From contig NZ_CP130044.1 in the NCBI RefSeq assembly GCF_030505395.1, forward strand, positions 1,287,001-1,351,000: 64,000 nucleotides of DNA. Reading direction: 5' to 3'. The stretch comes from Asticcacaulis sp. ZE23SCel15. Lineage in GTDB: Bacteria; Pseudomonadota; Alphaproteobacteria; Caulobacterales; Caulobacteraceae. Positions 1 to 64,000 of the stretch are shown here, piece by piece. Positions within the stretch are counted from its first letter, which is position 1, and every line of letters starts with the position of its first letter. The notes beneath the pieces were generated by a model. The model saw only the letters and a list, made by a program, of their open reading frames with translations. It was not told where the DNA came from and made no database searches. A program made the position numbers and the translations under genes.

Positions 1-3000
1 GGCGGGTGCGTTTTAATCCGGCGCTCCTCAAGGGCGAAGGCGCGCTGACGCCGAAGATGGTCATGGCCTACGGCCCTGCCGAAGACTTCACAGCCCTTGA
101 TCTTGACCGCGCGCCGGTCGATCTATCGGCTAAGGGCGTTGGTGGGCGGCAGGATGAGGCGGTCACCGCCGGTCGCGCCGGTGCGGGCATGGTCGACGGC
201 TATCTCTACACCGATCGCGGTATCTATCGTCCGGGTGAGACGGTGCATGTGGTCGCCCTGGTGCGCGATCCGCAGGGTAAGGCGATTAAGGATCGTAAGG
301 GCGCGCTGGTCGTCACCCGGCCGTCCGGGGTCGAAGCCTTCCGGGTGAAATTCGACAAGTCTGAAAACGGCTATGTGGCGGCCGATATCGCCCTGCCCAA
401 ATCGTCGCCGCGCGGTCAGTGGCAGGCCCGTCTTGAGGTCGAAGGCCTTGAAGGGGCCGCGGGTTCGGCGGCCTTTGCGGTCGAGGATTTCGCCCCTCAG
501 CGTCTGGGGGTCGATATTGCCGCCGACGCCGATAAGCCCCTGACCCGGCCCGATGAAGCGCGCGCCGTGCGGGTCAATGCGCGGTTTCTTTATGGGGCGA
601 CAGGCTCCGGCCTGACGGTCGGCGGGGAGGCGCGGGTGCGCGCCGACACCAACCCGTTCCCGGCCTTTAAGGACTATCGCTTCGGCAATGAGCAAAACCC
701 GTTTGAGGAAAAATATGTCAATCTGCCCGAAACCGTGACCGATGGTCAGGGGCAGGCGACCTTCCCGCTGGAGGCCTCGGTGGCGGGCGATACGGATCAA
801 CCGCTATCGGTGCTGTTGACCTCATCGGTGTTTGAACCGGGCGGGCGTCCGGTCAAGGAATCGGCAACGCTCCGCATACGGACAAAGCCGCTCTATCTGG
901 GGGTCAAGATCGACGCTCAGGACACTAAGGGTAATGAAGCCCCGCGTCTGGGGTTCAATATCATCGGGGTCAATGCGCAGGGGGCGAAGATCGCGGCCTC
1001 CGGCGTCAAGGTTCGGCTGGTCTCAGAAAACTGGAACTACGACTGGTACAGCCAAGACGGCCGCTGGGCCTGGCGGCGCACCGCCCGCGATGTGGTCGTG
1101 TCGGAAACCAGCTATGATCTCAACGCGGGTACCGGCCTGAACTTTGCTCGCAATCTCGACTGGGGCGACTACCGGCTTGAGATCGAGCACCCTCAGACCG
1201 GTGCGCGCACCGTCGTGCGGTTTGCGTCCGGTTGGGGCAATCCAGCCAAGTCCGCAGATGCGCCCGACTTCGTGCGTCTGTCAGCCGGGACCAAGGCCTA
1301 TGTGCAGGGTGATACCATCACGCTTACCCTCAAACCGCCCTATGAAGGCGAAGCGCAGATTGCGGTGGCCTCTGACCGTCTGATCGACATGAAGCATGTC
1401 CGGGTGGATGAAGATGGCACCACCGTGCGGCTGAAATCCGACGCCAGTTGGGGCGGTGGGGTCTACATCATGGTCTCGGTCATGCAGCCGCGTGATCCGG
1501 TCGCTTCGCCCAAGCCACGCAGGGCGATGGGTCTGATCTATGTGCCGCTCGATCCCAAATCGCGCAAATTAACGGTCGCCGTCGATACCCCGAAAGGCAC
1601 GCCGCAAATGCCGGTGATCGATAAGGCTGGCGACGCCTGGCTTGAGGTGCCGGTCAAGGTATCAGGGGCCAAGCTGGGCGAACGGGCGCGTCTGTCGCTG
1701 GCCGTCGTCGATCAGGGTATTTTGAACCTTACCAAATTCAAAGCCCCCGATCCGATTAGCTGGTACTTTGGCAAACGTGCGCTGGGGGTTGATTACCGCG
1801 ATGACTATGGCCGACTGCTTGATCCCAACCTTGGCGCACCGGCGGAGCTGAATTATGGCGGCGATCAGATCGGCGGCGAAGGTCTGACCGTCACCCCGAT
1901 CAAGACCGTAGCCCTATGGTCGGGTGTCGTGGAAACCGGCTTTGACGGTAAGGCGGTGGTGCGCCTTAAGGTGCCGAAATTCAACGGTGAACTTAAGGTC
2001 ATGGCCGTCGCCTGGACCGATGAGGCCGTGGGGTCATCACAGGAAACGATCACCGTGCGCGAACCCGTGGTGGCCGAACTGGCCCTGCCGAGATTCCTCG
2101 CGCCAGGTGATAAGGCGTTTGCCACGCTGGAGCTTAACAATGTCGATGGTAAGGCGGGCCTTTATGAAGCGGTGGTAACCGGCCTTAAAGGGCTGTTCGT
2201 GCAGTTCAAAAAAGCCTTTAATCTCGCCACCGGCCAGCGGATTCAGGAAGCCATTGAAATCAACGCCCCGCAAAGGGCCGGGATTTCGGCGGTCAATCTG
2301 TCGCTCAAGGCCGAGGGCTACAGCTTCAATGAGGACTACAATCTGCAAACCCGTAACGGCTGGGGCACGCGCACCCAGGTCTTTACGGAACAGCAGGGCG
2401 TGAACCAGACCTATGCCCCGCCTCGCGCGCTGCTTGAGGGCTTGCAACCCGGCACGATCAGTATTCAGGTCTCCTATTCGCCGTTCCGTGGCATTGACCC
2501 GACGCCACTGGCTGCCGCGCTCAATCGCTACCCTTACGGCTGCACCGAGCAGATATCGTCAGCCGCCTATCCGTGGCTTTATGTGTCGCCGTCCCTGACC
2601 GATGCCAAAAGCGCGGCTCGTGGGCAGATGATCCTCAAACAGGCTGTGGGCCGGATATTGGATCGTCAGTCGGCGGATGGTGCCTTTGGTCTGTGGAAAG
2701 CGGGCGATGGCGCGGCGGAAGGCTTTGTCGGGGCCTTTGCCACCGACTTTATCCTTGAGGCGCAAAAACAGGGCGTCTATGTGCCGCAAGAGGCACTCGA
2801 TAAGGCCATGAATGCCATGCGCGATATGTCGCGGCCCGATGGCTTCACCTCGGTCAATTACCGCCTGAAAGCCTATGACGGCGGCTGGTTCGGTCTGCAA
2901 AAGGATGACATTACGGCCCAGATCAGATCGCGCGCCTCGGCCTATGCGCTCTATGTCATGGCTAAGGGCGGCAACGGCGATCTGGCGCGCCTGCGCTGGT

Positions 3001-3938
3001 ATCACGATGTGCAGTTCAAGTCCGAGCGCTCACCTTTGGCCCGCGCGCAGGTGGCAGCCGCCCTGTCCATGATGGGCGATAAGGCGCGTGCGCGCTCCGG
3101 CTTTAAACAGGCGGTGCAGGCGCTGGGCTACAAAGACCCGCACGATTGGTATCAGTCGCCTCTGCGTGATCTGGCCGGGGTAACGGCGCTGGCCTATGAG
3201 GCTGGTGAAGGTACAATTGCCGCCGATCTGGCCAAACGGCTGGAAACCTCGATGAAAGATCCTGAGCGGTTGAACACTCAGGAGCAGGCGTTCATCCTGC
3301 GGGCAGCGTCCTATATGCTTAAGGCCGCAGGGCCGATCAAGATCGATGCCCAAGGTGTGGCGACCATCCCGTCGCAAGGCTCGCTGGCGCGTTACAATGT
3401 CGGGGCGGTGGCGCAGGCGCGTTTCAAAAATATGGGGTCAGGCCCGTTGTGGCGGACGGTAACGGTGACGGGCAATCCCCTTTTCGCACCACCGGCTGAG
3501 AGCAAGGGCTTTACGCTGGAGAAAGCCTATTACACGCTGGACGGGGCGCGGATTAATCCGGCGCAATTGACTCAAGGGCAGAAGGTTCTGGTGGTCATCT
3601 CCGGCCGTTCCTCCTATGCCCAGACGCGCCCGATCGTGGTTGACGATGCCCTGCCCGCCGGGTTTGAGATTGAGACGACCCTGACCAATGAGGACACGAG
3701 TGCTGGGCCGTTCCGCTTTGCAGGGGCGTTGTCGGCATTGGACGCGCAGGAAGCGCGCGATGACCGCTATGTCGCCGCCCTTGATGTCAGCGCGGCCAAT
3801 GGTTTTGCCATGGCCTATATTGCGCGGGCGACCACGCCGGGGGATTTCTATCTGCCGGGTGCCGAGGTGAAGGACCTTTACCGGGCCGATCTTTATGCCC
3901 GTACGGCGGGATCGCGAGTGACCATTGCCGGACGGTGA
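1..3938 (+). CDS. alpha-2-macroglobulin family protein (5' end outside window)
   Basis: Large periplasmic/lipoprotein-type bacterial alpha-2-macroglobulin, a protease-trapping protein. The reading frame is open to the left edge, so the N-terminus (signal peptide and first domains) is missing; about 1310 residues are visible, while family members are usually longer than 1500. An MG2-type motif DRGIYRPGET lies near the start of the fragment (about residue 69). The thioester motif CTEQ, which covalently traps proteases, has its Cys at codon 846 (nt 2541). The helical thioester domain and a C-terminal receptor-binding-like region follow. The next gene is pbpC; this pairing (YfhM/PbpC type) is well known and suggests a role in protecting the envelope after peptidoglycan breach. 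The family assignment is secure; the exact subfamily is inferred. Confidence 0.95.
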   Translation, partial: RVRFNPALLKGEGALTPKMVMAYGPAEDFTALDLDRAPVDLSAKGVGGRQDEAVTAGRAGAGMVDGYLYTDRGIYRPGETVHVVALVRDPQGKAIKDRKGALVVTRPSGVEAFRVKFDKSENGYVAADIALPKSSPRGQWQARLEVEGLEGAAGSAAFAVEDFAPQRLGVDIAADADKPLTRPDEARAVRVNARFLYGATGSGLTVGGEARVRADTNPFPAFKDYRFGNEQNPFEEKYVNLPETVTDGQGQATFPLEASVAGDTDQPLSVLLTSSVFEPGGRPVKESATLRIRTKPLYLGVKIDAQDTKGNEAPRLGFNIIGVNAQGAKIAASGVKVRLVSENWNYDWYSQDGRWAWRRTARDVVVSETSYDLNAGTGLNFARNLDWGDYRLEIEHPQTGARTVVRFASGWGNPAKSADAPDFVRLSAGTKAYVQGDTITLTLKPPYEGEAQIAVASDRLIDMKHVRVDEDGTTVRLKSDASWGGGVYIMVSVMQPRDPVASPKPRRAMGLIYVPLDPKSRKLTVAVDTPKGTPQMPVIDKAGDAWLEVPVKVSGAKLGERARLSLAVVDQGILNLTKFKAPDPISWYFGKRALGVDYRDDYGRLLDPNLGAPAELNYGGDQIGGEGLTVTPIKTVALWSGVVETGFDGKAVVRLKVPKFNGELKVMAVAWTDEAVGSSQETITVREPVVAELALPRFLAPGDKAFATLELNNVDGKAGLYEAVVTGLKGLFVQFKKAFNLATGQRIQEAIEINAPQRAGISAVNLSLKAEGYSFNEDYNLQTRNGWGTRTQVFTEQQGVNQTYAPPRALLEGLQPGTISIQVSYSPFRGIDPTPLAAALNRYPYGCTEQISSAAYPWLYVSPSLTDAKSAARGQMILKQAVGRILDRQSADGAFGLWKAGDGAAEGFVGAFATDFILEAQKQGVYVPQEALDKAMNAMRDMSRPDGFTSVNYRLKAYDGGWFGLQKDDITAQIRSRASAYALYVMAKGGNGDLARLRWYHDVQFKSERSPLARAQVAAALSMMGDKARARSGFKQAVQALGYKDPHDWYQSPLRDLAGVTALAYEAGEGTIAADLAKRLETSMKDPERLNTQEQAFILRAASYMLKAAGPIKIDAQGVATIPSQGSLARYNVGAVAQARFKNMGSGPLWRTVTVTGNPLFAPPAESKGFTLEKAYYTLDGARINPAQLTQGQKVLVVISGRSSYAQTRPIVVDDALPAGFEIETTLTNEDTSAGPFRFAGALSALDAQEARDDRYVAALDVSAANGFAMAYIARATTPGDFYLPGAEVKDLYRADLYARTAGSRVTIAGR

Positions 3939-3945
3939 TTTCCTT

Positions 3946-4070
3946 AGAACCTCCCCTGTTGCAGGGGAGGAGGGAGGCCCGTTTGCGGGCCGGAAGGTGG
4001 GGTAATGCGTCTGTTTGCCCCCTCCGTCGCCGGTAAACGGCGACACCTCCCCCGTAAACAGGGGAGGCGG
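3946..4070. repeat. palindromic intergenic repeat pair between alpha-2-macroglobulin and pbpC
   Basis: The stretch holds two inverted arms. The first begins with the hairpin CCTCCCC-TGTTGCA-GGGGAGG (from 3951). The second begins CCCCCTCCGTCGCCGG and ends in CCTCCCCCGTAAACAGGGGAGG (to about 4067). The same architecture (CCTCCCC hairpin plus CCCCCTCCGTC) recurs at 13675-13862, so this looks like a REP/BIME-type dispersed element. Its last GGGGAGG also serves as the ribosome binding site of pbpC. Confidence 0.6.
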
Positions 4071-6125
4071 ATGTCGATCCTCCTCAAATCCCTGATCGTG
4101 TTCCTCACGGTTCAGGTGGCTATTGTCGCGCTCAATTTCGCCCTTCCGCCGGATATGTCCAAGGCCCAAAAAGCCTCGGCGGTGGCGCTGGATCGGAACG
4201 GTGTGTGGTTGCGGGCCTTACCCGTTGATGACGGGCGCTGGCGCATCCGCGCCGATCTTCAGCGTACGGATAAAAGCTTTGTGCGTCATTTGCTCACAGT
4301 CGAGGATGAGCGCTTTTACCTCCATCATGGCGTCGATCCGTTAGCGCTGATACGGGCATTTTCATCCAACATGCAGGCCGGATCGGTAGTGTCGGGCGGA
4401 TCGACCCTCACCATGCAGACGGCGCGGCTGCTGTCGCCCAAGGATCGCACCTACCTGTCCAAACTGATCGAAGTGGTGCGGGCGGTGCAGCTTGAGGCCT
4501 GCTATACCAAACGCGAAATCCTGTCGATCTATCTGACGCTGGCCCCTTACGGTGGTAATCTTGAGGGGGTGCGGGCGGCGTCCTTATCCTATTTTGGCCA
4601 TGAGCCGGAAAGCCTGACGATCGGCGAACAGGCCCTGCTGATCGCCCTGCCGCAAGCCCCGGAAGCGCGCCGACCTGACCGCAACCCAAAGGCCGCGCTC
4701 TATGCGCGCAATGAGGTTTTGCTGCGCCTGCAAGACAAGGGCGCGATTACGCCCGCCGTCGCGCAAGAGGCGATGGAGGAACCGCTGGTGACGCGGCGGG
4801 CAGCCTTTCCGGCTCTGGCCTGGCACGCGGCGGGTCGTCTGGCACGACAGGTCAGGGGCTTGGAGGCGACCGTCATCACCACTATCGATGCGCCGTTGCA
4901 GAGCCGATTGGAGGCCCTGGCGCGGCAGACCGCGGTCGCCCAAGGCCTGAACAGTTCGGCGGCCATCATGGTGGTTGACATCAAAACCCGCGCTGTCAGG
5001 GCCAGTGTCGGCTCAGCAGGGCTTGATCGCGCTGGCGGCTGGATCGACATGATGCAGCGGGTCAGATCGCCGGGATCGAGCCTCAAACCGTTCATCTATG
5101 GCATCGGCTTTGAAGACGGCGTGATCGCGCCTGAAACCCGGTTGATGGACGTGCCGACGCGCTTTGGCGACTATCAGCCGGAAAATTTCGACCGGGTGTT
5201 TCACGGCGAGGTGTCGGCCAAAGACGCGCTGGTCAATTCGCTCAATGTGCCAGCCGTGGCGGTGCTGAACCGCATTGGGGCCGAGGGGTTTTCGTCGCGG
5301 TTGGAAGGGGCGGGTATCCACCTGATCCGGCCCAAGGCGGGGTTGAAAGATGCCGGTCTGGCGCTGGCGCTCGGTGGAGCGGGGATAAAACTGTCCGATC
5401 TGGCGTCGCTATATGCGGCCTTGGGGGACAATGGCGTGGTTAAGCCGCTGGCCTGGACGGAAACCGAGGCGAAGGTGCGGCCTTATCAGCCCGGATCGCG
5501 CCTGATGACGCAGGATGCGGCGCAAAAAACATTGGCGATCCTGCGTGAGACGCCTGCACCGGCGGGGCGGCTGCCGGGGGCGCTAATGAAATCGGCCAAT
5601 CGTCCGGCCTATAAGACCGGCACGTCTTATGGGTATCGTGACGCTTTGGCCGTGGGGGTGGCGGGCGGCCATGCCATATTGGTGTGGACCGGGCGACCTG
5701 ATGGCGGGGCGCGGGCCGATATGACCGGGCGCGATGCGGCAGCACCTTTGCTGTTCGATGTGGTCGATCAGTTGCAGGCGCCCGCGCAATTGCCGAATGT
5801 ACTGACGCCGGATAGGCCGCCGGAAGCGTTGAAAGAAATGAAAACCGTAAGTGCCGGGCCGGTGATTCTGTTCCCACCCGATGGATCGACGGTTTTTGTT
5901 GAGGTACGTGCGCGGGCAGGGGACGGCGATTTTACGCTTAAACGCGGCCTGAAACTGTCGGCGCGGGGCAAGGGCCTGCAATGGTATGTCAATGGCGAGG
6001 CCCTGCCCAAGGCTGACGGTGCGCCTTTGTGGTATCCGGCGCAGGAAGGATTCTATGATGTGGCGGTAGTTGATGGTGAAGACCGCGCCCGCCACGTCAA
6101 GGTGCGGGTCAAGGCGGTGGATTAG
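4071..6125 (+). CDS. pbpC: penicillin-binding protein 1C
   Basis: Bifunctional peptidoglycan glycosyltransferase/transpeptidase, anchored in the inner membrane by an N-terminal helix (about residues 5-25). The GT51 glycosyltransferase domain is recognised by SGGSTLTMQTARLL. The transpeptidase domain has the serine active site S336-S-L-K339, an SLN motif in LVNSLNVPAV, and K515-T-G-T. A short C-terminal beta domain typical of PBP1C follows. I start it at ATG 4071 because GGGGAGG precedes it closely and the next residues form the membrane anchor. An upstream in-frame ATG at 4005 would make the N-terminus out of repeat sequence. It lies in the same direction as the alpha-2-macroglobulin gene, as in the YfhM-PbpC pair. 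Confidence 0.95.
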   Translation: MSILLKSLIVFLTVQVAIVALNFALPPDMSKAQKASAVALDRNGVWLRALPVDDGRWRIRADLQRTDKSFVRHLLTVEDERFYLHHGVDPLALIRAFSSNMQAGSVVSGGSTLTMQTARLLSPKDRTYLSKLIEVVRAVQLEACYTKREILSIYLTLAPYGGNLEGVRAASLSYFGHEPESLTIGEQALLIALPQAPEARRPDRNPKAALYARNEVLLRLQDKGAITPAVAQEAMEEPLVTRRAAFPALAWHAAGRLARQVRGLEATVITTIDAPLQSRLEALARQTAVAQGLNSSAAIMVVDIKTRAVRASVGSAGLDRAGGWIDMMQRVRSPGSSLKPFIYGIGFEDGVIAPETRLMDVPTRFGDYQPENFDRVFHGEVSAKDALVNSLNVPAVAVLNRIGAEGFSSRLEGAGIHLIRPKAGLKDAGLALALGGAGIKLSDLASLYAALGDNGVVKPLAWTETEAKVRPYQPGSRLMTQDAAQKTLAILRETPAPAGRLPGALMKSANRPAYKTGTSYGYRDALAVGVAGGHAILVWTGRPDGGARADMTGRDAAAPLLFDVVDQLQAPAQLPNVLTPDRPPEALKEMKTVSAGPVILFPPDGSTVFVEVRARAGDGDFTLKRGLKLSARGKGLQWYVNGEALPKADGAPLWYPAQEGFYDVAVVDGEDRARHVKVRVKAVD

Positions 6126-6142
6126 CTTGCTTAGTTCCGGGT

Positions 6143-6170
6143 CAAGGGGGCTTGCCCCCTTGGATTTTAG
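6143..6170 (+). terminator. hairpin after pbpC
   Basis: A perfect 9-bp stem CAAGGGGGC-TT-GCCCCCTTG (6143-6162) is followed by GATTTTAG. It can end pbpC transcription, although the T-run is short. A close relative, CAAGGAGGC-GT-GCCTCCTTG, sits at 12238-12257, so it may also be a dispersed palindrome. Confidence 0.5.
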
Positions 6171-6188
6171 TGCGCTAACGCTTCGCGC

Positions 6189-6404
6189 TTAAGCCTTCAT
6201 ATCCAGCAAACGGCCAGTGACTTCGTTGACGGTTTTGATGACGCTGATATTGGCTTCAAAGGCGGTGCGGGCCTGAATCTGGTCGACGAAATCGCTGACC
6301 ACATCCTTACCCTGAGCGATGTCCTGAACCGTTTTGACGGCACTTTTGTCAAAGCGCGCCTGTGCGCTCATCAGCCCGCCGATGGCTGTGTTTAATGCCA
6401 GCAT
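6189..6404 (-). CDS. small protein resembling a flagellar rod/hook C-terminal segment
   Basis: A 71-residue protein. Its second half (TAFEANISVIKTVNEVTGRLLDMKA read in part) resembles the conserved C-terminal helix of flagellar basal-body rod and hook proteins (FlgC/FlgE/FlgG type, of the form YEANVKVIKTADEMLG). The N-terminal half (MLALNTAIGGLMSAQARFDKSA) also looks like the first helix of a rod protein. The middle domain of a normal rod protein is absent, so this is either a minimal rod-like protein of its own family or a shrunken relic. No other flagellar gene lies in the window. Convergent with pbpC. The similarity is seen by eye; the function is not established. Confidence 0.6.
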   Translation of the reverse strand: MLALNTAIGGLMSAQARFDKSAVKTVQDIAQGKDVVSDFVDQIQARTAFEANISVIKTVNEVTGRLLDMKA

Positions 6405-6508
6405 GATACTCTACCCGAACTTAAAAGGCCCCGCCGCATGCGCAGGCTTTACCCTTCCAACATGCGCCGAAAAGATTAAGCTTGTGGATAAATTCTAAGT
6501 TAAAGGAT

Positions 6509-7912
6509 CTAAACCATAAAACCCAAATTCGACGTGGCGAAATTACCAAGGTTCGGCAATACCCCCGGTAGTTCGGTGTTCGAGACCCCGAACCAGCGCG
6601 CCAGTGTGGCGGCGAACTGATCGACCGATGTGGTTGGCAGCAGGCGGCCCTGTCCCACCTGTTCATCGTCGTCTATGGAAACCGTAGGTGCCGTGCCATA
6701 GAACTTCCGGCCATTTACCGCCCCGCCCATGATGAAGTGGTGCCCGCCCCAGCCGTGGTCGGTGCCGTCGCCGTTTGAGGCCAGCGTCCGGCCAAAGTCG
6801 GACGCCGTGAAGGTGGTGACCTGATTGGCTACCCCCAGTTCAAGGGTGGCCTGATAAAAGGCCAGCATGGCTTCATCCAGCCGCGCCATCAGGCCTGGGT
6901 GATCTTCCATCAGGCCATCGTGGGTATCAAACCCGCCGAGTGACGCGAAATAGATTTGCCGCTTGGTGCCCAGCGTGTTGCGCGCGCCGATCATGCGGGC
7001 AATGATTTTAAGCTGATTGGCCAGCGAATTGTTTTGGCTGTTCGGATCGAAATTGGTAGTCAGATTGATAGGCGCGATGGCGTTGTTGACGGTGCCCTGA
7101 AGGTCGATGCTGCGGCGGACGACCTTTGAATATTCTTCTTCCATCAGGTGGGTGCGGTTCTGGGTCAGCAGGGTATAGAGCGCGTCCTGAACATTATCAT
7201 TACCGGTGGCGATATAGCGCAGGGCATCTATGGATACCGCGCCATTAGAGCCGACCTGATATTGCAGCGCGTTTTGCCCCGACAGGAAGACGGCATTACC
7301 GGCGGCGGAAATGCAGGTCATGGTCGACAGTCCATTGGACGATAGGGCCAGATCGCCCATCAGCCCGCCCCAGCCGACAGTCGCCCCCTCTGATCCTAAC
7401 GCCTGCCACACCGACTGCTGATCATTGTGCGAAAACAGCTTGGGGGGCAGGGGATAGAGTGTGCGGTTGGGGTGCTCATATTGCGCTGCGGTCAGCGGTG
7501 TAATCAGCGGCCCGACATTAAGTTGTACGCCCAAACGGCCCTGATCGAACAGGGCTTTCAGGCCCGGCAGGGAGGGCGACAGGGCATATTGCAGGCCATG
7601 CGGCAGGGTCTGACCCGTCGGGGTTAAAGCGGTGGCAGCGAGGTCATTACGGCTATAGGCAATGCTGCCGCGGATATTGCTATAGAGCGCATGGTTGGTG
7701 GCATCATAGGGCACAACCGTATTCGCATGGTCATTGCCGCCGTACAAAAAGATGCAGACAATGGCCTTATAGTCGGTGGCGTTAAAAGCGGCGGCTTCGC
7801 CAAAACTGGCCAGATTCATGGCCAGAGGGGCGGCGCCCCCCATACCCCCCAGGGCGGCGGCGCGGCCCAAAAGGGCGCGGCGGGTGAGATCTTTGGTGCG
7901 GTCGATGTGCAT
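6509..7912 (-). CDS. DUF1501 family exported protein (Tat signal)
   Basis: A 467-residue protein of the DUF1501 family (alkaline-phosphatase/sulfatase-like fold, function poorly known). The N-terminus carries a twin-arginine signal, TRRALLGRAAALGG with Arg11-Arg12, then a hydrophobic stretch, so a folded protein is probably exported to the periplasm. Family-like stretches are IFLYGGNDHANTVVPYD near the start of the mature part, GGFDTHDGLMEDHPGLM, and TASDFGRTLASNGDGTDHGWGGHH with its Asp/His residues. It starts 9 nt after the stop of the DUF1800 gene, so the two form an operon, as is common for these families. Family confident; biochemical role unknown. Confidence 0.9.
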   Translation of the reverse strand: MHIDRTKDLTRRALLGRAAALGGMGGAAPLAMNLASFGEAAAFNATDYKAIVCIFLYGGNDHANTVVPYDATNHALYSNIRGSIAYSRNDLAATALTPTGQTLPHGLQYALSPSLPGLKALFDQGRLGVQLNVGPLITPLTAAQYEHPNRTLYPLPPKLFSHNDQQSVWQALGSEGATVGWGGLMGDLALSSNGLSTMTCISAAGNAVFLSGQNALQYQVGSNGAVSIDALRYIATGNDNVQDALYTLLTQNRTHLMEEEYSKVVRRSIDLQGTVNNAIAPINLTTNFDPNSQNNSLANQLKIIARMIGARNTLGTKRQIYFASLGGFDTHDGLMEDHPGLMARLDEAMLAFYQATLELGVANQVTTFTASDFGRTLASNGDGTDHGWGGHHFIMGGAVNGRKFYGTAPTVSIDDDEQVGQGRLLPTTSVDQFAATLARWFGVSNTELPGVLPNLGNFATSNLGFMV

Positions 7913-7921
7913 CTTAAGGCC

Positions 7922-9694
7922 TCACTTCTGGATCAGATATTCAGGGCTGGCGATCACCAGCAGGAAGGCCGACCACATGCGATCGATTTTTTGGGCATCG
8001 GTCGAGGTGGCGCTGACCGGCACGGAGTCCAGCGCGGTTTTGATCAGGCTGACCGTGGCGGGCGATAGCTGGTCGCCGGCCATGTAAAGGTTCAGCCAGT
8101 TCACCAGCGCCGTTGTGTCGGCCACCATCGTCAGGGGCCGGGTATAGGTCAGGTCGATGTCGGCATAACCGTTCTTCATGACGTGGAGTGTGAAGTTGAT
8201 ATAGCTGGCGATCGAGCTTTCATTGACCAACTGGAACTCCGGTGCCACGGCATTGCGATCGGCCAGAGTGGTATTGGGCGGGACATAACCGGGACGGAAG
8301 AAGTTGAACACCGATCCTGAGCGCAGCGGGCTTTGGCCCAGACCGAAATCAGGATTGGTCAGGTCGTAAATCTCATACTTACCGCTCCAGGACGCAAAAC
8401 CGGCCGTGCGCAGCAATTGCACAAAGCGGATCATCGGCTCACGCAGCTTACCCGCGGTGTCGGCGGTCGGCACGGTCAGCGCTTCCGGATCGGTGAACAG
8501 GGCCTTCCAGAACGCCTTAAGGTCGCCGCGCACGCCGGAGCCGTTATTGTTAAAGGCGGACGCCACGCGGTTGATATAGGCGGCACTTGGGTTTGAGGTC
8601 ACCAGCCGCTGGATCATGGCACGCGCAAAGAACGGCCCGACATTGGGATGGTTGAACAGGGCATCGAGCGCGGTTTTGAGCGCCGCCGTACCTTCGGTAT
8701 TGGCGGGGATGCTGGTGCCCAGAAAATTAACCGCCAGCATCGAATGTTTGCTGGCCGTCAGCTTCATTGGGTTGGTGACATAGCGGGTATTGGGAATCGG
8801 ATAGCCTAAACCTGCGGGATTTGGCGTGGTCGTCACGCCGGTCAGATCGCGATCATAGCCGGTGAATACCCGCGCCAGATTGGTGACATCGGACTGGGTG
8901 TAGGTCTCAAGCTTGGCGCCACTAACCGGATCAGTCTTGATCGAGCCGTCGTTATTGAGCTGATAGAGGCCAAGGGTGAAAAGCTGCATCACCTCACGGG
9001 CATAGTTTTCATCCGGCTGGCGCCCTTGAGCGTTTTCTTTTTCGTTGCCAAGCGTGTTGAGATAGATGCCCATGGCCACGCTTAAGGTCACGTCCTCCAG
9101 CAGGGTACGGAAATTGCCAAAAGCATTTTTAGCCAGCATGTCCCAATAGGCGGCGATGCAGTAGGGCGGATAAAAGCCATCGATGGGATTCAGCGACACC
9201 ACGAAATGCTCGGAAAAAGCCAGCGCTATGCGTTTGCGCAATTGATCCGGGCTGGTCAGCACCTGATTCCAGATCATCCAGTCGCCGAACACCGGATTAA
9301 AATAGGTCTGCTCAGCGGTTATGGCATTGTGGCCGCGCGAATCGAGCCACGCCACGCCCGTTGGCCCCGGTGCCTCGTTCATGCGGGCGTCGAGCCAGCC
9401 GGAAATGCCCAAGGACTGAACGCTGCTGACATCGGATTCCGAGGCTGAAAACTGCGCCTGCAGCAGAAAGCGCGCGGCCTGAGACGTGCTGACCGGGGTA
9501 ATCGGTGGGGGTGGGGGGCTGACGCCGCCGCCGGATCCACCACCGGAACCTCCGCCCCCTCCGCCGCCACAGGCGGACAAGAGCAGGGAGGCCGTTGCGA
9601 TAGCGACGGCGGCGGGATGTATATCGGGCGTGAGTTCAGACCTGTCCGCGCCGTTTGCGTCAGTTTCCGGTACTACCGTCTCTGCCGTGTTCAT
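7922..9694 (-). CDS. DUF1800 family protein, predicted lipoprotein
   Basis: A 590-residue DUF1800 protein. The hydrophobic segment AVAIATASLLLSAC ends in an LSAC lipobox (Cys42) followed by a glycine-rich linker, which suggests an outer-membrane or periplasmic lipoprotein. About 25 residues before the hydrophobic stretch are unusual for a lipoprotein signal, so a start further downstream is possible. Typical family features include the LRKRIALAFSEHFVVSL and NENYAREVMQLFTLGLYQL-type stretches (here DENYAREVMQLFTLGL). First gene of the DUF1800-DUF1501 operon. Such pairs are widespread in bacteria but I know of no firm function. Confidence 0.9.
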   Translation of the reverse strand: MNTAETVVPETDANGADRSELTPDIHPAAVAIATASLLLSACGGGGGGGSGGGSGGGVSPPPPPITPVSTSQAARFLLQAQFSASESDVSSVQSLGISGWLDARMNEAPGPTGVAWLDSRGHNAITAEQTYFNPVFGDWMIWNQVLTSPDQLRKRIALAFSEHFVVSLNPIDGFYPPYCIAAYWDMLAKNAFGNFRTLLEDVTLSVAMGIYLNTLGNEKENAQGRQPDENYAREVMQLFTLGLYQLNNDGSIKTDPVSGAKLETYTQSDVTNLARVFTGYDRDLTGVTTTPNPAGLGYPIPNTRYVTNPMKLTASKHSMLAVNFLGTSIPANTEGTAALKTALDALFNHPNVGPFFARAMIQRLVTSNPSAAYINRVASAFNNNGSGVRGDLKAFWKALFTDPEALTVPTADTAGKLREPMIRFVQLLRTAGFASWSGKYEIYDLTNPDFGLGQSPLRSGSVFNFFRPGYVPPNTTLADRNAVAPEFQLVNESSIASYINFTLHVMKNGYADIDLTYTRPLTMVADTTALVNWLNLYMAGDQLSPATVSLIKTALDSVPVSATSTDAQKIDRMWSAFLLVIASPEYLIQK

Positions 9695-9821
9695 GGATGC
9701 CGCCCCGTATGCCCCTTACGCAAGGATTACGAGGCTGGCATGCAAAGGTTAAGGATTTTCAACAACGGAGATATATGGTTGCCGTTAAGCCTATATTCCT
9801 AATGCCATCCTTATAAACAGC

Positions 9822-12215
9822 TTATGACCTGAGCGTCGCGCCAGCTTTCCCCGCAGCAGCGATGATCTTTTGCGAGACGGCCTCGATATCGGCATCGGTC
9901 AGGGTCTTATCCTGCGGCGTCAGAGTGACTTCGACCGCCACGGATTTGTGACCCTCAGCCACGCCTGCGCGGGTATAGATATCAAACACCTGAGCGTCGG
10001 AAATCAGCGCCTTATCCGCACTCTTGATGGCGCGCACCAGATCACCGGCGGCCAGAGTATCCTCAGCCACAAACGCGAAATCACGGGTCAGGGGCATGAG
10101 GTTTGATATGCTAAGCGCGCCCTTCGATTTGCCGGACTTGGCTTTCGACTGCGGCAGCAGGTCGAGCCTGATTTCAAAGCCGATATAAGCACCTTCAAGG
10201 TCGAGGGCTTTCAGAACGCTGGGGTGCAGTTCGCCAAACTCGGCCAGCACCTGCTTCGGGCCCAGTTGCAGGCGGGCGGAGCGGCCAGGATGCCAATGGG
10301 CGGCGTTTGAACCCTGCACCAGTTGCAAGGAAGCGACCGGTACATTGATTTCTTCCAGCAGGCGCATCAGGTCGGATTTGAGCGCGAACAAAGCGTCTTC
10401 GCCCACCGCAGACCAATGCCGGGTTTTGGCGGGAGCCTTGATGGCGGCGATTACCGTTTTCTGATCGTTCGGTTCGTCGCCGAAATAGACCGGCCCGATC
10501 TCGAACAATTGCGCGCCGGCAAAGCCTTTGGACGCATTACGACCGGCGGCTTCCAGCAGGTTCGGCAGGACGGACGGGCGCATACAGTTCAGTTCTGACG
10601 CAATCGGGTTGGCCAGTACCAGTGTATCGTCGCCGCCACCGAAAGCCTTGGCCCAATCCTGACGCATGAACGACCATGTCACCGCCTCGCTGTAACCGAA
10701 CGCGGCCAGTGCTCTACGGGCGGTGCGGGCGCGGGATTGTTGTGGCGTCAGGACGCCGCCGTTTTTCGGCGCGACCGTCGGCAAAGGCGTCGATGGGATT
10801 TTGTTAAAGCCATAGATGCGCGCGACTTCTTCGACCAGATCGGCCTTGCCGTCTACATCGCGGCGGAAGGACGGCGCAGATACCGTCCACGGCCCGGAAC
10901 TATTTTGGCCATTTGTGACGCCGAACCCAAGCGCGGTCAGGATGGCCGCTATCTGGTCGTGTGGCACATCAAGACCGGTCAGTTGGCCGACATAGGCCGG
11001 ATCGAAGCTCACGTCAGCGCGGCGGGCAGGGGGTGCGCCTTCGACGACGATATCTGAGGCTTCACCGCCGCACAGGTCAAGGATCAGACGGGTGGCCAGC
11101 TCAAGGCCCGGCACGACCGATTCCGGATCGACGCCACGCGCGAAGCGATAAAGCGCGTCTGAAGTAATCTTGGTGTCGCGGCCGGTCTGGGCGGTACGGA
11201 TCGGGTCGAACCAGGCACACTCTAGGAAAATATCGGTGGTGTCGTCGGACACGCCGGTTGAGTCCCCGCCCATAATACCGCCGACACCGATGACACCGGA
11301 AGCGTCGCTTATCGCGCACATGTCGGCGGTGAGCTTATAGGTCTTGCCATCGAGCGCCAGAACCTCGGCACCGTCGGGTGACAGCCCGGCCTCAATCACT
11401 GTGCCCGACAGCTTCGCCAGATCATAGACATGCAATGGACGGGCGCGGTCAAATGACAGGTAGTTGGTGATATCGACCAAGGCCGAAATGGGCTTGAGGC
11501 CGATCGAGACCAGCTTATCCTGCAACCACTTGGGCGACGGGCCGTTCTTTACGCCGCGAATAACGCGCCCGGAAAAATAGGGGCAGGCTTCGCCATCAAC
11601 CTTGACCGAAATGGGCGACGGGAAGGTGCCCTTGACTGGCTCAATGGCTTTGTCCTTGAACACGCCCAAACCCGTCGCGGCCAGATCGCGAGCAATACCA
11701 TGCACCCCCAGCCAATCAGGACGGTTGGGCGTGACTTCGAAATCGATGACCGGTTCTGCGCCAAACACGATTGCGGCCGGGGTGCCGACGGCCAGATCGT
11801 CGGACAGTTCCAAAATGCCGTCGCTTTCGTCGGACAGTTGCAGTTCGGACGCCGAACACATCATACCGTTGGAGACCACGCCGCGTACCGGCTTTTCGAC
11901 CAGAGTGACATCAAGGCCCGGCACGTAAGCCCCAATCGGCGCATAGATGGTGGTTAGACCGGCGCGGGCATTAGGCGCGCCGCAGACGATTTCTTTGCGG
12001 CCGTCGACGGTATCGACCTGCAAGACCTGCAAACGGTCGGCGTTCGGGTGCTGGGCGGCGGAGATGACCTTGGCGACGGTAAAAGGTTTCAGTAGCTTGG
12101 CCGGATCGTGAATGTCTTCGACCTCAAGACCGGCCATGGTCATGGCGTCGGCGACCGCATGAATATCGGCGTCGGTGTCGAGGTGATCTTTGAGCCAGGA
12201 GAGCGAAAATTTCAT
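9822..12215 (-). CDS. pheT: phenylalanyl-tRNA synthetase beta subunit
   Basis: A 797-residue beta chain of the (alpha-beta)2 enzyme that charges tRNA-Phe. It has the full bacterial domain set: an N-terminal segment ([12 protein letters not shown]), a tRNA-binding EMAPII-like domain (about residues 40-150, [10 protein letters not shown]), B3/4, B5, the catalytic-like core, and a C-terminal anticodon-binding ferredoxin domain ([19 protein letters not shown] to the end). Length is normal for the family. It is separated from pheS by a small ORF, which is unusual. No strong Shine-Dalgarno is visible directly before ATG 12215; a CAAGGAGGC hairpin lies 22-42 nt upstream. Confidence 0.97.
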
Positions 12216-12237
12216 GTTCTTAACTTTGTTTCGAGGT

Positions 12238-12257
12238 CAAGGAGGCGTGCCTCCTTG
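12238..12257. repeat. hairpin between the small ORF and pheT
   Basis: A perfect 9-bp inverted repeat CAAGGAGGC-GT-GCCTCCTTG lies between the stop of the 83-residue ORF and the pheT start. It matches the hairpin after pbpC at 6143-6162 in layout (CAAGGnGGC/GCCnCCTTG). It could modulate read-through into pheT or simply be a dispersed palindrome. Confidence 0.45.
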
Positions 12258-12273
12258 TCTTAAATTTTACAGA

Positions 12274-12525
12274 TCACGACCAACGGCCGTATTTATCAAT
12301 TCGCTGTTCAACTAAGGCTTCTAAATCAGGATGTGCCTTGAAAGCCCAGTGCTTAATTTCACCTATTTCGCCAAGCGCATTTGCTACTCGTGATTTCAGG
12401 GTTTCATAGTCTTTAGATGAACAATGTTGCCGAGCCATATCCAAAAGTTGGATAAGTTCTGCCCCGGCGCGAAAAGATGCGTTTAAGGCAAATTCGGCAA
12501 TCTGCTCGTCTAATTTATCCGTCAT
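12274..12525 (-). CDS. hypothetical protein inserted between pheS and pheT
   Basis: An 83-residue acidic, helical protein ([18 protein letters not shown] to IDKYGRWS) that I do not recognise. Its ATG overlaps the pheS stop by one base (TGATG), a classic arrangement for translational coupling, which argues that it is expressed. It has no signal peptide or membrane segment. The DNA is visibly richer in A/T than pheT, like the first 230 bp of pheS, which hints that this segment came in together. It could be a recent insertion in the pheST operon or a lineage-specific small protein. Confidence 0.7.
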   Translation of the reverse strand: MTDKLDEQIAEFALNASFRAGAELIQLLDMARQHCSSKDYETLKSRVANALGEIGEIKHWAFKAHPDLEALVEQRIDKYGRWS

Positions 12526-13604
12526 CAGCTCAATCCGCTTACGCTGTTCGGTGCGCTAAACCCGCTAAAGCCATAGTGGTTCAGCCAGCGGGTATCGGCT
12601 GCGAACATGTCGCGCAGATCCGGCACGCCGTATTTGAGCATGGCCAGACGATCAACACCCATACCAAAGGCAAAGCCCTGATACTCATTCGGGTCGATTC
12701 CGCAGGCGGTCAGGACATTCGGATGTACCATGCCGGAGCCCAGGATTTCCATCCACTTATCGCCGTCACCGATCTTCAATTCATTGCCGTTGCGGGTGTA
12801 GCGCACGTCCATTTCGGCTGAGGGTTCGGTGAACGGGAAGTGGTGCGGGCGAAACTGAGTGATGACCTTATCGGTCTCAAAAAAGCGGGCGATAAAGGTA
12901 TCGAACACCCATTTCAGATGACCCATGTGGATGGTTTTGTCGATCACCAGACCTTCGATCTGATGGAACATCGGGGTGTGGGTCTGATCGGAGTTGTTGC
13001 GGAACACACGGCCCGGCACGATCAGGCGAAACGGCGGCTTACCCGAAATCATGGTGCGGATCTGCACCGGCGAGGTATGGGTGCGCAGGAGTTTGCGAAC
13101 GCCGCCTTCATTGGGGTGAAAAAAGAACGTGTCGTGCATTTCCCGCGCCGGATGCTTTTCCGGAAAATTGAGCGCTGTGAAGTTATGGAAATCGTCTTCG
13201 ATATCCGGGCCTTCGGCGACTTCAAAGCCCATATCGGCGAAGATGGCGATCATCTCATCCATGACCTGCATGGTCGGGTGGACGCCGCCTTTTGGACGTG
13301 TGGCGGACGGCAGGCTGAGATCAACGCGCTCGCGCTCAAGGCGTTTGGTCAGGTGCTCGGCCTCTAAAGCGCCTTTCTGAAGAATGATAGCATTAGTTAC
13401 GGCTTGAGTAGCAGAATTAGCTGTAGCCCCTACTTCACGTTTTTGCTCAGGGGGGAGGCCTCCTAAATCACGTAAAATAAGTTTAAAAATACCCTCTTTT
13501 CCAATGTATTGGATTTTAAGAGCTTCAAGCTCCTCGATGCTGCTGCTGTTTGAAACAGCTTGCAGTGCGGCTTTCTTTTGGTCTTCAATCTTGTTCATGG
13601 ACAA
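12525..13604 (-). CDS. pheS: phenylalanyl-tRNA synthetase alpha subunit
   Basis: A 359-residue catalytic alpha subunit of PheRS. An N-terminal coiled-coil tRNA-binding arm (about residues 1-90) is followed by the class II catalytic domain. Motif 2 is recognisable as [12 protein letters not shown] and [24 protein letters not shown], and motif 3 as [17 protein letters not shown]. The coiled-coil arm is encoded by conspicuously A/T-rich DNA (about 13370-13604) compared with the catalytic part. That may mark a recombination patch. A coupled small ORF and pheT follow on the same strand. Confidence 0.97.
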
Positions 13605-13674
13605 CTATTTTCTGATTAAACTCAGCCATTGCTCATTTAGGCTAAAGCGTAGCGCGGATAAAGAGGAAAGTGCG

Positions 13675-13862
13675 TCTTTCTCCTCCCTATGCCGCAGGCA
13701 TGGGGAGGTGGCGTTCAAGCGCAGCGAAGAATGACGGAGGGGGATGGCGCAAACAGTGAGTTCACATGGTTTAGTTTGAGTTTGATTTATCGCCAGCTTT
13801 ATCCCCCTCCGTCATCCCGCGAAGCGGTCTGCCTCCTCCCCACGCAAGCGCAGGGAGGAGGG
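13675..13862. repeat. inverted pair of palindromic repeats (REP/BIME-like)
   Basis: The left arm at about 13678-13744 reads CTCCTCCCTATGCCGCAGGC...ATGACGGAGGGGG. The right arm at about 13801-13862 is its imperfect reverse complement (CCCCCTCCGTCATCCCGCGA...GGGAGGAGGGAG). About 55 bp of unique sequence lies between. Each arm carries its own CCTCCC hairpin. The same building blocks occur at 3946-4070. It fills the space between pheS and the phospholipase gene; no gene is visible in it. Confidence 0.7.
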
Positions 13863-13864
13863 AG

Positions 13865-15865
13865 TTACATCTTCAATCGTGCAGAACCAAACGCTGCCGG
13901 ATCGGACATCGATGGCTTACCGTCTTCGATATGACCGCTTAGGCGCAGTTTGCTCGCTCCCGCCGTCAGGCTCAGGTCGTACCAGTTATGGCTGATGGCC
14001 AGATCGACCGTGACGATGCGCACCTCCTGCGGCGTCAGCGCGATGGTCTGGGTGGGCGCATCGTAGGCTTCGTCTCGGATGATAACGGTCAGCGGGGCAT
14101 TAGTCAGGTTACGTAATTCCAAACCCTTGGGCCCCCACTCGCAGGTAAAGGTCGCTTGGCCTTCTAGGCGGCGATAAAAGCCGTTCGGGCCGGATATCCA
14201 CAGATTGACGGTATTTTTCAACGGCATGGCGACGGCCTTACCGGCGCTTACCGTAAAGCGCAGCGGAATGGCGGTCAGATTATCCATATCATAGACATGA
14301 AAGACGGCTGCGCCTGCGTGACTATTATTGGTCAGGACGATCTGGCCATTGTTGATCCCGCACCCCAAAGTGTAAGGTGTCGCCCGTCGCTTACGCAAGC
14401 CCTGTTCCTGAACCGGTGCAACCAGACTTTCCGGCGTAGGCGGCTTAGTCTCGCCGCCCAATTTGCGGGCGCGGTCGGCCAGTTCCGTCGTTTGCGGCAT
14501 GGCTGCAAAAAACGGCTGATCATTGGGCGTTTTGAAATCAAAACATGAAGTCAGATCGCCGCATACCGCCCGTCGCCACGGAGAGATATTGGGCTCATGC
14601 ACCCCAAACCGGGCCTCGATAAAGCGGATGACCGAGGTATGGTCGAACACTTCTGAGGCGACATAGCCGCCCTTTGACCACGGCGAAATCACATACATCG
14701 GCACGCGCGGCCCAAGGCCGTAAGGGCGGTTACGATATTGATCGTCGCCCTGATGATATTCCTGTTCCGCCCCTTCGGCAAAGCCGAGCGGCTGGCCATC
14801 AGCATCCAGTGACGGCGGGGCGGGCGGCGGCACATGGTCGAAATAGCCGTCATTTTCATCGAAATTGATCAGGAAAACCGTCCTGGCCCACACCTCCGGA
14901 TTGGCGGTCAGGGCATCAAGCACCTTGGCGGTATAGTCGGCACCTTGGGCGGGTGAGGACGTCGACGGATGCTCAGACCCCTCAGCCGTGCCGACGATCC
15001 ACGACACCTGTGGCAGCTTGCCCGACAGCACATCCGCTTTGAGTTTGTCGAGATCGCGCGTTTGGACAGAGCGCGTAGCCAGTTCAGCCAGCTTGCCACC
15101 GGTCGCTTTGTCGGCAGCGCGATAGGTCTTGAAGCCGACCAGAGGATTGTCGGTGAAGTTATCCTTCATGTCCTGATAGACCTGCCATGACACGTCCGAG
15201 GCACTCAGGCGCTCAGGATAGGTCGTCCAGTCATAGCCGCCGTGGCCCTTGGGGTCGGCTTTGAGGTCGTCATAGCCGTTGTCGATAACCGGGCCATTAG
15301 GCCCCACATTTTTACCGGTCCAGTGGAACACCCGGTTGGGATTGGTGCCCGAATGCATGGCGCAGAAATAGGCATCACACAGCGTAAAGGCATCGGCCAG
15401 CGCGTACTGGAACGGCATATCGGCGCGCGTAAAATAGCCGAGCGAATGGTTATGCTTGGCCGCGGGCCAGTTATCCATGCGGCCCTGATCCCAGGCCGCT
15501 TGCGCGTCCTTAAAGCTATGGGGGGTGCCTTCCACCCGCATCAGGCGGAAATCCCTGGCGGTATTGAGAGCAAACGGCGCGATCAGGCGTTTCGCATCGT
15601 CCGCGCGCGGCTGGGCAAAGACGGTGCGGTCATGCGCCACGGGGATGGGGAAACGATCGCCAAAGCCCTGCACCCCGTTCATCGCCCCGAAATAATGGTC
15701 GAATGAGCGGTTTTCCTGCATCAGGATGACGATGTGCTCGACATCTTTGATCGTGCCGGTGCGCACTTTCGCCGGTATATCAAGGGCGCGGGCAATGGCC
15801 GGAAAGGCAGCAAAGCCTGCGGCGGCCTTAAGCAGGGTGCGACGATTGTGGGGCATGGCGGTCAT
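13865..15865 (-). CDS. phosphocholine-specific phospholipase C, Tat-exported
   Basis: A 666-residue secreted phospholipase C of the PlcH/PlcN (acid-phosphatase-like) family, which cleaves phosphatidylcholine or sphingomyelin to release phosphocholine. The N-terminus has a twin-arginine signal, HNRRTLLKAAAGFAAFPAIARA (Arg8-Arg9). The catalytic domain starts with the family hallmark EHIVILMQENRSFDHYFG and includes HSGTNPNRVFHWTGK, INFDENDGYFDHVPPP and RVPMYVISPWSKGG. Two small C-terminal beta domains of the type found in this family complete it. In alphaproteobacteria it can serve lipid recycling under phosphate limitation; I saw no clear Pho box. Its position between pheS and rplT is an insertion into an otherwise conserved gene order. 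Confidence 0.93.
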   Translation of the reverse strand: MTAMPHNRRTLLKAAAGFAAFPAIARALDIPAKVRTGTIKDVEHIVILMQENRSFDHYFGAMNGVQGFGDRFPIPVAHDRTVFAQPRADDAKRLIAPFALNTARDFRLMRVEGTPHSFKDAQAAWDQGRMDNWPAAKHNHSLGYFTRADMPFQYALADAFTLCDAYFCAMHSGTNPNRVFHWTGKNVGPNGPVIDNGYDDLKADPKGHGGYDWTTYPERLSASDVSWQVYQDMKDNFTDNPLVGFKTYRAADKATGGKLAELATRSVQTRDLDKLKADVLSGKLPQVSWIVGTAEGSEHPSTSSPAQGADYTAKVLDALTANPEVWARTVFLINFDENDGYFDHVPPPAPPSLDADGQPLGFAEGAEQEYHQGDDQYRNRPYGLGPRVPMYVISPWSKGGYVASEVFDHTSVIRFIEARFGVHEPNISPWRRAVCGDLTSCFDFKTPNDQPFFAAMPQTTELADRARKLGGETKPPTPESLVAPVQEQGLRKRRATPYTLGCGINNGQIVLTNNSHAGAAVFHVYDMDNLTAIPLRFTVSAGKAVAMPLKNTVNLWISGPNGFYRRLEGQATFTCEWGPKGLELRNLTNAPLTVIIRDEAYDAPTQTIALTPQEVRIVTVDLAISHNWYDLSLTAGASKLRLSGHIEDGKPSMSDPAAFGSARLKM

Positions 15866-15917
15866 CCTTGGATAAGCCCCAAGCCATAGACGCGCCGTTT
15901 GTCATATTTGTTACAGT

Positions 15918-16196
15918 TCAGGCGGCGTTTGATTTTTTCTCTGTATCGACCTTTTCCATCTTGGCCTCATCGAAGAACGATGGGTGATGTTGACGGATAT
16001 CGTCCAGCCACACTTCGACCTGCCCCGATTTGAGGGCAAAGGGCGAGGTTTTTTTGGCAAACATGTCTTTAAAACGGCGCTTGGCGGGCATCAGGCGCAC
16101 CGCCTCGTGAGGGCCGTTCTCGCGCATCAGTTCACGAAAAATCTTGCGCGTGGCCGTCAGCTTTTGGGCAGATTTCATGATGGCACTAAGGTTCAT
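15918..16196 (-). CDS. hypothetical protein coupled to the Ntn-hydrolase-like gene
   Basis: A 92-residue basic protein (MNLSAIMKSAQKLTATRKIF to the lysine-rich tail) with no signal peptide or transmembrane segment and mostly helical character. Its ATG overlaps the stop of the upstream 431-residue gene by four bases (ATGA), so the two are almost certainly co-translated and may act together. I do not recognise the family. Given the partner, it could be an adaptor, substrate or regulator of the Ntn-hydrolase-like protein; that is inference from gene overlap only. Confidence 0.75.
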   Translation of the reverse strand: MNLSAIMKSAQKLTATRKIFRELMRENGPHEAVRLMPAKRRFKDMFAKKTSPFALKSGQVEVWLDDIRQHHPSFFDEAKMEKVDTEKKSNAA

Positions 16197-17488
16197 GTCT
16201 TGGCTCCGTCACGATAGGTCTGATAGCGGCCGCGTTCCATGCTGAGGATCGAGATCGGTCGCGCCACGCTCGACTCCCTCATCAGTTCGTGCTCGATCAC
16301 CGGAAGTTCCATGAACTTTTGCGCATAGTCGGCGAGAATACCGGCATTGGCTGAATCCAGCAATGGCCCCAGCTTAGAGCTGACCCGGTGCCAGCGCTCC
16401 ATGCGCGCCACATGCAGACCGGCGTGGGGGGCCATTTGGGCGATTGGGCGCAAAGTTTTCACCAGTTCGTCGGACAGTTTGCGGTTGGTCTGGCCGATAG
16501 TACCGCCGATTTCCTTGATCACCGCCAGCAGGATATCTTCGGTGGCGTGCAGGGCGTGGTGCTCATATTCAGGCATAGCCCCGGTCAAAAAGGCGCGCGT
16601 CAGGTCATCCTGGGCATAGGTTTCAACGATGACGGGTTCTGAGGCCGCACTGGGGCTGTCGCTGCGCAATATGCGGTATTTCAGCGTGCCGCCAAACGCG
16701 CCGATAAACTCCATCGACACCATGGCGGGCAGGGCATCTGCGGCCCCGAAACCGGCGATCACCAGCCCGGTCGTATAGCCATAGGTATGTTCCGGCAACC
16801 ACTCCAGCAGCAGGGATTCGGCCGCCAGTTTCAGCACCTCACGCACCAGCGATTCCGGATACTGCGCCCCCTCAAAAATGCGGCCCATTTCCTCGCTTAA
16901 GGTCGTGCCGATATGGGCATAGATATAGTCTGTCAAGGCTTGTCCGGCCTCGATCCGGCGGCGGGGCAGGGGATCGCGTGTCTTGCCCGTATGATCGGTG
17001 GCCGTGATCGGATCGACCGCCTCAAACAGAATATCCTCACGCAAGGCGTTCAAGGCCCGTGTGGCGATATCGGCATTGACGGGACGGGCGAACTCCCAGC
17101 CCAGCTTGACCATACCCGCCGCGTAATCGAGCAGAAAGCCACGGATATAGGCGGAAAAACTCTGTTGTTCGGCGTTGGTATGGGGCGTCAGGCCCAGCCC
17201 CGTGATGTCTGACAATCCGGCAATCACGGCCTTGGCATAGGCCTTGACCGAGCCGATATCGGGTTTGTGCTGAAGTTTGAACTGGCCGAACACTGTCCTC
17301 CACGGCAGGCCGCCGAAGTCTCCGCCGCCATAGATCATGGCCGCTATCGGCCCGCTGTCATCAATGACGAAGATCTTTTCGACACCGGATTGCGACACAC
17401 GATAAGCCTCGCCGTCGGAAATGGTGACCGCGCTGTCGGCCCCCAAAACGACGGCCTCAAGATTCATCAGTAATACTTCGCTGGTCAC
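16193..17488 (-). CDS. proteasome/HslV-like Ntn-hydrolase candidate
   Basis: A 431-residue cytoplasmic protein starting at GTG 17488 behind GGGGGAG. If Met1 is removed, Thr2 becomes the N-terminal residue. The stretch VVLGADSAVT then places Asp at mature position 17, the same Thr1-Asp17 spacing as in proteasome beta subunits and HslV, and VEKIFVI supplies a Lys at mature position 37 (Lys33 in proteasomes, with a short loop insertion). It is followed by a glycine-rich AAMIYGGGDFGG strand, as in the Ntn fold. The remaining 370 or so residues are not recognised and make it much larger than HslV (about 180) or Anbu (about 240). It overlaps a 92-residue partner gene by 4 bp. The fold assignment is inference from motif spacing. 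Confidence 0.6.
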   Translation of the reverse strand: MTSEVLLMNLEAVVLGADSAVTISDGEAYRVSQSGVEKIFVIDDSGPIAAMIYGGGDFGGLPWRTVFGQFKLQHKPDIGSVKAYAKAVIAGLSDITGLGLTPHTNAEQQSFSAYIRGFLLDYAAGMVKLGWEFARPVNADIATRALNALREDILFEAVDPITATDHTGKTRDPLPRRRIEAGQALTDYIYAHIGTTLSEEMGRIFEGAQYPESLVREVLKLAAESLLLEWLPEHTYGYTTGLVIAGFGAADALPAMVSMEFIGAFGGTLKYRILRSDSPSAASEPVIVETYAQDDLTRAFLTGAMPEYEHHALHATEDILLAVIKEIGGTIGQTNRKLSDELVKTLRPIAQMAPHAGLHVARMERWHRVSSKLGPLLDSANAGILADYAQKFMELPVIEHELMRESSVARPISILSMERGRYQTYRDGAKT

Positions 17489-17570
17489 GAAAACTCCCCC
17501 GCCGTCCCCATATGGTTAATCAACCACAGACATGGCCAAAAGGAAAGCGGGCTGTCAGGACTCCGGCATG

Positions 17571-17603
17571 AAAAAACCCCGCCATCCTAAGATGACGGGG
17601 TTT
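17571..17603 (-). terminator. Rho-independent terminator after rplT
   Basis: On the minus strand the hairpin AACCCCG-TCATC...GATGG-CGGGGTT (17575-17603) is followed by a run of six T (complement of 17571-17576). It sits 22 nt downstream of the rplT stop. Confidence 0.85.
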
Positions 17604-17625
17604 AATCTCAATCTTTTCAGATCAA

Positions 17626-17988
17626 TTAGGCAGCTTGCAGAGCGGCGCGAACCTTATCGGCAATGGCCTTGAAGCCATCGGCGTCGTGCATCGCGATATC
17701 CGACAGAACCTTACGGTCGATTTCGATCTCAGCGACGGTCAGGCCGTGGATGAACTGCGAATAGGTGTAGCCTTCGATCCGTGCAGCGGCGTTGATGCGC
17801 TGAATCCACAGAGCGCGGAAGTTGCGCTTCTTGTTGCGACGGTCGCGGTACGCATATTGACCAGCCTTATCGACGGCGGCCTTAGCGGTGCGGATGGTAT
17901 TCTTGCGGCGGCCGGAAAAACCCTTAGCCTGGGCCAGAACTTTTTTGTGCTTGGCGTGTGATGTTACGCCTCTTTTAACGCGAGCCAT
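17626..17988 (-). CDS. rplT: 50S ribosomal protein L20
   Basis: A 120-residue basic 23S rRNA-binding protein needed early in 50S assembly. It shows the typical start [18 protein letters not shown], then [16 protein letters not shown], and [22 protein letters not shown]. It lies 14 nt after rpmI on the same strand, the usual rpmI-rplT pair. In many bacteria L20 represses this operon by binding its leader; I did not identify an L20 leader here. A terminator follows, so rplT is not co-transcribed with pheS as it is in some relatives. Confidence 0.98.
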
Positions 17989-18002
17989 GTTTCAGGTTCT
18001 CC

Positions 18003-18200
18003 TTAGGCGTAGGGCATGTAGGATTTGATCTTGATGGTGTCGGCATCCGACATCACCTGCGTACCGCGGTTCTGGCGGATATACTTGCCATTGTGCGAGA
18101 TCAAACGGTGGCGCTTACCGGCAACGCCGGCCTTTACCTTGCCCGAGGCCGTGAAACGGAAACGCTTCTTGGCGCCCGATTTCGTCTTCAGTTTTGACAT
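18003..18200 (-). CDS. rpmI: 50S ribosomal protein L35
   Basis: A 65-residue ribosomal protein L35: [20 protein letters not shown] at the start, [15 protein letters not shown] in the second half. I choose ATG 18200 because it gives the canonical N-terminus. The frame stays open upstream to 18293, but those 31 codons do not resemble L35. It precedes rplT. infC, the usual upstream neighbour, lies about 4.4 kb away on the same strand behind four unrelated genes. Confidence 0.97.
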
Positions 18201-18328
18201 TTCATATACAGCGGGATTAGCGCTGTCCTCTGGATAGAAGAAATATCCGCCAAGGCATGTCATGGGCCCGGCGAACTTGGGAAGGCGGGTCATTACAGGA
18301 TAAGGACTTTGATGGCAAGCAGAGTCTT

Positions 18329-19645
18329 CTACCTAATACCCATCTTTTGTGCCGCCTTATCAACCTGAAGCGCCATCCAGGCGGCAGGCAGGCATAAGAC
18401 CGCGCCAAACAGGATCGGTGCGTCAGGTCCGAACCGGCTGAACAGGAAACCGGCCAGTATAGGCCCGATGATACGGGCGACCGCGCCCATCGACATATTG
18501 AACCCCAGCATCGCCCCTTGCCGGTCGGGCGGGGCGGCTTTTGAGATCAGGGCCGAGATATTGGAAAAGACGACCGCCTGACCCACCGTGCCGAACATAA
18601 CGATGGGTGCAATCAGTATGGCCCACTGGTTGGCCCCCTGAAGGATAAAGCTGGCCCCAAACAGCGCAAGGCCACCGGCCATGACCTTGGCCTCACCATA
18701 AAGCCGGACCAACCGGCGGGTGAGGACGACCTGCATCAGGGCGGCGGTAATTCCGATGCACAGGAATATCATGCCGATATCCTGCGGGCCCCAGTTGTAG
18801 CGGTGCTTGGCCCACAGGGCAAAGATCGACTCCAGCCCCGCAAAGGCGCCCATATAACAAAGCGTGGCGATGATCACGCGGCTGATGACCGGATTGGCGC
18901 GCGCCTCGCTGAACGCACCTAAGAAATCAGGTGGCTGGGCGTGGCTTTTGGGGCGGCTTTCCTTGACGAACAAAATGACGCCAAGGGCGGCAAGGCCCGC
19001 CATAACCGCCGCGGCATAAAGCGGCAGGGCGTAGACCTCATCGCCGGAATTACCGGCATCGCGCGCCAGAACCCCGCCGATGAACGGGCCGATGATGAAG
19101 CCTAATGAGAACGCCGCCCCCAGCAGGCTCATGCGCGACGCCCGCTGATGGGGTTCGGACATGTCGGAAATATAGCCCTGAATGGTCGAGATATTGCCCG
19201 ACCCCAGGCCGCTCAAAAACCGGATGAAGATCGCCAGCCAGATATTGCCGCACAGAGCCAAGGCTACATAGAACAGGACATTGGAGGCGGTGGTAACCAG
19301 CAAAACCGGTTTGCGCCCCAGTCGGTCGGACAGCCAGCCCCACAAGGGCTCGGCAAAAAACTGCCCCAGACTATAGGCCGAAAACATCAGCGCGACCTGG
19401 AACGGCCCGGCGTTGAGATGTTCGGCAAAAAATGGCAGCAGCGGCATGACGATGCCAAACCCGACCATATTGACGAACACGACCGAAAATAGCGCCACCA
19501 ACGCGCCATTATCGCGCAATCCGTCCCTTATACCTTTGAAAAAAGGCGGTTTGGGCGCGTGAGGCGGAGGGGGAGGCGAGGATGCGCCCGTATCGGAAAC
19601 CAAACGCGTTTCCGGTTTTTCGGGCAGGGGTACAGGGTTCGACAT
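18329..19645 (-). CDS. MFS transporter, TetA-like drug exporter
   Basis: A 438-residue major facilitator with 12 predicted membrane segments after a proline-rich cytoplasmic N-terminus of about 45 residues. The loop 2-3 signature of the family is present ([15 protein letters not shown]), together with the TetA-like [17 protein letters not shown] in helix 1. Probably a proton-driven multidrug or tetracycline-type exporter in the inner membrane; the substrate cannot be read from sequence. I start it at ATG 19645; the frame is open further upstream to 19873, but that would run through the LexA box and into the divergent polymerase gene. Confidence 0.9.
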
Positions 19646-19756
19646 AGGGCCACTTTGCAGTATGGGGCGCGGGCTATAGACAATTTGACCGCAGTGCGAG
19701 GGCATTTTGATGGAGGCGTTATGTACGCCGTGACGCGGCATATGACCAGTCATGAC

Positions 19757-19787
19757 TTGACACAATTTACATGTTCTTGTTATGTTC
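19757..19787 (+). promoter_or_regulatory. SOS (LexA) box and promoter of the Y-family polymerase
   Basis: GTTC-TTGTTAT-GTTC at 19773-19787 is an exact match to the alphaproteobacterial LexA operator GTTC-N7-GTTC. It overlaps the candidate -10 region (TATGTT, 19781-19786) of a promoter whose -35 is TTGACA at 19757-19762. The placement 22 bp before the start codon is ideal for repression, so the gene should be induced by DNA damage. Confidence 0.85.
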
Positions 19788-19808
19788 TTAACCGAAAGGT
19801 GCAAGAAC

Positions 19809-21089
19809 ATGCCCGTAGTCCGCCCCGAAGACGACATAAACTTAAGTAACCTTAACTGGTTATATCTCGACATGAATTCCTATTTTGCCAGTGTCGAGCA
19901 GCAGGACGACGTGCGTCTGCGGGGCCGTCCGATGATTGTGGTGCCGGTGACCTCGGACTATACCTCGGCCATCGCCGCCAGTTATGAGGCGAAAGCGCTG
20001 GGGATTAAAACCGGCACCAGCGTCAAGGAGGCGCGGGCGCTGTGTCCGGCGATCCAGATCCGGGAGGCGCGGCCGGATCGTTATGTTCAGGTGCATAACC
20101 GGATATTGGAAGAGGTGGATCGCACTTTGCCAATCGAAAAGATCTGCTCGATTGACGAGGTCGCCTGTCGGTTGACGATGGGGCAACGCCATGAGGCGGC
20201 CGCACGCGCCTTGGGCTATCGCATCCAGCAGAATATCATGGCCAATATCGGCGAATGTCTGAGGTCGTCTATTGGGATTGCGCCGTCACGGATGCTGGCT
20301 AAGACCGCGGCGGATATCGTGAAACCCTTGGGGCTGACCGTTTTGCGTCAGGACGAACTGCCGGGGAAGTTGCTGGATCTGAAGCTGAACGACCTGCCGG
20401 GGGTGGGGGCGTCGATGAACCTGCGGCTGAATAAGGCCGGGGTTTTTACCGTGGCGGAGCTATATGCCTTGCCCGCGCCGCGTCTGCGTCAGATCTGGGG
20501 CGGGATCGGTGGCGATAATTTCTGGTACAGCCTGCATGGCATCGATCCGGCAGAGTTGGAGACCATTCGCGGTTCGATCAGCCACTCCCATGTGCTGGCC
20601 TCTGATCTGAGGCCGATTGAGGCGGCGCGCGGGGTGGCCCGACGGCTGGTGGCCAAATGCGGATCGCGGCTGCGGCGCATGGGCTATAAGTGCGGTGGCC
20701 TGCACCTGTCGATTCGCGCCGACAGGGGCGATGGCCGCGCTCAGGCCGAGGCTCATTTCGATGTCACTGCCGACAGCTTTCGGATGATTGAGGTCATGGA
20801 CGGCTTGTGGCGGCACTGTGCCACCAAACTGAACAGCCCGCGCGTGAAAAAGGTGTCGATTGTCTGCACGCGCATCATTCCGGCTGATCTGCCGCCTGAC
20901 CTGTTTGGCTGGACGCCGGAAGGGGCCGAGGATGCGCGCCACATGCGGGTGCTAAAGGCGCTGGATGGGTTAAATCAGCGTTACGGCAAGGACGCGGTTA
21001 CCATCGGTCCGCGCACCAAGGTGCATGGTTTTGTCGGTGCGAAGGTCGCCTTTAATAGGATACCGGAAAACGCCGAGTTCTGGGAGTGA
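19809..21089 (+). CDS. Y-family translesion DNA polymerase (DinB-like)
   Basis: A 426-residue error-prone polymerase that copies past damaged bases. The palm has the metal-binding residues Asp21 (LYLDMNSYFASVEQ) and Asp116-Glu117 (CSIDEVACRL). The fingers (TSAIAASYEAKALGIKTG), the thumb helix-hairpin-helix (LNDLPGVGASMNLRL) and the little-finger domain follow. All catalytic residues are present, so it is not an inactive ImuB-type protein. The ATG at 19809 is chosen: an in-frame ATG at 19782 lies inside the LexA box. Divergent from the MFS gene. No imuA or dnaE2 is nearby. Close to Pol IV; a symbol is not assigned because several paralogues are usual in this class. Confidence 0.92.
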   Translation: MPVVRPEDDINLSNLNWLYLDMNSYFASVEQQDDVRLRGRPMIVVPVTSDYTSAIAASYEAKALGIKTGTSVKEARALCPAIQIREARPDRYVQVHNRILEEVDRTLPIEKICSIDEVACRLTMGQRHEAAARALGYRIQQNIMANIGECLRSSIGIAPSRMLAKTAADIVKPLGLTVLRQDELPGKLLDLKLNDLPGVGASMNLRLNKAGVFTVAELYALPAPRLRQIWGGIGGDNFWYSLHGIDPAELETIRGSISHSHVLASDLRPIEAARGVARRLVAKCGSRLRRMGYKCGGLHLSIRADRGDGRAQAEAHFDVTADSFRMIEVMDGLWRHCATKLNSPRVKKVSIVCTRIIPADLPPDLFGWTPEGAEDARHMRVLKALDGLNQRYGKDAVTIGPRTKVHGFVGAKVAFNRIPENAEFWE

Positions 21090-21194
21090 AAATCGCGGTA
21101 TTTGGCCATCTAATACGCAGTCTGCGCTGGCAGGTACCTAAATGTACCTGCGGCGCTTGCCGGCTATTATATGACTCAAATCTCACGATTTTCA
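21087..21194. repeat. large imperfect palindrome after the polymerase gene
   Basis: The 108-bp stretch folds back on itself. TGAAAATCG at 21087 pairs with CGATTTTCA at 21186-21194, and imperfectly matching arms (GTATTTGGCCATCTAATA against TATTATATGACTCAAATC) lead to a central perfect stem, GCAGGTAC-CTAAAT-GTACCTGC. The left end includes the polymerase stop codon. It may act as a terminator-like structure or be a small palindromic mobile element (MITE-like). Confidence 0.6.
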
Positions 21195-21267
21195 GGCCGG
21201 TGATTAGATGCGGATGATGACCTGCGATCCGGAGCCTAGCATTTGGGGTAATCCAAAGTGCCCGCGA

Positions 21268-21867
21268 TTACTTTGGCATAAGCGCCAAAAGACGCTGATA
21301 TTCAGTTTCCCCACCACATGCGAAAACATTCGCCTCCGGATCTGGCGCTATTAAAAGCGCCGCTACACAGGCCTCCGCTACCAGAATGGTGTCTCGGCTC
21401 ATAGAGGTAAAGGTCGGATAGGTATAGCCCATAGAGTTTAGAGGCGCCCTCCCTCCAATGGGTGTGGAGGGAATAGCGACTCCTCTCGAATAACGCTTTG
21501 CCTCTAAATCGCGTGCGGGTTTTGACGCCGGGCCGATTAAGTTTGATTGAGAGTACGTGGGGCGTTCAAAAGAATTGGTGGCATTCCTGATCCATTTTTT
21601 AGCGTTTTTTTCCTGTCCGGGCCCCATTCGTCCAGCTTTCAGCGCCAGCCCATACATAAGTTTATCGCGAGCATAGCCTTTCCGTGCCCGCTTTTCTAAG
21701 TCAGGCATGGGCTCGACCAGCGCGCTTTCAACAAAACTTACGGTTTCCGCCAGTTTAAGCTTTAGGCGCTCTGCCGGTTCCAACTCGTCGGCGTGAACGG
21801 GATGTCCTATCGCTGCTCCCACCGAGAGCGCCAGCACAAGATTGCTCAACAAGAAAAATCGGATCAT
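21268..21867 (-). CDS. hypothetical secreted protein
   Basis: A 199-residue protein with a clear Sec signal peptide (MIRFFLLSNLVLALSVGAAIGHPVHA) and a mature part that I do not recognise. The mature region is rich in charged and small residues and has two Cys near the C-terminus (EACVAALL and VFACGGETE), which could form a disulfide. ATG 21867 is preferred because GGGGGAG lies 5 nt before it; the frame extends further to 21918. No operon partner is evident. Codon use is somewhat more A/T-rich than in neighbouring housekeeping genes. Confidence 0.75.
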   Translation of the reverse strand: MIRFFLLSNLVLALSVGAAIGHPVHADELEPAERLKLKLAETVSFVESALVEPMPDLEKRARKGYARDKLMYGLALKAGRMGPGQEKNAKKWIRNATNSFERPTYSQSNLIGPASKPARDLEAKRYSRGVAIPSTPIGGRAPLNSMGYTYPTFTSMSRDTILVAEACVAALLIAPDPEANVFACGGETEYQRLLALMPK

Positions 21868-22052
21868 AAGTCTCCCCCATAAGGTAAAATCATAATACCT
21901 TAAAACATACACTGACAAGCAGTCGCCTCTACCTAGCAGGGCATTCCGGTCAACATCAGCCGCTTAACATGGCGCCATCTGAAACAAATTCCCCAGTCTA
22001 TTAAGTCTGACGCGTTTAATATCTCATCTAAACTAAAGACTTTTTAGAGGGC

Positions 22053-22403
22053 TCAGAGGCGGATAACATACGATTTCAGCGTTGTCTCGACTACTTCCCA
22101 GATGCCGGTAAAGCCGGGGCGGATAACGAACTGCGATCCGGGGGTGAGAGTGACCGAAGGGCCACCGTCTTCGTGCAAGATGGAGGCGGCTTCGAGAAGG
22201 ATGCAAAACTCCCATTCGTCGTAAGCGATGCGCCACGAGCCCGGCGTTGACTGCCAGTAGCCGCTGAACACCGTCTTATCCTCTGAGGTTTCCAGATTCC
22301 ACGTCAGATGCTGTGGGTTGCCGGAGACTATCCGCTCAGGCAAAGGCCCGCCCACTTCCGGCTCCGGCAACGCACTTCGATCAAACATCAGAAGTTGCGA
22401 CAT
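22053..22403 (-). CDS. cupin domain protein (DUF861/EutQ-like)
   Basis: A 116-residue single-domain cupin. The pattern WQSTPGSWRIAYDEWEFCILLE...GPSVTLTPGSQFVIRPGFTGIWEVVE (in part) matches the cupin_3/DUF861 family, where the barrel has an FxGxWxxxPGxW start and a PGDxFxxPxGFxGxWE end. In this copy the Asp of PGD is Ser. The metal and substrate are unknown. It stands alone between the secreted protein and infC, on the same strand as both. Confidence 0.8.
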   Translation of the reverse strand: MSQLLMFDRSALPEPEVGGPLPERIVSGNPQHLTWNLETSEDKTVFSGYWQSTPGSWRIAYDEWEFCILLEAASILHEDGGPSVTLTPGSQFVIRPGFTGIWEVVETTLKSYVIRL

Positions 22404-22461
22404 GACGGCTCCAAAACAAATGCCCTAGACCATAAGTCTGAGGCATCTGAAAAATAAAGCA

Positions 22462-22527
22462 AAAATTATCTTCAAGGTGCGCTAACGCTTCGCTCCTTGA
22501 GCGCGTGAACCGCTTCGAGATAATTTT
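22462..22527. repeat. palindromic element before infC 3' end
   Basis: A perfect 10-bp inverted repeat AAAATTATCT (22462-22471) / AGATAATTTT (22518-22527) encloses an inner TCAAGG...CCTTGA stem and the motif GCGCTAACGCTTCGC. That motif also occurs after pbpC near 6171. The element lies downstream of infC on its strand and may end infC transcription. Confidence 0.5.
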
Positions 22528-22577
22528 CTCAATATGGTGGGGGGCGCATGGGGGGAGATCCGTCTCCCCCCATGATC

Positions 22578-23111
22578 TTATTTCGGCGCCAAAATCATGA
22601 TCATCTGACGGCCTTCCATGCGGGGCTCGTACTCGACCTTGGTGGTGGCCTCGAAATCGGCCTTCACCTTTTGCAGCAGCTTCATGCCCAGTTCCGGGTG
22701 GGCCATTTCACGGCCGCGGAAACGCAAAGTGACCTTGACCTTATCGCCTTCGTCAAAGAAGCGGGTCATGGCTTTGGCTTTTACCTCATAATCGTGGATA
22801 TCGATATTGGGGCGCAGCTTGATTTCCTTGATTTCGACAACCTTTTGCTTCTTGCGCGCTTCGGCCTTTTTCTTCTGCTCCTGAAAGCGGAACTTGCCGT
22901 AGTCGAGAATTTTGCAAACGGGGGGATCAGCAGTCGGAGACACTTCGACAAGATCAAGACCGGCTTCTTCGGCAGCTTCGATCGCTGCGGAGGTCGGCAT
23001 GATGCCTTGTTTTTCGCCATTGTGGTCGATCAACAGAACGCGCGGAACCTTGATGTCCTGGTTGATACGGGGGCCGTCCTTAGTGGGCGGTGTTTGAATG
23101 GGGCGACGAAT
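22578..23111 (-). CDS. infC: translation initiation factor IF-3 (ATT start)
   Basis: A 177-residue initiation factor that binds the 30S subunit and proofreads start codons. The N-domain ([31 protein letters not shown]), the linker, and the C-domain ([33 protein letters not shown]) are complete. The true start is the non-standard ATT at 23109-23111, 8 nt after AGGAG; the canonical N-terminal sequence only appears when translation begins there. Rare start codons on infC are the known basis of IF-3 autoregulation. A search limited to ATG/GTG/TTG would truncate it at 23033. Confidence 0.95.
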
Positions 23112-23119
23112 AGTTAAGT

Positions 23120-23124
23120 CTCCT
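23120..23124 (-). promoter_or_regulatory. ribosome binding site supporting the ATT start of infC
   Basis: AGGAG on the minus strand lies 8 nt upstream of the ATT at 23111 and decides the start of infC. Confidence 0.85.
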
Positions 23125-23253
23125 GATATTGTTTATACGGTTTGCGCGAATTTTTAAGGGTCGCGTCACGCGCGCGATTATGGACTATAGTAGGGCTGCC
23201 GATCAATCCCCTGCCGCCGGAAAATAGGCGCAATCGGTTAATTTTCGGATATT

Positions 23254-23300
23254 AGAGCAATGTGCCAAAAAGTGTATGCGGTTTTGGCTGCAACATTGCG
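23254..23300. repeat. dispersed alphaproteobacterial intergenic repeat, copy 1
   Basis: GAGCAATGTGCCAAAAAGTG...CGGTTTTGGC...ATTGCG is a palindromic unit related to those at 29028, 31468, 32448 and 54883. It lies between infC and the glycosyltransferase gene; nothing else is visible in this gap (23112-23347). Confidence 0.5.
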
Positions 23301-23347
23301 TCCAAATTAGCCCCTTGCGTGACATGTGGGCAGTCCGCTGAAGAGTT

Positions 23348-24514
23348 TCAAGACAGCAGACGGCGATAGATGTCAAGGGTTGCCGCGCACATGGCCTCTA
23401 AAGTGAACTGAGCCCGGACATGCGCCATGCCTTTGGCACCCATAGCGGCCCGGTCAGCTTCGCTCAGGTTTAACGCCCGCTCGATGGCGTTTGCCCATAT
23501 GTCAGCATCGCCCGGCGCGATCAGCCAGCCGGTTTCCCCGTCAATCACAGTCTCAGACGTCGCGCCATGATCGGCGGCCAGAACGGGCTTGGCCATAGCC
23601 TGCGGCTCAACCGCCGTGCGCCCAAAGGCTTCGGGTTCAACGGAAGGGGCCAGCGCAAAATCGCACAGGGTAAAGGCGGCGGGCATATCGGCGCAGTGGC
23701 CGACCATATAGACCTGATCATTCAGGCTATAAGTATCAATCAGCCCTTTAAGGTGGCGCTCATAGTCGACCCGCCCTTGGGAATCACCCGCAAACACGAC
23801 GCGCACACCCGTGAGGCCGCGCTGTCTCAGGCGGTGCAGGGCTTCTAAGATCAGTTCATGACCCTTCCAGCGCGTCAGCCGTCCGGCCAGCACAAACAGG
23901 GGGCGGGTATCGTCCGCACGCAGATCCCAGGCTTTGCGTAAGCTTTCGACCTGTTCCCCTGTGACGCGGGCAGGGTCAAAGCGCTGTATATCGACCCCGC
24001 GCGGGACGGTTATGACCTTATCCGCATCGACGCGGTAGTGGCTCAAAATATGGCAGCGGGTAAACTCAGAATTGGCAATGGTCACATCGGCGCGCACCAT
24101 CCACGAATTGTACCACCGTTTCAGCTTACCCCTGGCCTTATAGATGCCGTGATAGGTGGTGAGGCTTTTGACCTTGCAGGCTTTGGCGGCGTTGATGGCG
24201 GCAAGTGCTGGCGCGCGTGAGCGGACGTGGACGATATCAACCTTAAAGGCGCGGAGAATTTTCTTCAGGCGGAAATAGTTTTTAAGCTGTTTCAGCGGGT
24301 TCTTGGAATGAACTGGCAAAGGGATAAGGACGGCACCGGCGGCCTTGAGGCGGCCTTCCATGCGTCCGCCTTTTGAGGCCACGATGGACCGTCCCCCGGC
24401 CTTGACGATGGCTTCGGCCATGTCGAGCGTCGTCTGCTCGACCCCGCCGGTATCAAGGTTGGGCACGACCTGTAGCACGCAGTGAGGAAAGGAGTGGTCC
24501 GGCGTATCCGCCAT
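23348..24514 (-). CDS. glycosyltransferase family 4 protein
   Basis: A 388-residue GT-B glycosyltransferase, probably membrane-associated in the cytoplasm and acting in LPS or other surface glycan synthesis. The N-terminal domain shows LQVVPNLDTGGVEQTTLDMA (typical acceptor-side loop) and DIVHVRSRAPALAA. The C-terminal nucleotide-sugar site shows FVLAGRLTRWKGHELILEAL and the E-x7-E motif in SVEPEAFGRTAVEPQAM. ATG 24514 is chosen: it leaves 43 bp to the divergent hydrolase gene, whereas the longer frame (to 24565) would overlap it. The acceptor is unknown. Nearby kdsD supports an LPS-core role, by inference. Confidence 0.88.
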   Translation of the reverse strand: MADTPDHSFPHCVLQVVPNLDTGGVEQTTLDMAEAIVKAGGRSIVASKGGRMEGRLKAAGAVLIPLPVHSKNPLKQLKNYFRLKKILRAFKVDIVHVRSRAPALAAINAAKACKVKSLTTYHGIYKARGKLKRWYNSWMVRADVTIANSEFTRCHILSHYRVDADKVITVPRGVDIQRFDPARVTGEQVESLRKAWDLRADDTRPLFVLAGRLTRWKGHELILEALHRLRQRGLTGVRVVFAGDSQGRVDYERHLKGLIDTYSLNDQVYMVGHCADMPAAFTLCDFALAPSVEPEAFGRTAVEPQAMAKPVLAADHGATSETVIDGETGWLIAPGDADIWANAIERALNLSEADRAAMGAKGMAHVRAQFTLEAMCAATLDIYRRLLS

Positions 24515-24557
24515 TTTGATCTTTCGGGAAGGGTAGTAACTCTGATATGGCGACCTT

Positions 24558-25325
24558 ATGACCATGAACCTTAACGATAATCAAGATGAAGTCCGCATTT
24601 GGCGAACCCAGAGCGGCCACGACCTCGCCTACCGCCAAATCGCGGGCGCTGGCCCGACCGTGCTGTGGCTGGGCGGGTTTAAATCCGACATGATCGGCAC
24701 GAAGGCGCAAGTGTTGGCGGATGTGGCGATGCGCGCAGGTTTCGGGTTTGTACGCTTTGACTATTTCGGTCATGGCGCAACCGGCGGAGATTGGAACGCG
24801 GCCCGCGTCGGCCTGTGGCGCAAAGATGTGCTTGAGGTGGTTGATAATCTGACCCAAGGGCCGCTGGTGGTTATCGGCTCCAGCATGGGCGGATGGATGA
24901 CGACCCTGCTGATGAAGGACCGGCCAGAACGGATCAAAGGGGTGGGCTTTATCGCGCCCGCACCGGATTTTACGCACGAATTGATGTTGCCGAATTTGAA
25001 CCCGGAAGAACGCCACGCCCTGACGGTTTCCGGCGCCTTTGTCATGACCGGCTATGATCAGGATGTGACTATGTCGCAGGTCTTTTTCGATGAAGCCAAG
25101 GATCATCTGGTGTTCGGATCACCGCTGACCTTTGACGGGCCGGTGCGTATCCTGCACGGGATGAAAGACGATGTCGTGCCGTGGTCGCACGGCGTGAAAC
25201 TGGCCGAGCATATCAGCAGTAATGATGTGCGCGTGACCCTGATCAAGGATGGTGATCATCGCCTGTCGGGGGCAGAGGATCTTAAACTTCTGACGGCAAT
25301 GGTTCAGGAACTCATAACGGCGTAA
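24558..25325 (+). CDS. alpha/beta hydrolase
   Basis: A 255-residue alpha/beta-fold serine hydrolase. The nucleophile elbow is G107-S-S109-M-G; the acid is likely the Asp in GMKDDVVPW and the base the His in KDGDHRLSG. The oxyanion region is LWLGGFKSDM. The sequence resembles ABHD10/palmitoyl-protein-thioesterase-like carboxylesterases, so a small acyl ester or thioester is the likely substrate. No signal peptide, so cytoplasmic. Divergent from the glycosyltransferase; its 3' end overlaps the end of the convergent SDR gene by 22 bp. Confidence 0.88.
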   Translation: MTMNLNDNQDEVRIWRTQSGHDLAYRQIAGAGPTVLWLGGFKSDMIGTKAQVLADVAMRAGFGFVRFDYFGHGATGGDWNAARVGLWRKDVLEVVDNLTQGPLVVIGSSMGGWMTTLLMKDRPERIKGVGFIAPAPDFTHELMLPNLNPEERHALTVSGAFVMTGYDQDVTMSQVFFDEAKDHLVFGSPLTFDGPVRILHGMKDDVVPWSHGVKLAEHISSNDVRVTLIKDGDHRLSGAEDLKLLTAMVQELITA

Positions 25326-26239
25326 ATGGCTGCTAATCCTTCTCGATAAGTCGGATATTGTGGTCGCCAGCCCAATTCGGCCTTAGCCAACGCGTTGGAA
25401 ACGCGCTTGTTTTCAGCGTAAAAGCGCTTCATGCCGCCCGACAGGTTCGGATCATCAAAGGCGATTTCCGGCGGCATGTCAAACCCATAGGTGCGGCCAT
25501 AAGTGCGGACAGCATAGACCAGCACGTCATCGGCAGACGCCGGTTCATCATCGCACAAATTATAGATGCCGCCGGCACGCGGGTGGCGGACACTGGCCAT
25601 CAGCGCGGTGGCGCAATCGCTGTCGTAAAGGCGGCTGAACACCTGACCCGGCTTATGGATGCGGCGGGCGGTGCCATCCTTGAGCCGCTCCAGCACATTG
25701 CGGCCAGGGCCATAGAGTCCGGGTAAGCGAAATATGGTCACGCAATCGCCGGTTTTTTGGCCCAGGTTTAGCCATTGTTGTTCCGCCTCCGCACGGCGCT
25801 GGCCTTCGCGCGAAATCGGATTAAGGGCGCTATCCTCAAACACCCAACCGCCCCCGCGATCACCGTAAACCCCCGTCGTCGACAAATACCCAATCCAGCG
25901 GCGGCGAGGCGCCGCGGCCGAAACTAAGTGCTCGCTTAGGGCGGTGAAGGCGGGGCAGCCTTCGTCATTTGGGGCAGCGGTCAGAAGTATGACCGTGGCC
26001 TGATCCACTGCGATTTTAAGCGCTGCGGGATCGGTAGGGTCTATGGCCGTGATACCCCGCGTGGTCAGTTCGGCGCGTTTATCAGCCGTGCGGGCGGTGG
26101 CCGAAATCGCATAGCCTTCGGCGCGCAAAGCCTCGGCAAAGGCCGCGCCGATAAAGCCATAGCCAAAAATCAGGGCATACTTTTTTTCTTGTCGCGACGC
26201 TTTATTAAACAACACCAGCTCGCAGCACATCATGGACAT
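25304..26239 (-). CDS. NAD-dependent epimerase/SDR family protein (YeeZ-like)
   Basis: A protein of about 300 residues with a Rossmann dinucleotide-binding motif, IFGYGFIGAAF, and an atypical extended SDR pattern (YLSTTGVYGDRGGGWVFED, then FRLPGLYGPGRNVLERL). It resembles the YeeZ family of putative NAD(P)-binding epimerase/reductases, whose substrate is not established. The start is uncertain: the frame from 26239 overlaps the end of kdsD by 35 bp, and a start inside or just after the kdsD stop (for example a TTG near 26213) is also possible. Same strand as kdsD, so probably translationally coupled. Confidence 0.82.
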   Translation of the reverse strand: MSMMCCELVLFNKASRQEKKYALIFGYGFIGAAFAEALRAEGYAISATARTADKRAELTTRGITAIDPTDPAALKIAVDQATVILLTAAPNDEGCPAFTALSEHLVSAAAPRRRWIGYLSTTGVYGDRGGGWVFEDSALNPISREGQRRAEAEQQWLNLGQKTGDCVTIFRLPGLYGPGRNVLERLKDGTARRIHKPGQVFSRLYDSDCATALMASVRHPRAGGIYNLCDDEPASADDVLVYAVRTYGRTYGFDMPPEIAFDDPNLSGGMKRFYAENKRVSNALAKAELGWRPQYPTYREGLAAIYAVMSS

Positions 26240-27170
26240 GCAATATACCGACCGGAATATCGTTATCGGTCACAAACAGCACGGTGATGCGCTTTTCGTT
26301 CATGATCTTGAGCGCTTCGGCCGCGAGCATGGTCGGCGATACGGTCAGCGGTTTTGCGGTCATGACCTCAATAGCGGTCTTATCCATCAGGCCGTCCATA
26401 TGGCGGCGCAGATCGCCATCGGTAACGACCCCGATCAGGTGGCCGTCGCCGTCCACCACACCGACCGCACCAAAGCGCTTTTCGGTCATGGTAATCAGCG
26501 CCACCGGCATAGGCGCGGATTGCGCGACCAGCGGCACTTCATCGATGCCGTGCATCAGGTCAGAGACATTTTTCAGCGCCGCCCCCAGCTTGCCACCGGG
26601 GTGATAGGTGCCGAAATCCTGCGCCGTAAAACCGCGCTTTTTCATCAGCGCCACCGCCAGACAATCCCCCAGCGCGATTTGCAGGGTGGTTGAGGTCGTC
26701 GGGGCATCAACACCGTCAAACGCTTCGGGGGCATTCGGGAAAATCAGTGGAATGTCAGCCGCCTTACCGAGCGCACTGTCGGCGCGGGCGGTGATGCCGA
26801 TCAGGGTAATGCCAAAGCGCTTGGAGTAGGCGATGACATCAGCCAGTTCCTTGGTTTCCCCTGATTTCGACAGGGCCATAATCACATCATCAGGCCCGAC
26901 CATGCCGAGGTCGCCGTGGCTGGCTTCGGTGGCGTGCACAAAAAACGCCGAGGTGCCGGTCGAGGCAAAGGTGGCGGCAATTTTCTTACCCACATGGCCG
27001 GATTTACCTACCCCGGTCAGGATAACGCGGCCTTTGTGGGCAAACAGGGTGTCGATGGCCCGCTCAAAATTATCGGCCAGCGGGCCGCTGTTCAGGGCAT
27101 CGGCCATCTGCATCAGGGCCTCGGCTTCGATTTTCAGGACATTGCGGGCGGCGAAAAGGCTATCGGACAT
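26205..27170 (-). CDS. kdsD: D-arabinose 5-phosphate isomerase
   Basis: A 321-residue KdsD/KpsF-type isomerase converting ribulose 5-phosphate to arabinose 5-phosphate, the first step to Kdo, the inner-core sugar of LPS. The N-terminal SIS domain (VILTGVGKSGHVGKKIAATF, FVHATEASHGDLGM, ALSKSGETKELADV) is followed by two CBS domains (about residues 205-321). Length and motifs are normal. The downstream SDR gene overlaps its 3' end; upstream lies a small membrane protein. It may support the LPS genes further right in the window. Confidence 0.95.
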   Translation of the reverse strand: MSDSLFAARNVLKIEAEALMQMADALNSGPLADNFERAIDTLFAHKGRVILTGVGKSGHVGKKIAATFASTGTSAFFVHATEASHGDLGMVGPDDVIMALSKSGETKELADVIAYSKRFGITLIGITARADSALGKAADIPLIFPNAPEAFDGVDAPTTSTTLQIALGDCLAVALMKKRGFTAQDFGTYHPGGKLGAALKNVSDLMHGIDEVPLVAQSAPMPVALITMTEKRFGAVGVVDGDGHLIGVVTDGDLRRHMDGLMDKTAIEVMTAKPLTVSPTMLAAEALKIMNEKRITVLFVTDNDIPVGILHVHDVLRAGVV

Positions 27171-27183
27171 AAGATCTCGGAAA

Positions 27184-27450
27184 TTATTGAGCGGCGGCGG
27201 CAGAGGCCGCGGTTTGGGCTTCGGTAGCTTTCAAAGCGGCTTTTTCGGCGGCAAGGCGCGCGGTCTCAGCCTGCTTGTTCGCTTCGCGGGTGGCGCGGTC
27301 ACGTTCCATGCGCACCACGTCGGGCAGTTCAATATCTTTCCCGAACGGCGCGGGTGAGCGCGACCCGATCCCTTGCGGCCACACCAGACTAAGCGCGATC
27401 ATGATCAGCGCCACGGCGGCCATTACGGGATAAAACAGTTTGTCTGGCAT
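27184..27450 (-). CDS. small membrane protein with Ala/Glu-rich coiled tail
   Basis: An 88-residue protein with one membrane segment near the N-terminus (FYPVMAAVALIMIALSLVW) and a charged alanine-rich tail that should form a helix or coiled coil (MERDRATREANKQAETARLA and onward). ATG 27450 is preferred over the GTG two codons upstream because AAGGCG precedes it. It sits 13 nt upstream of kdsD and is probably in the same operon. Not recognised; its position might suggest an LptC-like role, but the sequence does not support that. Confidence 0.7.
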   Translation of the reverse strand: MPDKLFYPVMAAVALIMIALSLVWPQGIGSRSPAPFGKDIELPDVVRMERDRATREANKQAETARLAAEKAALKATEAQTAASAAAAQ

Positions 27451-27502
27451 CTGCACCGCCTTATGAACACCGGGGCGTTATAGGCCCGCATTGCGCGTGG
27501 CG

Positions 27503-27889
27503 TCAATTATTGGGCCTGTAAATATCAAAGGCGACCTGAAAATCAGGGTCGGTTACCACGGTTTCATCGCTCAGGCCATAGCGACCGGGCGGGATCAGTT
27601 TGAACGCCCCCGGCACCAGCGGCAGGTTAAGGGTCTCCCCGGCCTTGGTGCCCACCATAGACAGCACAAAGCCTTCTTCGCGGTTGGCGCGGATCAGCCG
27701 TCCGGCCAGAATCTCATAGCCCTGCAACTCATCATGAGCGTCAATGTCGTTCAGGCGCACAATCACCACAGCGCCGCGCATGGCGGTCAATATCGGATCA
27801 TGACTATCGGCAAACACCTCCGGCGCCAGTTCGTTCCACAACGATTTGGCGGGTTCAGGGGGGAGGTGTTTTTTCAGTCGCTGACGCAA
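27503..27889 (-). CDS. hypothetical protein
   Basis: A 128-residue soluble protein starting at TTG 27889, 9 nt after the stop of the DUF1653 gene, with AGAGA just upstream. It contains a beta-rich middle (ILTAMRGAVVIVRLNDIDAH, LIRANREEGFVLSMVGTKAG) and ends in DIYRPNN. No signal peptide, no membrane segment and no motif that I recognise. The tight spacing suggests an operon with the DUF1653 gene. Confidence 0.7.
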   Translation of the reverse strand: MRQRLKKHLPPEPAKSLWNELAPEVFADSHDPILTAMRGAVVIVRLNDIDAHDELQGYEILAGRLIRANREEGFVLSMVGTKAGETLNLPLVPGAFKLIPPGRYGLSDETVVTDPDFQVAFDIYRPNN

Positions 27890-27898
27890 TGTGATCTC

Positions 27899-28171
27899 TT
27901 ATCTGGCATAGGCAAACCGCGCTATGCTGCCGTCCTCAGTCTGAACGGATTCTGTGAACATGGAAAGCGGCCTGACCCACAACCGTGCCTCTCCCGCCGT
28001 CTGGGCCTCTGGCGCGTACAGCACCATGATCTCTTCGGTTTCTGAGTGGGTGACGGTGCCGAACACGCTGTAATATTTGCCCTTATAGTGGCGGTAGCGG
28101 CCCGGCGTTATGGCGCTAGCGTAAAAATCCGCCGCAAACGGCTTACCCGTATCGAAAGCAGGAGCAGTCAT
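27899..28171 (-). CDS. DUF1653 family protein
   Basis: A 90-residue protein of the DUF1653 family. It shows the signature GRYRHYKGKYYSVFGTVTHS, an acidic strand EEIMVLY, and RLWVRPLSMFTESV, followed by RF. The family is small, soluble and of unknown function. It is divergent from thiD with 66 bp between the two starts, so they may share a control region. Confidence 0.85.
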   Translation of the reverse strand: MTAPAFDTGKPFAADFYASAITPGRYRHYKGKYYSVFGTVTHSETEEIMVLYAPEAQTAGEARLWVRPLSMFTESVQTEDGSIARFAYAR

Positions 28172-28237
28172 GATATATGTTACCTATATGAACCGGGGGG
28201 ATTATAGACAACGAAACTCAAAGTGAAGCCCTTAATC

Positions 28238-29020
28238 ATGCACCGCGTCCTTATTATCGCTGGCTCTGACCCCTCTGGTGGGGCGGGTATTCAGGCCGAT
28301 CTGAAAACCGTCACCTGTCTAGGCGCTTACGGCATGACGGCGATAACGGCGCTGACCGTACAAAATACGTTGGGGGTGACGGATGTGTTTCCCATCCCCG
28401 AAGAAGTTGTTGCCGCTCAGGCCATGGCCTGTATTGAAGACATTGGCGTTGATGCCGTCAAAACCGGTATGCTGGGCTCTATCGGCGTGGTCGAAACCGT
28501 GGCCAGCCTGCTGGATCTGGCAGGCAATGCGTTCCGCGTCATTGATCCGGTCATGGTGGCCAAGGGCGGTCACAGGCTTTTACCCGAAGCGGCGATCGAC
28601 GCCATCCGCCATCTGCTGATCCCGCGCGCCGATCTGTTGACGCCCAATGCGCCGGAAGCCGCTGTGCTGACCGGGATTGCCGTTGACACCCACGACGACC
28701 TGCAACGGGCGGGTGAAGCTCTGCTGAAAATGGGGGCCAAGGCGGTGCTGATGAAGGGCGGACATGTTGAGGGCGATATCGTCTGTGACCTGCTGATGAC
28801 CGGGAACCGCGTGGCGCGTTTTGAGGCTCAGCGCATTGAGACCCGCCATACTCATGGTACCGGCTGCACCCTGGCCAGTGCCTGTGCCGCGCTCTACCGT
28901 GAGGATATGGCCCTTGAGGGCATGGTGGATAAGGCGCGGGCCTATGTGCTGAATGCCATAAAGGCCGCCCCCGGTTTGGGGGGCGGCCATGGCCCATTGA
29001 AACATAACTGGGCGATATAA
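28238..29020 (+). CDS. thiD: hydroxymethylpyrimidine/phosphomethylpyrimidine kinase
   Basis: A 260-residue ribokinase-fold enzyme that phosphorylates HMP and HMP-P in thiamine biosynthesis. Recognisable parts are VLIIAGSDPSGGAGIQADLKT at the N-terminus (read in part), MTAITALTVQNTLGV, VIDPVMVAKGG, and the anion hole/catalytic region ETRHTHGTGCTLASA. I prefer ATG 28238; a GTG at 28223 in frame is possible. I see no TPP riboswitch in the short upstream gap. No other thi gene is nearby. Confidence 0.93.
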   Translation: MHRVLIIAGSDPSGGAGIQADLKTVTCLGAYGMTAITALTVQNTLGVTDVFPIPEEVVAAQAMACIEDIGVDAVKTGMLGSIGVVETVASLLDLAGNAFRVIDPVMVAKGGHRLLPEAAIDAIRHLLIPRADLLTPNAPEAAVLTGIAVDTHDDLQRAGEALLKMGAKAVLMKGGHVEGDIVCDLLMTGNRVARFEAQRIETRHTHGTGCTLASACAALYREDMALEGMVDKARAYVLNAIKAAPGLGGGHGPLKHNWAI

Positions 29021-29027
29021 TTTTTTG

Positions 29028-29072
29028 TCGCGCATTTTATCCAAAAACCGCTTCACACTTTTTGGAATGCGC
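29028..29072. repeat. dispersed alphaproteobacterial intergenic repeat, copy 2
   Basis: TCGCGCATTTTATCCAAAAACC...GCTTCACACTTTTTGGAATGCGC. A palindromic unit whose ends GCGCATT/AATGCGC are inverted. Nearly identical to the copy at 31468-31515. It lies between the convergent ends of thiD and the secreted-protein gene. Confidence 0.7.
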
Positions 29073-29077
29073 TTTGG

Positions 29078-29470
29078 TTAATATCTACGGCCATTATAGT
29101 CGCGGCTATTATAGGCAACCGCGCGCGACAGGTCCTGGGTGCGACGGTTGAGGATTTGCATCTCACGCCCGTCGATGCCACGGCCTGAGCGTTCAAACTG
29201 ATGCGACAGGCGCTCAAGGTCGCGCAGTTCGGCCCGCAGGCGGTATTCTTCGCGACGGCTCAGATTGCCGTGGCGCGCGCCGCGATCGATTTGGCGATCC
29301 AGTTGATCAAGGCGGTAATCGATACGGTCGTCGCGGTGATCACGACGGTCTTCACGGTGGTCGTACCGGTTGTGATCATAGCGGTTATCAGCCATAGCCG
29401 GAACCGAGGCGGCGGCCATACCCGCGCAAGCAAACGCGGCAATGGCAAAAGTTTTCATCGAGGTTTTCAT
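29078..29470 (-). CDS. secreted charge-rich protein, paralogue A
   Basis: A 130-residue protein with a Sec signal peptide (MKTSMKTFAIAAFACAGMAAASVPAMA). The mature part is rich in Asp, Arg, His and Tyr (DRRDHRDDRIDYRLDQLD), then helical (LSRREEYRLRAELRDLERLS, FERSGRGIDGREMQILNRR). It is clearly paralogous to the protein at 29727-30083: both share the RLDxLDxxIDRG, Lxx.E..RLR.ELRD.E.LS.zFERSGRG and VAYN blocks. Probably periplasmic; function unknown. AGGAG precedes the start. The promoter region is also duplicated. Confidence 0.8.
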   Translation of the reverse strand: MKTSMKTFAIAAFACAGMAAASVPAMADNRYDHNRYDHREDRRDHRDDRIDYRLDQLDRQIDRGARHGNLSRREEYRLRAELRDLERLSHQFERSGRGIDGREMQILNRRTQDLSRAVAYNSRDYNGRRY

Positions 29471-29546
29471 TTTACGTCTCCTGTTGTGGGTGGGCGCTGT
29501 CTCTCAGCGTTGACATCATTTAAGCACCCGCCACCTGAGCCGATCC

Positions 29547-29573
29547 TGAACGGTGCGGTTCATATTCAGTTCA
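29547..29573 (-). promoter_or_regulatory. 11-bp-phased operator upstream of paralogue A
   Basis: Half-sites TGAAC (29547), GTTCA (29558) and GTTCA (29569) are spaced exactly 11 bp apart, one helical turn, so they lie on one DNA face. The same arrangement, with the same flanking GGCTCAGG and CAACGCTGAGA blocks on the minus strand, occurs before paralogue B. It lies 77-103 bp before the start codon. A binding site for a dimeric or tandem regulator such as an OmpR-family protein is the likely reading. Confidence 0.65.
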
Positions 29574-29607
29574 GTGAGATGAACGGCGGCGGGCTTTAGG
29601 CATAAAA

Positions 29608-29630
29608 AAAACCTCCCGAAGGAGGTTTTT
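29608..29630 (-). terminator. terminator after secreted paralogue B
   Basis: The hairpin AAAACCTCC-CGAA-GGAGGTTTT is flanked by A and T runs on both sides, so it works in either direction. It separates paralogue B from the promoter of paralogue A. Confidence 0.85.
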
Positions 29631-29726
29631 GGTGGAGGTTTTTTTGGTTGGCTTATCTGCGCGGGCCGTGGGGATAAGGGACGGGCGACCCGCGCAGATT
29701 AAGGGCCAGATTCAGATCGTCAGAGC

Positions 29727-30083
29727 CTAGAAGCGGCGGGTCTGACGGTCGTGGTTGTTGTACGCGACTTTTTGCGACAAACGATCAATGCGTGAGGTCA
29801 GGATGTTCATTTCCTGACGGTCATAACCGCGGCCGGAACGCTCAAACTTGTTCGACAGCTTTTCGATGTCGCGTAATTCGTTGCGTAGGCGGCTGGCTTC
29901 GTTACGGTTCAGTTCGCGGGTGCGGACACCACGGTCAATACGTTCATCAAGCGTATCGAGGCGGCGCTCGACGCTGTTTTCGCGAACGTGCGAACGGGGC
30001 GAGTCGGCCAAAGCGGCGGTAGAGGCGGCGCCCATCGACAGGGCAACCAGGGCAGCGGCGGTAAAGGTCTTGATCGTTTTCAT
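29727..30083 (-). CDS. secreted charge-rich protein, paralogue B
   Basis: A 118-residue protein with a Sec signal peptide (MKTIKTFTAAALVALSMGAASTAALA) and a short highly charged mature part (RLDTLDERIDRGVRTRELNR, ELRDIEKLSNKFERSGRGYD). Tandem paralogue of the gene at 29078-29470, with its own ribosome site (AAGGAG), conserved promoter and terminator, so each copy is transcribed separately. Periplasmic location is predicted; no enzymatic motif is seen. The repeated charged helices could bind nucleic acid, LPS or peptidoglycan; nothing in the sequence decides this. Confidence 0.8.
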   Translation of the reverse strand: MKTIKTFTAAALVALSMGAASTAALADSPRSHVRENSVERRLDTLDERIDRGVRTRELNRNEASRLRNELRDIEKLSNKFERSGRGYDRQEMNILTSRIDRLSQKVAYNNHDRQTRRF

Positions 30084-30162
30084 AACTTGGCTCTCCTTAA
30101 AAAAGTTCAGCGCTTAATCTCAGCGTTGAAGCCATATAAACATACCGCCCCTGAGCCGAACC

Positions 30163-30189
30163 TGAACGGTGGGGTTCATCTTCGGTTCA
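30163..30189 (-). promoter_or_regulatory. 11-bp-phased operator upstream of paralogue B
   Basis: TGAAC (30163), GTTCA (30174) and GTTCA (30185) repeat at exact 11-bp steps, as in front of paralogue A, 80-106 bp before the start. Downstream blocks on the minus strand are also conserved (GGCTCAGG, a TTA-rich -10-like stretch, CAACGCTGAGA). Confidence 0.65.
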
Positions 30190-30283
30190 TGAGCGTAAAT
30201 GATTTTGGGATAAGACCTCTTGTGTTTGGCGGGCTTTGGTCGCAAAAGGCGCTCACCGTTTTTATACATCCGGGGTGCCCTCG

Positions 30284-31444
30284 ATGACCGCCAAACCTGC
30301 CCGCTTTACCGAAAGACCGTGGTTCTCCTCCGGCCCGACCGCCAAGCGTCCCGGCTGGACGCCGCAGGCCTTAAGTGCCGCGCCGGTCGGACGCTCAAAT
30401 CGGTCAAAAGTTACAGTCGGGCGGATCAAGGAAGCGCTGGAACTGACCCGCGATATCTTAGGCATACCCGCTGACTATCAGGTCTTCATGACCCCGGCCT
30501 CGGATACCGGCGCGTTCGAAGCGGCGATGTGGAATCTGCTGGGACTGCGCAAAGTTCAGGTGGTCGCCTTTGAAAACTTTGGGCAATTGTGGGCCGATGA
30601 TGCCGTAAAGCATCTGAAACTGGATGCCGAGGTTTTGTCGGCACCTTACGGTCAGTTACCGGATCTGAGCCGGATCGACCCGGAGGCCGATCTGATCTTT
30701 CCGTGGAACGGAACCACGTCGGGCGTCAAGGTGCCGGACGCCTCGTTCATTAGCGGCGACCATCAGGGGCTGGTGCTGTGCGATGCGACGTCAGCGGCGT
30801 TCTGCATGGATTTGCCGTGGGCAAAGCTCGATGTCACGACCTTTTCCTTTCAAAAGGCGCTGGGCGGCGAAGCCGGCATTGGTGTGCTGATCCTGTCACC
30901 GAAGGCGGTAGACCGGCTCAACAGCTTTGATCCGGGACGGGCGATCCCCAAGGTCATCCGCCTGCGCAAAGGTGATGCTGCCGACATGACTATTCTGGGC
31001 GGCGATGCCATCAACACCTATTCGTTTCTGGTCATCGAAGACTATCTCGATGCCTTGAAATGGGGCCTGCGCGAAGGCGGGTTAGAGGGACTGATTGCCC
31101 GCTGCGAGCAGAATTTCAACTATCTGCAGGAATGGGTTGAGGCGACGCCGTGGATCGATTTTGTGGCGGAAAAGGTTGAGACCCGCTCCACCACCTCGGT
31201 GTGCCTGAAGTTTGTGGATCCGGTCATTGTCGCGCAACCGGCCGACCTGCAGGCCAAGCTGGCAGCTAAAATCAATGCGTTGCTGGAAACTGAAGGGGTC
31301 GCTTACGATATCACCGGCTACCGCGCCGCCCCTCCGGGCCTGCGTATCTGGTGCGGCTGCACGGTCGATGCCGATGACATTTGCGCCCTGCTGCCATGGC
31401 TGGAGTGGGCCTATGCCGAAGCGCTGGAACACATCTCGGTATAA
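30284..31444 (+). CDS. serC: phosphoserine aminotransferase
   Basis: A 386-residue PLP enzyme converting 3-phosphohydroxypyruvate to phosphoserine (serine and, through 4-phosphohydroxythreonine, pyridoxal synthesis). The cofactor lysine is K191 in TFSFQKALGG; other family stretches are RFTERPWFSSGPTAKRPGW, MTPASDTGAFEAAMW and RIWCGCTVDADD. It belongs to the long alphaproteobacterial type (about 385-390 residues). ATG 30284 gives the canonical N-terminus; the frame is open upstream without similarity. serA, often next to serC in this class, is not here. Confidence 0.95.
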   Translation: MTAKPARFTERPWFSSGPTAKRPGWTPQALSAAPVGRSNRSKVTVGRIKEALELTRDILGIPADYQVFMTPASDTGAFEAAMWNLLGLRKVQVVAFENFGQLWADDAVKHLKLDAEVLSAPYGQLPDLSRIDPEADLIFPWNGTTSGVKVPDASFISGDHQGLVLCDATSAAFCMDLPWAKLDVTTFSFQKALGGEAGIGVLILSPKAVDRLNSFDPGRAIPKVIRLRKGDAADMTILGGDAINTYSFLVIEDYLDALKWGLREGGLEGLIARCEQNFNYLQEWVEATPWIDFVAEKVETRSTTSVCLKFVDPVIVAQPADLQAKLAAKINALLETEGVAYDITGYRAAPPGLRIWCGCTVDADDICALLPWLEWAYAEALEHISV

Positions 31445-31467
31445 TCGCGATGTGTTCCAATTTTTTT

Positions 31468-31515
31468 GACGCGCATTTACATCCGAAAAACCGCTTCACA
31501 CTTTTCGGAATGCGC
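31468..31515. repeat. dispersed alphaproteobacterial intergenic repeat, copy 3
   Basis: GACGCGCATTTACATCCGAAAA...CGCTTCACACTTTTCGGAATGCGC. It is enclosed by a perfect 9-bp inverted repeat GTTCCAATT (31454-31462) / AATTGGAAC (31522-31530), which extends the palindrome to about 77 bp. Lies after serC. Confidence 0.75.
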
Positions 31516-31646
31516 TATGACAATTGGAACTGTCTGTAGCCTAAACAGCGCAGGGGCGGCGAAATCTTGCTGGTTTGGGGTAGAGCTATGGCGTCAATGC
31601 CCCAATCAGGTGATAAGTGCGCGGCTGTATTTCAGGGAATCATTTC

Positions 31647-32267
31647 ATGATTAAATCGGGTTTTATTGGCGCATTGGCTTTAGGTGTGGTGGCATCGGTT
31701 GCCGGATCGGCCTCGGCGGGTGAAATCTACGGCGGAGCCTATGCCCATGACGTGACCTTTCTGGGTGAAGCGCTCGGCATCGGGGCGGCGGGCCGCGAAG
31801 GCGGGGCCGATATTGAGCTCGGCTGGCGTTCGGACAAAAAAGAAACCTGGGATTTTTTACGTCACCCCAGCGTCTATGTGATGGCGGCGGTCAACACTCA
31901 GGGCGATTCCAGCCATATCGCCACGGGCCTGACCTGGAAGGTCAATTTCGGGGAGACGAAAAAGTGGTTTGTGCGTCCAGGTTTTGGGCTGGCCTATACC
32001 GATGGCTATGATGAGCTGCCGGACTTTCGCACACCGGGCCTGTCGCAGGAAGAAATCGCCCGCAGGGTCGCCATGCGTGACGACCATATCGAATTTGGCT
32101 CTAAGTTTCTGTTTCAACCCAATATTGCGCTCGGCTATGACCTGAGCGAGCGCACCTCGATCGAACTGGCCTATATCCATCTGTCGAATGGTCAGATTCT
32201 GGGGCAGGGCAAGAACCAAGGCCTTGATGATCTGGGGCTGCGCGTCAGCTATAAACTCGGCAACTAA
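31647..32267 (+). CDS. lipid A 3-O-deacylase (PagL-like acyloxyacyl hydrolase)
   Basis: A 206-residue outer-membrane beta-barrel with a Sec signal peptide (about residues 1-24, ending ASAG). PagL enzymes remove the 3-O acyl chain of lipid A. The family's catalytic His-x-Ser appears as H178-L-S180-N-G, followed by NQGLDDLGLRVSY at the C-terminus, which ends in alternating barrel residues. ATG 31647 follows AGGGA and gives a proper signal peptide. A strong terminator follows. It modifies the LPS that other genes in the window help to build. Confidence 0.85.
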   Translation: MIKSGFIGALALGVVASVAGSASAGEIYGGAYAHDVTFLGEALGIGAAGREGGADIELGWRSDKKETWDFLRHPSVYVMAAVNTQGDSSHIATGLTWKVNFGETKKWFVRPGFGLAYTDGYDELPDFRTPGLSQEEIARRVAMRDDHIEFGSKFLFQPNIALGYDLSERTSIELAYIHLSNGQILGQGKNQGLDDLGLRVSYKLGN

Positions 32268-32310
32268 AGCGGCGTAGCCACCGCCCGGCGAGGGACTAAA
32301 ATAAGTTCAG

Positions 32311-32348
32311 AACCCATATTGTTTCCGTTGAAACGATATGGGTTTTTT
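32311..32348 (+). terminator. terminator of the deacylase gene
   Basis: A long stem, AACCCATAT...GTTTC-CGTT-GAAAC...ATATGGGTT, is followed by TTTTTT. Confidence 0.9.
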
Positions 32349-32447
32349 GTGCGCCGAAACCGCACAGGACCAAAAAGTCCGTTACATCCGGTTAAACCGC
32401 AGATGTGAACCAGTTTGCGGTTTCAATGTCGGGCTTAATGGTCTAAA

Positions 32448-32503
32448 GCGCATGCCGAAAAGTGTGAGCGGTTTTCTGGCCCAAGACGAAGATGAAATGC
32501 GCG
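32448..32503. repeat. dispersed alphaproteobacterial intergenic repeat, copy 4 (reverse orientation)
   Basis: GCGCATGCCGAAAAGTGTGA...GCGGTTTTC...GAAATGCGCG is the reverse complement type of the copies at 29028 and 31468, with a longer middle. Confidence 0.7.
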
Positions 32504-32542
32504 TTTGAGTTCAAAGCCTGCAACCGCTTGAATTATGTATGT

Positions 32543-32585
32543 GCCCGCACCGGATAGCTTTCGACGCTCTCCGGCGGGCTTTTTT
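32543..32585 (+). promoter_or_regulatory. candidate transcription attenuator before purA
   Basis: GCCCG-CA-CCGGA (32543-32554) pairs with TCCGG-CGGGC (32570-32579) and is followed by six T (32580-32585), the form of an intrinsic terminator. Only two bases separate the T-run from the purA Shine-Dalgarno GGAGA (32588-32592). A terminator this close to the start can hardly belong to another gene, so read-through control of purA is a reasonable guess. Confidence 0.55.
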
Positions 32586-32601
32586 GCGGAGAACGTGAAC
32601 C

Positions 32602-33891
32602 TTGGCCAATGTGACCGTTGTGGGCGCCCAGTGGGGCGACGAAGGTAAGGGTAAGCTGGTTGACTGGCTGTCCAATCGCGCCGATGTGGTTGTGCGCTTT
32701 CAGGGCGGTCACAATGCCGGTCATACCTTGGTGGTCGATGGTAAGGTCTATAAACTGTCACTCCTGCCGTCCGGCGTGGTGCAGGGTAAGCTGTCAGTCA
32801 TCGGCAATGGCGTGGTCGTTGATCCGTGGGCACTGTTTGATGAAATCGCCCGTGTTGAGGCGCAAGGGTTAAGCATCACCAACGACTTGCTGGTGCTGGC
32901 CGACAACGCCTGTTTGATCCTGCCGATCCATCGCGAACTGGATGCCGCCCGCGAAGCCGCGGCGGGCGCTGCCAAGATAGGTACGACCGGACGTGGTATC
33001 GGCCCGGCCTATGAGGACAAGGTCGGTCGCCGCGCCATCCGCGTCGGTGACCTTGAGGATTTTGAGGCGCTGGATGCGAAGCTTGATCGTCTGCTGACCC
33101 ACCACAATGCTCTGCGTCGCGGGCTTGATCTGGCCGAGGTCAATAAGGCGGAACTGCTGGCGGCCCTGAAAGAGATCGCGCCGCGTCTGCTGTCGTTCGC
33201 CAAGCCGGTCTGGTACGTGCTCGATAAGGCCAAGCAGGACGGCAAGCGTATCCTGTTCGAAGGCGCCCAAGGCGCGCTTTTGGATATCGACCACGGCACC
33301 TATCCGTTTGTGACCTCTTCTAATACGGTCGCGGGGCAGGCGGCAGCGGGTTCCGGCATGGGCCCGCGCTCGGCCGGCTATGTGCTGGGCATCCTCAAGG
33401 CCTATACTACCCGCGTCGGCTCCGGCCCGTTCCCGACCGAACTTTTCGATGACATCGGTGAGCGCATTGGCCGGGTCGGTCATGAATTCGGCACCGTCAC
33501 GGGCCGCGCCCGTCGCTGTGGCTGGCTAGACGCCGTGCTGGCGCGCCAATCCATTGCCATCAACGGCATCGACGGCATTGCCCTGACCAAGCTCGACGTG
33601 CTGGACGGGATCGAGACCCTGAAAATCTGCGTCGGCTATAAACTGAACGGCGAAGTCATCGATTATCTGCCGTCGGGCATCAAGGCCCAGAGCGTGATCG
33701 AGCCGGTCTATGAAGACTTAGAGGGCTGGTCGGAATCGACCCAAGGGGCGCGCTCTTGGAAAGACCTGCCCGGTAATGCGGTCAAATATGTCCGCCGGAT
33801 CGAGGAGCTGATCGGGGCGCCGGTGGCCCTGCTGTCGACTTCGCCTGAGCGCGAAGACACCATTTTGATGCGTGATCCGTTTCAGGATTAA
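32602..33891 (+). CDS. purA: adenylosuccinate synthetase
   Basis: A 429-residue enzyme joining IMP and aspartate with GTP, the committed step to AMP. It has the phosphate-binding loop [14 protein letters not shown], then [22 protein letters not shown] and [11 protein letters not shown]-type regions, and the C-terminal STSPERED. It starts at TTG 32602, the first codon of the family-typical [15 protein letters not shown], 9 nt after GGAGA. The weak start codon and the hairpin upstream fit controlled expression. Confidence 0.97.
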
Positions 33892-33900
33892 ACCTGACTA

Positions 33901-33939
33901 AAAGAAAAAGGCCCTCAGAGATGAGGGCCTTTTTCTTTT
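33901..33939 (+). terminator. terminator of purA
   Basis: The near-perfect stem AAAGAAAAAGGCCCTCA-GAGA-TGAGGGCCTTTTTCTTT has a T-run on the plus strand. Confidence 0.95.
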
Positions 33940-34017
33940 CAAAGACAGCGCTGGCATAAAATCTATTTTTACTAATAAGGCTTAGAGTGCCGTCATATTC
34001 ACTGCGGCTGGAACACT

Positions 34018-34815
34018 GTGTTTTCTCTCGACCCAAAGCTCGAAGCCAAAATTAAGCCCCACGTCAAGCGGGTGCTGGTGCTGGAAAGCAACCAGGCCTA
34101 TGCGCGTATCCTCACGGATATGCTGCGGGTCCTGGGGACTGAGAAAACGATCGTTGAGACCGATGACCGGCGCGCCATGATGATCTGCGAAGACATGGAC
34201 CCTCAGTTAATCTTTTGCGATCTTCGGGCGCAAAACCTTGAGGGCGCCAAGTTCGTCACGGCCGTGCGCCGGTCGGACATGAAATGCCGCAAGATCCCGA
34301 TCATCATGATGGCGTCGAACGACTTACCGGAAACGCTGAAAGAAGCGCGCGACTGCGGCGCCGACGAGATCATGAAAAAGCCGTTCGCGTCAGGCGATTT
34401 GCTGAAACGGCTTGAACATGCCGTCACAAAGTCGCCACCGTGGATTGAGGCGGTTATGTATGTTGGCCCGGATCGCCGGCGCTTTAACTCCGGGGCCGGG
34501 CCGCGTAAACGCGCGCCGGATAATATGTCCGACGGGATGAAGCGGATTGAGCAAAGCGTGCGAATTTTGCGCGCTGCCGCCGATCAGTTCGATGTTGACC
34601 GTAAACAGGCCAACCGCGCGATCGTGGCCCAGCTCGAAGTCTTGGTCCCGGCGTGCAAGGCGATCAGTGATCCCGGCTTTAAGAGCGCGGTGACGGAAAT
34701 TTTTATGGCCTATAAGGGCGGCACGCTGAGCGGCGATAGCTTGCGCGGGCCGGTGGCGACACTGGCAAAACTGTTCCGCATCGATGACCCGCCCAAAAGC
34801 GAAGCGGTCGCGTAA
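34018..34815 (+). CDS. response regulator receiver protein with C-terminal helical extension
   Basis: A 265-residue protein starting at GTG 34018. The receiver domain (about residues 15-135) has the phosphoacceptor Asp68 (LIFCDLRA), a Ser/Thr switch residue (MMAS100) and the conserved Lys in IMKKPF. The second half contains YVGPDRRRFN and a helical stretch without any DNA-binding domain that I recognise. That points to a protein-protein output. No histidine kinase is adjacent. Separately transcribed: terminators lie on both sides. Confidence 0.88.
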   Translation: MFSLDPKLEAKIKPHVKRVLVLESNQAYARILTDMLRVLGTEKTIVETDDRRAMMICEDMDPQLIFCDLRAQNLEGAKFVTAVRRSDMKCRKIPIIMMASNDLPETLKEARDCGADEIMKKPFASGDLLKRLEHAVTKSPPWIEAVMYVGPDRRRFNSGAGPRKRAPDNMSDGMKRIEQSVRILRAAADQFDVDRKQANRAIVAQLEVLVPACKAISDPGFKSAVTEIFMAYKGGTLSGDSLRGPVATLAKLFRIDDPPKSEAVA

Positions 34816-34821
34816 ACACAG

Positions 34822-34850
34822 AAAAGCCCGGAGATGTCTCCGGGCTTTTG
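34822..34850. terminator. bidirectional terminator between the receiver gene and rpoH
   Basis: AAAAGCCCGGAGA-TG-TCTCCGGGCTTTT. A symmetric stem flanked by A and T runs serves the convergent genes. Confidence 0.92.
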
Positions 34851-34864
34851 TTTTATCGAGATAT

Positions 34865-35821
34865 TTAGGCCAGTTGTTGTGAGCGGGCCGCTTCCATCAT
34901 CGCTTTTTGCAGTTTTTCAAACGCGCGGACCTCGATCTGGCGGACGCGCTCACGCGACACCCCAAACCGTTCCGCCAGTTCCTCAAGCGTTATCGGCTGA
35001 TCCTTAAGACGGCGGGCCGTCAGGATTTCGCGCTCACGATCGTTCAGTTCACCCATAGCTTCTTCGAGCAGGCCCATGCGCAGGCCATGTTCTTCGGAAT
35101 CAGCCAGCACGGTTTCCTGACTGACCTGTTTGTCGTCGACCAGCCAGTCCTGCCATTCTAAGTCGCCTTCGGCGGCACGCAGCGGGGCATTCAGCGAAGA
35201 ATCGGGCGACGACATGCGACGGTTCATGCTGATCACGTCATCCTTCGATACGCCCAGCTTGGTGGCGATCTGCTCGACCTGATCGAACTTCAGGTCGCCG
35301 TCTTCGAGGGCGGAGATTTCGGACTTCACCTTGCGCAGATTGAAGAACAGCTTCTTTTGCGCGGCGGTGGTGCCCATTTTGACCAGCGACCAAGACCGCA
35401 GGACATATTCCTGGATCGAGGCCTTGATCCACCACATGGCATAGGTCGCAAGTCTGAAACCGCGATCGGGATCGAACTTCTTGACCGCCTGCATCAGGCC
35501 GACATTGCCTTCACTGATGACTTCGCCCATCGGCAAGCCATAGCCGCGATAGCCCATGGCGATCTTGGCCACCAGACGTAAGTGCGAGGTCACCAGCCGG
35601 TGCGCCGATTTGGAATCCTGATGCTCCTGCCAGCTTTTGGCCAGCATGAACTCTTCGTCCTTGGCCAGCATCGGGAATTTGCGAATCTCGGACAGGTAAC
35701 GGTTCAGGCCGCCATCGGGTGACAGTACCGATGGGTTTGGAATAGCTACGGAAGTGCTCATCTGCGTATCCTTGACCGGCCCGTCGCCATAGGTGATCTG
35801 GGCCTCGTTTGTGTCTGCCAT
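34865..35821 (-). CDS. rpoH: RNA polymerase sigma-32 (heat shock)
   Basis: A 318-residue sigma factor. Regions 1.2-2.4 are recognisable (NRYLSEIRKFPMLAKDEEF, GLMQAVKKFDPDRGFRLATYAMWWI), the RpoH-specific box QKKLFFNLR is present, and region 4.2 is an intact helix-turn-helix (ITLEELAERFGVSRERVRQI). It directs heat-shock transcription. Two starts have good ribosome sites: ATG 35821 (AGGAC upstream) and ATG 35761 (AAGGA upstream). The shorter form agrees better with the usual length of RpoH N-termini, so 35761 is a real alternative. Confidence 0.95.
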   Translation of the reverse strand: MADTNEAQITYGDGPVKDTQMSTSVAIPNPSVLSPDGGLNRYLSEIRKFPMLAKDEEFMLAKSWQEHQDSKSAHRLVTSHLRLVAKIAMGYRGYGLPMGEVISEGNVGLMQAVKKFDPDRGFRLATYAMWWIKASIQEYVLRSWSLVKMGTTAAQKKLFFNLRKVKSEISALEDGDLKFDQVEQIATKLGVSKDDVISMNRRMSSPDSSLNAPLRAAEGDLEWQDWLVDDKQVSQETVLADSEEHGLRMGLLEEAMGELNDREREILTARRLKDQPITLEELAERFGVSRERVRQIEVRAFEKLQKAMMEAARSQQLA

Positions 35822-36117
35822 GATGCGTGTCCTATAAAGCCAGCCCCCGGTAATGGCCTTGGTTATATAGGAACCTCGCGGCAATTACATGGCGTGCATC
35901 AGAAGATACGATCAATGATCAAATCCAGATGTAGGTATCGGCTAAATGAATTAAAAGGGGTAATCCCCGCAATGAGGAATTATTTTTATGCGAAGCTGCA
36001 TAAAATAGAAATTAAGGGGCGAAAGTCATCGGCTTAAGGTAGGTATCGTCCGTAATCTCCACATCTTATACGATAAAAAGTCGATGCATAACAGGTGTTT
36101 TCAGCTTTATGGCCCGA
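35822..36117. other. A/T-rich gap upstream of rpoH
   Basis: Almost 300 bp without a gene between the convergent-side end of rluD and the rpoH start. It should hold the rpoH promoters and possibly a leader. GTAGGTATCG occurs twice (35931 and 36039) as a direct repeat about 108 bp apart. I cannot assign a specific promoter with confidence. Confidence 0.5.
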
Positions 36118-37155
36118 TCACAACTCTGTGAGCCCGGTGAGCAGGTTTTGAAAATCAGCCGGTGGCGGGGCGTCAAAGCTCAAAGCCTCGCCCGTTATGG
36201 GGTGGACAAAGGCCAGATGGGTGGCGTGCAGCGCCTGACGGGTGAAGTTCAGTTCCCGCAGCAGGGCCTGTACGGGGGCGGCTGGGGCACCGGAGCCATA
36301 GACCGGATCACCGAGGCAGGGCGCGCCCACATGGGCCATGTGGACGCGAATCTGATGGGTGCGGCCGGTTTCTAACTCGCACCGGATAAGTGACGCGATG
36401 GGTTTCGCCCCGCCAAAGGTTGCCTGAACCGTGTAGTGGGTGGTGGCTTCGCGGCCACCCGCCCTCAGCACCGCCATTTTCTTGCGGTCATGGTGGGAGC
36501 GGCCGATCTGGGTGGTGACGGTGCCCTTTGTGGCTTTGGGTGTACCGCGCACGATCGCCAGATAGGCCCGGCCAATGTCGTGTTTTGAAAACAGCGCGCT
36601 TAAGCCATGATGGGCGGCATCGGACTTGGCGGCGACCATAACGCCCGACGTGTCCTTATCGAGGCGGTGGACGATGCCGGGCCGTAACACCCCGCCTATG
36701 CCCGATAAGGTATCGCCACAGTGATGGAGCAGCGCGTTGACCAGTGTGCCGTCTGGCGTGCCGGGGGCGGGGTGCGCGGCCATGCCTGCGGGTTTGATGA
36801 CCACGATCAGGTGGGCATCTTCATAAAGGATTTCGAGGGCTAAGTTTTGCGGCTGCGGAAGTGCTGCAATCGGCGCGGGTATGGTCAGCGCATAATGGCC
36901 CGCCTTGGCCTTATGCTTGCCGTCGGTGATGATGTGGCCCTCAAAGGTCAGGCGGCCTTCGGCAATAAGAGTTTGTAAGCGCGCGCGTGAAATGTCGGGG
37001 GCCGCCTCACCAAGAACCGCCATCAGGGCCCGATCCAGCCGTTCACCGGCGGCATCGGGCGGGAGGTTCAGGTCGACAACCTGCCCTTCGCTTTGCGCCG
37101 AAGCCTCCGGCAGATCATCATCAATGTCTTCGTCTTGGGCGTCTTGGGGTGTCAT
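36118..37155 (-). CDS. rluD: 23S rRNA pseudouridine synthase, RluD type
   Basis: A 345-residue pseudouridine synthase of the RluA/RluD family. An acidic N-terminus of about 30 residues precedes an S4 RNA-binding domain (ERLDRALMAVLGEAAPDISR, RLQTLIAEGRL). The catalytic domain has Asp in HRLDKDTSGVMVAAKS and the family stretch TGRTHQIRVHMAHVG. RluD-type enzymes modify helix 69 of 23S rRNA; RluC specificity cannot be excluded from sequence alone. A terminator-like hairpin lies just upstream. Confidence 0.9.
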   Translation of the reverse strand: MTPQDAQDEDIDDDLPEASAQSEGQVVDLNLPPDAAGERLDRALMAVLGEAAPDISRARLQTLIAEGRLTFEGHIITDGKHKAKAGHYALTIPAPIAALPQPQNLALEILYEDAHLIVVIKPAGMAAHPAPGTPDGTLVNALLHHCGDTLSGIGGVLRPGIVHRLDKDTSGVMVAAKSDAAHHGLSALFSKHDIGRAYLAIVRGTPKATKGTVTTQIGRSHHDRKKMAVLRAGGREATTHYTVQATFGGAKPIASLIRCELETGRTHQIRVHMAHVGAPCLGDPVYGSGAPAAPVQALLRELNFTRQALHATHLAFVHPITGEALSFDAPPPADFQNLLTGLTEL

Positions 37156-37173
37156 ATGTGCAGCTTAATCGAA

Positions 37174-37203
37174 AAAGCGCCGGAAGATGGCTTCCGGCGC
37201 TTA
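37174..37203 (-). terminator. terminator after exbD
   Basis: AAGCGCCGGAAG-ATGG-CTTCCGGCGCTT. On the minus strand a T-run follows. It separates exbD from rluD. Confidence 0.88.
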
Positions 37204-37231
37204 AACTTATCATTCAAAACGTCTGAATGAA

Positions 37232-37672
37232 TTAGGAGATGTCTTCGTTGATCAGGCCGATCTTGAAGTAACCATTTTCCTGAAGCTCGTTCAGAACCTT
37301 CATGAACTCTTCATATTCAACGTCCGGCTGGGCACGCACCAGAACGCGCTCATCGGTCGGGTTGGCGCTTTGCAGGGCCGCAGCCAGTTCAGCGGCCATG
37401 ATGTCGATGGTCACTTGCTTGGTGCCGATATAGTAGAGATCCTTGTCCTGAATGGACACGAATACCGGGTCTTTTTGCTTTTCCTGAGTGACCGGCGCCG
37501 ATGCGGGCGGCAGGTCCAGCTTGATCGACACGGTCGCCATAGGTGCCGACACCATGAAGATGATCAGGAGCACCAGCATGATATCCACGAACGGAGTCAC
37601 GTTGATGTCAGAATTCTGTTGGACAGTATAGCGTGAACCGCCACCGCCACCGAGCTTCGCGCCCATATGCAC
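37232..37672 (-). CDS. exbD: ExbD/TolR family biopolymer transport protein
   Basis: A 146-residue inner-membrane protein: a short glycine-rich cytoplasmic tail (KLGGGGGSRYTVQQ), one membrane helix with the essential Asp (INVTPFVDIMLVLLIIFMV) and a periplasmic domain. With ExbB it converts proton flow into force for TonB-dependent import (or, for TolR, envelope constriction). It stands alone: no exbB, tonB or tolQ is adjacent, and a terminator follows it. Caulobacterales often carry two exbD genes in a tonB operon, so this may be a detached or second copy. Confidence 0.88.
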   Translation of the reverse strand: MHMGAKLGGGGGSRYTVQQNSDINVTPFVDIMLVLLIIFMVSAPMATVSIKLDLPPASAPVTQEKQKDPVFVSIQDKDLYYIGTKQVTIDIMAAELAAALQSANPTDERVLVRAQPDVEYEEFMKVLNELQENGYFKIGLINEDIS

Positions 37673-37796
37673 ACTCCCTAAAAGCCCGTGTGGCTTAAGC
37701 CTGCGGGGCGTCGTAAATCTCAGGTTTGCGATTTAGGATAATTAACAGGCGTTTGTAAAGCCCATAAAGCCCTATATCTGTAACCTCATGTGATGA

Positions 37797-37814
37797 GATT
37801 AAATTATTTTAATC
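37797..37814. promoter_or_regulatory. GATTAAA inverted repeat upstream of exbD
   Basis: GATTAAA-TTAT-TTTAATC is a perfect 7-bp palindrome about 125 bp before the exbD start, in an A/T-rich patch between exbD and the folE terminator. It could be an operator, for example for an iron regulator, given the gene; no exact consensus match is claimed. Confidence 0.35.
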
Positions 37815-37838
37815 GAAGTGCGCAAGCCCTTAAATTAG

Positions 37839-37870
37839 AACCGCCTCAGAGAAATGTCTCTGAGGCGGTT
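37839..37870 (-). terminator. terminator after folE
   Basis: AACCGCCTCAGAGA-AATG-TCTCTGAGGCGGTT. A perfect 14-bp stem about 40 nt past the folE stop. Confidence 0.88.
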
Positions 37871-37910
37871 AATTCATAAAAGCTTTATAATTATCTCGCC
37901 AAACTTACCG

Positions 37911-38552
37911 CTACTGGCTGAGGCGGATAAAGCGTTCCTGCAGCGCCAAATTGGTCTCAAACACACCCGTAAAGCTGGTGGTGATGGTCGAGACATGCTT
38001 ATGGTGGACGCCGCGGGTGGTCATGCACTGATGCTCGGCATCAATCAGAATAGCAATTCCCTGCGGATTGAGCGAGTCCTGCAAGGCTTCGGTGATCTGC
38101 TTGGTCAAGGTTTCCTGAGTTTGCAGGCGCTTGGCATAGATTTCGACCACGCGGGCAATCTTGGAAATACCGACCACCTTATCGGTGGGAACATAAGCGA
38201 CATAGGCCTTGCCCAGAAACGGCGCCATGTGGTGCTCACAGTGGCTTTCGACGTCGATATCGCGCAGCATGACCATGTCATTATAGCCCTGCACGTCCTC
38301 AAAGGTGCGCGACAGTTCTTTGCGTGGGTCGGCGGTGTAGCCCTGGAACCACTCATTATAGGCATCGACAACGCGCTTAGGCGTATCGATCAGGCCCTCA
38401 CGGGTAGGGTCATCACCGGCCCAGGCCAGAAGGGTGCGCACGGCGGCCAGAGCCTCATCGCGGCTGGGGCGCGCGGGATGCGCTTTGGAGGTCGGGGTAA
38501 GATCATTGGCGGCGTTTTCAACGGCGCCATGGTTGGGGGCAAAACTGTCCAT
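37911..38552 (-). CDS. folE: GTP cyclohydrolase I
   Basis: A 213-residue enzyme opening GTP to dihydroneopterin triphosphate, the first step of folate (tetrahydropterin) synthesis. Zinc ligands and catalytic residues are in ESHCEHHMAPFLGKAYVAY and AEHQCMTTRGVHH; GTP-binding parts are in VVGISKIARVVEIYAKRLQTQETLT. The first 30 residues are a variable tail. Complete and normal in length; expressed alone, with its own terminator. Confidence 0.97.
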   Translation of the reverse strand: MDSFAPNHGAVENAANDLTPTSKAHPARPSRDEALAAVRTLLAWAGDDPTREGLIDTPKRVVDAYNEWFQGYTADPRKELSRTFEDVQGYNDMVMLRDIDVESHCEHHMAPFLGKAYVAYVPTDKVVGISKIARVVEIYAKRLQTQETLTKQITEALQDSLNPQGIAILIDAEHQCMTTRGVHHKHVSTITTSFTGVFETNLALQERFIRLSQ

Positions 38553-38765
38553 TACATCTCTCTATGAGGGCCGAGTGGCGCCGGACCGACGGGCCCGGAA
38601 TGACGCGTGGCATCCCTCTGCGGTCTATGCACTTACGCAAAGCGCGCTCATTTAGATGAAATCAGCGCCAAAATTTACGTGCAGTCATGACCTAACCGCG
38701 TCTATATGGGGCGAATGGCGGTTATTACAACCGAAAAATACTTATATCCTACTTAAGTCTGGCTT

Positions 38766-40280
38766 ATGAAACTAACGATCTACGACACGCTTGAGCGGAA
38801 AAAGCGCGAGTTTGAACCGAAAAATCCGGAGCGGGTCACGCTCTATGTCTGTGGGCCGACGGTATATAACTACGCCCATATCGGTAATGCCCGCCCGGTC
38901 GTGGTGTTCGATGTGCTCTATCGCCTGCTGCGCCATATCTACGGCGAACAGCATGTCGTCTATGCCCGCAACATCACCGATGTCGATGATAAGATAAACA
39001 AAAAGGCGATGGACGAAGGCGTCGATATCTCCGTCATCACCAATAAGTTCGCCGATATCTATAATGCCGATATGGCGTCGCTGAACGCACTTCCCCCGAC
39101 CTATCAGCCGCGCGCCACCGACCACATGCCCGATATGGTAGCGATGATCGAAAAACTTATCGAACGCCAGGCGGCCTATGTCACGGACGATGGCGAAGTC
39201 CTGTTTCGCGTGGCCGATTATGATGCTGGCTCAGGCCGCTATGGCAAGCTGTCGGGCCGTTCGCTCGATGATATGATTGCCGGCGCGCGGGTCGAAGTGG
39301 CTGAAAACAAGGACGATGCTGCCGATTTTGTGCTGTGGAAGCCGTCAAAGCCCGGTGAGCCGGTCTGGCCGGGGCCGCGCAACCCTGAAACCGGAGAGGT
39401 TTTGCCGGGGCGGCCGGGCTGGCATATTGAATGTTCCGCCATGAGCGAAGCGGTGCTGACCCTGCCGATTGATATTCATGGCGGCGGTCAGGATCTGATC
39501 TTCCCGCACCATACCAATGAGATTGCCCAGTCCTGCGCCACACACGGTCATGACGATCCGGCGGCCTATGCCCGCTATTGGATGCACAATGGTTTCCTCG
39601 ATATGTCCGGCGAGAAGATGTCGAAGTCGCTGGGGAATGTGGTGCTGGTTCACGATCTGACCCAGCAATATCCGGGTGAGGTGATCCGCTGGGCTTTGTT
39701 AAGCGGCCACTATCGTTCGCCTCTCAACTGGACAACGGAACTGCTGGAGCAGAGCCGTAAAGAATTGGACTACCTATACGGCATTTTACTACGCCACGAA
39801 AATGTTGTGGCATGGGCTCCAAGCGACGAACAAACTCGCGAAAAGAGAGAGAGTGTTTTGCTCAGTTCGCTTTTGGATGACTTAAACATATCTGATGCTA
39901 AAGCGAGGCTCTTTAACTTGAAGGGTGACGAAGGCATCGACTTGGCGCACAAGCTTGAGCATCTGGCGAACCCGAATGTTGATAGAACGGCAGATGCCGC
40001 TGAAGTTGCGCCTACGGCGGCTTCTCTTGTAAAGCATGACTTATTGTTACTCGCAAAAGTGCTCGGTATCCTGCAAAAAGACCCCGAAGTCTGGTTCAAG
40101 GGCGGGGCGTCGGACGATCTGACCGGCAAGGTCGAGGCGCTGCTGGTCGCCCGCACCGAGGCGCGAGGCGCCAAAAACTGGGCCGAAGCCGACCGCATCC
40201 GTGATGAACTGAACGCGCTCAATATCGAGGTGATGGATTCACCCGCGGGTGCTACCTGGAAAATCAAGGCAGGAGTATAG
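38766..40280 (+). CDS. cysS: cysteinyl-tRNA synthetase
   Basis: A 504-residue class I synthetase. It has the HIGH-type motif (YAHIGNARPVV), zinc-binding Cys and His residues (LYVCGPTVYN, HIECSAMS, HTNEIAQS), the KMSKS loop (GEKMSKSLGN), and the C-terminal DALR-type anticodon domain. From about 39745 to 40085, the start of the anticodon-side helical region, the DNA is distinctly A/T-rich with codons such as TTA, AGA and AGT, unlike the rest of the gene. The frame is intact, so the protein should be functional. It heads a run with the SRPBCC and IscU-like genes. Confidence 0.96.
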   Translation: MKLTIYDTLERKKREFEPKNPERVTLYVCGPTVYNYAHIGNARPVVVFDVLYRLLRHIYGEQHVVYARNITDVDDKINKKAMDEGVDISVITNKFADIYNADMASLNALPPTYQPRATDHMPDMVAMIEKLIERQAAYVTDDGEVLFRVADYDAGSGRYGKLSGRSLDDMIAGARVEVAENKDDAADFVLWKPSKPGEPVWPGPRNPETGEVLPGRPGWHIECSAMSEAVLTLPIDIHGGGQDLIFPHHTNEIAQSCATHGHDDPAAYARYWMHNGFLDMSGEKMSKSLGNVVLVHDLTQQYPGEVIRWALLSGHYRSPLNWTTELLEQSRKELDYLYGILLRHENVVAWAPSDEQTREKRESVLLSSLLDDLNISDAKARLFNLKGDEGIDLAHKLEHLANPNVDRTADAAEVAPTAASLVKHDLLLLAKVLGILQKDPEVWFKGGASDDLTGKVEALLVARTEARGAKNWAEADRIRDELNALNIEVMDSPAGATWKIKAGV

Positions 40281-40282
40281 CT

Positions 40283-40720
40283 GTGGCTGTAAAGGTTGAA
40301 TATCGCATCGGCATCGCCGCCCCGGTCGATGAAGTCTATGAAATCATTGCCGACATCAACAACTGGCCCCAGTGGTCGCCGATCCATAAACATGCCGAGG
40401 CGACCCTGAAATTTGGCGGACCGTTCCATGTCATTGAGCATTACGAAGGCTTGGGCGACTGGGAGGTCAAGGGCTTCCTGTCCGACTGGTCGCCGATGTC
40501 GCACCTGCATATCGGCGTACCCAAGCGCTTTTGGGAAGGCAGCCTGACCCGCTATTTTGAGATGGAAGAACTGTCCAAAACCGGCTCCAGCTTTGCGGTA
40601 GGTGCCCTGTTCGGCGGTTATTTTTCGGAACGTGAGGGTAAGCTTTACCGGCCGCACCTGCGCAAAGGCTTCGAGGCCATGGCCACGGCCTTGAAAAACC
40701 GCGTGGAAGGCACGACCTGA
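40283..40720 (+). CDS. SRPBCC (START-like) family protein
   Basis: A 145-residue protein starting at GTG 40283, two bases after the cysS stop. The start YRIGIAAPVDEVYEIIADINNWPQWSP is typical of the SRPBCC/polyketide-cyclase-like fold with its hydrophobic ligand pocket. Ligand and function are unknown. The tight spacing shows that it is part of an operon with cysS and the scaffold protein. Confidence 0.85.
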   Translation: MAVKVEYRIGIAAPVDEVYEIIADINNWPQWSPIHKHAEATLKFGGPFHVIEHYEGLGDWEVKGFLSDWSPMSHLHIGVPKRFWEGSLTRYFEMEELSKTGSSFAVGALFGGYFSEREGKLYRPHLRKGFEAMATALKNRVEGTT

Positions 40721-40725
40721 TAGGA

Positions 40726-41160
40726 ATGATCGACGAACTCTATTCCCGCGAAATCCTGAAACGCACAACGCAGCTTATGCACGTCGGTCGGCTTGAAGCT
40801 CCCGACGGCACCGCCGAGCGCACCTCCAAACTGTGCGGCAGTCATATCGTTGTGGACGTAAAGATGGACGGTGATGTCGTGTCGGATTTTGCGCACGATG
40901 TCGAAGCCTGCGCCCTGGGGCAGGCCAGTGCCGCCATCCTCAGCCAGCATGTGATTGGCGCGACTGTTGCCGAAATCACCGCCGCCCGCGATGCGCTTAA
41001 GGCCATGCTCAAGGGCGATGAGGTCACATTCCCTGAACGCTTTGCCGATCTGGCAATCCTGAAATCGGTCAAGGATTTCCCGGCCCGCCACACCTCAACC
41101 CAACTGGCCTTTGAAGCGACGGTTTCCGCGATTAATGAGGTCAAAAATAAAGCCGCCTGA
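40726..41160 (+). CDS. IscU/NifU-like iron-sulfur scaffold protein
   Basis: A 144-residue NifU_N-domain protein. Two of the three usual cluster-ligand cysteines are present (C37 in KLCGSH and C62 in EACALGQ). At the site of the third, where classical IscU has His-Cys, it reads PARHTSTQL, so His122 stays but Cys is replaced by Thr123. Alphaproteobacteria carry such variants. It may bind a cluster differently or act in another way. Five bases after the SRPBCC gene; the terminator overlaps its stop codon. Confidence 0.85.
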   Translation: MIDELYSREILKRTTQLMHVGRLEAPDGTAERTSKLCGSHIVVDVKMDGDVVSDFAHDVEACALGQASAAILSQHVIGATVAEITAARDALKAMLKGDEVTFPERFADLAILKSVKDFPARHTSTQLAFEATVSAINEVKNKAA

Positions 41161-41179
41161 TCGTCTCAGGCGGCTTTAT
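41147..41179. terminator. terminator of the cysS operon
   Basis: AAAGCCGCCTGA-TCG-TCTCAGGCGGCTTT overlaps the stop codon of the IscU-like gene. It lies close to the end of the convergent transaldolase gene and probably serves both. Confidence 0.88.
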
Positions 41180-41183
41180 AATT

Positions 41184-41837
41184 CTACAAAATCGACTGAC
41201 CCGTCGAGGCCCAGTCCTTCATAAAGGCGTCAAGGCCCTTATCAGTCAGCGGGTGCTTGAACAACTCCATAAACACCGACGGCGGCAAGGTCGCGCAATC
41301 GGCACCGGCCAGCGCCGCATCGGCCACATGTTTGGAATTGCGCACGGACGCGGCCAGAATCTCGGTGTCAAACTCATGCATGTCATAAAGCTGACGGATA
41401 TCGTGGATCAGGCCCATACCGTCGGCGCCGTGGTCATCCAGACGGCCGATGAACGGCGACACAAAGGTCGCGCCCGCCTTGGCGGCCAGCATGGCCTGAG
41501 AGACCGAAAAACACAGCGTCACATTGGTCATCAGCCCCTGCGCCGACAGTTCCTTGGTGGCTTTAAGGCCCTCAACCGTCAGCGGCACCTTGACCACGAC
41601 GTTGGTGGCGATCTTGGCCAGCTTTTCGCCCTCTAAGATCATGTTCTTGGCATCGTTAGACACCACTTCGGCTGAGATCGGGCCGGGCACCAGGTCGCAG
41701 ATTTCCTTGATGACCTCAAACATATTGCGGCCGGACTTGGCGATAATGGTCGGGTTGGTCGTGACCCCGTCGATCAGACCGGTTTCCATAAGTTCGGCCA
41801 GCACTTTGGTGTCGGCGGTATCAGCGAATAATTGCAT
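41184..41837 (-). CDS. tal: transaldolase / fructose-6-phosphate aldolase-like protein
   Basis: A 217-residue short transaldolase (TalC/FSA group). [16 protein letters not shown] at the start, [13 protein letters not shown], the Schiff-base Lys in NVVVKVPLT, and [30 protein letters not shown] are diagnostic. It links the pentose phosphate pathway and glycolysis. ATG 41837 gives the canonical N-terminus with AGGAG 8 nt upstream; an ATG directly before it (41840) is equally possible. The frame extends to 41942 without similarity. Confidence 0.94.
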
Positions 41838-42032
41838 CATGTGGGCTCCTGAATTCCCTTGGGCGTATATAGGTTCCCGCCTGAACTTCCAAGCGCTTTT
41901 GGCTTGAAAAGCGGCCCCCAACACGGTTAAAGGGACTGGCATTTTGCCGGGAAACGCTCTAATAAGACCGTGCCGGGCCGCAATTACGGCGTCTTTTAAC
42001 TATGATTTCCGTTATATTTTAAGGTGATTTAG

Positions 42033-42824
42033 ATGGGCATGATGAAGTCGGCGATTACCGATATAAAGTCCTCCATCGACAAATTCGATCTGATCTGGGC
42101 TCTGGTGGTTGATGACCTGAAGCAGCGTTACCGCCGCACCGTGCTGGGCCCATTTTGGGTAGTTATCGGCATTGGTTTGTGGGTGTCTATGACCGGTTTT
42201 GTCGGCATGGCTCTGTTTAACGCGGACCTCAAGGACTATTTCACTCAGGTCGCCGTCGGCATGGTGCTGTGGATTTTTCTGGTAGGCCTGCTTAACGAAG
42301 GGGTCTCCCTCCTGCAATCAAACGGCAGCTTCATCCTTAATACCAACATGCCGCTAAGCCTTTATATCATAAGGGCTTTGTTGAAGAATATAGCGCTTTT
42401 CCTGCACTATCTGGTCATACCGGCAATCGTGATCGTAGCGCTCGGCGTCAGCTTTACGCCGCAGGTGCTGTTGGCGATTCCGTTTTTCATGCTGTACGCG
42501 TTCAGCGGCCTGTGTCTTGTGACTATTCTATGCTTTTTATGCACGCGCTTTCGCGATTTGCAGCAGGCCGTAACAGCATTGCTTCAGATCGTGCCGATCG
42601 TCACGCCGATCTTATGGAGCCGGGAGTTTTTACCGGACGACAAAAAATGGATCGCAGACGTTAACCCGCTGTATCACTATATTCACGTCATTAAGGCGTC
42701 CCTGATCGGTCAGCCTATTGAAGCCCTGAGCGTTACGGTGGTTGTGACCTCGACCGTTGTTCTGGCGTTTATCGCATTTACGGTATTCACGCTGTGCGGC
42801 CGCAAGTCGGTTTACTGGCTCTAA
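42033..42824 (+). CDS. wzm: ABC-2 type polysaccharide export permease
   Basis: A 263-residue inner-membrane protein with six predicted helices, the permease of an ABC exporter for O-antigen or another lipid-linked glycan. Family marks are DLIWALVVDDLKQRYRRTVLGPFWVV at the start (read in part), the central QSNGSFILNTNMPLSLY and PILWSREFLPDDKKWIADVNPLYHYI at the end. AAGGTGA precedes the start. Its ATPase (54942-55709) lies 12 kb away on the other strand, separated by the sulfotransferase-like and RTX genes, an unusual split. Confidence 0.92.
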   Translation: MGMMKSAITDIKSSIDKFDLIWALVVDDLKQRYRRTVLGPFWVVIGIGLWVSMTGFVGMALFNADLKDYFTQVAVGMVLWIFLVGLLNEGVSLLQSNGSFILNTNMPLSLYIIRALLKNIALFLHYLVIPAIVIVALGVSFTPQVLLAIPFFMLYAFSGLCLVTILCFLCTRFRDLQQAVTALLQIVPIVTPILWSREFLPDDKKWIADVNPLYHYIHVIKASLIGQPIEALSVTVVVTSTVVLAFIAFTVFTLCGRKSVYWL

Positions 42825-42836
42825 GGGGCGGTCGGC

Positions 42837-44093
42837 CTAGTAAACCCAGCGGCTAAGGTTAAGAATCGAATCGGGCTGATATTCAGACAGCGGCCCAACC
42901 TCAAATTCAGATATTTCCAGCCCCAGGATACGGTCGTCGCCTGAGTTTTTCGACTTTTGACTAAAGCCGTAATGGATGGCGATATCCAGACGCGCCGTCG
43001 AATGATCAAGCTGATCCGGTGTAGCCCAGGCTTCAACGATAAAGCCATTGTTATTGATTGGCGTGATGTTGACGCCGGTTTTAACGCCATCGACCATGAG
43101 GTAGAGCGCGTTAACCTGTTCCGGATGCATGAAATCGGCAACATGCAGTCGCATAAACAGGCCGTCGCTTTTGTCAATCATAAGGGACAGGGCGGACAAG
43201 TCTCCCGGCCCGGTCCAGCGAGAAATCTTGTGGCCATTGCGTTCACACACATGCCAGCCGTCGCCGCTTAGGTAGTCTTCACCCGAAAGTATATATCCGC
43301 GAGGGGGTGTGAGGTACTCAGCCTTTGGCGGTGCGGGCACCAAGGGGAGTTCGGCTGTTTTTTCGAGCGCGCGGTTATAGATCTGCATATCAAGCTGCAC
43401 ATAGGGCAGCAATAATTCGCGGTCTTCGTCTGTGCAGCGCGATTTGGCCGGGTTCACATTGTGGGCTTGAAGTGACTGCGGCGGCTGTACGCCCATCACG
43501 GCGCACATATGCTGAAAATGCGCGTCAAAGGACTCTACGATGCCGATGAAATCCATTTTCTCAAAATTGCTGAGCGCGATTTCCAGTGCGCGCAATTCCA
43601 GTGCATTAAGTCCGGCTGACTTTGACTGCAGCCACAACGGTCGTGCTGACGGGTCGGAAAACTGGAAATAAGCCGTTATGCCGTTGAAAATGTTCTGATA
43701 GCCGAGATCGAATCCGGTGCTCAGATAGGCGGCAATGCCGTCTTTAGCCGCATCCCGCAGGGTACGAAGCTTTTCGTTGCTGGCCTCTTCGTCGGTCCAA
43801 CGGGAAATCATATTGATTTGTGAGGCCGCCCGGTCAACCGGATCACGGAGCCAGGTCAGGTTCAGCGTATTGCCGAGGGCGGCATTCCAGTCCGTCATCC
43901 CGGAGGGGTCGTGAATAAAACGGGCCCTGATGACCGGATCAAGCTGGCGCAATTTGCGCAGGCCGAAATCATTGGTCGGAAAATCTTCCAGCCGCAGACA
44001 AAAATCGCTTTTTGTCATGGACAACAGATAGTTCAGGATGGTGGTCCCGGCACATTTGTTGATGTGGTAAAAAGCGGTTCTAAGCTTGGGCAC
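42837..44093 (-). CDS. sulfotransferase-family protein with C-terminal beta domain
   Basis: A 418-residue protein. The N-terminal half fits the carbohydrate sulfotransferase fold: a 5'-phosphosulfate loop, AFYHINKCAGTTILNYL, and a 3'-phosphate motif, LTWLRDPVDRAASQI, both needed to bind PAPS. The Lys-Cys-Ala-Gly loop replaces the more common PKTGGT. The last 140 residues (from GYILSGEDYLSGDGWHV) look like a separate beta-sandwich domain of the sort seen in surface-glycan enzymes. No signal peptide. Tail-to-tail with wzm, 12 bp apart. Probably sulfates the exported polysaccharide; that is inference. Confidence 0.75.
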   Translation of the reverse strand: MPKLRTAFYHINKCAGTTILNYLLSMTKSDFCLRLEDFPTNDFGLRKLRQLDPVIRARFIHDPSGMTDWNAALGNTLNLTWLRDPVDRAASQINMISRWTDEEASNEKLRTLRDAAKDGIAAYLSTGFDLGYQNIFNGITAYFQFSDPSARPLWLQSKSAGLNALELRALEIALSNFEKMDFIGIVESFDAHFQHMCAVMGVQPPQSLQAHNVNPAKSRCTDEDRELLLPYVQLDMQIYNRALEKTAELPLVPAPPKAEYLTPPRGYILSGEDYLSGDGWHVCERNGHKISRWTGPGDLSALSLMIDKSDGLFMRLHVADFMHPEQVNALYLMVDGVKTGVNITPINNNGFIVEAWATPDQLDHSTARLDIAIHYGFSQKSKNSGDDRILGLEISEFEVGPLSEYQPDSILNLSRWVY

Positions 44094-44495
44094 TGTGCTC
44101 TGTCTTTCAATGAAGCCGCGGACTATCCGTGTGGACCCGTGGGCGGTAAATTGAAACCGGATGAGGAAATAAATTAACCGGCTGTCGTGAGGGCTGTCAT
44201 AAATCCATAAACCGATAGGTCTGCGCTGTCTAGGCTATAACGGTTTCGGGGTTAGGGGGTGAGTGGGTTTTGATTGAATATTGTTTTCTTTGGTTATTTT
44301 TGTATAAATTTGAATAAAATAAGGTATACAAAATAATCTATCTTCACGAAAAGGTTGCATTCATGGCGAGTGGCCATGTATAAATGCAATAGGAAGATCT
44401 TAGTTTGTGGTATTTTAAGGCCGCTTTTTGTGGGTGTCTGATGCTATGGCCACCCCAAGGTTAAGCGGTAATAAGATAATTGTGGGGGGCTTTAT
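44094..44495. other. A/T-rich divergent control region upstream of the large RTX gene
   Basis: About 400 bp without a gene between the divergent sulfotransferase-like and RTX genes. The part 44270-44350 is strikingly A/T-rich compared with the surroundings and probably carries promoters or a silencer-type binding region. A GGGGGG ribosome site lies at 44484-44489. I see no specific operator. Confidence 0.5.
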
Positions 44496-47400
44496 ATGGC
44501 ATTCATCGATATCAACGGGACCGATGTGGCGGGCGACCAAAGCACGACAGTCAGTGTTGGCGTGGGCGGCTCTGTTCAGGGCAATGTGGCCACAACGTCC
44601 GACTCTGACTGGTATAAAATTGATCTCGTCGCCGGGCAGAGCTATTTCTTCTCACTGGATAGTGCCGAGGCCTCTGGCCTTGCGGATGCCTACCTCAAGC
44701 TCTACGGGCCATTCAATTCTTTGGTTGCCGGGAATAATGATGCCGGTGCCGGCAACAATGCCTTTATAAGTTTTACCGCGACCATGAGCGGCAGTTATTA
44801 TCTGGCGGCTTCTGGCTACGCGGGGACTACCGGCAGCTATGTGCTTAAGGCCGCCGCGGCGCCTGCAGATACGATTGCCGGTGACCGCACCACGACGGCA
44901 ACCATGGCGGTGGGGCAGACCCTGACGGGGCTTGCCAATACATCAACCGACAGCGACTGGTATGCCATCCAGTTGACGGCGGGCGTAAGCTACATCTTTA
45001 CGCTAAGCGGTACGGACGGTGCTGACTATGGCGGCATGGATTTCGGCGGGCTCAATATATTGACCGGGCCTGGTGCCTATATGGCTTCGGGCAGTTATGC
45101 CCCTGAGTATGCCACGACGGTCTATTCGCCGGTGGCCAATCTGACGACCGTCACCTTTACGCCGACAACGACTGACACCTATTATATCATGGCGACGGCA
45201 GCGGGCGGTCAGTATAATCCGGTCGATCGCTATGCTGGTGGTTATACCCTTACGGCCAATGTGCTGCCCGCCGATATTGACGCGCAGGGGGCCGTGACGC
45301 TTACAGCGGGTCAGTCGGTCTCAAGCCGTTTTGAAACCACGACGGATGTTGACACTTTCAGTGTAAGCTTGGTCGCCGGACAGACCTATAGCTTTTACAT
45401 ACTGCCGACGGGAAATGATCCGGTCAGCAGCAGTGAACTGCTCATCTACCCGCCGTCCGGCACGCGCCTGTCCTCCAGCGGCGATCTTTATAATGATAAT
45501 CTGGCTGAAATTACCTTTCAGGCGACACAGACCGGCGTTTATCAGGTGGCCACAAAAGGCTGGGGCGGCAGCTATACGCTCCATTCCGCTCAACTCACCA
45601 ACTTGCCCGCCAATACAACCACGCCTCAGGCCATTGCCGTCGGGGGCGACGATTATTACGGTTATCTGTCGTCGTCGACTGACCATGACTGGGTGGCCGT
45701 CGATCTGGTAGCTGGCCAATCCTATATTTTTAACATGGATGCGGTATCGCGCTTCATTGACCCGCAATTAAGTCTGGTTAACGCTGCGGGGGTAGTGCTG
45801 GCGACGAATAATGATGTCCGCGATTATGTCAAAGACGCGCAGATCGTCTACACAGCCACGCAAACCGGCAGATATTATCTTGATGCCGGTGCCTTCAGTA
45901 ATTCGGGCGGGACGTACCTGCTCAGTGCGGCGCGGACGAGCGATGGCGCGGGCCAGACCACTCAAACTGCCGCAGGCATGTCCATCGGGCAAATGGTAAC
46001 GGCGGCTCTGGATCATGTCGGCGATCAGGACTGGTACGCGGTGACGCTGGCTGAAGGGGCGACCTACAGTTTTGACCTCTATACCACCGGCCCCGATGCC
46101 ATCAATTATCCCCGGCTTATTATGAAGTCAGCAGATGGTACGATTGTGGGCGGGGGAAGCGCTTCTGCTGCCGAGATACATACGCGCTTCACGGCTACGG
46201 CTGGCGGCACCTATTACATCAGCGTCGAGTCAAACGCTGACGCGTCAACGGGCGGATACAGGCTTTTGTCTGCGATGATCGATGACATTGCCAGTAATAA
46301 TACGACCCGTGGGGTCATTGGTGTTGGCCAGACGATCAACGGCACCATAGACTTCGCGTCCGATTATAACATTAGTAATGTCGCGGACAGTGACTGGTAT
46401 GGGATCGATCTGGTCGCTGGTCAAAGCTATATCTTTAAGCTGGATAAGGCCGCCAGCGGGCTGGCTCTGGACCCGTTTCTGACCTTATACGACAGCGAAG
46501 GCAACTACCTGTCCTCTAACGATAATGGTGCCCCGACCTATTATTATGAGGCCGGCGGCAATGCGTTCCTGCAGTTTATCGCCAGCGCCACTGACACCTA
46601 TTATCTGGCGGCGCGCGGGGCGGGCTCGCAAATGACCGGTGGTTATACGCTGAGTGCGCAGACCACGAATGATATTTTCAATTCCACACAAACCCATACC
46701 GCTCTGACGATCGGGGGTAGTCTGGAAAGCACGCTTGATACCGCGACAGACCGCGATTGGGTGCGCTTGAACCTGGCGGAAGGTCAGAGCTATGTGTTTA
46801 GTGCCGATCCGCAGGCCGGTTCCGGCCTTACGGATCTCAGGCTTGAACTCTATGACGGCTCCGGCAATATCATAAGAACGGTCATTCTCGGCCCGACCGA
46901 AGATGGCGCCGCCATGCGCTATACGGCCTCGCATTTTGGCACCTATCCGGGCACGTTTTATCTGGCCGTATCGAGCCATAGCGGCGATACCGGCGGATAT
47001 AATCTTCGCGCCATGGCCGCAGCGCCCCAAAACCCGCTCGATACCATCGATGGCGACACTCAGGTCGCGGGTACGCAAGTTAAGGTCTATTTCGCCGGAG
47101 CCAATGAAAGCTTTAGTGGCGAAGCTGGCAATGTACCCTGGCGCGGCTCCGATATCGACGGGTTCATGGCGGCGGCCGGGACCTGGTCGAACTATGCCAA
47201 TATAGGCTTTACGCGGGTTCTTAACGCGCAGGATGCTGATCTTGTGGTGATGCTGGACTCAAGCCCCGGTGAAGCCACGCGGATCGAAGGTGTGGGCAGC
47301 GCACCCGATGTCGTGGTGATGAATTCGGCAAGTCTGGCCTATGGGGTGCAGGCCGGAACATCCGCCTACTGGGCGTTCCTGCAAGCGTCGGGTCTGGCGC

Positions 47401-50369
47401 TGGGGCTGAAACAAACCTATGTCTGGACGCCGACTTCGGAGGCCATGGAAGGTGTACCGGGGGCGGGCGCTTATTCGGGGACTGCGGGCCTGAACAACCC
47501 GGCCTACACGGTCATGAGCTATTACCAGCAACTTGCCGGGACAAGTTCAGCCGCACCGGTAACGCCCATGGCGCTGGATATTGCGCTGCTCCAGCAAAAA
47601 TATGGGTCGGTGGCCCATAATGCCACGGACACCACCTACACGATTGAAGCCTTACTCTCAGGTTCGGCTACCTATGTAGGCATATGGGATACCGGCGGCA
47701 TCGATACCATCAGCTATTCAGGCGTGGGACCGATCACGATCGATCTGCGTCCGGCCAGCCTGACCAATACCGCCGGAGGCGGCGGATATATTTCAGGCCC
47801 TTACAATGGGTACTCGGCGCTCGTAGGCTACACTATCGCTAACGGGACGGTGATTGAAAACGCCACCGGCGGCGTGTCGGGTGATACCCTGACCGGCAAT
47901 GACGCCAACAATATTCTGACTGGCAATGCCGGCGATGATACCTTACAGGGCGGCAAGGGCGATGACACCCTCTCCGGCGGAGACGGTGCCGATACGGTTT
48001 CCTACTCTGACTCGGCTGTGGGCGTAACCGTCGACCTGTCTCTGACCACGGCGCAAAACACCGGCAATGGCACTGACACGCTCAGCAGCATTGAGCGATT
48101 TGTTGGCTCGTCACATAATGATGTCGTGCGCCTGAATGGGGTGAACAACCTGGCCAATGGCGGGGCTGGCAATGATACTCTGGTGTTGACGGGCAACTAT
48201 GCCGATTACGCCATTACCGAACAGTACAGCGCCTATGGGCGTGCGTTCACTTTAGTCAGTTCCACCGGTGGCACGGACTACATTGATGCCTTTGAGGTGT
48301 TCCAGTTTGCGGATCGCACCCTGACGGCCGCCCAGCTTATAAACACCAAGCCTCAGCTTCAGGGCGATTTCGGCGCGATCATGCTCGAAAATACCGGCTA
48401 TGTCCTGACGACCGAGGATATCCGCTTTGTTGACGAAGACAGCGCCTATCTGACCTATACCGTCACCAGCCTGACGCATGGTGCCGTCTATGTAAATGGT
48501 GTGGCCAGCAGTAATTTCACCAGCGATCAACTGGCCGCCGGGCTAGTCAGCTTCAGGCATGATGGACATACCGATCCCACCGCCTATTTCAGCTTTACGG
48601 CCTTTGACGGCATAACCTATGCCAACTCCTATCCCGGCTCGATGAACTTTGTGGTCATCCATGCGCCGGGCGTGGTTTTCAATGGCACGGCGGGCGATGA
48701 TTACATTGTGACATCCGGCGCCAAGGATTTCATAAATGGCGGCGCTGGCAACGATATAATTGATGGCCGCGACGGTGCGGATACGATTTACGGTGGTGCC
48801 GGGAACGACCTGATCTATCTTTATTTTGACAATGTCGGCTTTGATGGTGGAGACGGCATTGATACCATTACCTATGAGCGCATGACCCGTGCGGTCTATA
48901 CCTATAGTCTGGGGCCCAACAATGAAAACGTGATTGGTACACGTTTTGATGACACGCTGGTGGGCAGCTTTGCTGACAATGTTATTGATGGCGGTCAGGG
49001 TGCCGATAACATGACCGGCGGATATGGCAGTGACACCTATATCGTCGATAATGGGGGCGACGTCATTGTCGAAAATGATGAAAATGGCGACGACACGGTC
49101 AATGCCTATGTCAGCTACCGCCTGTCCGAAAATATTGAAATCCTCAATCTGATCGGCAGTCAGGCTGTGGTAGGGATTGGCAATCGCAGCCATAATATCA
49201 TCACCGGCAATGCCGCAGATAATGAACTCAATGGTCTCTCTGGCAATGACCAGCTCTATGGGGGCGATGGCCGGGACAAGCTTTATGGGGGTCAGGGCAA
49301 TGATCTGCTGATTGGCGGCCACGGCGACGACACGCTTTATGGAGAGACCGGCCGCGATACGCTATTTGGGGAGGTCGGCAACGACACCCTGATTGGGGGC
49401 GCGGGCGATGACATTCTGCTGGGGCAGGACGGTAACGACACCCTGTTTGGTGAGTCCGGGCATGATACGCTGGTGGGCGGCAACGGGGATGATCTGCTTT
49501 ACGGGCAGGAAGGTTTTGACACGCTTACGGGTGATGACGGCACGGACCGGCTTTTTGGCGGGGCGGATGATGATCGCCTGATTGGCGGGTTCGGTGATGA
49601 CCAGCTTTATGGCGAAGACGGCCATGACACCTTGTTTGGGGAGTTTGGCAACGATACCCTGATCGGCGGGCTGGGTGATGATATCTTGCTGGGTCAGGAC
49701 GGTGCCGATGTGCTGTTCGGGGAGTTGGGCAACGACACCCTGGTCGGCGGCAGTGGCAACGATCTACAGTACGGTCAGGCGGGCTTTGATACCTTGAGCG
49801 GTGAAGACGGCGACGACGGTCTTTACGGCGGTGCTGACGATGATCGCCTGATCGGTGGCCATGGTCGCGACAGCCTGTACGGCGAAGATGGCCACGATGC
49901 CCTGTTTGGTGAATTTGGCGACGATACCCTAAGTGGTGGGGCGGGTAATGATGCGCTTTATGGTCAGGCAGGGGTTGATACCCTGCTGGGCGGTGACGGC
50001 AATGATTTCCTGTCGGGCGGCGCTGAGGGCGACTGGCTGACCGGTGGGGCTGGGGCGGATATGTTCCAGTTCAACTCGCCGTTGATGCCGGCTGATTTCA
50101 TCACCGATTTCAACCGGGCCGAAGGCGACCGTTTTGTCATCAATGGTTCAAGCTTTAGCGCGCCGGCGGGTTTCCAGTTGACCCAGGGTGTGGGCTTCCT
50201 GTCGGGGGCGGGCGTTATGCCGGTGGCCGCGACTGCGAGCTTTTACTTCGATACCCAGACGCGGGCATTATGGTTTGATTCCGATGGAACCGGTGCGGGC
50301 AATGCGCATGTGATTGCCTTCTTGCTCAATACCCCAACGCTTGCGGCCTCGGATTTCCTGATCGTATAG
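44496..50369 (+). CDS. giant RTX protein with degenerate serralysin (M10) domain
   Basis: A 1957-residue protein, probably secreted by a type I system (no N-terminal signal; C-terminus TLAASDFLIV). Order: about seven PPC-type beta domains, each with a DxDWYxxxLxAGQSYxF core (residues 1-845); a serralysin-like M10 domain (about 850-1065); a short RTX block; a cadherin/VCBS-like domain (about 1283-1390); long RTX nonapeptide repeats (about 1395-1855); a C-terminal secretion domain. Where serralysins have [11 protein letters not shown] this reads Q963-ASGLALGLK-Q973, so all three His and the Glu are gone, while the Met-turn (VMSYY, M1007) and flanking TPMALDI and WDTGGIDTI blocks remain. It should not be a protease. 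GGGGGG precedes the start. Confidence 0.92.
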   Translation: MAFIDINGTDVAGDQSTTVSVGVGGSVQGNVATTSDSDWYKIDLVAGQSYFFSLDSAEASGLADAYLKLYGPFNSLVAGNNDAGAGNNAFISFTATMSGSYYLAASGYAGTTGSYVLKAAAAPADTIAGDRTTTATMAVGQTLTGLANTSTDSDWYAIQLTAGVSYIFTLSGTDGADYGGMDFGGLNILTGPGAYMASGSYAPEYATTVYSPVANLTTVTFTPTTTDTYYIMATAAGGQYNPVDRYAGGYTLTANVLPADIDAQGAVTLTAGQSVSSRFETTTDVDTFSVSLVAGQTYSFYILPTGNDPVSSSELLIYPPSGTRLSSSGDLYNDNLAEITFQATQTGVYQVATKGWGGSYTLHSAQLTNLPANTTTPQAIAVGGDDYYGYLSSSTDHDWVAVDLVAGQSYIFNMDAVSRFIDPQLSLVNAAGVVLATNNDVRDYVKDAQIVYTATQTGRYYLDAGAFSNSGGTYLLSAARTSDGAGQTTQTAAGMSIGQMVTAALDHVGDQDWYAVTLAEGATYSFDLYTTGPDAINYPRLIMKSADGTIVGGGSASAAEIHTRFTATAGGTYYISVESNADASTGGYRLLSAMIDDIASNNTTRGVIGVGQTINGTIDFASDYNISNVADSDWYGIDLVAGQSYIFKLDKAASGLALDPFLTLYDSEGNYLSSNDNGAPTYYYEAGGNAFLQFIASATDTYYLAARGAGSQMTGGYTLSAQTTNDIFNSTQTHTALTIGGSLESTLDTATDRDWVRLNLAEGQSYVFSADPQAGSGLTDLRLELYDGSGNIIRTVILGPTEDGAAMRYTASHFGTYPGTFYLAVSSHSGDTGGYNLRAMAAAPQNPLDTIDGDTQVAGTQVKVYFAGANESFSGEAGNVPWRGSDIDGFMAAAGTWSNYANIGFTRVLNAQDADLVVMLDSSPGEATRIEGVGSAPDVVVMNSASLAYGVQAGTSAYWAFLQASGLALGLKQTYVWTPTSEAMEGVPGAGAYSGTAGLNNPAYTVMSYYQQLAGTSSAAPVTPMALDIALLQQKYGSVAHNATDTTYTIEALLSGSATYVGIWDTGGIDTISYSGVGPITIDLRPASLTNTAGGGGYISGPYNGYSALVGYTIANGTVIENATGGVSGDTLTGNDANNILTGNAGDDTLQGGKGDDTLSGGDGADTVSYSDSAVGVTVDLSLTTAQNTGNGTDTLSSIERFVGSSHNDVVRLNGVNNLANGGAGNDTLVLTGNYADYAITEQYSAYGRAFTLVSSTGGTDYIDAFEVFQFADRTLTAAQLINTKPQLQGDFGAIMLENTGYVLTTEDIRFVDEDSAYLTYTVTSLTHGAVYVNGVASSNFTSDQLAAGLVSFRHDGHTDPTAYFSFTAFDGITYANSYPGSMNFVVIHAPGVVFNGTAGDDYIVTSGAKDFINGGAGNDIIDGRDGADTIYGGAGNDLIYLYFDNVGFDGGDGIDTITYERMTRAVYTYSLGPNNENVIGTRFDDTLVGSFADNVIDGGQGADNMTGGYGSDTYIVDNGGDVIVENDENGDDTVNAYVSYRLSENIEILNLIGSQAVVGIGNRSHNIITGNAADNELNGLSGNDQLYGGDGRDKLYGGQGNDLLIGGHGDDTLYGETGRDTLFGEVGNDTLIGGAGDDILLGQDGNDTLFGESGHDTLVGGNGDDLLYGQEGFDTLTGDDGTDRLFGGADDDRLIGGFGDDQLYGEDGHDTLFGEFGNDTLIGGLGDDILLGQDGADVLFGELGNDTLVGGSGNDLQYGQAGFDTLSGEDGDDGLYGGADDDRLIGGHGRDSLYGEDGHDALFGEFGDDTLSGGAGNDALYGQAGVDTLLGGDGNDFLSGGAEGDWLTGGAGADMFQFNSPLMPADFITDFNRAEGDRFVINGSSFSAPAGFQLTQGVGFLSGAGVMPVAATASFYFDTQTRALWFDSDGTGAGNAHVIAFLLNTPTLAASDFLIV
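49356..50040 (+). repeat. tandem 270-bp repeats coding for RTX nonapeptides
   Basis: Ten nonapeptides form a 90-residue unit beginning DTLFGE.GN. Copies begin at 49356, 49626 and 49896 (the last is partial). The repeat order inside the units is the same, which shows duplication of a 270-bp block after the nine-residue repeats had diverged. Confidence 0.85.
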
Positions 50370-50377
50370 GCCAAATA

Positions 50378-50408
50378 AAATGGCGGTCATTATCAATGAC
50401 CGCCATTT
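50378..50408. terminator. bidirectional terminator between the two RTX genes
   Basis: AAATGGCGGTCATT-ATC-AATGACCGCCATTT. A perfect 14-bp stem between the convergent genes. Confidence 0.88.
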
Positions 50409-50413
50409 GCTTG

Positions 50414-50577
50414 TTAATAGATCAGAAAATCCGAAGCGACCAGATCCGTTATGCCCGACAGGGTCGCCAGTTCCGTGGCTGGCGTTGGGTTGACCCCGTC
50501 AGGATCATAATAGAGCTTAAAGGTCGTTGCGTTCAGATACACCGTGGCACCCGGTGTCTGAGGGGCGGGGGCTGCGC
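50414..50577 (-). pseudogene. out-of-frame C-terminal secretion segment of the RTX protease
   Basis: The minus strand here encodes [18 protein letters not shown], then a stretch to ELATLSGITDLVASDFLIY, a perfect continuation of the upstream gene in a different frame. Its end (ASDFLIY) matches the end of the neighbouring RTX protein (ASDFLIV). One base is missing near 50570-50578, in a GC-rich run, so the 1275-residue frame ends early and this part is not translated with it. Confidence 0.85.
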
Positions 50578-53500
50578 CACAAACAAGTTCTGACCTGCGA
50601 CTAATCCGGTAGTGCCAAAATAATATCCGCTAAGGACGATCTTGTCGCCTTCGGCGCGATTGAAGTCGCTTATGGTCGAATAGGCATTTATGCCGGGCTG
50701 CAGGTAAAAGTTGTCCGCGCCTGTGCCGCCGGTCAGGTAATCTACACCGCCACCGCCCAGCAGCATATCGTTGCCGCCTTCGCCCAGAAGCACGTCATTG
50801 CCAGCTTCTCCGCGCAGGTAGTCCGTGTGGTCACCGCCCACGAGGGTGTCGTTGCCATTGCCGCCGTAGATACTATCTACGCCAACCTGACCATAGAGGA
50901 CATCGTCACCGTCATTGCCGAGAATATAGTCATCGCCGTCTTCGCCAAAGACCGTGTCATTGCCAGTACCACCGAAAATACCGTCACTGCCTGCGCCGCC
51001 GATAAAGGTCTCATGGCCGCTGCCGCCGTTCATAATGTCGCCACCGGCCCCGCCCATGAAGGTGGAATTGCCGGAACCGCCCCAGAAGGTATCCACCCCG
51101 TCGCCGCCATCAAGCGTGGAGACGCCCGCGCCGCTGCGTAAGGTATCGTCGCCGCCTTCGCCCATCAATGTGTTGAGGCCCGCATAATCGATCAACTCGT
51201 CATTGCCCGCCCCGCCGATCAGGACGTCATCGCCCTCATCGCCATAAAGGGTATCATTGCCATCCTGACCATAGAGCGCATCATTGCCGAGACCACCTGA
51301 CAGCAGATCGTTGCCCATTTCGCCAAATATAGCGTCGTTGCCATCCTGCCCGTAAAGTTGATCATCGCCGGTGCCGCCTTCGAGACGGTCATTGCCCGCC
51401 TCGGCAAACAGGAGGTCGTGGCCGTCCTGACCATAAAGCCAGTCGTCGCCATCACCGCCTTCGATAGTGTCATTACCGAATTCGCCGTACAGCCGGTCTG
51501 CACCGGCCTGTCCATAAAGGCGGTCATCGCCATGGCCGCCGACCAGCAGATCATCCCCGAATTCGCCGTACAACAGGTCGGCGTCGTCTTGCCCATAAAG
51601 GCGGTCATCGCCGTGGCCACCAACCAGCAGATCCTCACCGGTTTCGCCGAACAGGGCATCAATATTGTCCTGCCCATAGAGGCGGTCATTGCCAGCGCCC
51701 CCCACCAGAGTGTCTTCGCCGCCCTCCCCGAACAGGGCGTCAACACCGGCCTGCCCATATAGGGTGTCATTGCCAAAGCCGCCGACTAAGGTGTCATGTC
51801 CGGCCTCGCCATAGAGGACATCGTTATCATCTTCGCCGTACAGGGTGTCATTGCCCGTGCCGCCAAACAGGGTGTCATTACCGCGTTTGCCGTTTAAGGT
51901 GTCATTGCCACCCCACCCGTTAAGGCTATCTGTGGCGCTGGTGCCGATCAGGTTATCCGCAGGTCCGCCCGGTATCTGGGTGAGCGTCAGATTAGCCACC
52001 GTTGACGCGGCCTGACCATCAAAGGCGGTGACATTGAAACCCGCCGAGGTATCGCCTGATCCGTCGTGCTGGAACGTCACCTTGCCCGCGGCGACATCGG
52101 CGTTGCTGAAGCTTGCCGCCAAGGCGCCATTGAGCAGAATGACGCCGTTCAGCAGGTTGCTGACGCGGAATGTGGTCGTGGTATCGTCATAGTCGCTGAA
52201 AGACAGGTCGCTCAGGGTCAGGGTGGTCGACATATTTTCGACCACCGTGCCGATCAGGTCGCCCGCTATAACCGGGGCCTGATTCATAGCCAGGGCCATG
52301 GTCCATGTGCCATCGGCGAATTGCACATACTCGATGCCATCGATGGTATCTGTGAAGCCATCGGCGCCGGTTACGGTATAGCCCGCTCCGGATGCGACGA
52401 AGGTGTAGGATTTGCGATTACCTTCCAGAATCAGCGTGTCCGTACCCGCGCCGCCCTGTACCGTATCGCGGCCGGCACCGCCTTGCAGCGTATCATCACC
52501 GTCGCCGCCCTGAAGCGTGTCGTCGCCTGTGCCACCGCGCAGGGTGTCATTGCCCCCGTCGCCACTCAGGAAATCGTTGCCGTCATCCCCCAGCAGCGTG
52601 TCATGACCATTCAGGCCATAAAGACTGTCGTTGCCGCCCTTGCCGGTCAGGACGTTGTCATAGCCATTGCCGGTGAGGGTGTCGTTATATTGCTCGCCCG
52701 TGGCATTTTCGATGATGACGCCGTAACCGATGGTAAAGCCGGCCGGTACTATGGGGTTCGATGACACATATCCGCCGCCGCCCGCATCATATTGCAGGGT
52801 CGCTGAGCGCAGATCGATAGTCACCGCCCCGATAAGCGCCTGAATGGTGTCGATGCCGCCCGTATCCCAGATCGCCTGAAATGACGCCCCAAGATTGGAG
52901 TAGGCCGGTACGACATAGACGGTATCCCCAGCATTATGGCTGGTGTTGGCACCGTACAACGACTGAAGAGCGCCGATATCGAGCGCCATCGGCGTGGCCT
53001 GATAGCCATAGTTTGTGAGGTCGTAAGGGTAGTAATGCTGCGACGGCCTGCCGTCGTTATAGCTCATGGTCGTAAAGACGCCCTGATTGAGATTATAACG
53101 GCCGTAGCTGCCAAAAGCGGAGGTCACGCCCTGCATGATGGTGGAGGTGCCGCCGTTATCATGCGGGTGTGCCAGGCCCAGGCCGTGCCCGATCTCGTGC
53201 ACGAGGGTCGCAAACCCAAGGCCCCCGGCTTCCAGACCGCCATTACCGCCCTCATCCCAGCCGCTGCCATTGCGGTCGAAAACAGCCAGACCAGCATTTT
53301 CAGTTCCCGGCGGGTTGAAATAGCCTAACGTACCGTCTTCATCGAGGTTGGTTGAAACTACAAAGCGGAAATCGGCATCTGCGGCATTGGTGGTCTGGCG
53401 AAATCTGATGTTGGCAACATTGGCATAGGTGCCAAGGGCCGCCATAACCCGCCCGATTTCGTAAGCATTCCATTCCAGCGCGGTAAGGGTTTCGTGCACC

Positions 53501-54360
53501 TCACCGGCGGCGGCAAAATAGACATCGATGTAGCCATCGGAGGGGGTGATCTTTGTGCCCCACAAAATGGAGTTGATGGGCTGAGGTGCCGGGCCGGTGG
53601 CTGCCGTAATTGTGTAGCCGCCGCGGCCGGTGGAATTGAACTGTTCTGCGGACAGGTAATATCGGCCGGTCGTTTCCGCGGTAAAGTGCAGCACTGAGTT
53701 GGTGCCATCGCCGCCGTCATCGTCCATGCCGATGGCTAACCCGGATGCGCTACGGATCTGAAGAAAGGGATCGCTGATGGGGGACGCGCCCGACCCGGTC
53801 AGGGTGAACTGATAGGATTGCCCGGCAACCAGATCGATGTAGAAATAATCCACGTCTCCGGCGCTATCTATCGTCGAGCTTTGTGATCCGCCAAGGCTCA
53901 ATCCCACATTGGTTGCGATATTACCGGGAACGGTGTCCGTGGTGGGGGTATAGCCTTCGGATACCGTCAGGCTGAATTGCCCGGTCGATCCGCCATAGCT
54001 GGCGGCGGATATGAACATAGTTCCGCTTGAAGAGGCCGTGTAGGTTAAGAACGAGTCCGTACTGAAAAGTGAGCGGTCGTCATTGGTGGCAATGACAAAG
54101 CCGGAACTGCTGTGGAGGGACAAAATAGTGTCAAGCGCTGACGATGAACCGGTGGCGGTCAGCGTAATTTCGTAAGTCTGGCCGGCGGTGAAATCTATTT
54201 TGTACCAGTCGGCATCTGTGGTTGAATTGATTTCGCCACTGGTCGTGGTGCCGGGGGTTACGGTGCTGTTGGTCAGGCGGTCGCCGCCGACATTATCAAC
54301 GCCCGCGATCGGATTGGGCTTTGAGCGCGATATTTCCAGATCTGATTTCGTTGCCGACAT
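50533..54360 (-). CDS. serralysin-type (M10) RTX metalloprotease, frameshifted near the C-terminus
   Basis: A frame of 1275 residues. Two PPC-like domains (about 20-265), then an M10 protease domain with the complete zinc site H388-E-I-G-H392-GLGLA-H398-P and Met-turn M432 (TTMSYN), an RTX block, a cadherin/VCBS-like domain ([20 protein letters not shown]), and long RTX repeats, among them seven 27-residue units of the D.LxGG.G.DRLYGQ..xD.LFGE.G. kind. These bind calcium outside the cell. The frame breaks at about residue 1262: the proper last 50 or so residues, including the type I secretion signal, follow in another frame. Truncated as read, it ends in [15 protein letters not shown]. Paralogue of the convergent neighbour. 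Confidence 0.9.
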
Positions 54361-54493
54361 AATGTAGCCCCCCGGATATTATACATAAATCCAATAATCT
54401 GGATTAGGCTGGGGTTCAACGATCATTTGTGGTTAATATTGCTGCGGGGCATTATAATCGCTAAAATAGAGTAGGTATGCATGGGGAGTTTCA

Positions 54494-54853
54494 ATGACCA
54501 CGATACATATGAAGCGGTGCGGCATTATGTTGCCTGCGGTTATCGGGCTTTGTTGTGCCCTTGCCATGCCGGGATTTGCAGGCGCTTCACATCCAAAGGC
54601 GGCCCCTGTGGAACCTGAGACAAACGCCAGGCTGGGTAAAATGCAAGCTTCGCAGACCGACCCCCGTCAGTTTGACACTCTGGATGCCTATCTGGCCCAT
54701 CTTAAGGTTATGGGAACACGCGGGCGGGCCTATTACCGTCCTGTCGGGGCTGATCTTTACGAATATGTCCCACCGAGGGGGCGTGGCCCGCAACAGCCAC
54801 CGCAGATGTTTACGCGGGCACAGCTCATGAGTAAGTTTGGCTTTGAGCGGTAG
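54494..54853 (+). CDS. small secreted protein, unknown
   Basis: A 119-residue protein with a Sec signal peptide (about 30 residues, ending GFAGAS) and a mature part of about 87 residues with no Cys. It is proline-rich near the end (EYVPPRGRGPQQPPQMF) and carries a short helix TRAQLMSKFGFER. GGGGAG precedes the start. It is divergent from the RTX protease, 133 bp apart, the position in which serralysin inhibitors are sometimes found. However, I do not see inhibitor-family residues such as the paired Cys. Function unknown. Confidence 0.75.
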   Translation: MTTIHMKRCGIMLPAVIGLCCALAMPGFAGASHPKAAPVEPETNARLGKMQASQTDPRQFDTLDAYLAHLKVMGTRGRAYYRPVGADLYEYVPPRGRGPQQPPQMFTRAQLMSKFGFER

Positions 54854-54882
54854 GAATTGACCGACTCTGAGGTTTTATTTTA

Positions 54883-54943
54883 ACGCGCATTTGAGTTCGA
54901 AAACCGCCAGAAAAGTATATTGGCACTTTTGGGTATGGGCGCT
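54883..54943. repeat. dispersed alphaproteobacterial intergenic repeat, copy 5 (diverged)
   Basis: GCGCATTTGAGTTCGAAAACCG...GGCACTTTTGGGTATGGGCGC. A weaker relative of the copies at 29028-32503, between the small secreted protein and wzt. Confidence 0.5.
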
Positions 54944-55709
54944 AAGCGGCGTGGCCGGAGATATATGAGCGGTCATTATAGAGCTGTATGCCGGTCTTGA
55001 CATCGCCCAGAAAAGCCACCTTGCCGCGATTGAGCAAAAGCACCTTATTGCAGACGCTGTCGATCAGCTCCATGGAATGAGAAGACAGAACGATAATGTC
55101 CGTATTTCGGTAGATGCGGTCCATACGGTCTCTGGCCTTACCGATGAAGTGCTGGTCACCGGCCAAAATACCTTCGTCAAGCACCAGAATATTCGGGTCA
55201 ATGACGGTAGATACGGCAAAGCTGAGGCGCAGGATCATACCGGCAGAGTAGGCGCGCACCGGCATGTCGAAAAAGGCGCCCAGTTCCGCAAAGGCAATAA
55301 TATCGACAATAATGGCATCAAGGTCTTTTTTGCGGGCCCCCAGGATCAGGGACATGATCACCGCATTTTCCCGGCCCGTCCGGTCGGGGTCTAGGCCCGC
55401 GCCGACATTGATCAGGCTGGCGAGGCTGCCCTTGGTCGTCACGCTGCCGCGCGAAGGCGGCAGGAAGCCGGAAATGGCCCGCAGAAGCGTCGTCTTGCCC
55501 GCGCCATTTTCCCCAATGACACCCAGGCGATCCCCGGACTTCAGAGAAAAACTGACATTGGCCAGCGACTTAACAAAAATCGTGTCGGACTTGTTCTTGA
55601 GGATAGTGCCGCCCAGAAACAGATTGGCCACAGTCGACCGTATGTTGCGGGCGCTGACACCATATACCGGGTAATCTATGGTCAAACCATTGACATCAAT
55701 GCTCGCCAT
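54942..55709 (-). CDS. wzt: ABC transporter ATPase for polysaccharide export
   Basis: A 255-residue ATP-binding subunit of a Wzm/Wzt (KpsM/KpsT-like) glycan exporter. Walker A G66-ENGAGKTT, the signature in the variant form [12 protein letters not shown] usual for this group, Walker B ILVLDEG and the H-loop SSHSME. It lacks the C-terminal carbohydrate-binding domain of long Wzt proteins, so the chain is probably exported without recognition of a terminal cap. The only permease in the window is wzm at 42033. Last gene of the minus-strand run GT - gmd - fcl - wzt. Confidence 0.92.
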
Positions 55710-55744
55710 TACATCCTCATATAAAAAAGTTCACCGCTAACCGA

Positions 55745-56704
55745 CTAAACGCGAATAGTGGCAAGATTGGCGCGATACCAGTCGACCGTCTGCGAAATAC
55801 CCTCAAACAGCGACGTTTCCGGACGCCACCCCAGAGATTTGATGCGTGATACGTCATAGCTGCGCTGTAGCTGACCCAGCGGCTTGGTCGTATCCCAGTG
55901 CAGTTCGCCCTTAAACCCGGTCACGGCCTCAACGGTTTCAACCAAAGTCCGGATCGGCACAGCGTCACCAGTGGCCACGTTGTAGACGCCACTGCCCGTG
56001 GCCGCCGCAAATACAAAAGCATTGGCCGCATCGCTTGAGAACAAAAAGTCGCGGGTCGGTGAACCATCGCCCCACACATCGATCCGGTCGGTTGCGTTGA
56101 TGACGCCCTGGCAGAAGCGGTGCACCAGAGAAGGGACAACGTGACCGCGAACCGGATCAAAGCGATCGTTGGGCCCGTAAAGATTGGTTAGTATCAGATA
56201 GGCGAAGTCCATGCCGTACTGAACCTTATAGGCCTCAAGCTGAGCCAGCATGCCACGCTTGGCATGAGCATAGGCGGCCTCAGACCCGTGCGGCGCCCCC
56301 AGCCAGAAATCATCTTCTTTCATGGGCAGGGTGGCCAGATCCGAATAGATCGCGGTCGTGCCGGCGGCGACGAATTTGCGCACCCCACTAAGGCGGGCGG
56401 CTTCGATGACATTGATGTTCATCGAGGCGTTTTCGAAATAGGACAGGCCGCAGAAATCCATATTGCCCTGCACGCCATAGACGCGTCCGGCCAGGTGGAA
56501 CACCATGGTCGGCTTGACCCGTTCGAAATAGGCTTCGACCTGAGCGCGATCCAAAAGGTCGCAGTCGTCACGGGTGGGGAAAAAGCTTTCAGCCTGCGCC
56601 AATTGAGACAGACGTGCCTTGACCGCCGTGCCCAGCACGCCGCCCGATCCGGTAACAACAATTCGCTCACCGGACAGGTCCGGCGTTAACAGGGGAGACG
56701 ACAT
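55745..56704 (-). CDS. GDP-L-fucose synthase-like NAD-dependent epimerase/reductase
   Basis: A 319-residue extended SDR enzyme. NAD(P) motif VVTGSGGVLGTAV, catalytic Y-x3-K in YAHAKRGML, substrate region TNLYGPNDRFDP. It resembles GDP-4-keto-6-deoxymannose epimerase/reductase (Fcl/WcaG) and follows gmd by 16 bp, so it probably turns the Gmd product into GDP-L-fucose or, acting as a plain reductase, GDP-rhamnose or a related sugar. The exact product cannot be decided by eye. Confidence 0.85.
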   Translation of the reverse strand: MSSPLLTPDLSGERIVVTGSGGVLGTAVKARLSQLAQAESFFPTRDDCDLLDRAQVEAYFERVKPTMVFHLAGRVYGVQGNMDFCGLSYFENASMNINVIEAARLSGVRKFVAAGTTAIYSDLATLPMKEDDFWLGAPHGSEAAYAHAKRGMLAQLEAYKVQYGMDFAYLILTNLYGPNDRFDPVRGHVVPSLVHRFCQGVINATDRIDVWGDGSPTRDFLFSSDAANAFVFAAATGSGVYNVATGDAVPIRTLVETVEAVTGFKGELHWDTTKPLGQLQRSYDVSRIKSLGWRPETSLFEGISQTVDWYRANLATIRV

Positions 56705-56720
56705 GGTGATACCTTAACCG

Positions 56721-57794
56721 TTACCAGAGTACGCTCTGCTTGTTCCAGAACAGTGTACCATCCTTATAGCGACGGCGGTCTTCGTTGACCATTTCCGATG
56801 CCAGTTCATGGATCTTGACCGTGGCTTCCCAGCCCAGCAGCGCCTTGGCCTTGGCCGGGTTGCCGATAAGCAGTTCAACTTCGGCGGGGCGGAACAGATC
56901 GGCTGAGACCTGCACCAGCAGTTTGCCGCTCTTGGCGCAATAACCGCGCTCATTGACGCCTTCGCCTTCCCAGCGCACCGTAATGCCGGCGGCATCGAAC
57001 GACAGATTGACGAAGTGGCGAATGGTGTGGGTTTCACCGGTCGCGAGCACGAAGTCATCGGCCTGATCGTGCTGAAGGATGCGGTGCATACCATCGACAT
57101 AGTCACGGGCATGACCCCAGTCTCGCTGAGAGTCCATGTTGCCGAGCGTCAGGATGATGTCTTCGCCTTCGGCGATCAGAGCGACCGCACGGGTAATCTT
57201 GCGGGTCACGAAAATTTCTCCGCGGTTCGGGCTTTCATGGTTGAACAGAATGCCGTTTGAACCAAACAGGTTGTAACCTTCGCGGTAGTTCACCGTTATC
57301 CAGTAAGCGTAGAGCTTGGCGACGGCATAGGGGCTGCGCGGATAAAAGGGCGTGGTCTCGCTTTGCGGAACTTCCTGAACCAGGCCGTAAAGCTCTGAGG
57401 TCGATGCCTGATAGAAACGGCAGGTATCAATCAGGCCCAAAAGGCGGATCGCCTCCAGAAAACGTGTCGTGCCGACGCCATCGGCATTGGCGGTATATTC
57501 CGGCGTTTCAAAGCTGACCGACACATGGCTTTGGGCGGCAAGGTTATAAATTTCTGTCGGGCGGATAGCTTCCACCAGACGGAAGATCGACATGGAGTTG
57601 GTCAGGTCGCCATAGTGAAGGAAGAATTTCCCGGCATTTTTAGGGTTGTTGCGGATTTGCTCAAGGCGGAATTCGTTGTAGTGCGAGGCGCGACGACGCA
57701 TGCCATGCACGGTGTAGCCTTGCTCAAGCAACAGTTCAGCCAGATAGGCGCCATCCTGACCGGTTACGCCGGTGATCAACGCAATCTTAGACAT
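56721..57794 (-). CDS. gmd: GDP-mannose 4,6-dehydratase
   Basis: A 357-residue SDR enzyme making GDP-4-keto-6-deoxymannose from GDP-mannose. It has [20 protein letters not shown] at the start, the [16 protein letters not shown] loop, Y-x3-K in [12 protein letters not shown], and the cofactor/substrate parts [10 protein letters not shown] and [18 protein letters not shown] 57794 gives the canonical N-terminus; it overlaps the stop of the upstream glycosyltransferase by 8 bp (ATGTCTAA). In the Caulobacter group Gmd also feeds perosamine synthesis, but no aminotransferase is present here. Confidence 0.96.
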
Positions 57795-59126
57795 TCTTAT
57801 AGGTTCCCTCAAATACTTGTGCCTGTAAGGCGACACTGTTGCGGATATTATAGGTTTCAAAAATAGCTGTACGGGCGGCCTCAACCTCAAGCGGTTCAGC
57901 CTGTAATCTTTGGGCCAGTTCTATGTGGTTGCCGATATCAAAGCGTTCAAATGTGTCGCCAAAATATTTGCGGGTTTCGGCGAACGACAGGTTGTTGGCC
58001 CCCAGGACGCGGCCGCCGGCCTCCATGGCCAGCACGATCACGCCCGACATGCTCTGTCCCACTTCGATATAGGGCAAAACGACGGCGTCGATATCGCGCA
58101 GAACGTGGACAAAATCATCATCGTCCAGGCTGCCGATGAACTTGATCCGGTCGGTGATCGGCTTGGTCAGACGTTCATCAACCACCTCTGTCTTTTCGAG
58201 GTAATGGTTGACGCGGGCAAGCTTGGCCAGCTTACGCTCACGCTCGGCATCTTCATTGGCGATCAGGTTCAGGATGCTTTCCAGATAAGGGTCAACATCC
58301 TTATAGGCCTTGATGGACTGCGGGTGCTGGCTGCCAGCGATGACCAGATGCCAGTCCGTTGGTAGTTGCGCTACGGTCTTAATGGCCGTCTCGATGCCTT
58401 TGTAATTTGATATATAGCCGAACACGCCAAACAGCTTAGAGCCTTGCGGCAGGCCGAAACGGGCAGCAAGATCGGCCTTGGGCAAGGCCTTGACCTTTTT
58501 CTGCTCTTCCTTGTTCAGGAAGGCCAGAGGATAATGGATGACGTTTTTAAAGCGGAACACGTCGCGGATGACGCGGTGCTCACGCTTGGCGTGGACTTTG
58601 ATCCACACATTTTTGCGCGCCGACTGTTCTTTACAATGCAGGACGATGTTGTGGTAAAGAACCGAAAATTCTTTGTTACGGAAGTGATGAAACAACGGCC
58701 CGGCGCGTAAGGCGCGCACTGATTTGCCAATCGCTTCGAGCAGGCTGGTCGTTTCGGCCACATCCACGCGGTGCATGGTCAGGATCAGGTTGGGCGCGGC
58801 GTCAATAAGCCACTTCATGCGTCGCAGGATCGCCCCGCCGTAGCCCCATAAAGGCCAGCTTCGAACTGAATGTTCACATAGTCGTAATTTTTCAGCTTGG
58901 CGCAAATGCTTTTAATGTGTGCGTCAGCATGAATGTTTATAAAAGGCTGTGGCTTTTGCAGTAGAAATAAGTCGAGTGGAATAACATCAACGTCAAATAT
59001 TTCAGAAAAGGCAACTTTTAGTACGTGTGTATATGAAGCATTGCCGCAATTTTCATTATATGTACTTATAATGGCGAGTTTTTTTCTTTGCAAACCGGGC
59101 GCCCCAAACTTACGATTGAAAATCAA
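57787..59126 (-). pseudogene. glycosyltransferase (GT-B) gene split by one frameshift
   Basis: Two overlapping frames make one protein of about 445 residues. The first (58815-59126) encodes KKLAIISTYNENCGNASYTH and onward to NYDYVNIQFEAGLYG, then runs into a stop. The second (57787 to about 58840) continues with AILRRMKWLIDAAPNLILTM and contains the donor-site domain (FGVFGYISNYKGIETAI, VLPYIEVGQSMSGVIVLAMEAG). Loss of one G from the G-run near 58831-58837 would explain the break. This may be real inactivation or a sequencing error. First gene of the gmd-fcl-wzt run, overlapping gmd by 8 bp. The N-terminal part is A/T-rich. Confidence 0.85.
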
Positions 59127-59294
59127 TTTAGTGAATTATAATGTTTTTCCGTGGGGTTCAACCCCTTTTTAACGAAGTCTGTTCGCAGTTGCAGAATTGC
59201 TTTAGTCTTGACGCGCAAAGCCAGTCAGGGCGTCTGCGGTGTTATTTTATAGTCGTTTGTGTCGCGGTCTGCGGCAGGTTTAAGGGTGCAATGA

Positions 59295-60284
59295 ATGTCA
59301 AATGAAGCCAATACCTCCGATAAGCTTCTGGCGCACATCGACGGGCTTTTGGAGCGTGAGCGGGCCTTTCGGGAAGATTTCTCCCATAGCCTGAAACGTG
59401 AAATTCTGGCCCATATTGATCATAAGCTTGATCGGCTTTTGGCGCGCCCGCAGGCCCTGCCGCTTACCCAATCGGCCCGTGTGTTCATGCATACGAACGA
59501 TGGCCATAGACTGATCCTCGACATGAACGAAAAGTTCATGGCGCTGCATCTGCTGGAGCATGGCCAGTGGGAGGATCATCTGCGGCGGGTTATGGCCGCT
59601 ATACTCACCCCTGGTGGTACCTATATTGATATTGGTGCCAATATTGGCGTGCATCTGCTTTATGCCGGCCATCTTGTTGGGGCATCGGGTAAGTGCATAG
59701 CGTTTGAGCCGCATCCGGTGACCTATGCCATATGCCATGAAAACCTGGAGATAAATGGCTTGCTGGAGCGGGTTCTACTGTTTGATGAGGCGGTATCGGA
59801 TGTGGCCGGACAGGTGCTCGATTTTGAATATTTCACCCAGCACCCGGCTATGTCAGGGTTTAAGGTCTCAGAGGCGCGTCTAGAAAAGTTTCATGGCGAC
59901 GTACAGACGATAAAGGTCAAGACAACCACGATAGATGCGGTGATCAAGGCTCAGGATATCGAGCCGGATCTGATCAAGATTGATATCGAAGGCTTTGAGA
60001 TTCTGGCCCTTAAAGGGGGCGTTGACACGATCGGCGCATCAGCCCGCACCTGCTATGTCATTGAGCATGAAAAGGCTCTGACCTGTTCGGTCTTGGGCTA
60101 TGATCCCATCGCTGAAATCTATGATATGTTTGCGGGCAAAGGTTATGTGGCGTTGGCGCTGCGGTCGGATCTTACTATTGTCCAACTGGATCGCGATGCG
60201 ATTGTGCAGGATAATACGACCGATTATCTGTTCATACGCCCCGATGGCCCGCACTGGCCGCAGATCGCAGCCCTTATGGCGTAA
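59295..60284 (+). CDS. FkbM family methyltransferase
   Basis: A 329-residue protein. The N-terminal 55 residues are charged and helical. The FkbM methyltransferase domain has the SAM-binding motif YIDIGANIGVHLLYAG, acidic motif 2 CIAFEPHPVTYAICHENL, and IKIDIEGFEILALKGG. FkbM enzymes O-methylate sugars or other hydroxyls; in a polysaccharide locus a sugar methyl cap is likely (inference). It is divergent from the split glycosyltransferase and convergent with rmlA. Confidence 0.9.
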   Translation: MSNEANTSDKLLAHIDGLLERERAFREDFSHSLKREILAHIDHKLDRLLARPQALPLTQSARVFMHTNDGHRLILDMNEKFMALHLLEHGQWEDHLRRVMAAILTPGGTYIDIGANIGVHLLYAGHLVGASGKCIAFEPHPVTYAICHENLEINGLLERVLLFDEAVSDVAGQVLDFEYFTQHPAMSGFKVSEARLEKFHGDVQTIKVKTTTIDAVIKAQDIEPDLIKIDIEGFEILALKGGVDTIGASARTCYVIEHEKALTCSVLGYDPIAEIYDMFAGKGYVALALRSDLTIVQLDRDAIVQDNTTDYLFIRPDGPHWPQIAALMA

Positions 60285-60295
60285 TCGAGTTGTCT

Positions 60296-61171
60296 TTACA
60301 GCGGGAAGGCATCCTTAAGACCAGACAGGTATTTGCCGTACAGACTGCCGCTAAATTTTTGAGCGAGTGCGGCCAGCGCCTGAGAATCGATATAGCCCCG
60401 CCGCCAGGCCACTTCTTCGGGGCAGGCGATTTTAAAGCCCTGCCGTCTTTCGAGAATACGCACGAACTCCGCCGCCTCCAGCAGGCTTTCAGGGGTGCCG
60501 GTATCAAGCCAGGCATAGCCGCGGCCAACGGTCTTGATGTCCAACTCGCCGCGCTCAAGGTAAGCGCGGTTGATGTCGGTGATTTCATACTCACCGCGTG
60601 CAGAAGGCGTTAGGGTGGATGCGATATCGCACACCTTATGGTCATAAAAATATAGCCCGGTAACCGCCCAGTTGGATTTGGGATTTTGCGGCTTTTCCTC
60701 AATCGAGATGGCGCGCATGGCCTTATCAAACTCGACCACACCATAACGATTTGGGTCAGACACCTGATGGGCAAACAGGCAGGCGCCGTGGGTGAGCTTG
60801 GTGGTCTGCTCCAAAATGGTGGCCAGATTTGAGCCGTAGAATATGTTGTCGCCGAGGATAAGGCAGGACGGTTTGCCGTCAATGAAATCGGCGCCAATGA
60901 CAAAGGCCTGAGCAATGCCCTGCGGCTGCGGCTGGGGGATGTAGGACAGCTTAATACCCCACTGGCTGCCGTCGCCGAGCAGCTTTTCAAACAGGGGCAG
61001 ATCGTGCGGCGTGGTGATAATTAATATATCGCGAATACCCGCCAGCATCAGTGTGGTCAGCGGGTAATAGATCATGGGCTTGTCGTAAACCGGCATCATC
61101 TGCTTCGATACGGCCAGTGTCATCGGATGCAGACGCGTGCCGGTGCCGCCCGCCAGAATAATACCCTTCAT
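60296..61171 (-). CDS. rmlA: glucose-1-phosphate thymidylyltransferase
   Basis: A 291-residue enzyme, first step to dTDP-L-rhamnose (dTTP + glucose-1-P). N-terminal nucleotide site [18 protein letters not shown], then [48 protein letters not shown] and [17 protein letters not shown]. Complete. Its ATG overlaps the rmlD stop by 4 bp (ATGA). Last gene of the rmlC-rmlB-rmlD-rmlA operon. Confidence 0.97.
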
Positions 61172-62073
61172 GCCGTCTCTTTTCTATGGGGTTCGCCAGA
61201 CATCATTTCATCCAGACACGTCATGAGGCTGCGACGCCAGGGGGAAAGCGCAAGGCCATAAGCCTGTGATATTTTACGACAATCAAGGCGCGAATTAGGC
61301 GGCCGTTGCGCGGCTGTGGGAAACTGCGCGCTTGGGATGCGGATAAGTTCAGGGCGGCGCATGCCCCGTGCTGCCAGATCGGTGAATATAGCCTCAGCCA
61401 GATCCGCCCAACTGGCGCTGTCTGGGGCAGTGAGGTGAAACAGGCCGCGCAGGGCAGGATCGCGGTCGTTGTGCAGCCGTGCGCAGACAGTCAGCAGGGC
61501 GTTTGCCAGATCAAGGGCTGAGGTCGGGCCGCCGTACTGGTCATCCACCACTCTGACCTCATCGTGGGTCTGCGCCAGCCGGCACATGGTCTTCACAAAA
61601 TTATGGCCATAGGGCGAATAAAGCCATGAGGTCCGCACCACAACATGCCCCGATGCGGCAAGGACGGCTTGCTCTCCGGCCCGCTTGGTTCGCCCGTAAA
61701 CATTGATAGGGCCGGGGATATCCGTCTCATCGTAAGCGCCGGTTTTCAGGCCGTCAAAGACATAGTCTGTCGACAGATGAACCAGCGGAATATTCAGCGT
61801 TGATGCGGTGTGCGCCAATATTCCGGGGGCTGTGGCGTTGACCTGCTCGGCCATGTTCCTATCGGATTCCGCCTGATCGACGGCGGTATAGGCGGCGGCG
61901 GAAATTACGACATCGGGTTTGATAGCCGTAATGGCCGGGGCGATACTGTCGGGGCGGCTAAGATCAAGCTGCGGCCGCCCGATGGGGATTATGTCTATAT
62001 CGCTGTGGTTTTGTGCGGCGGCGATCAGGGCGCTTACGACCTGACCCCCCGTTCCGGTAACGGCAATGCGCAT
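61168..62073 (-). CDS. rmlD: dTDP-4-dehydrorhamnose reductase
   Basis: A 301-residue SDR enzyme, last step to dTDP-L-rhamnose. It shows [49 protein letters not shown] (read in part), and Y-x3-K in [14 protein letters not shown]. Two bases separate it from the rmlB stop; it overlaps rmlA by 4 bp. Confidence 0.96.
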
Positions 62074-62075
62074 GG

Positions 62076-63128
62076 CTATGACCTGAGCATTCCCAGCCGT
62101 TCCCCGCTATAGACGCGCTCCCGCAGCGGCCCCCACCACGCTTCGTTGTTCAGATACCAGTCGACGGTTTTCTCAATACCGCTGTCGAAGGTTTCCTGGG
62201 CACGCCAACCCAGTTCGGTCTCAAGCTTGGTGGCGTCAATGGCGTAGCGATAGTCGTGGCCACGCCGGTCAGGCACAAAGCTGATCAACCGGTCATGTGG
62301 AGCGTTGCGGGGCCGGCGCTGATCCATTAGCGCGCAGATGCGGCGGATAACGTCTATATTGGTCCATTCATTGCCGCCGCCGACATTATAGGTCTGTCCC
62401 GGCCGGCCGCGCATGGCGATGAGGTAGAGCGCGCGGGCATGGTCTTCGACATGGAGCCAGTCGCGAATATTTGAGCCATCGCCATAAACCGTCAGCGGCT
62501 TATCTTCCATCGCGTTCAGGACATTGAGCGGGATCAGCTTTTCCGGAAAATGATAGGGCCCGTAATTATTGGAGCAGTTGGTGATGATCACCGGCAGACC
62601 ATAGGTGCGGTGCCAGGCCATAGCCAAATGGTCTGAGGCGGCTTTGGAGGCTGAATAGGGCGACGACGGGCTATAGGGAGATGTTTCGGTGAACCGCCCC
62701 TCATCACCCAGTGATCCGTACACTTCATCGGTGGATACGTGCAAAAAGCGGAACTGCTGGCGGGCGTCATCCTTGAGCGACAACCAGTAGTTTCGCGCCC
62801 CCTCCAGCAGGGTGAAGGTGCCGACCAGATTGGTTTGCACGAAATCACCGGAACCGGTAATCGAGCGATCGACGTGGCTTTCGGCGGCCAGATGCAGAAT
62901 GTGGGTGGGCTTAAAGCTGGTGAGGGCCGCACTCACCGCCTGCGCATCGCAAATATCGGCTTTCAAAAACCGGTACTTGGATGAGGCCTCAACGGGGGCC
63001 AGCGATTCCAGATTACCAGCATAGGTCAGCTTATCAAGGTTGAGCACGTCTGCGCCGATTTCCGATATCAGGTACCTTACCACCGCCGATCCGATAAAGC
63101 CGGCGCCGCCGGTGACCAGAATTCGCAT
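62076..63128 (-). CDS. rmlB: dTDP-glucose 4,6-dehydratase
   Basis: A 350-residue SDR enzyme, second step of dTDP-rhamnose synthesis. It has [45 protein letters not shown]-x3-K in [13 protein letters not shown], and [21 protein letters not shown] 63128 follows GAGG at good distance and gives the canonical start; a TTG at 63140 is less likely. Confidence 0.97.
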
Positions 63129-63136
63129 ATTAAGCC

Positions 63137-63679
63137 TCAAATGATCTCAGCCAGCCGGGGCTGCACTTTGTCTTTGGGCGACAATATAACCGCAGACGGA
63201 TCAAATGGCCATGCCACACTGAGGTCGGGGTCATCAAAGGCTAATCCGGCCTCATGTTCGGGGCTGTAGGGGTGGGTCACCTTGTAAAAGACTTCGGTAT
63301 CGTCTTCCAGAGTGACATAGCCGTGGGCAAAGCCTTCCGGCACCCACAACTGCTCGCCGCCTGATGCCGTCAGCGTTTGCCCCAGCCAGCGCCCAAAGGT
63401 GTCTGAGCCTTTGCGGATATCGACCGCGACATCAAAGATCGAGCCCTTAAGGCAACGCACCAGCTTGCCTTGCGCGGCGGGCGGTGTTTGGTAATGAAGT
63501 CCCCGTAACGTCGCGCGATCTTTCGACAAGGCCTGATTGTCCTGTACGAAGGTGACATCGGCCACCGTCTGGCGAAACGCGTCATCGCGAAAGGCCTCAT
63601 AAAAATAGCCACGCGCATCTTCGTGCCGTTTGGGCAGGATCAGGGCGGGGCCTTTAATATCAAAATGCCTGACGTGCAT
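63137..63679 (-). CDS. rmlC: dTDP-4-dehydrorhamnose 3,5-epimerase
   Basis: A 180-residue cupin-fold epimerase, third step of the pathway. It has [41 protein letters not shown] with the catalytic His, [22 protein letters not shown] (read in part) and DPDLSVAWP. First gene of the operon, so its promoter should lie in 63680-63774, which is shared with divergent rimO. Confidence 0.96.
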
Positions 63680-63774
63680 AAGTGGCCTTTATGGACTGTA
63701 TGGACGCGCGGCTTATAGGATGCCCCGTCGTGATTGTCTTGCCTTATGCGCTAAAATCTGTATTACGCACGTAA

Positions 63775-64000
63775 ATGTCCACATCCTTAAAAACCGATGC
63801 CCCCAAGGTGGGTTTTGTCTCGCTGGGTTGCCCCAAGGCGCTGGTCGACTCTGAGCGCATCCTGACCAAGCTGCGCCATGAAGGCTATGACACCGCCGCG
63901 TCTTACGCCGGTGCCGATGTGGTGGTCGTCAATACCTGCGGGTTTCTGGATTCCGCCAAGGAAGAAAGCCTGAACGCCATCGGTGAGGCTCTGGCCGAAA
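63775..64000 (+). CDS. rimO: ribosomal protein S12 methylthiotransferase (3' end outside window)
   Basis: The first 75 codons of a radical-SAM methylthiotransferase that modifies an aspartate of ribosomal protein S12. The N-terminal UPF0004 domain is clear: [20 protein letters not shown] with the first cluster Cys, then [20 protein letters not shown] with the second. RimO rather than MiaB is indicated by [10 protein letters not shown]. It runs off the right edge. Divergent from rmlC. Confidence 0.93.

Follow-up and report, generated by a model that had tools for sequence, protein, structure and literature searches.

Two overlapping minus-strand genes of Asticcacaulis sp. ZE23SCel15, found in the window (i.e. 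the whole stretch of 64,000 nucleotides that was analysed), form a cassette that is gained and lost as one unit. The upstream gene very probably encodes a threonine enzyme of the proteasome-like class, as predicted from its residues and modelled fold, and the downstream gene encodes a small basic protein. On balance, we favour reading the pair as a predicted non-barrel threonine enzyme with its small partner, kept together in a single cassette that relatives in mobile elements carry as cargo.

An enzyme gene and a small partner gene between rplT and pheS

The source genome is a single contig of 3.77 Mb, and the nearest named relative of the enzyme gene is that of Asticcacaulis endophyticus (98% identity). 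Read along the minus strand, the order is rplT, the enzyme ORF, the small ORF, a phospholipase-C-like gene and pheS. The ORF of the proteasome-like N-terminal-Thr protein (16193–17488, minus strand, stop codon included) has a GTG start and encodes 431 amino acids. The small basic partner ORF (15918–16196, minus strand) has an ATG start and encodes 92 amino acids; the stop of the first and the start of the second share an ATGA overlap. These features had all been described in an earlier, sequence-only reading and were borne out, with both ORFs on the minus strand. The same reading had the pair inserted between pheS (12525–13604, minus strand) and rplT (ribosomal protein L20; 17626–17988, minus strand), the upstream neighbour of the enzyme. 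The pair does sit between these genes, but so does its downstream neighbour, which encodes a phospholipase-C-like phosphoesterase (13865–15865, minus strand). Elsewhere in the window we noted an 83-amino acid ORF without a Pfam match between pheS and a pheT-like ORF (12274–12525, minus strand), and a 435-amino acid Y-family DNA polymerase-like ORF (impB/mucB/samB; 19782–21089, plus strand).

Between rplT and the enzyme gene there is a hairpin of 13 pairs that runs into a T run (17574–17603, minus strand; z = −5.16 for the 71-nt fold). This is probably the rplT terminator and, with such a terminator-like hairpin between rplT and the enzyme, the pair is probably a transcription unit of its own. 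A pattern scan also gave a terminator-like site at 17574–17603, but the total for the region was 3 against 3.4 in shuffles; taken as a whole, simple scans of the region for promoters and terminators did no better than chance.

Gain and loss of the two genes

Relatives of the window's small protein were found in 7 of 149 genomes of the family, all of them among the 15 that have the enzyme. The other eight enzyme-positive genomes gave no match; where examined, the small ORF that they have in this position is a more divergent one. In 25 genomes of the Asticcacaulis genus, the position directly after rplT is occupied by the enzyme gene (8 genomes), by pheS (10) or by the phospholipase-like gene (6), with a single genome showing none of the three motifs. 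The phospholipase-C-like gene, directly after rplT in these six, is outside the cassette. At the 17 genus loci without the enzyme at the rplT site, there was no match to the small gene better than E = 0.28. As computed here, the enzyme and the small gene are gained and lost as one cassette; given shared ancestry, these counts represent few independent events. From this co-inheritance, we consider it highly probable that the two proteins are functionally paired.

Residues of the predicted active centre

Members of the proteasome-like family have an N-terminal threonine (or serine) nucleophile, Asp17, Lys33 and an oxyanion-hole Gly47. A start methionine ahead of a threonine is removed. In the window protein, loss of the methionine would expose Thr2 (codon 17483–17485, minus strand) as the nucleophile; Asp18 (Thr+16; 17435–17437, minus strand) and Lys38 (Thr+36; 17375–17377, minus strand) would then complete a proteasome-type centre. 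The threonine as residue 2, the aspartate exactly 16 residues later (within GADSAVT), the lysine within VEKIFVI and the glycine-rich strand (MIYGGGDFGG), as pointed out in the sequence-only reading, are all present.

The conservation of these residues was followed in two alignments, A1 (19 rows) and A5 (48 rows), which share the window row and whose rows are related by descent. Thr2 and Asp18 are present in 19/19 and 48/48 rows, 16 residues apart throughout. The sequence-only reading had proposed to check whether the three residues are invariant among homologues, and these two bore it out. For Lys38, invariance holds in 48/48 rows of A5 but in only 18/19 rows of A1, where the exception (L021) has arginine, and has valine in place of Ser19. 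The spacing from threonine to lysine varies between 31 and 37, being 36 in the window protein and 32 in proteasome numbering. L021 is, with L019 and L020, one of the second, divergent enzyme copies seen in three Caulobacteraceae genomes (G124, G020 and G069). Both Thr2 and Asp18 were kept in 28/28 rows of a count made over 30 rows minus two truncated copies (L028 and L031).

Among viral loci, Thr2 is kept in 95/95 whose frame reaches a stop, two of these frames (L104 and L108) being shortened; 96 loci entered this count, from which L093 was dropped as it has no stop, and L148, L152 and L154 were not entered. Thr2 and Lys38 are absent from all peptide patterns used to search for viral loci. Asp18 lies inside one of the two patterns that found most of these loci, so that its presence there is not an independent test.

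Two further residues are as conserved as the catalytic ones, namely Glu4 (18/19 and 48/48 rows) and Asn9 (19/19 and 48/48 rows); these two residues (within 17446–17485, minus strand) have no obvious proteasome counterpart. The candidate for the oxyanion-hole Gly47, placed by spacing only, is Gly54, which is glycine in 10/19 and 39/48 rows and otherwise mostly asparagine.

A predicted proteasome-like core with two helical insertions

One AlphaFold2 model, built from 48 alignment rows, gave a mean pLDDT of 79.7 and a pTM of 0.77, with residues 159–180 under 50. The N-terminal part of the model has strands at residues 4–8, 13–18, 21–24, 29–32, 39–43 and 48–54, followed by helices at 63–73, 81–93 and 95–98 and by further helices within 105–227. 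Later strands lie at 240–246, 255–265, 268–277 and 287–291 and are followed by a helix at 295–302, helices within 306–378, a helix at 382–402 and finally strands at 412–418 and 421–426. This order of elements (S1–S6, H1–H2, S7–S9, H3–H4, S10–S11) is the proteasome-beta order as given in the excerpts of Fuchs, Alva and Lupas (2021; PMC8665760). A four-layer alpha-beta-beta-alpha sandwich is predicted on the strength of the element order in this single model.

In the model, the core is interrupted by two long helical insertions. Insertion 1 (residues 105–227; 16808–17176, minus strand) follows H1/H2, at a position termed the pore-loop site in the excerpts of PMC8665760, and contains the residues with pLDDT under 50; insertion 2 (residues 306–378; 16355–16573, minus strand) lies between H3 and H4. 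The sequence-only reading had proposed a self-standing proteasome-like enzyme with a long C-terminal extension. The protein stands as a candidate Ntn hydrolase with conserved threonine and aspartate, but the extension had to be abandoned: the core strands of the model span residues 4 to 426, and the extra mass is that of the two internal insertions. The last core strands (residues 412–426; 16211–16255, minus strand) come directly after a conserved V-x-x-P motif, in which V408 and P411 are conserved and which reads VGGPID in most mobile relatives.

Insertions at such sites are argued, in the excerpts of PMC8665760, to hinder the assembly of rings or double rings. With one insertion predicted at the pore-loop site and the other separating H3 from H4, an HslV- or proteasome-like double ring is unlikely, and the enzyme would probably be a monomer or a small oligomer. 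It would probably act on few specific targets, in the manner of connectase, rather than as a general shredder of proteins.

Matches to proteasome families

Searches of Pfam, NCBIfam and PADLOC with the window protein gave no match, and the PDB gave nothing convincing. The protein matched phrog_5990 (PHROGs v4, function unknown) at 1.2e-29, and phage relatives matched the same PHROG at up to 6.8e-152. Pfam Proteasome (PF00227) matched 8 of 47 relatives (best 2.4e-4), and CNOT11, which we take to be a surely unrelated family, matched 5 of the 47 too (best 9.6e-4). A match of one relative to Pfam Proteasome was seen at 0.037, and a Providencia phage relative matched a PHROG of HslV-like peptidases at 0.0033.

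When a profile with the insertions excised was compared to the PDB, the only matches at E ≤ 1 were three proteasome-beta sequences, one of them 1PMA (0.0065–0.0079). The aligned pieces lay at the N-terminal threonine and at the GG-IDVAVI strand of proteasome beta, to which the last-strand region of the enzyme aligns; taken one by one they gave E values of 7 and worse, and the 0.0065 is reached by their sum. PF00227 was matched by 3 of 12 insert-excised members (best 0.0016). When the insertions were kept in the profile, proteasome chains of the PDB came up only at E = 0.42 and worse, among unrelated proteins. These matches lend modest support to the predicted proteasome-like fold.

A small ORF follows nearly every copy of the enzyme gene

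In Caulobacteraceae, each of the 17 copies examined is accompanied by a small ORF whose start lies between −27 and +7 nt relative to the enzyme stop. At viral loci, an ORF of 30–130 amino acids with its start between −40 and +30 nt relative to that stop was present at 43/43 distinct loci, compared to 50/124 control genes (i.e. other genes of at least 250 codons from the same loci). An ATG together with a ribosome-binding motif was seen at the downstream ORF of 29/43 viral loci and of 21/124 control genes. This test left out L108 and L137 and skipped L110 and L147, which have too little 3′ sequence. A looser downstream-ORF test was passed by 23 of 25 other loci, but by 72 of 126 control genes as well. 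As this test does not discriminate, the evidence at these loci is the likeness by eye between the small ORFs of related loci (L201/L202, L203/L204 and L206/L207), which have gaps of 5 to 151 nt. The E. coli copy is followed by an unannotated small ORF of 49 amino acids resembling that of L075. The sequence-only reading had asked whether the 92-residue gene always follows the enzyme. A small gene does so in the Caulobacteraceae and viral copies counted here, but a downstream small ORF is absent at L025 (where the C-terminus of the enzyme is longer) and at L209, and is doubtful at L211.

The pn/ps values of the small genes, calculated for 48 pairs in six groups, were between 0.14 and 0.69 and above that of the enzyme in 46/48 pairs; the ratios are rough, as the viral groups are nearly saturated for synonymous change. 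Values in this range indicate that the small genes are under selection as proteins. In the small-partner set (A8), 138 of 140 were used and two left out. The 51 distinct small proteins are 34–151 amino acids long (up to 194 amino acids in the comparison that includes L201–L207) and 46 of them have a net positive charge, the median being +5. A single family containing all of the small partners was rejected: with eight group models, no more than two small proteins scored above the best of 1160 shuffled decoys, namely L072, which is an obvious gamma relative, and L138 (9.5 versus 8.6 bits). Since small proteins of different lineages have no common sequence, a single partner function is not established.

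The dipeptide [FYWLM]F occurs in 29 of the 51 small proteins, where 17.9 would be expected. Aromatic residues are enriched over the last 12 residues, where 1/500 shuffles reached the same level, but over the last 16 there is no enrichment (104/500). A shared aromatic motif, proposed post hoc and from related rows, is only a lead. The small proteins of L201–L207, which come from several alphaproteobacterial lineages, have a basic aromatic tail (e.g. RRGFFGLFRRK or KKGFLRRLFGAR) that is possibly a docking or membrane-binding tail.

Relatives in chromosomes, phages and plasmids

Enzyme relatives were found in 15/149 family genomes, 18/385 class genomes and 10/398 phylum genomes (samples that overlap and include the source genome), as well as in 13/50,697 phage records and 10/72,556 plasmid records. 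A single DNA query, with 30% of its length covered, detected relatives in 9/5,426 E. coli genomes. From IMG/VR, one alignment gave 156 stretches, of which 80 were kept, and another gave 19 loci, with one contig common to both. A viral scan with the Caulobacteraceae alignment A4 returned 60 stretches and no relative, a viral scan with the full alignment A1 gave no conserved stretch, and a single-protein scan of genome contigs found only three near-identical loci. In an 80-row tree, rooted only at its midpoint, nine Caulobacteraceae rows form one clade (100/100). With a clade of its own, and no viral relative of that clade found, the window's own branch is chromosomal.

Thinning of the viral proteins kept 47 of 95, after which L108 was taken out (leaving 46 in A5 and A6); L104 was too short at 173 amino acids. 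L208, whose frame is interrupted, was left out of the tree, the small-ORF comparison and the looser downstream test. The shortened or interrupted frames of L104, L108 and L208 suggest that some copies are decaying.

The neighbours of 15 other bacterial copies include the citrate synthase, cyclophilin, tgt/queA and gyrA families. The commonest Pfam families near chromosomal copies are citrate synthase, histidine kinase, cyclophilin and transport families (best 25 of 148). The commonest PADLOC families match four and three neighbours and look generic, the others matching one or two (best 25 of 42 families). Defence islands around the chromosomal copies were rejected on the basis of 138 neighbours at 15 loci.

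In phages and related elements, the enzyme gene is found at a variety of positions. It is the last gene of one Streptococcus satellite and the second-last, before a 58-amino acid gene, of another; in a Streptococcus prophage it is again last, after the lysis genes. It lies between antiterminator Q and the lysis genes both in a Providencia phage and, against the flanking strand, in an E. coli lambdoid prophage. In a Stenotrophomonas phage it is beside the lysis genes on the opposite strand to them, in a Porphyromonas phage it is among structural genes, and in a Pantoea plasmid it adjoins phage tail and capsid genes. The most frequent PHROGs among viral neighbours are repressors and regulators, Q-like antiterminators, HNH endonuclease, holin and endolysin, and the PADLOC matches are scattered, mostly to regulators and methyltransferases (set A9; 127 of 174 listed neighbours used, with 23 of the others left out as likely spurious). 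The interval from Q to the lysis genes and the repressor region are the usual sites of lambdoid cargo genes. The relatives in phages, satellites and plasmids are accessory cargo, whereas in Caulobacteraceae and some other alphaproteobacteria the pair resides in the chromosome.

We also noted a DNA methyltransferase gene close to the enzyme in the E. coli lambdoid prophage (L192; 10354–11400 and 12001–13284) and in the Providencia phage (L023; 3406–4452 and 5001–6296). Rhizobial plasmid copies (L025, L028, L029 and L030) lie near multiubiquitin, ThiF and, for L030, DUF6527 genes, in two arrangements.

Possible functions of the cassette

The small basic protein would act with the enzyme, most likely by restraining or directing it or by being its dedicated substrate; the presentation of targets is a further possible role. 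That prophages and satellites carry the pair at cargo positions points to competition between mobile elements. A role of the pair against phages or in such competition can be put forward tentatively, and is less likely than not. Its specific form is doubtful: a mobile conflict module on prophages, phage satellites and plasmids, resident in some alphaproteobacterial chromosomes, in which the hypervariable small partner would direct the enzyme, or hold it back, in its action on rival phages or elements. If true, this would be the first case in which a member of the proteasome family serves bacterial immunity or competition between elements.

A related explanation, which we think rather improbable, is that the pair is toxin-antitoxin-like or acts in abortive infection, with an enzyme that harms the cell or the phage and a small protein that keeps it in check, in the service of mobile-element competition. 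The pair is a two-gene unit with translational coupling, its small partner diverges fast (with pn/ps above the enzyme's in nearly all pairs), it is last or second-last in two satellite phages and last in one prophage, and its viral neighbours are often repressors, Q-like antiterminators and lysis genes. Against this, the enzyme gene comes first and the small gene second, the window's clade belongs to chromosomes and did not turn up in viral contigs, and the pair has no PADLOC match. Among the first 25 families of each neighbour tally, no known defence family was recurrent; there were single matches, for example to a type IV restriction enzyme, to PDC-S68 and to HEC-06. A further possibility is a self-compartmentalizing protease, in which HslV- or BPH-like rings break down unfolded proteins. 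The small gene would then be incidental or code for an assembly factor, and the chromosomal copies would serve protein quality control. Such a protease would have the same catalytic residues and element order, and several alphaproteobacterial copies do lie among core-metabolism gene families. It is nevertheless unlikely, given that the model has insertions at two inter-subunit sites (argued to be ring-hindering in the excerpts of PMC8665760), that the enzyme is patchily present in the family (15/149 genomes) and that it occupies cargo positions in phages and satellites.

The rhizobial plasmids suggest yet another role, in which the enzyme would do the degrading for a bacterial ubiquitin-like system with multiubiquitin and ThiF. 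Both genes are found at most about 4 kb away from the enzyme gene in 4/5 inspected rhizobial plasmid records, in two arrangements, the exception being a truncated copy. However, among 385 class genomes, multiubiquitin is present in 11 and the enzyme in 18, and both occur only in G152, on different contigs; the source genome gave no multiubiquitin match, in a search that gave none in control genomes either. Shared islands probably explain the rhizobial cases. As the association was confined to rhizobial plasmids, a general connection with multiubiquitin was rejected, and we regard this role as highly improbable. The non-barrel enzyme with its small partner, carried as cargo in mobile relatives, remains the reading that we favour.

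Comparison with known systems

The enzyme resembles the 20S proteasome beta subunit and HslV in its predicted threonine nucleophile, the aspartate at +16, the lysine about 32–36 residues later and the element order of the model. Unlike these proteins, it has two large helical insertions and no propeptide, the threonine being residue 2. Anbu has an (S/T)VGxPxD-like motif near the C-terminus that is in register with the enzyme, but the extracted Anbu sequences are about 250 residues long, without such insertions. The sequence-only reading, which on grounds of size had called the protein neither HslV nor Anbu, was right on both counts. Membership of HslV was rejected because the enzyme has 431 residues rather than about 175–190 and because its profile gave a probability of 1.2–3.5% against a shallow HslV alignment, in register at the Thr-Asp-Lys region; moreover, another Proteasome-family gene of the genome is taken to be HslV. 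Membership of Anbu was rejected similarly (431 versus about 250 residues), the probability against a shallow Anbu alignment being 1.9–8.2%, in register at the VGxPxD region. The pair differs from catalogued defence systems in that no PADLOC family (2023 library) matches the enzyme or the small protein.

Connectase, an archaeal protein ligase, is described in the excerpts of PMC8665760 as proteasome-like, thought to be ringless and having specific substrates, a likeness to what is proposed here. Its anatomy is different and was rejected for the enzyme: connectase is without H1–H2 and has an insertion between S3 and S4, whereas the model has H1–H2 and no two-helix S3/S4 insertion. Should the enzyme prove to be a protease or ligase of narrow specificity that works with a short protein, it could, like connectase, become a tool for protein engineering.

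The closest correspondence is to one of the 22 new proteasome-like groups reported by Fuchs, Alva and Lupas (2021; excerpts of PMC8665760). PMI-4 (‘Proteasome homolog with Multiple Insertions 4’) is placed there in group II, linked to WPH and Anbu. PMI-3 and PMI-4 each have insertions after H1/H2 and between H3/H4, and of the two only PMI-4 is listed, in these excerpts, for phages and Firmicutes. The enzyme family shares with PMI-4 a proteasome-like core, both long insertions and an occurrence in many bacterial phyla and phages; relatives in Streptococcus, Enterococcus, a Porphyromonas phage and Proteobacteria fit the PMI-4 range in phages, Firmicutes and Proteobacteria. As it has both insertions, and as only PMI-4 of the two is listed for phages and Firmicutes, the family is probably of the PMI-4 type, matched to it by description only. 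The enzyme type has therefore probably been catalogued already, without a function, and no functional study of the family was recognized among the open-licence PMC titles listed. The difference from PMI-4 lies in the gene context: the excerpts of PMC8665760 report none suggestive of function for the new groups, PMI-4 included, whereas in the present family nearly every copy has a small partner gene behind it. The cassette of two genes, and the way in which it travels as cargo, appear not to have been described before. A partner that is gained and lost with the enzyme and varies between lineages offers, through co-expression of the two proteins, a concrete handle on the enzyme's target.
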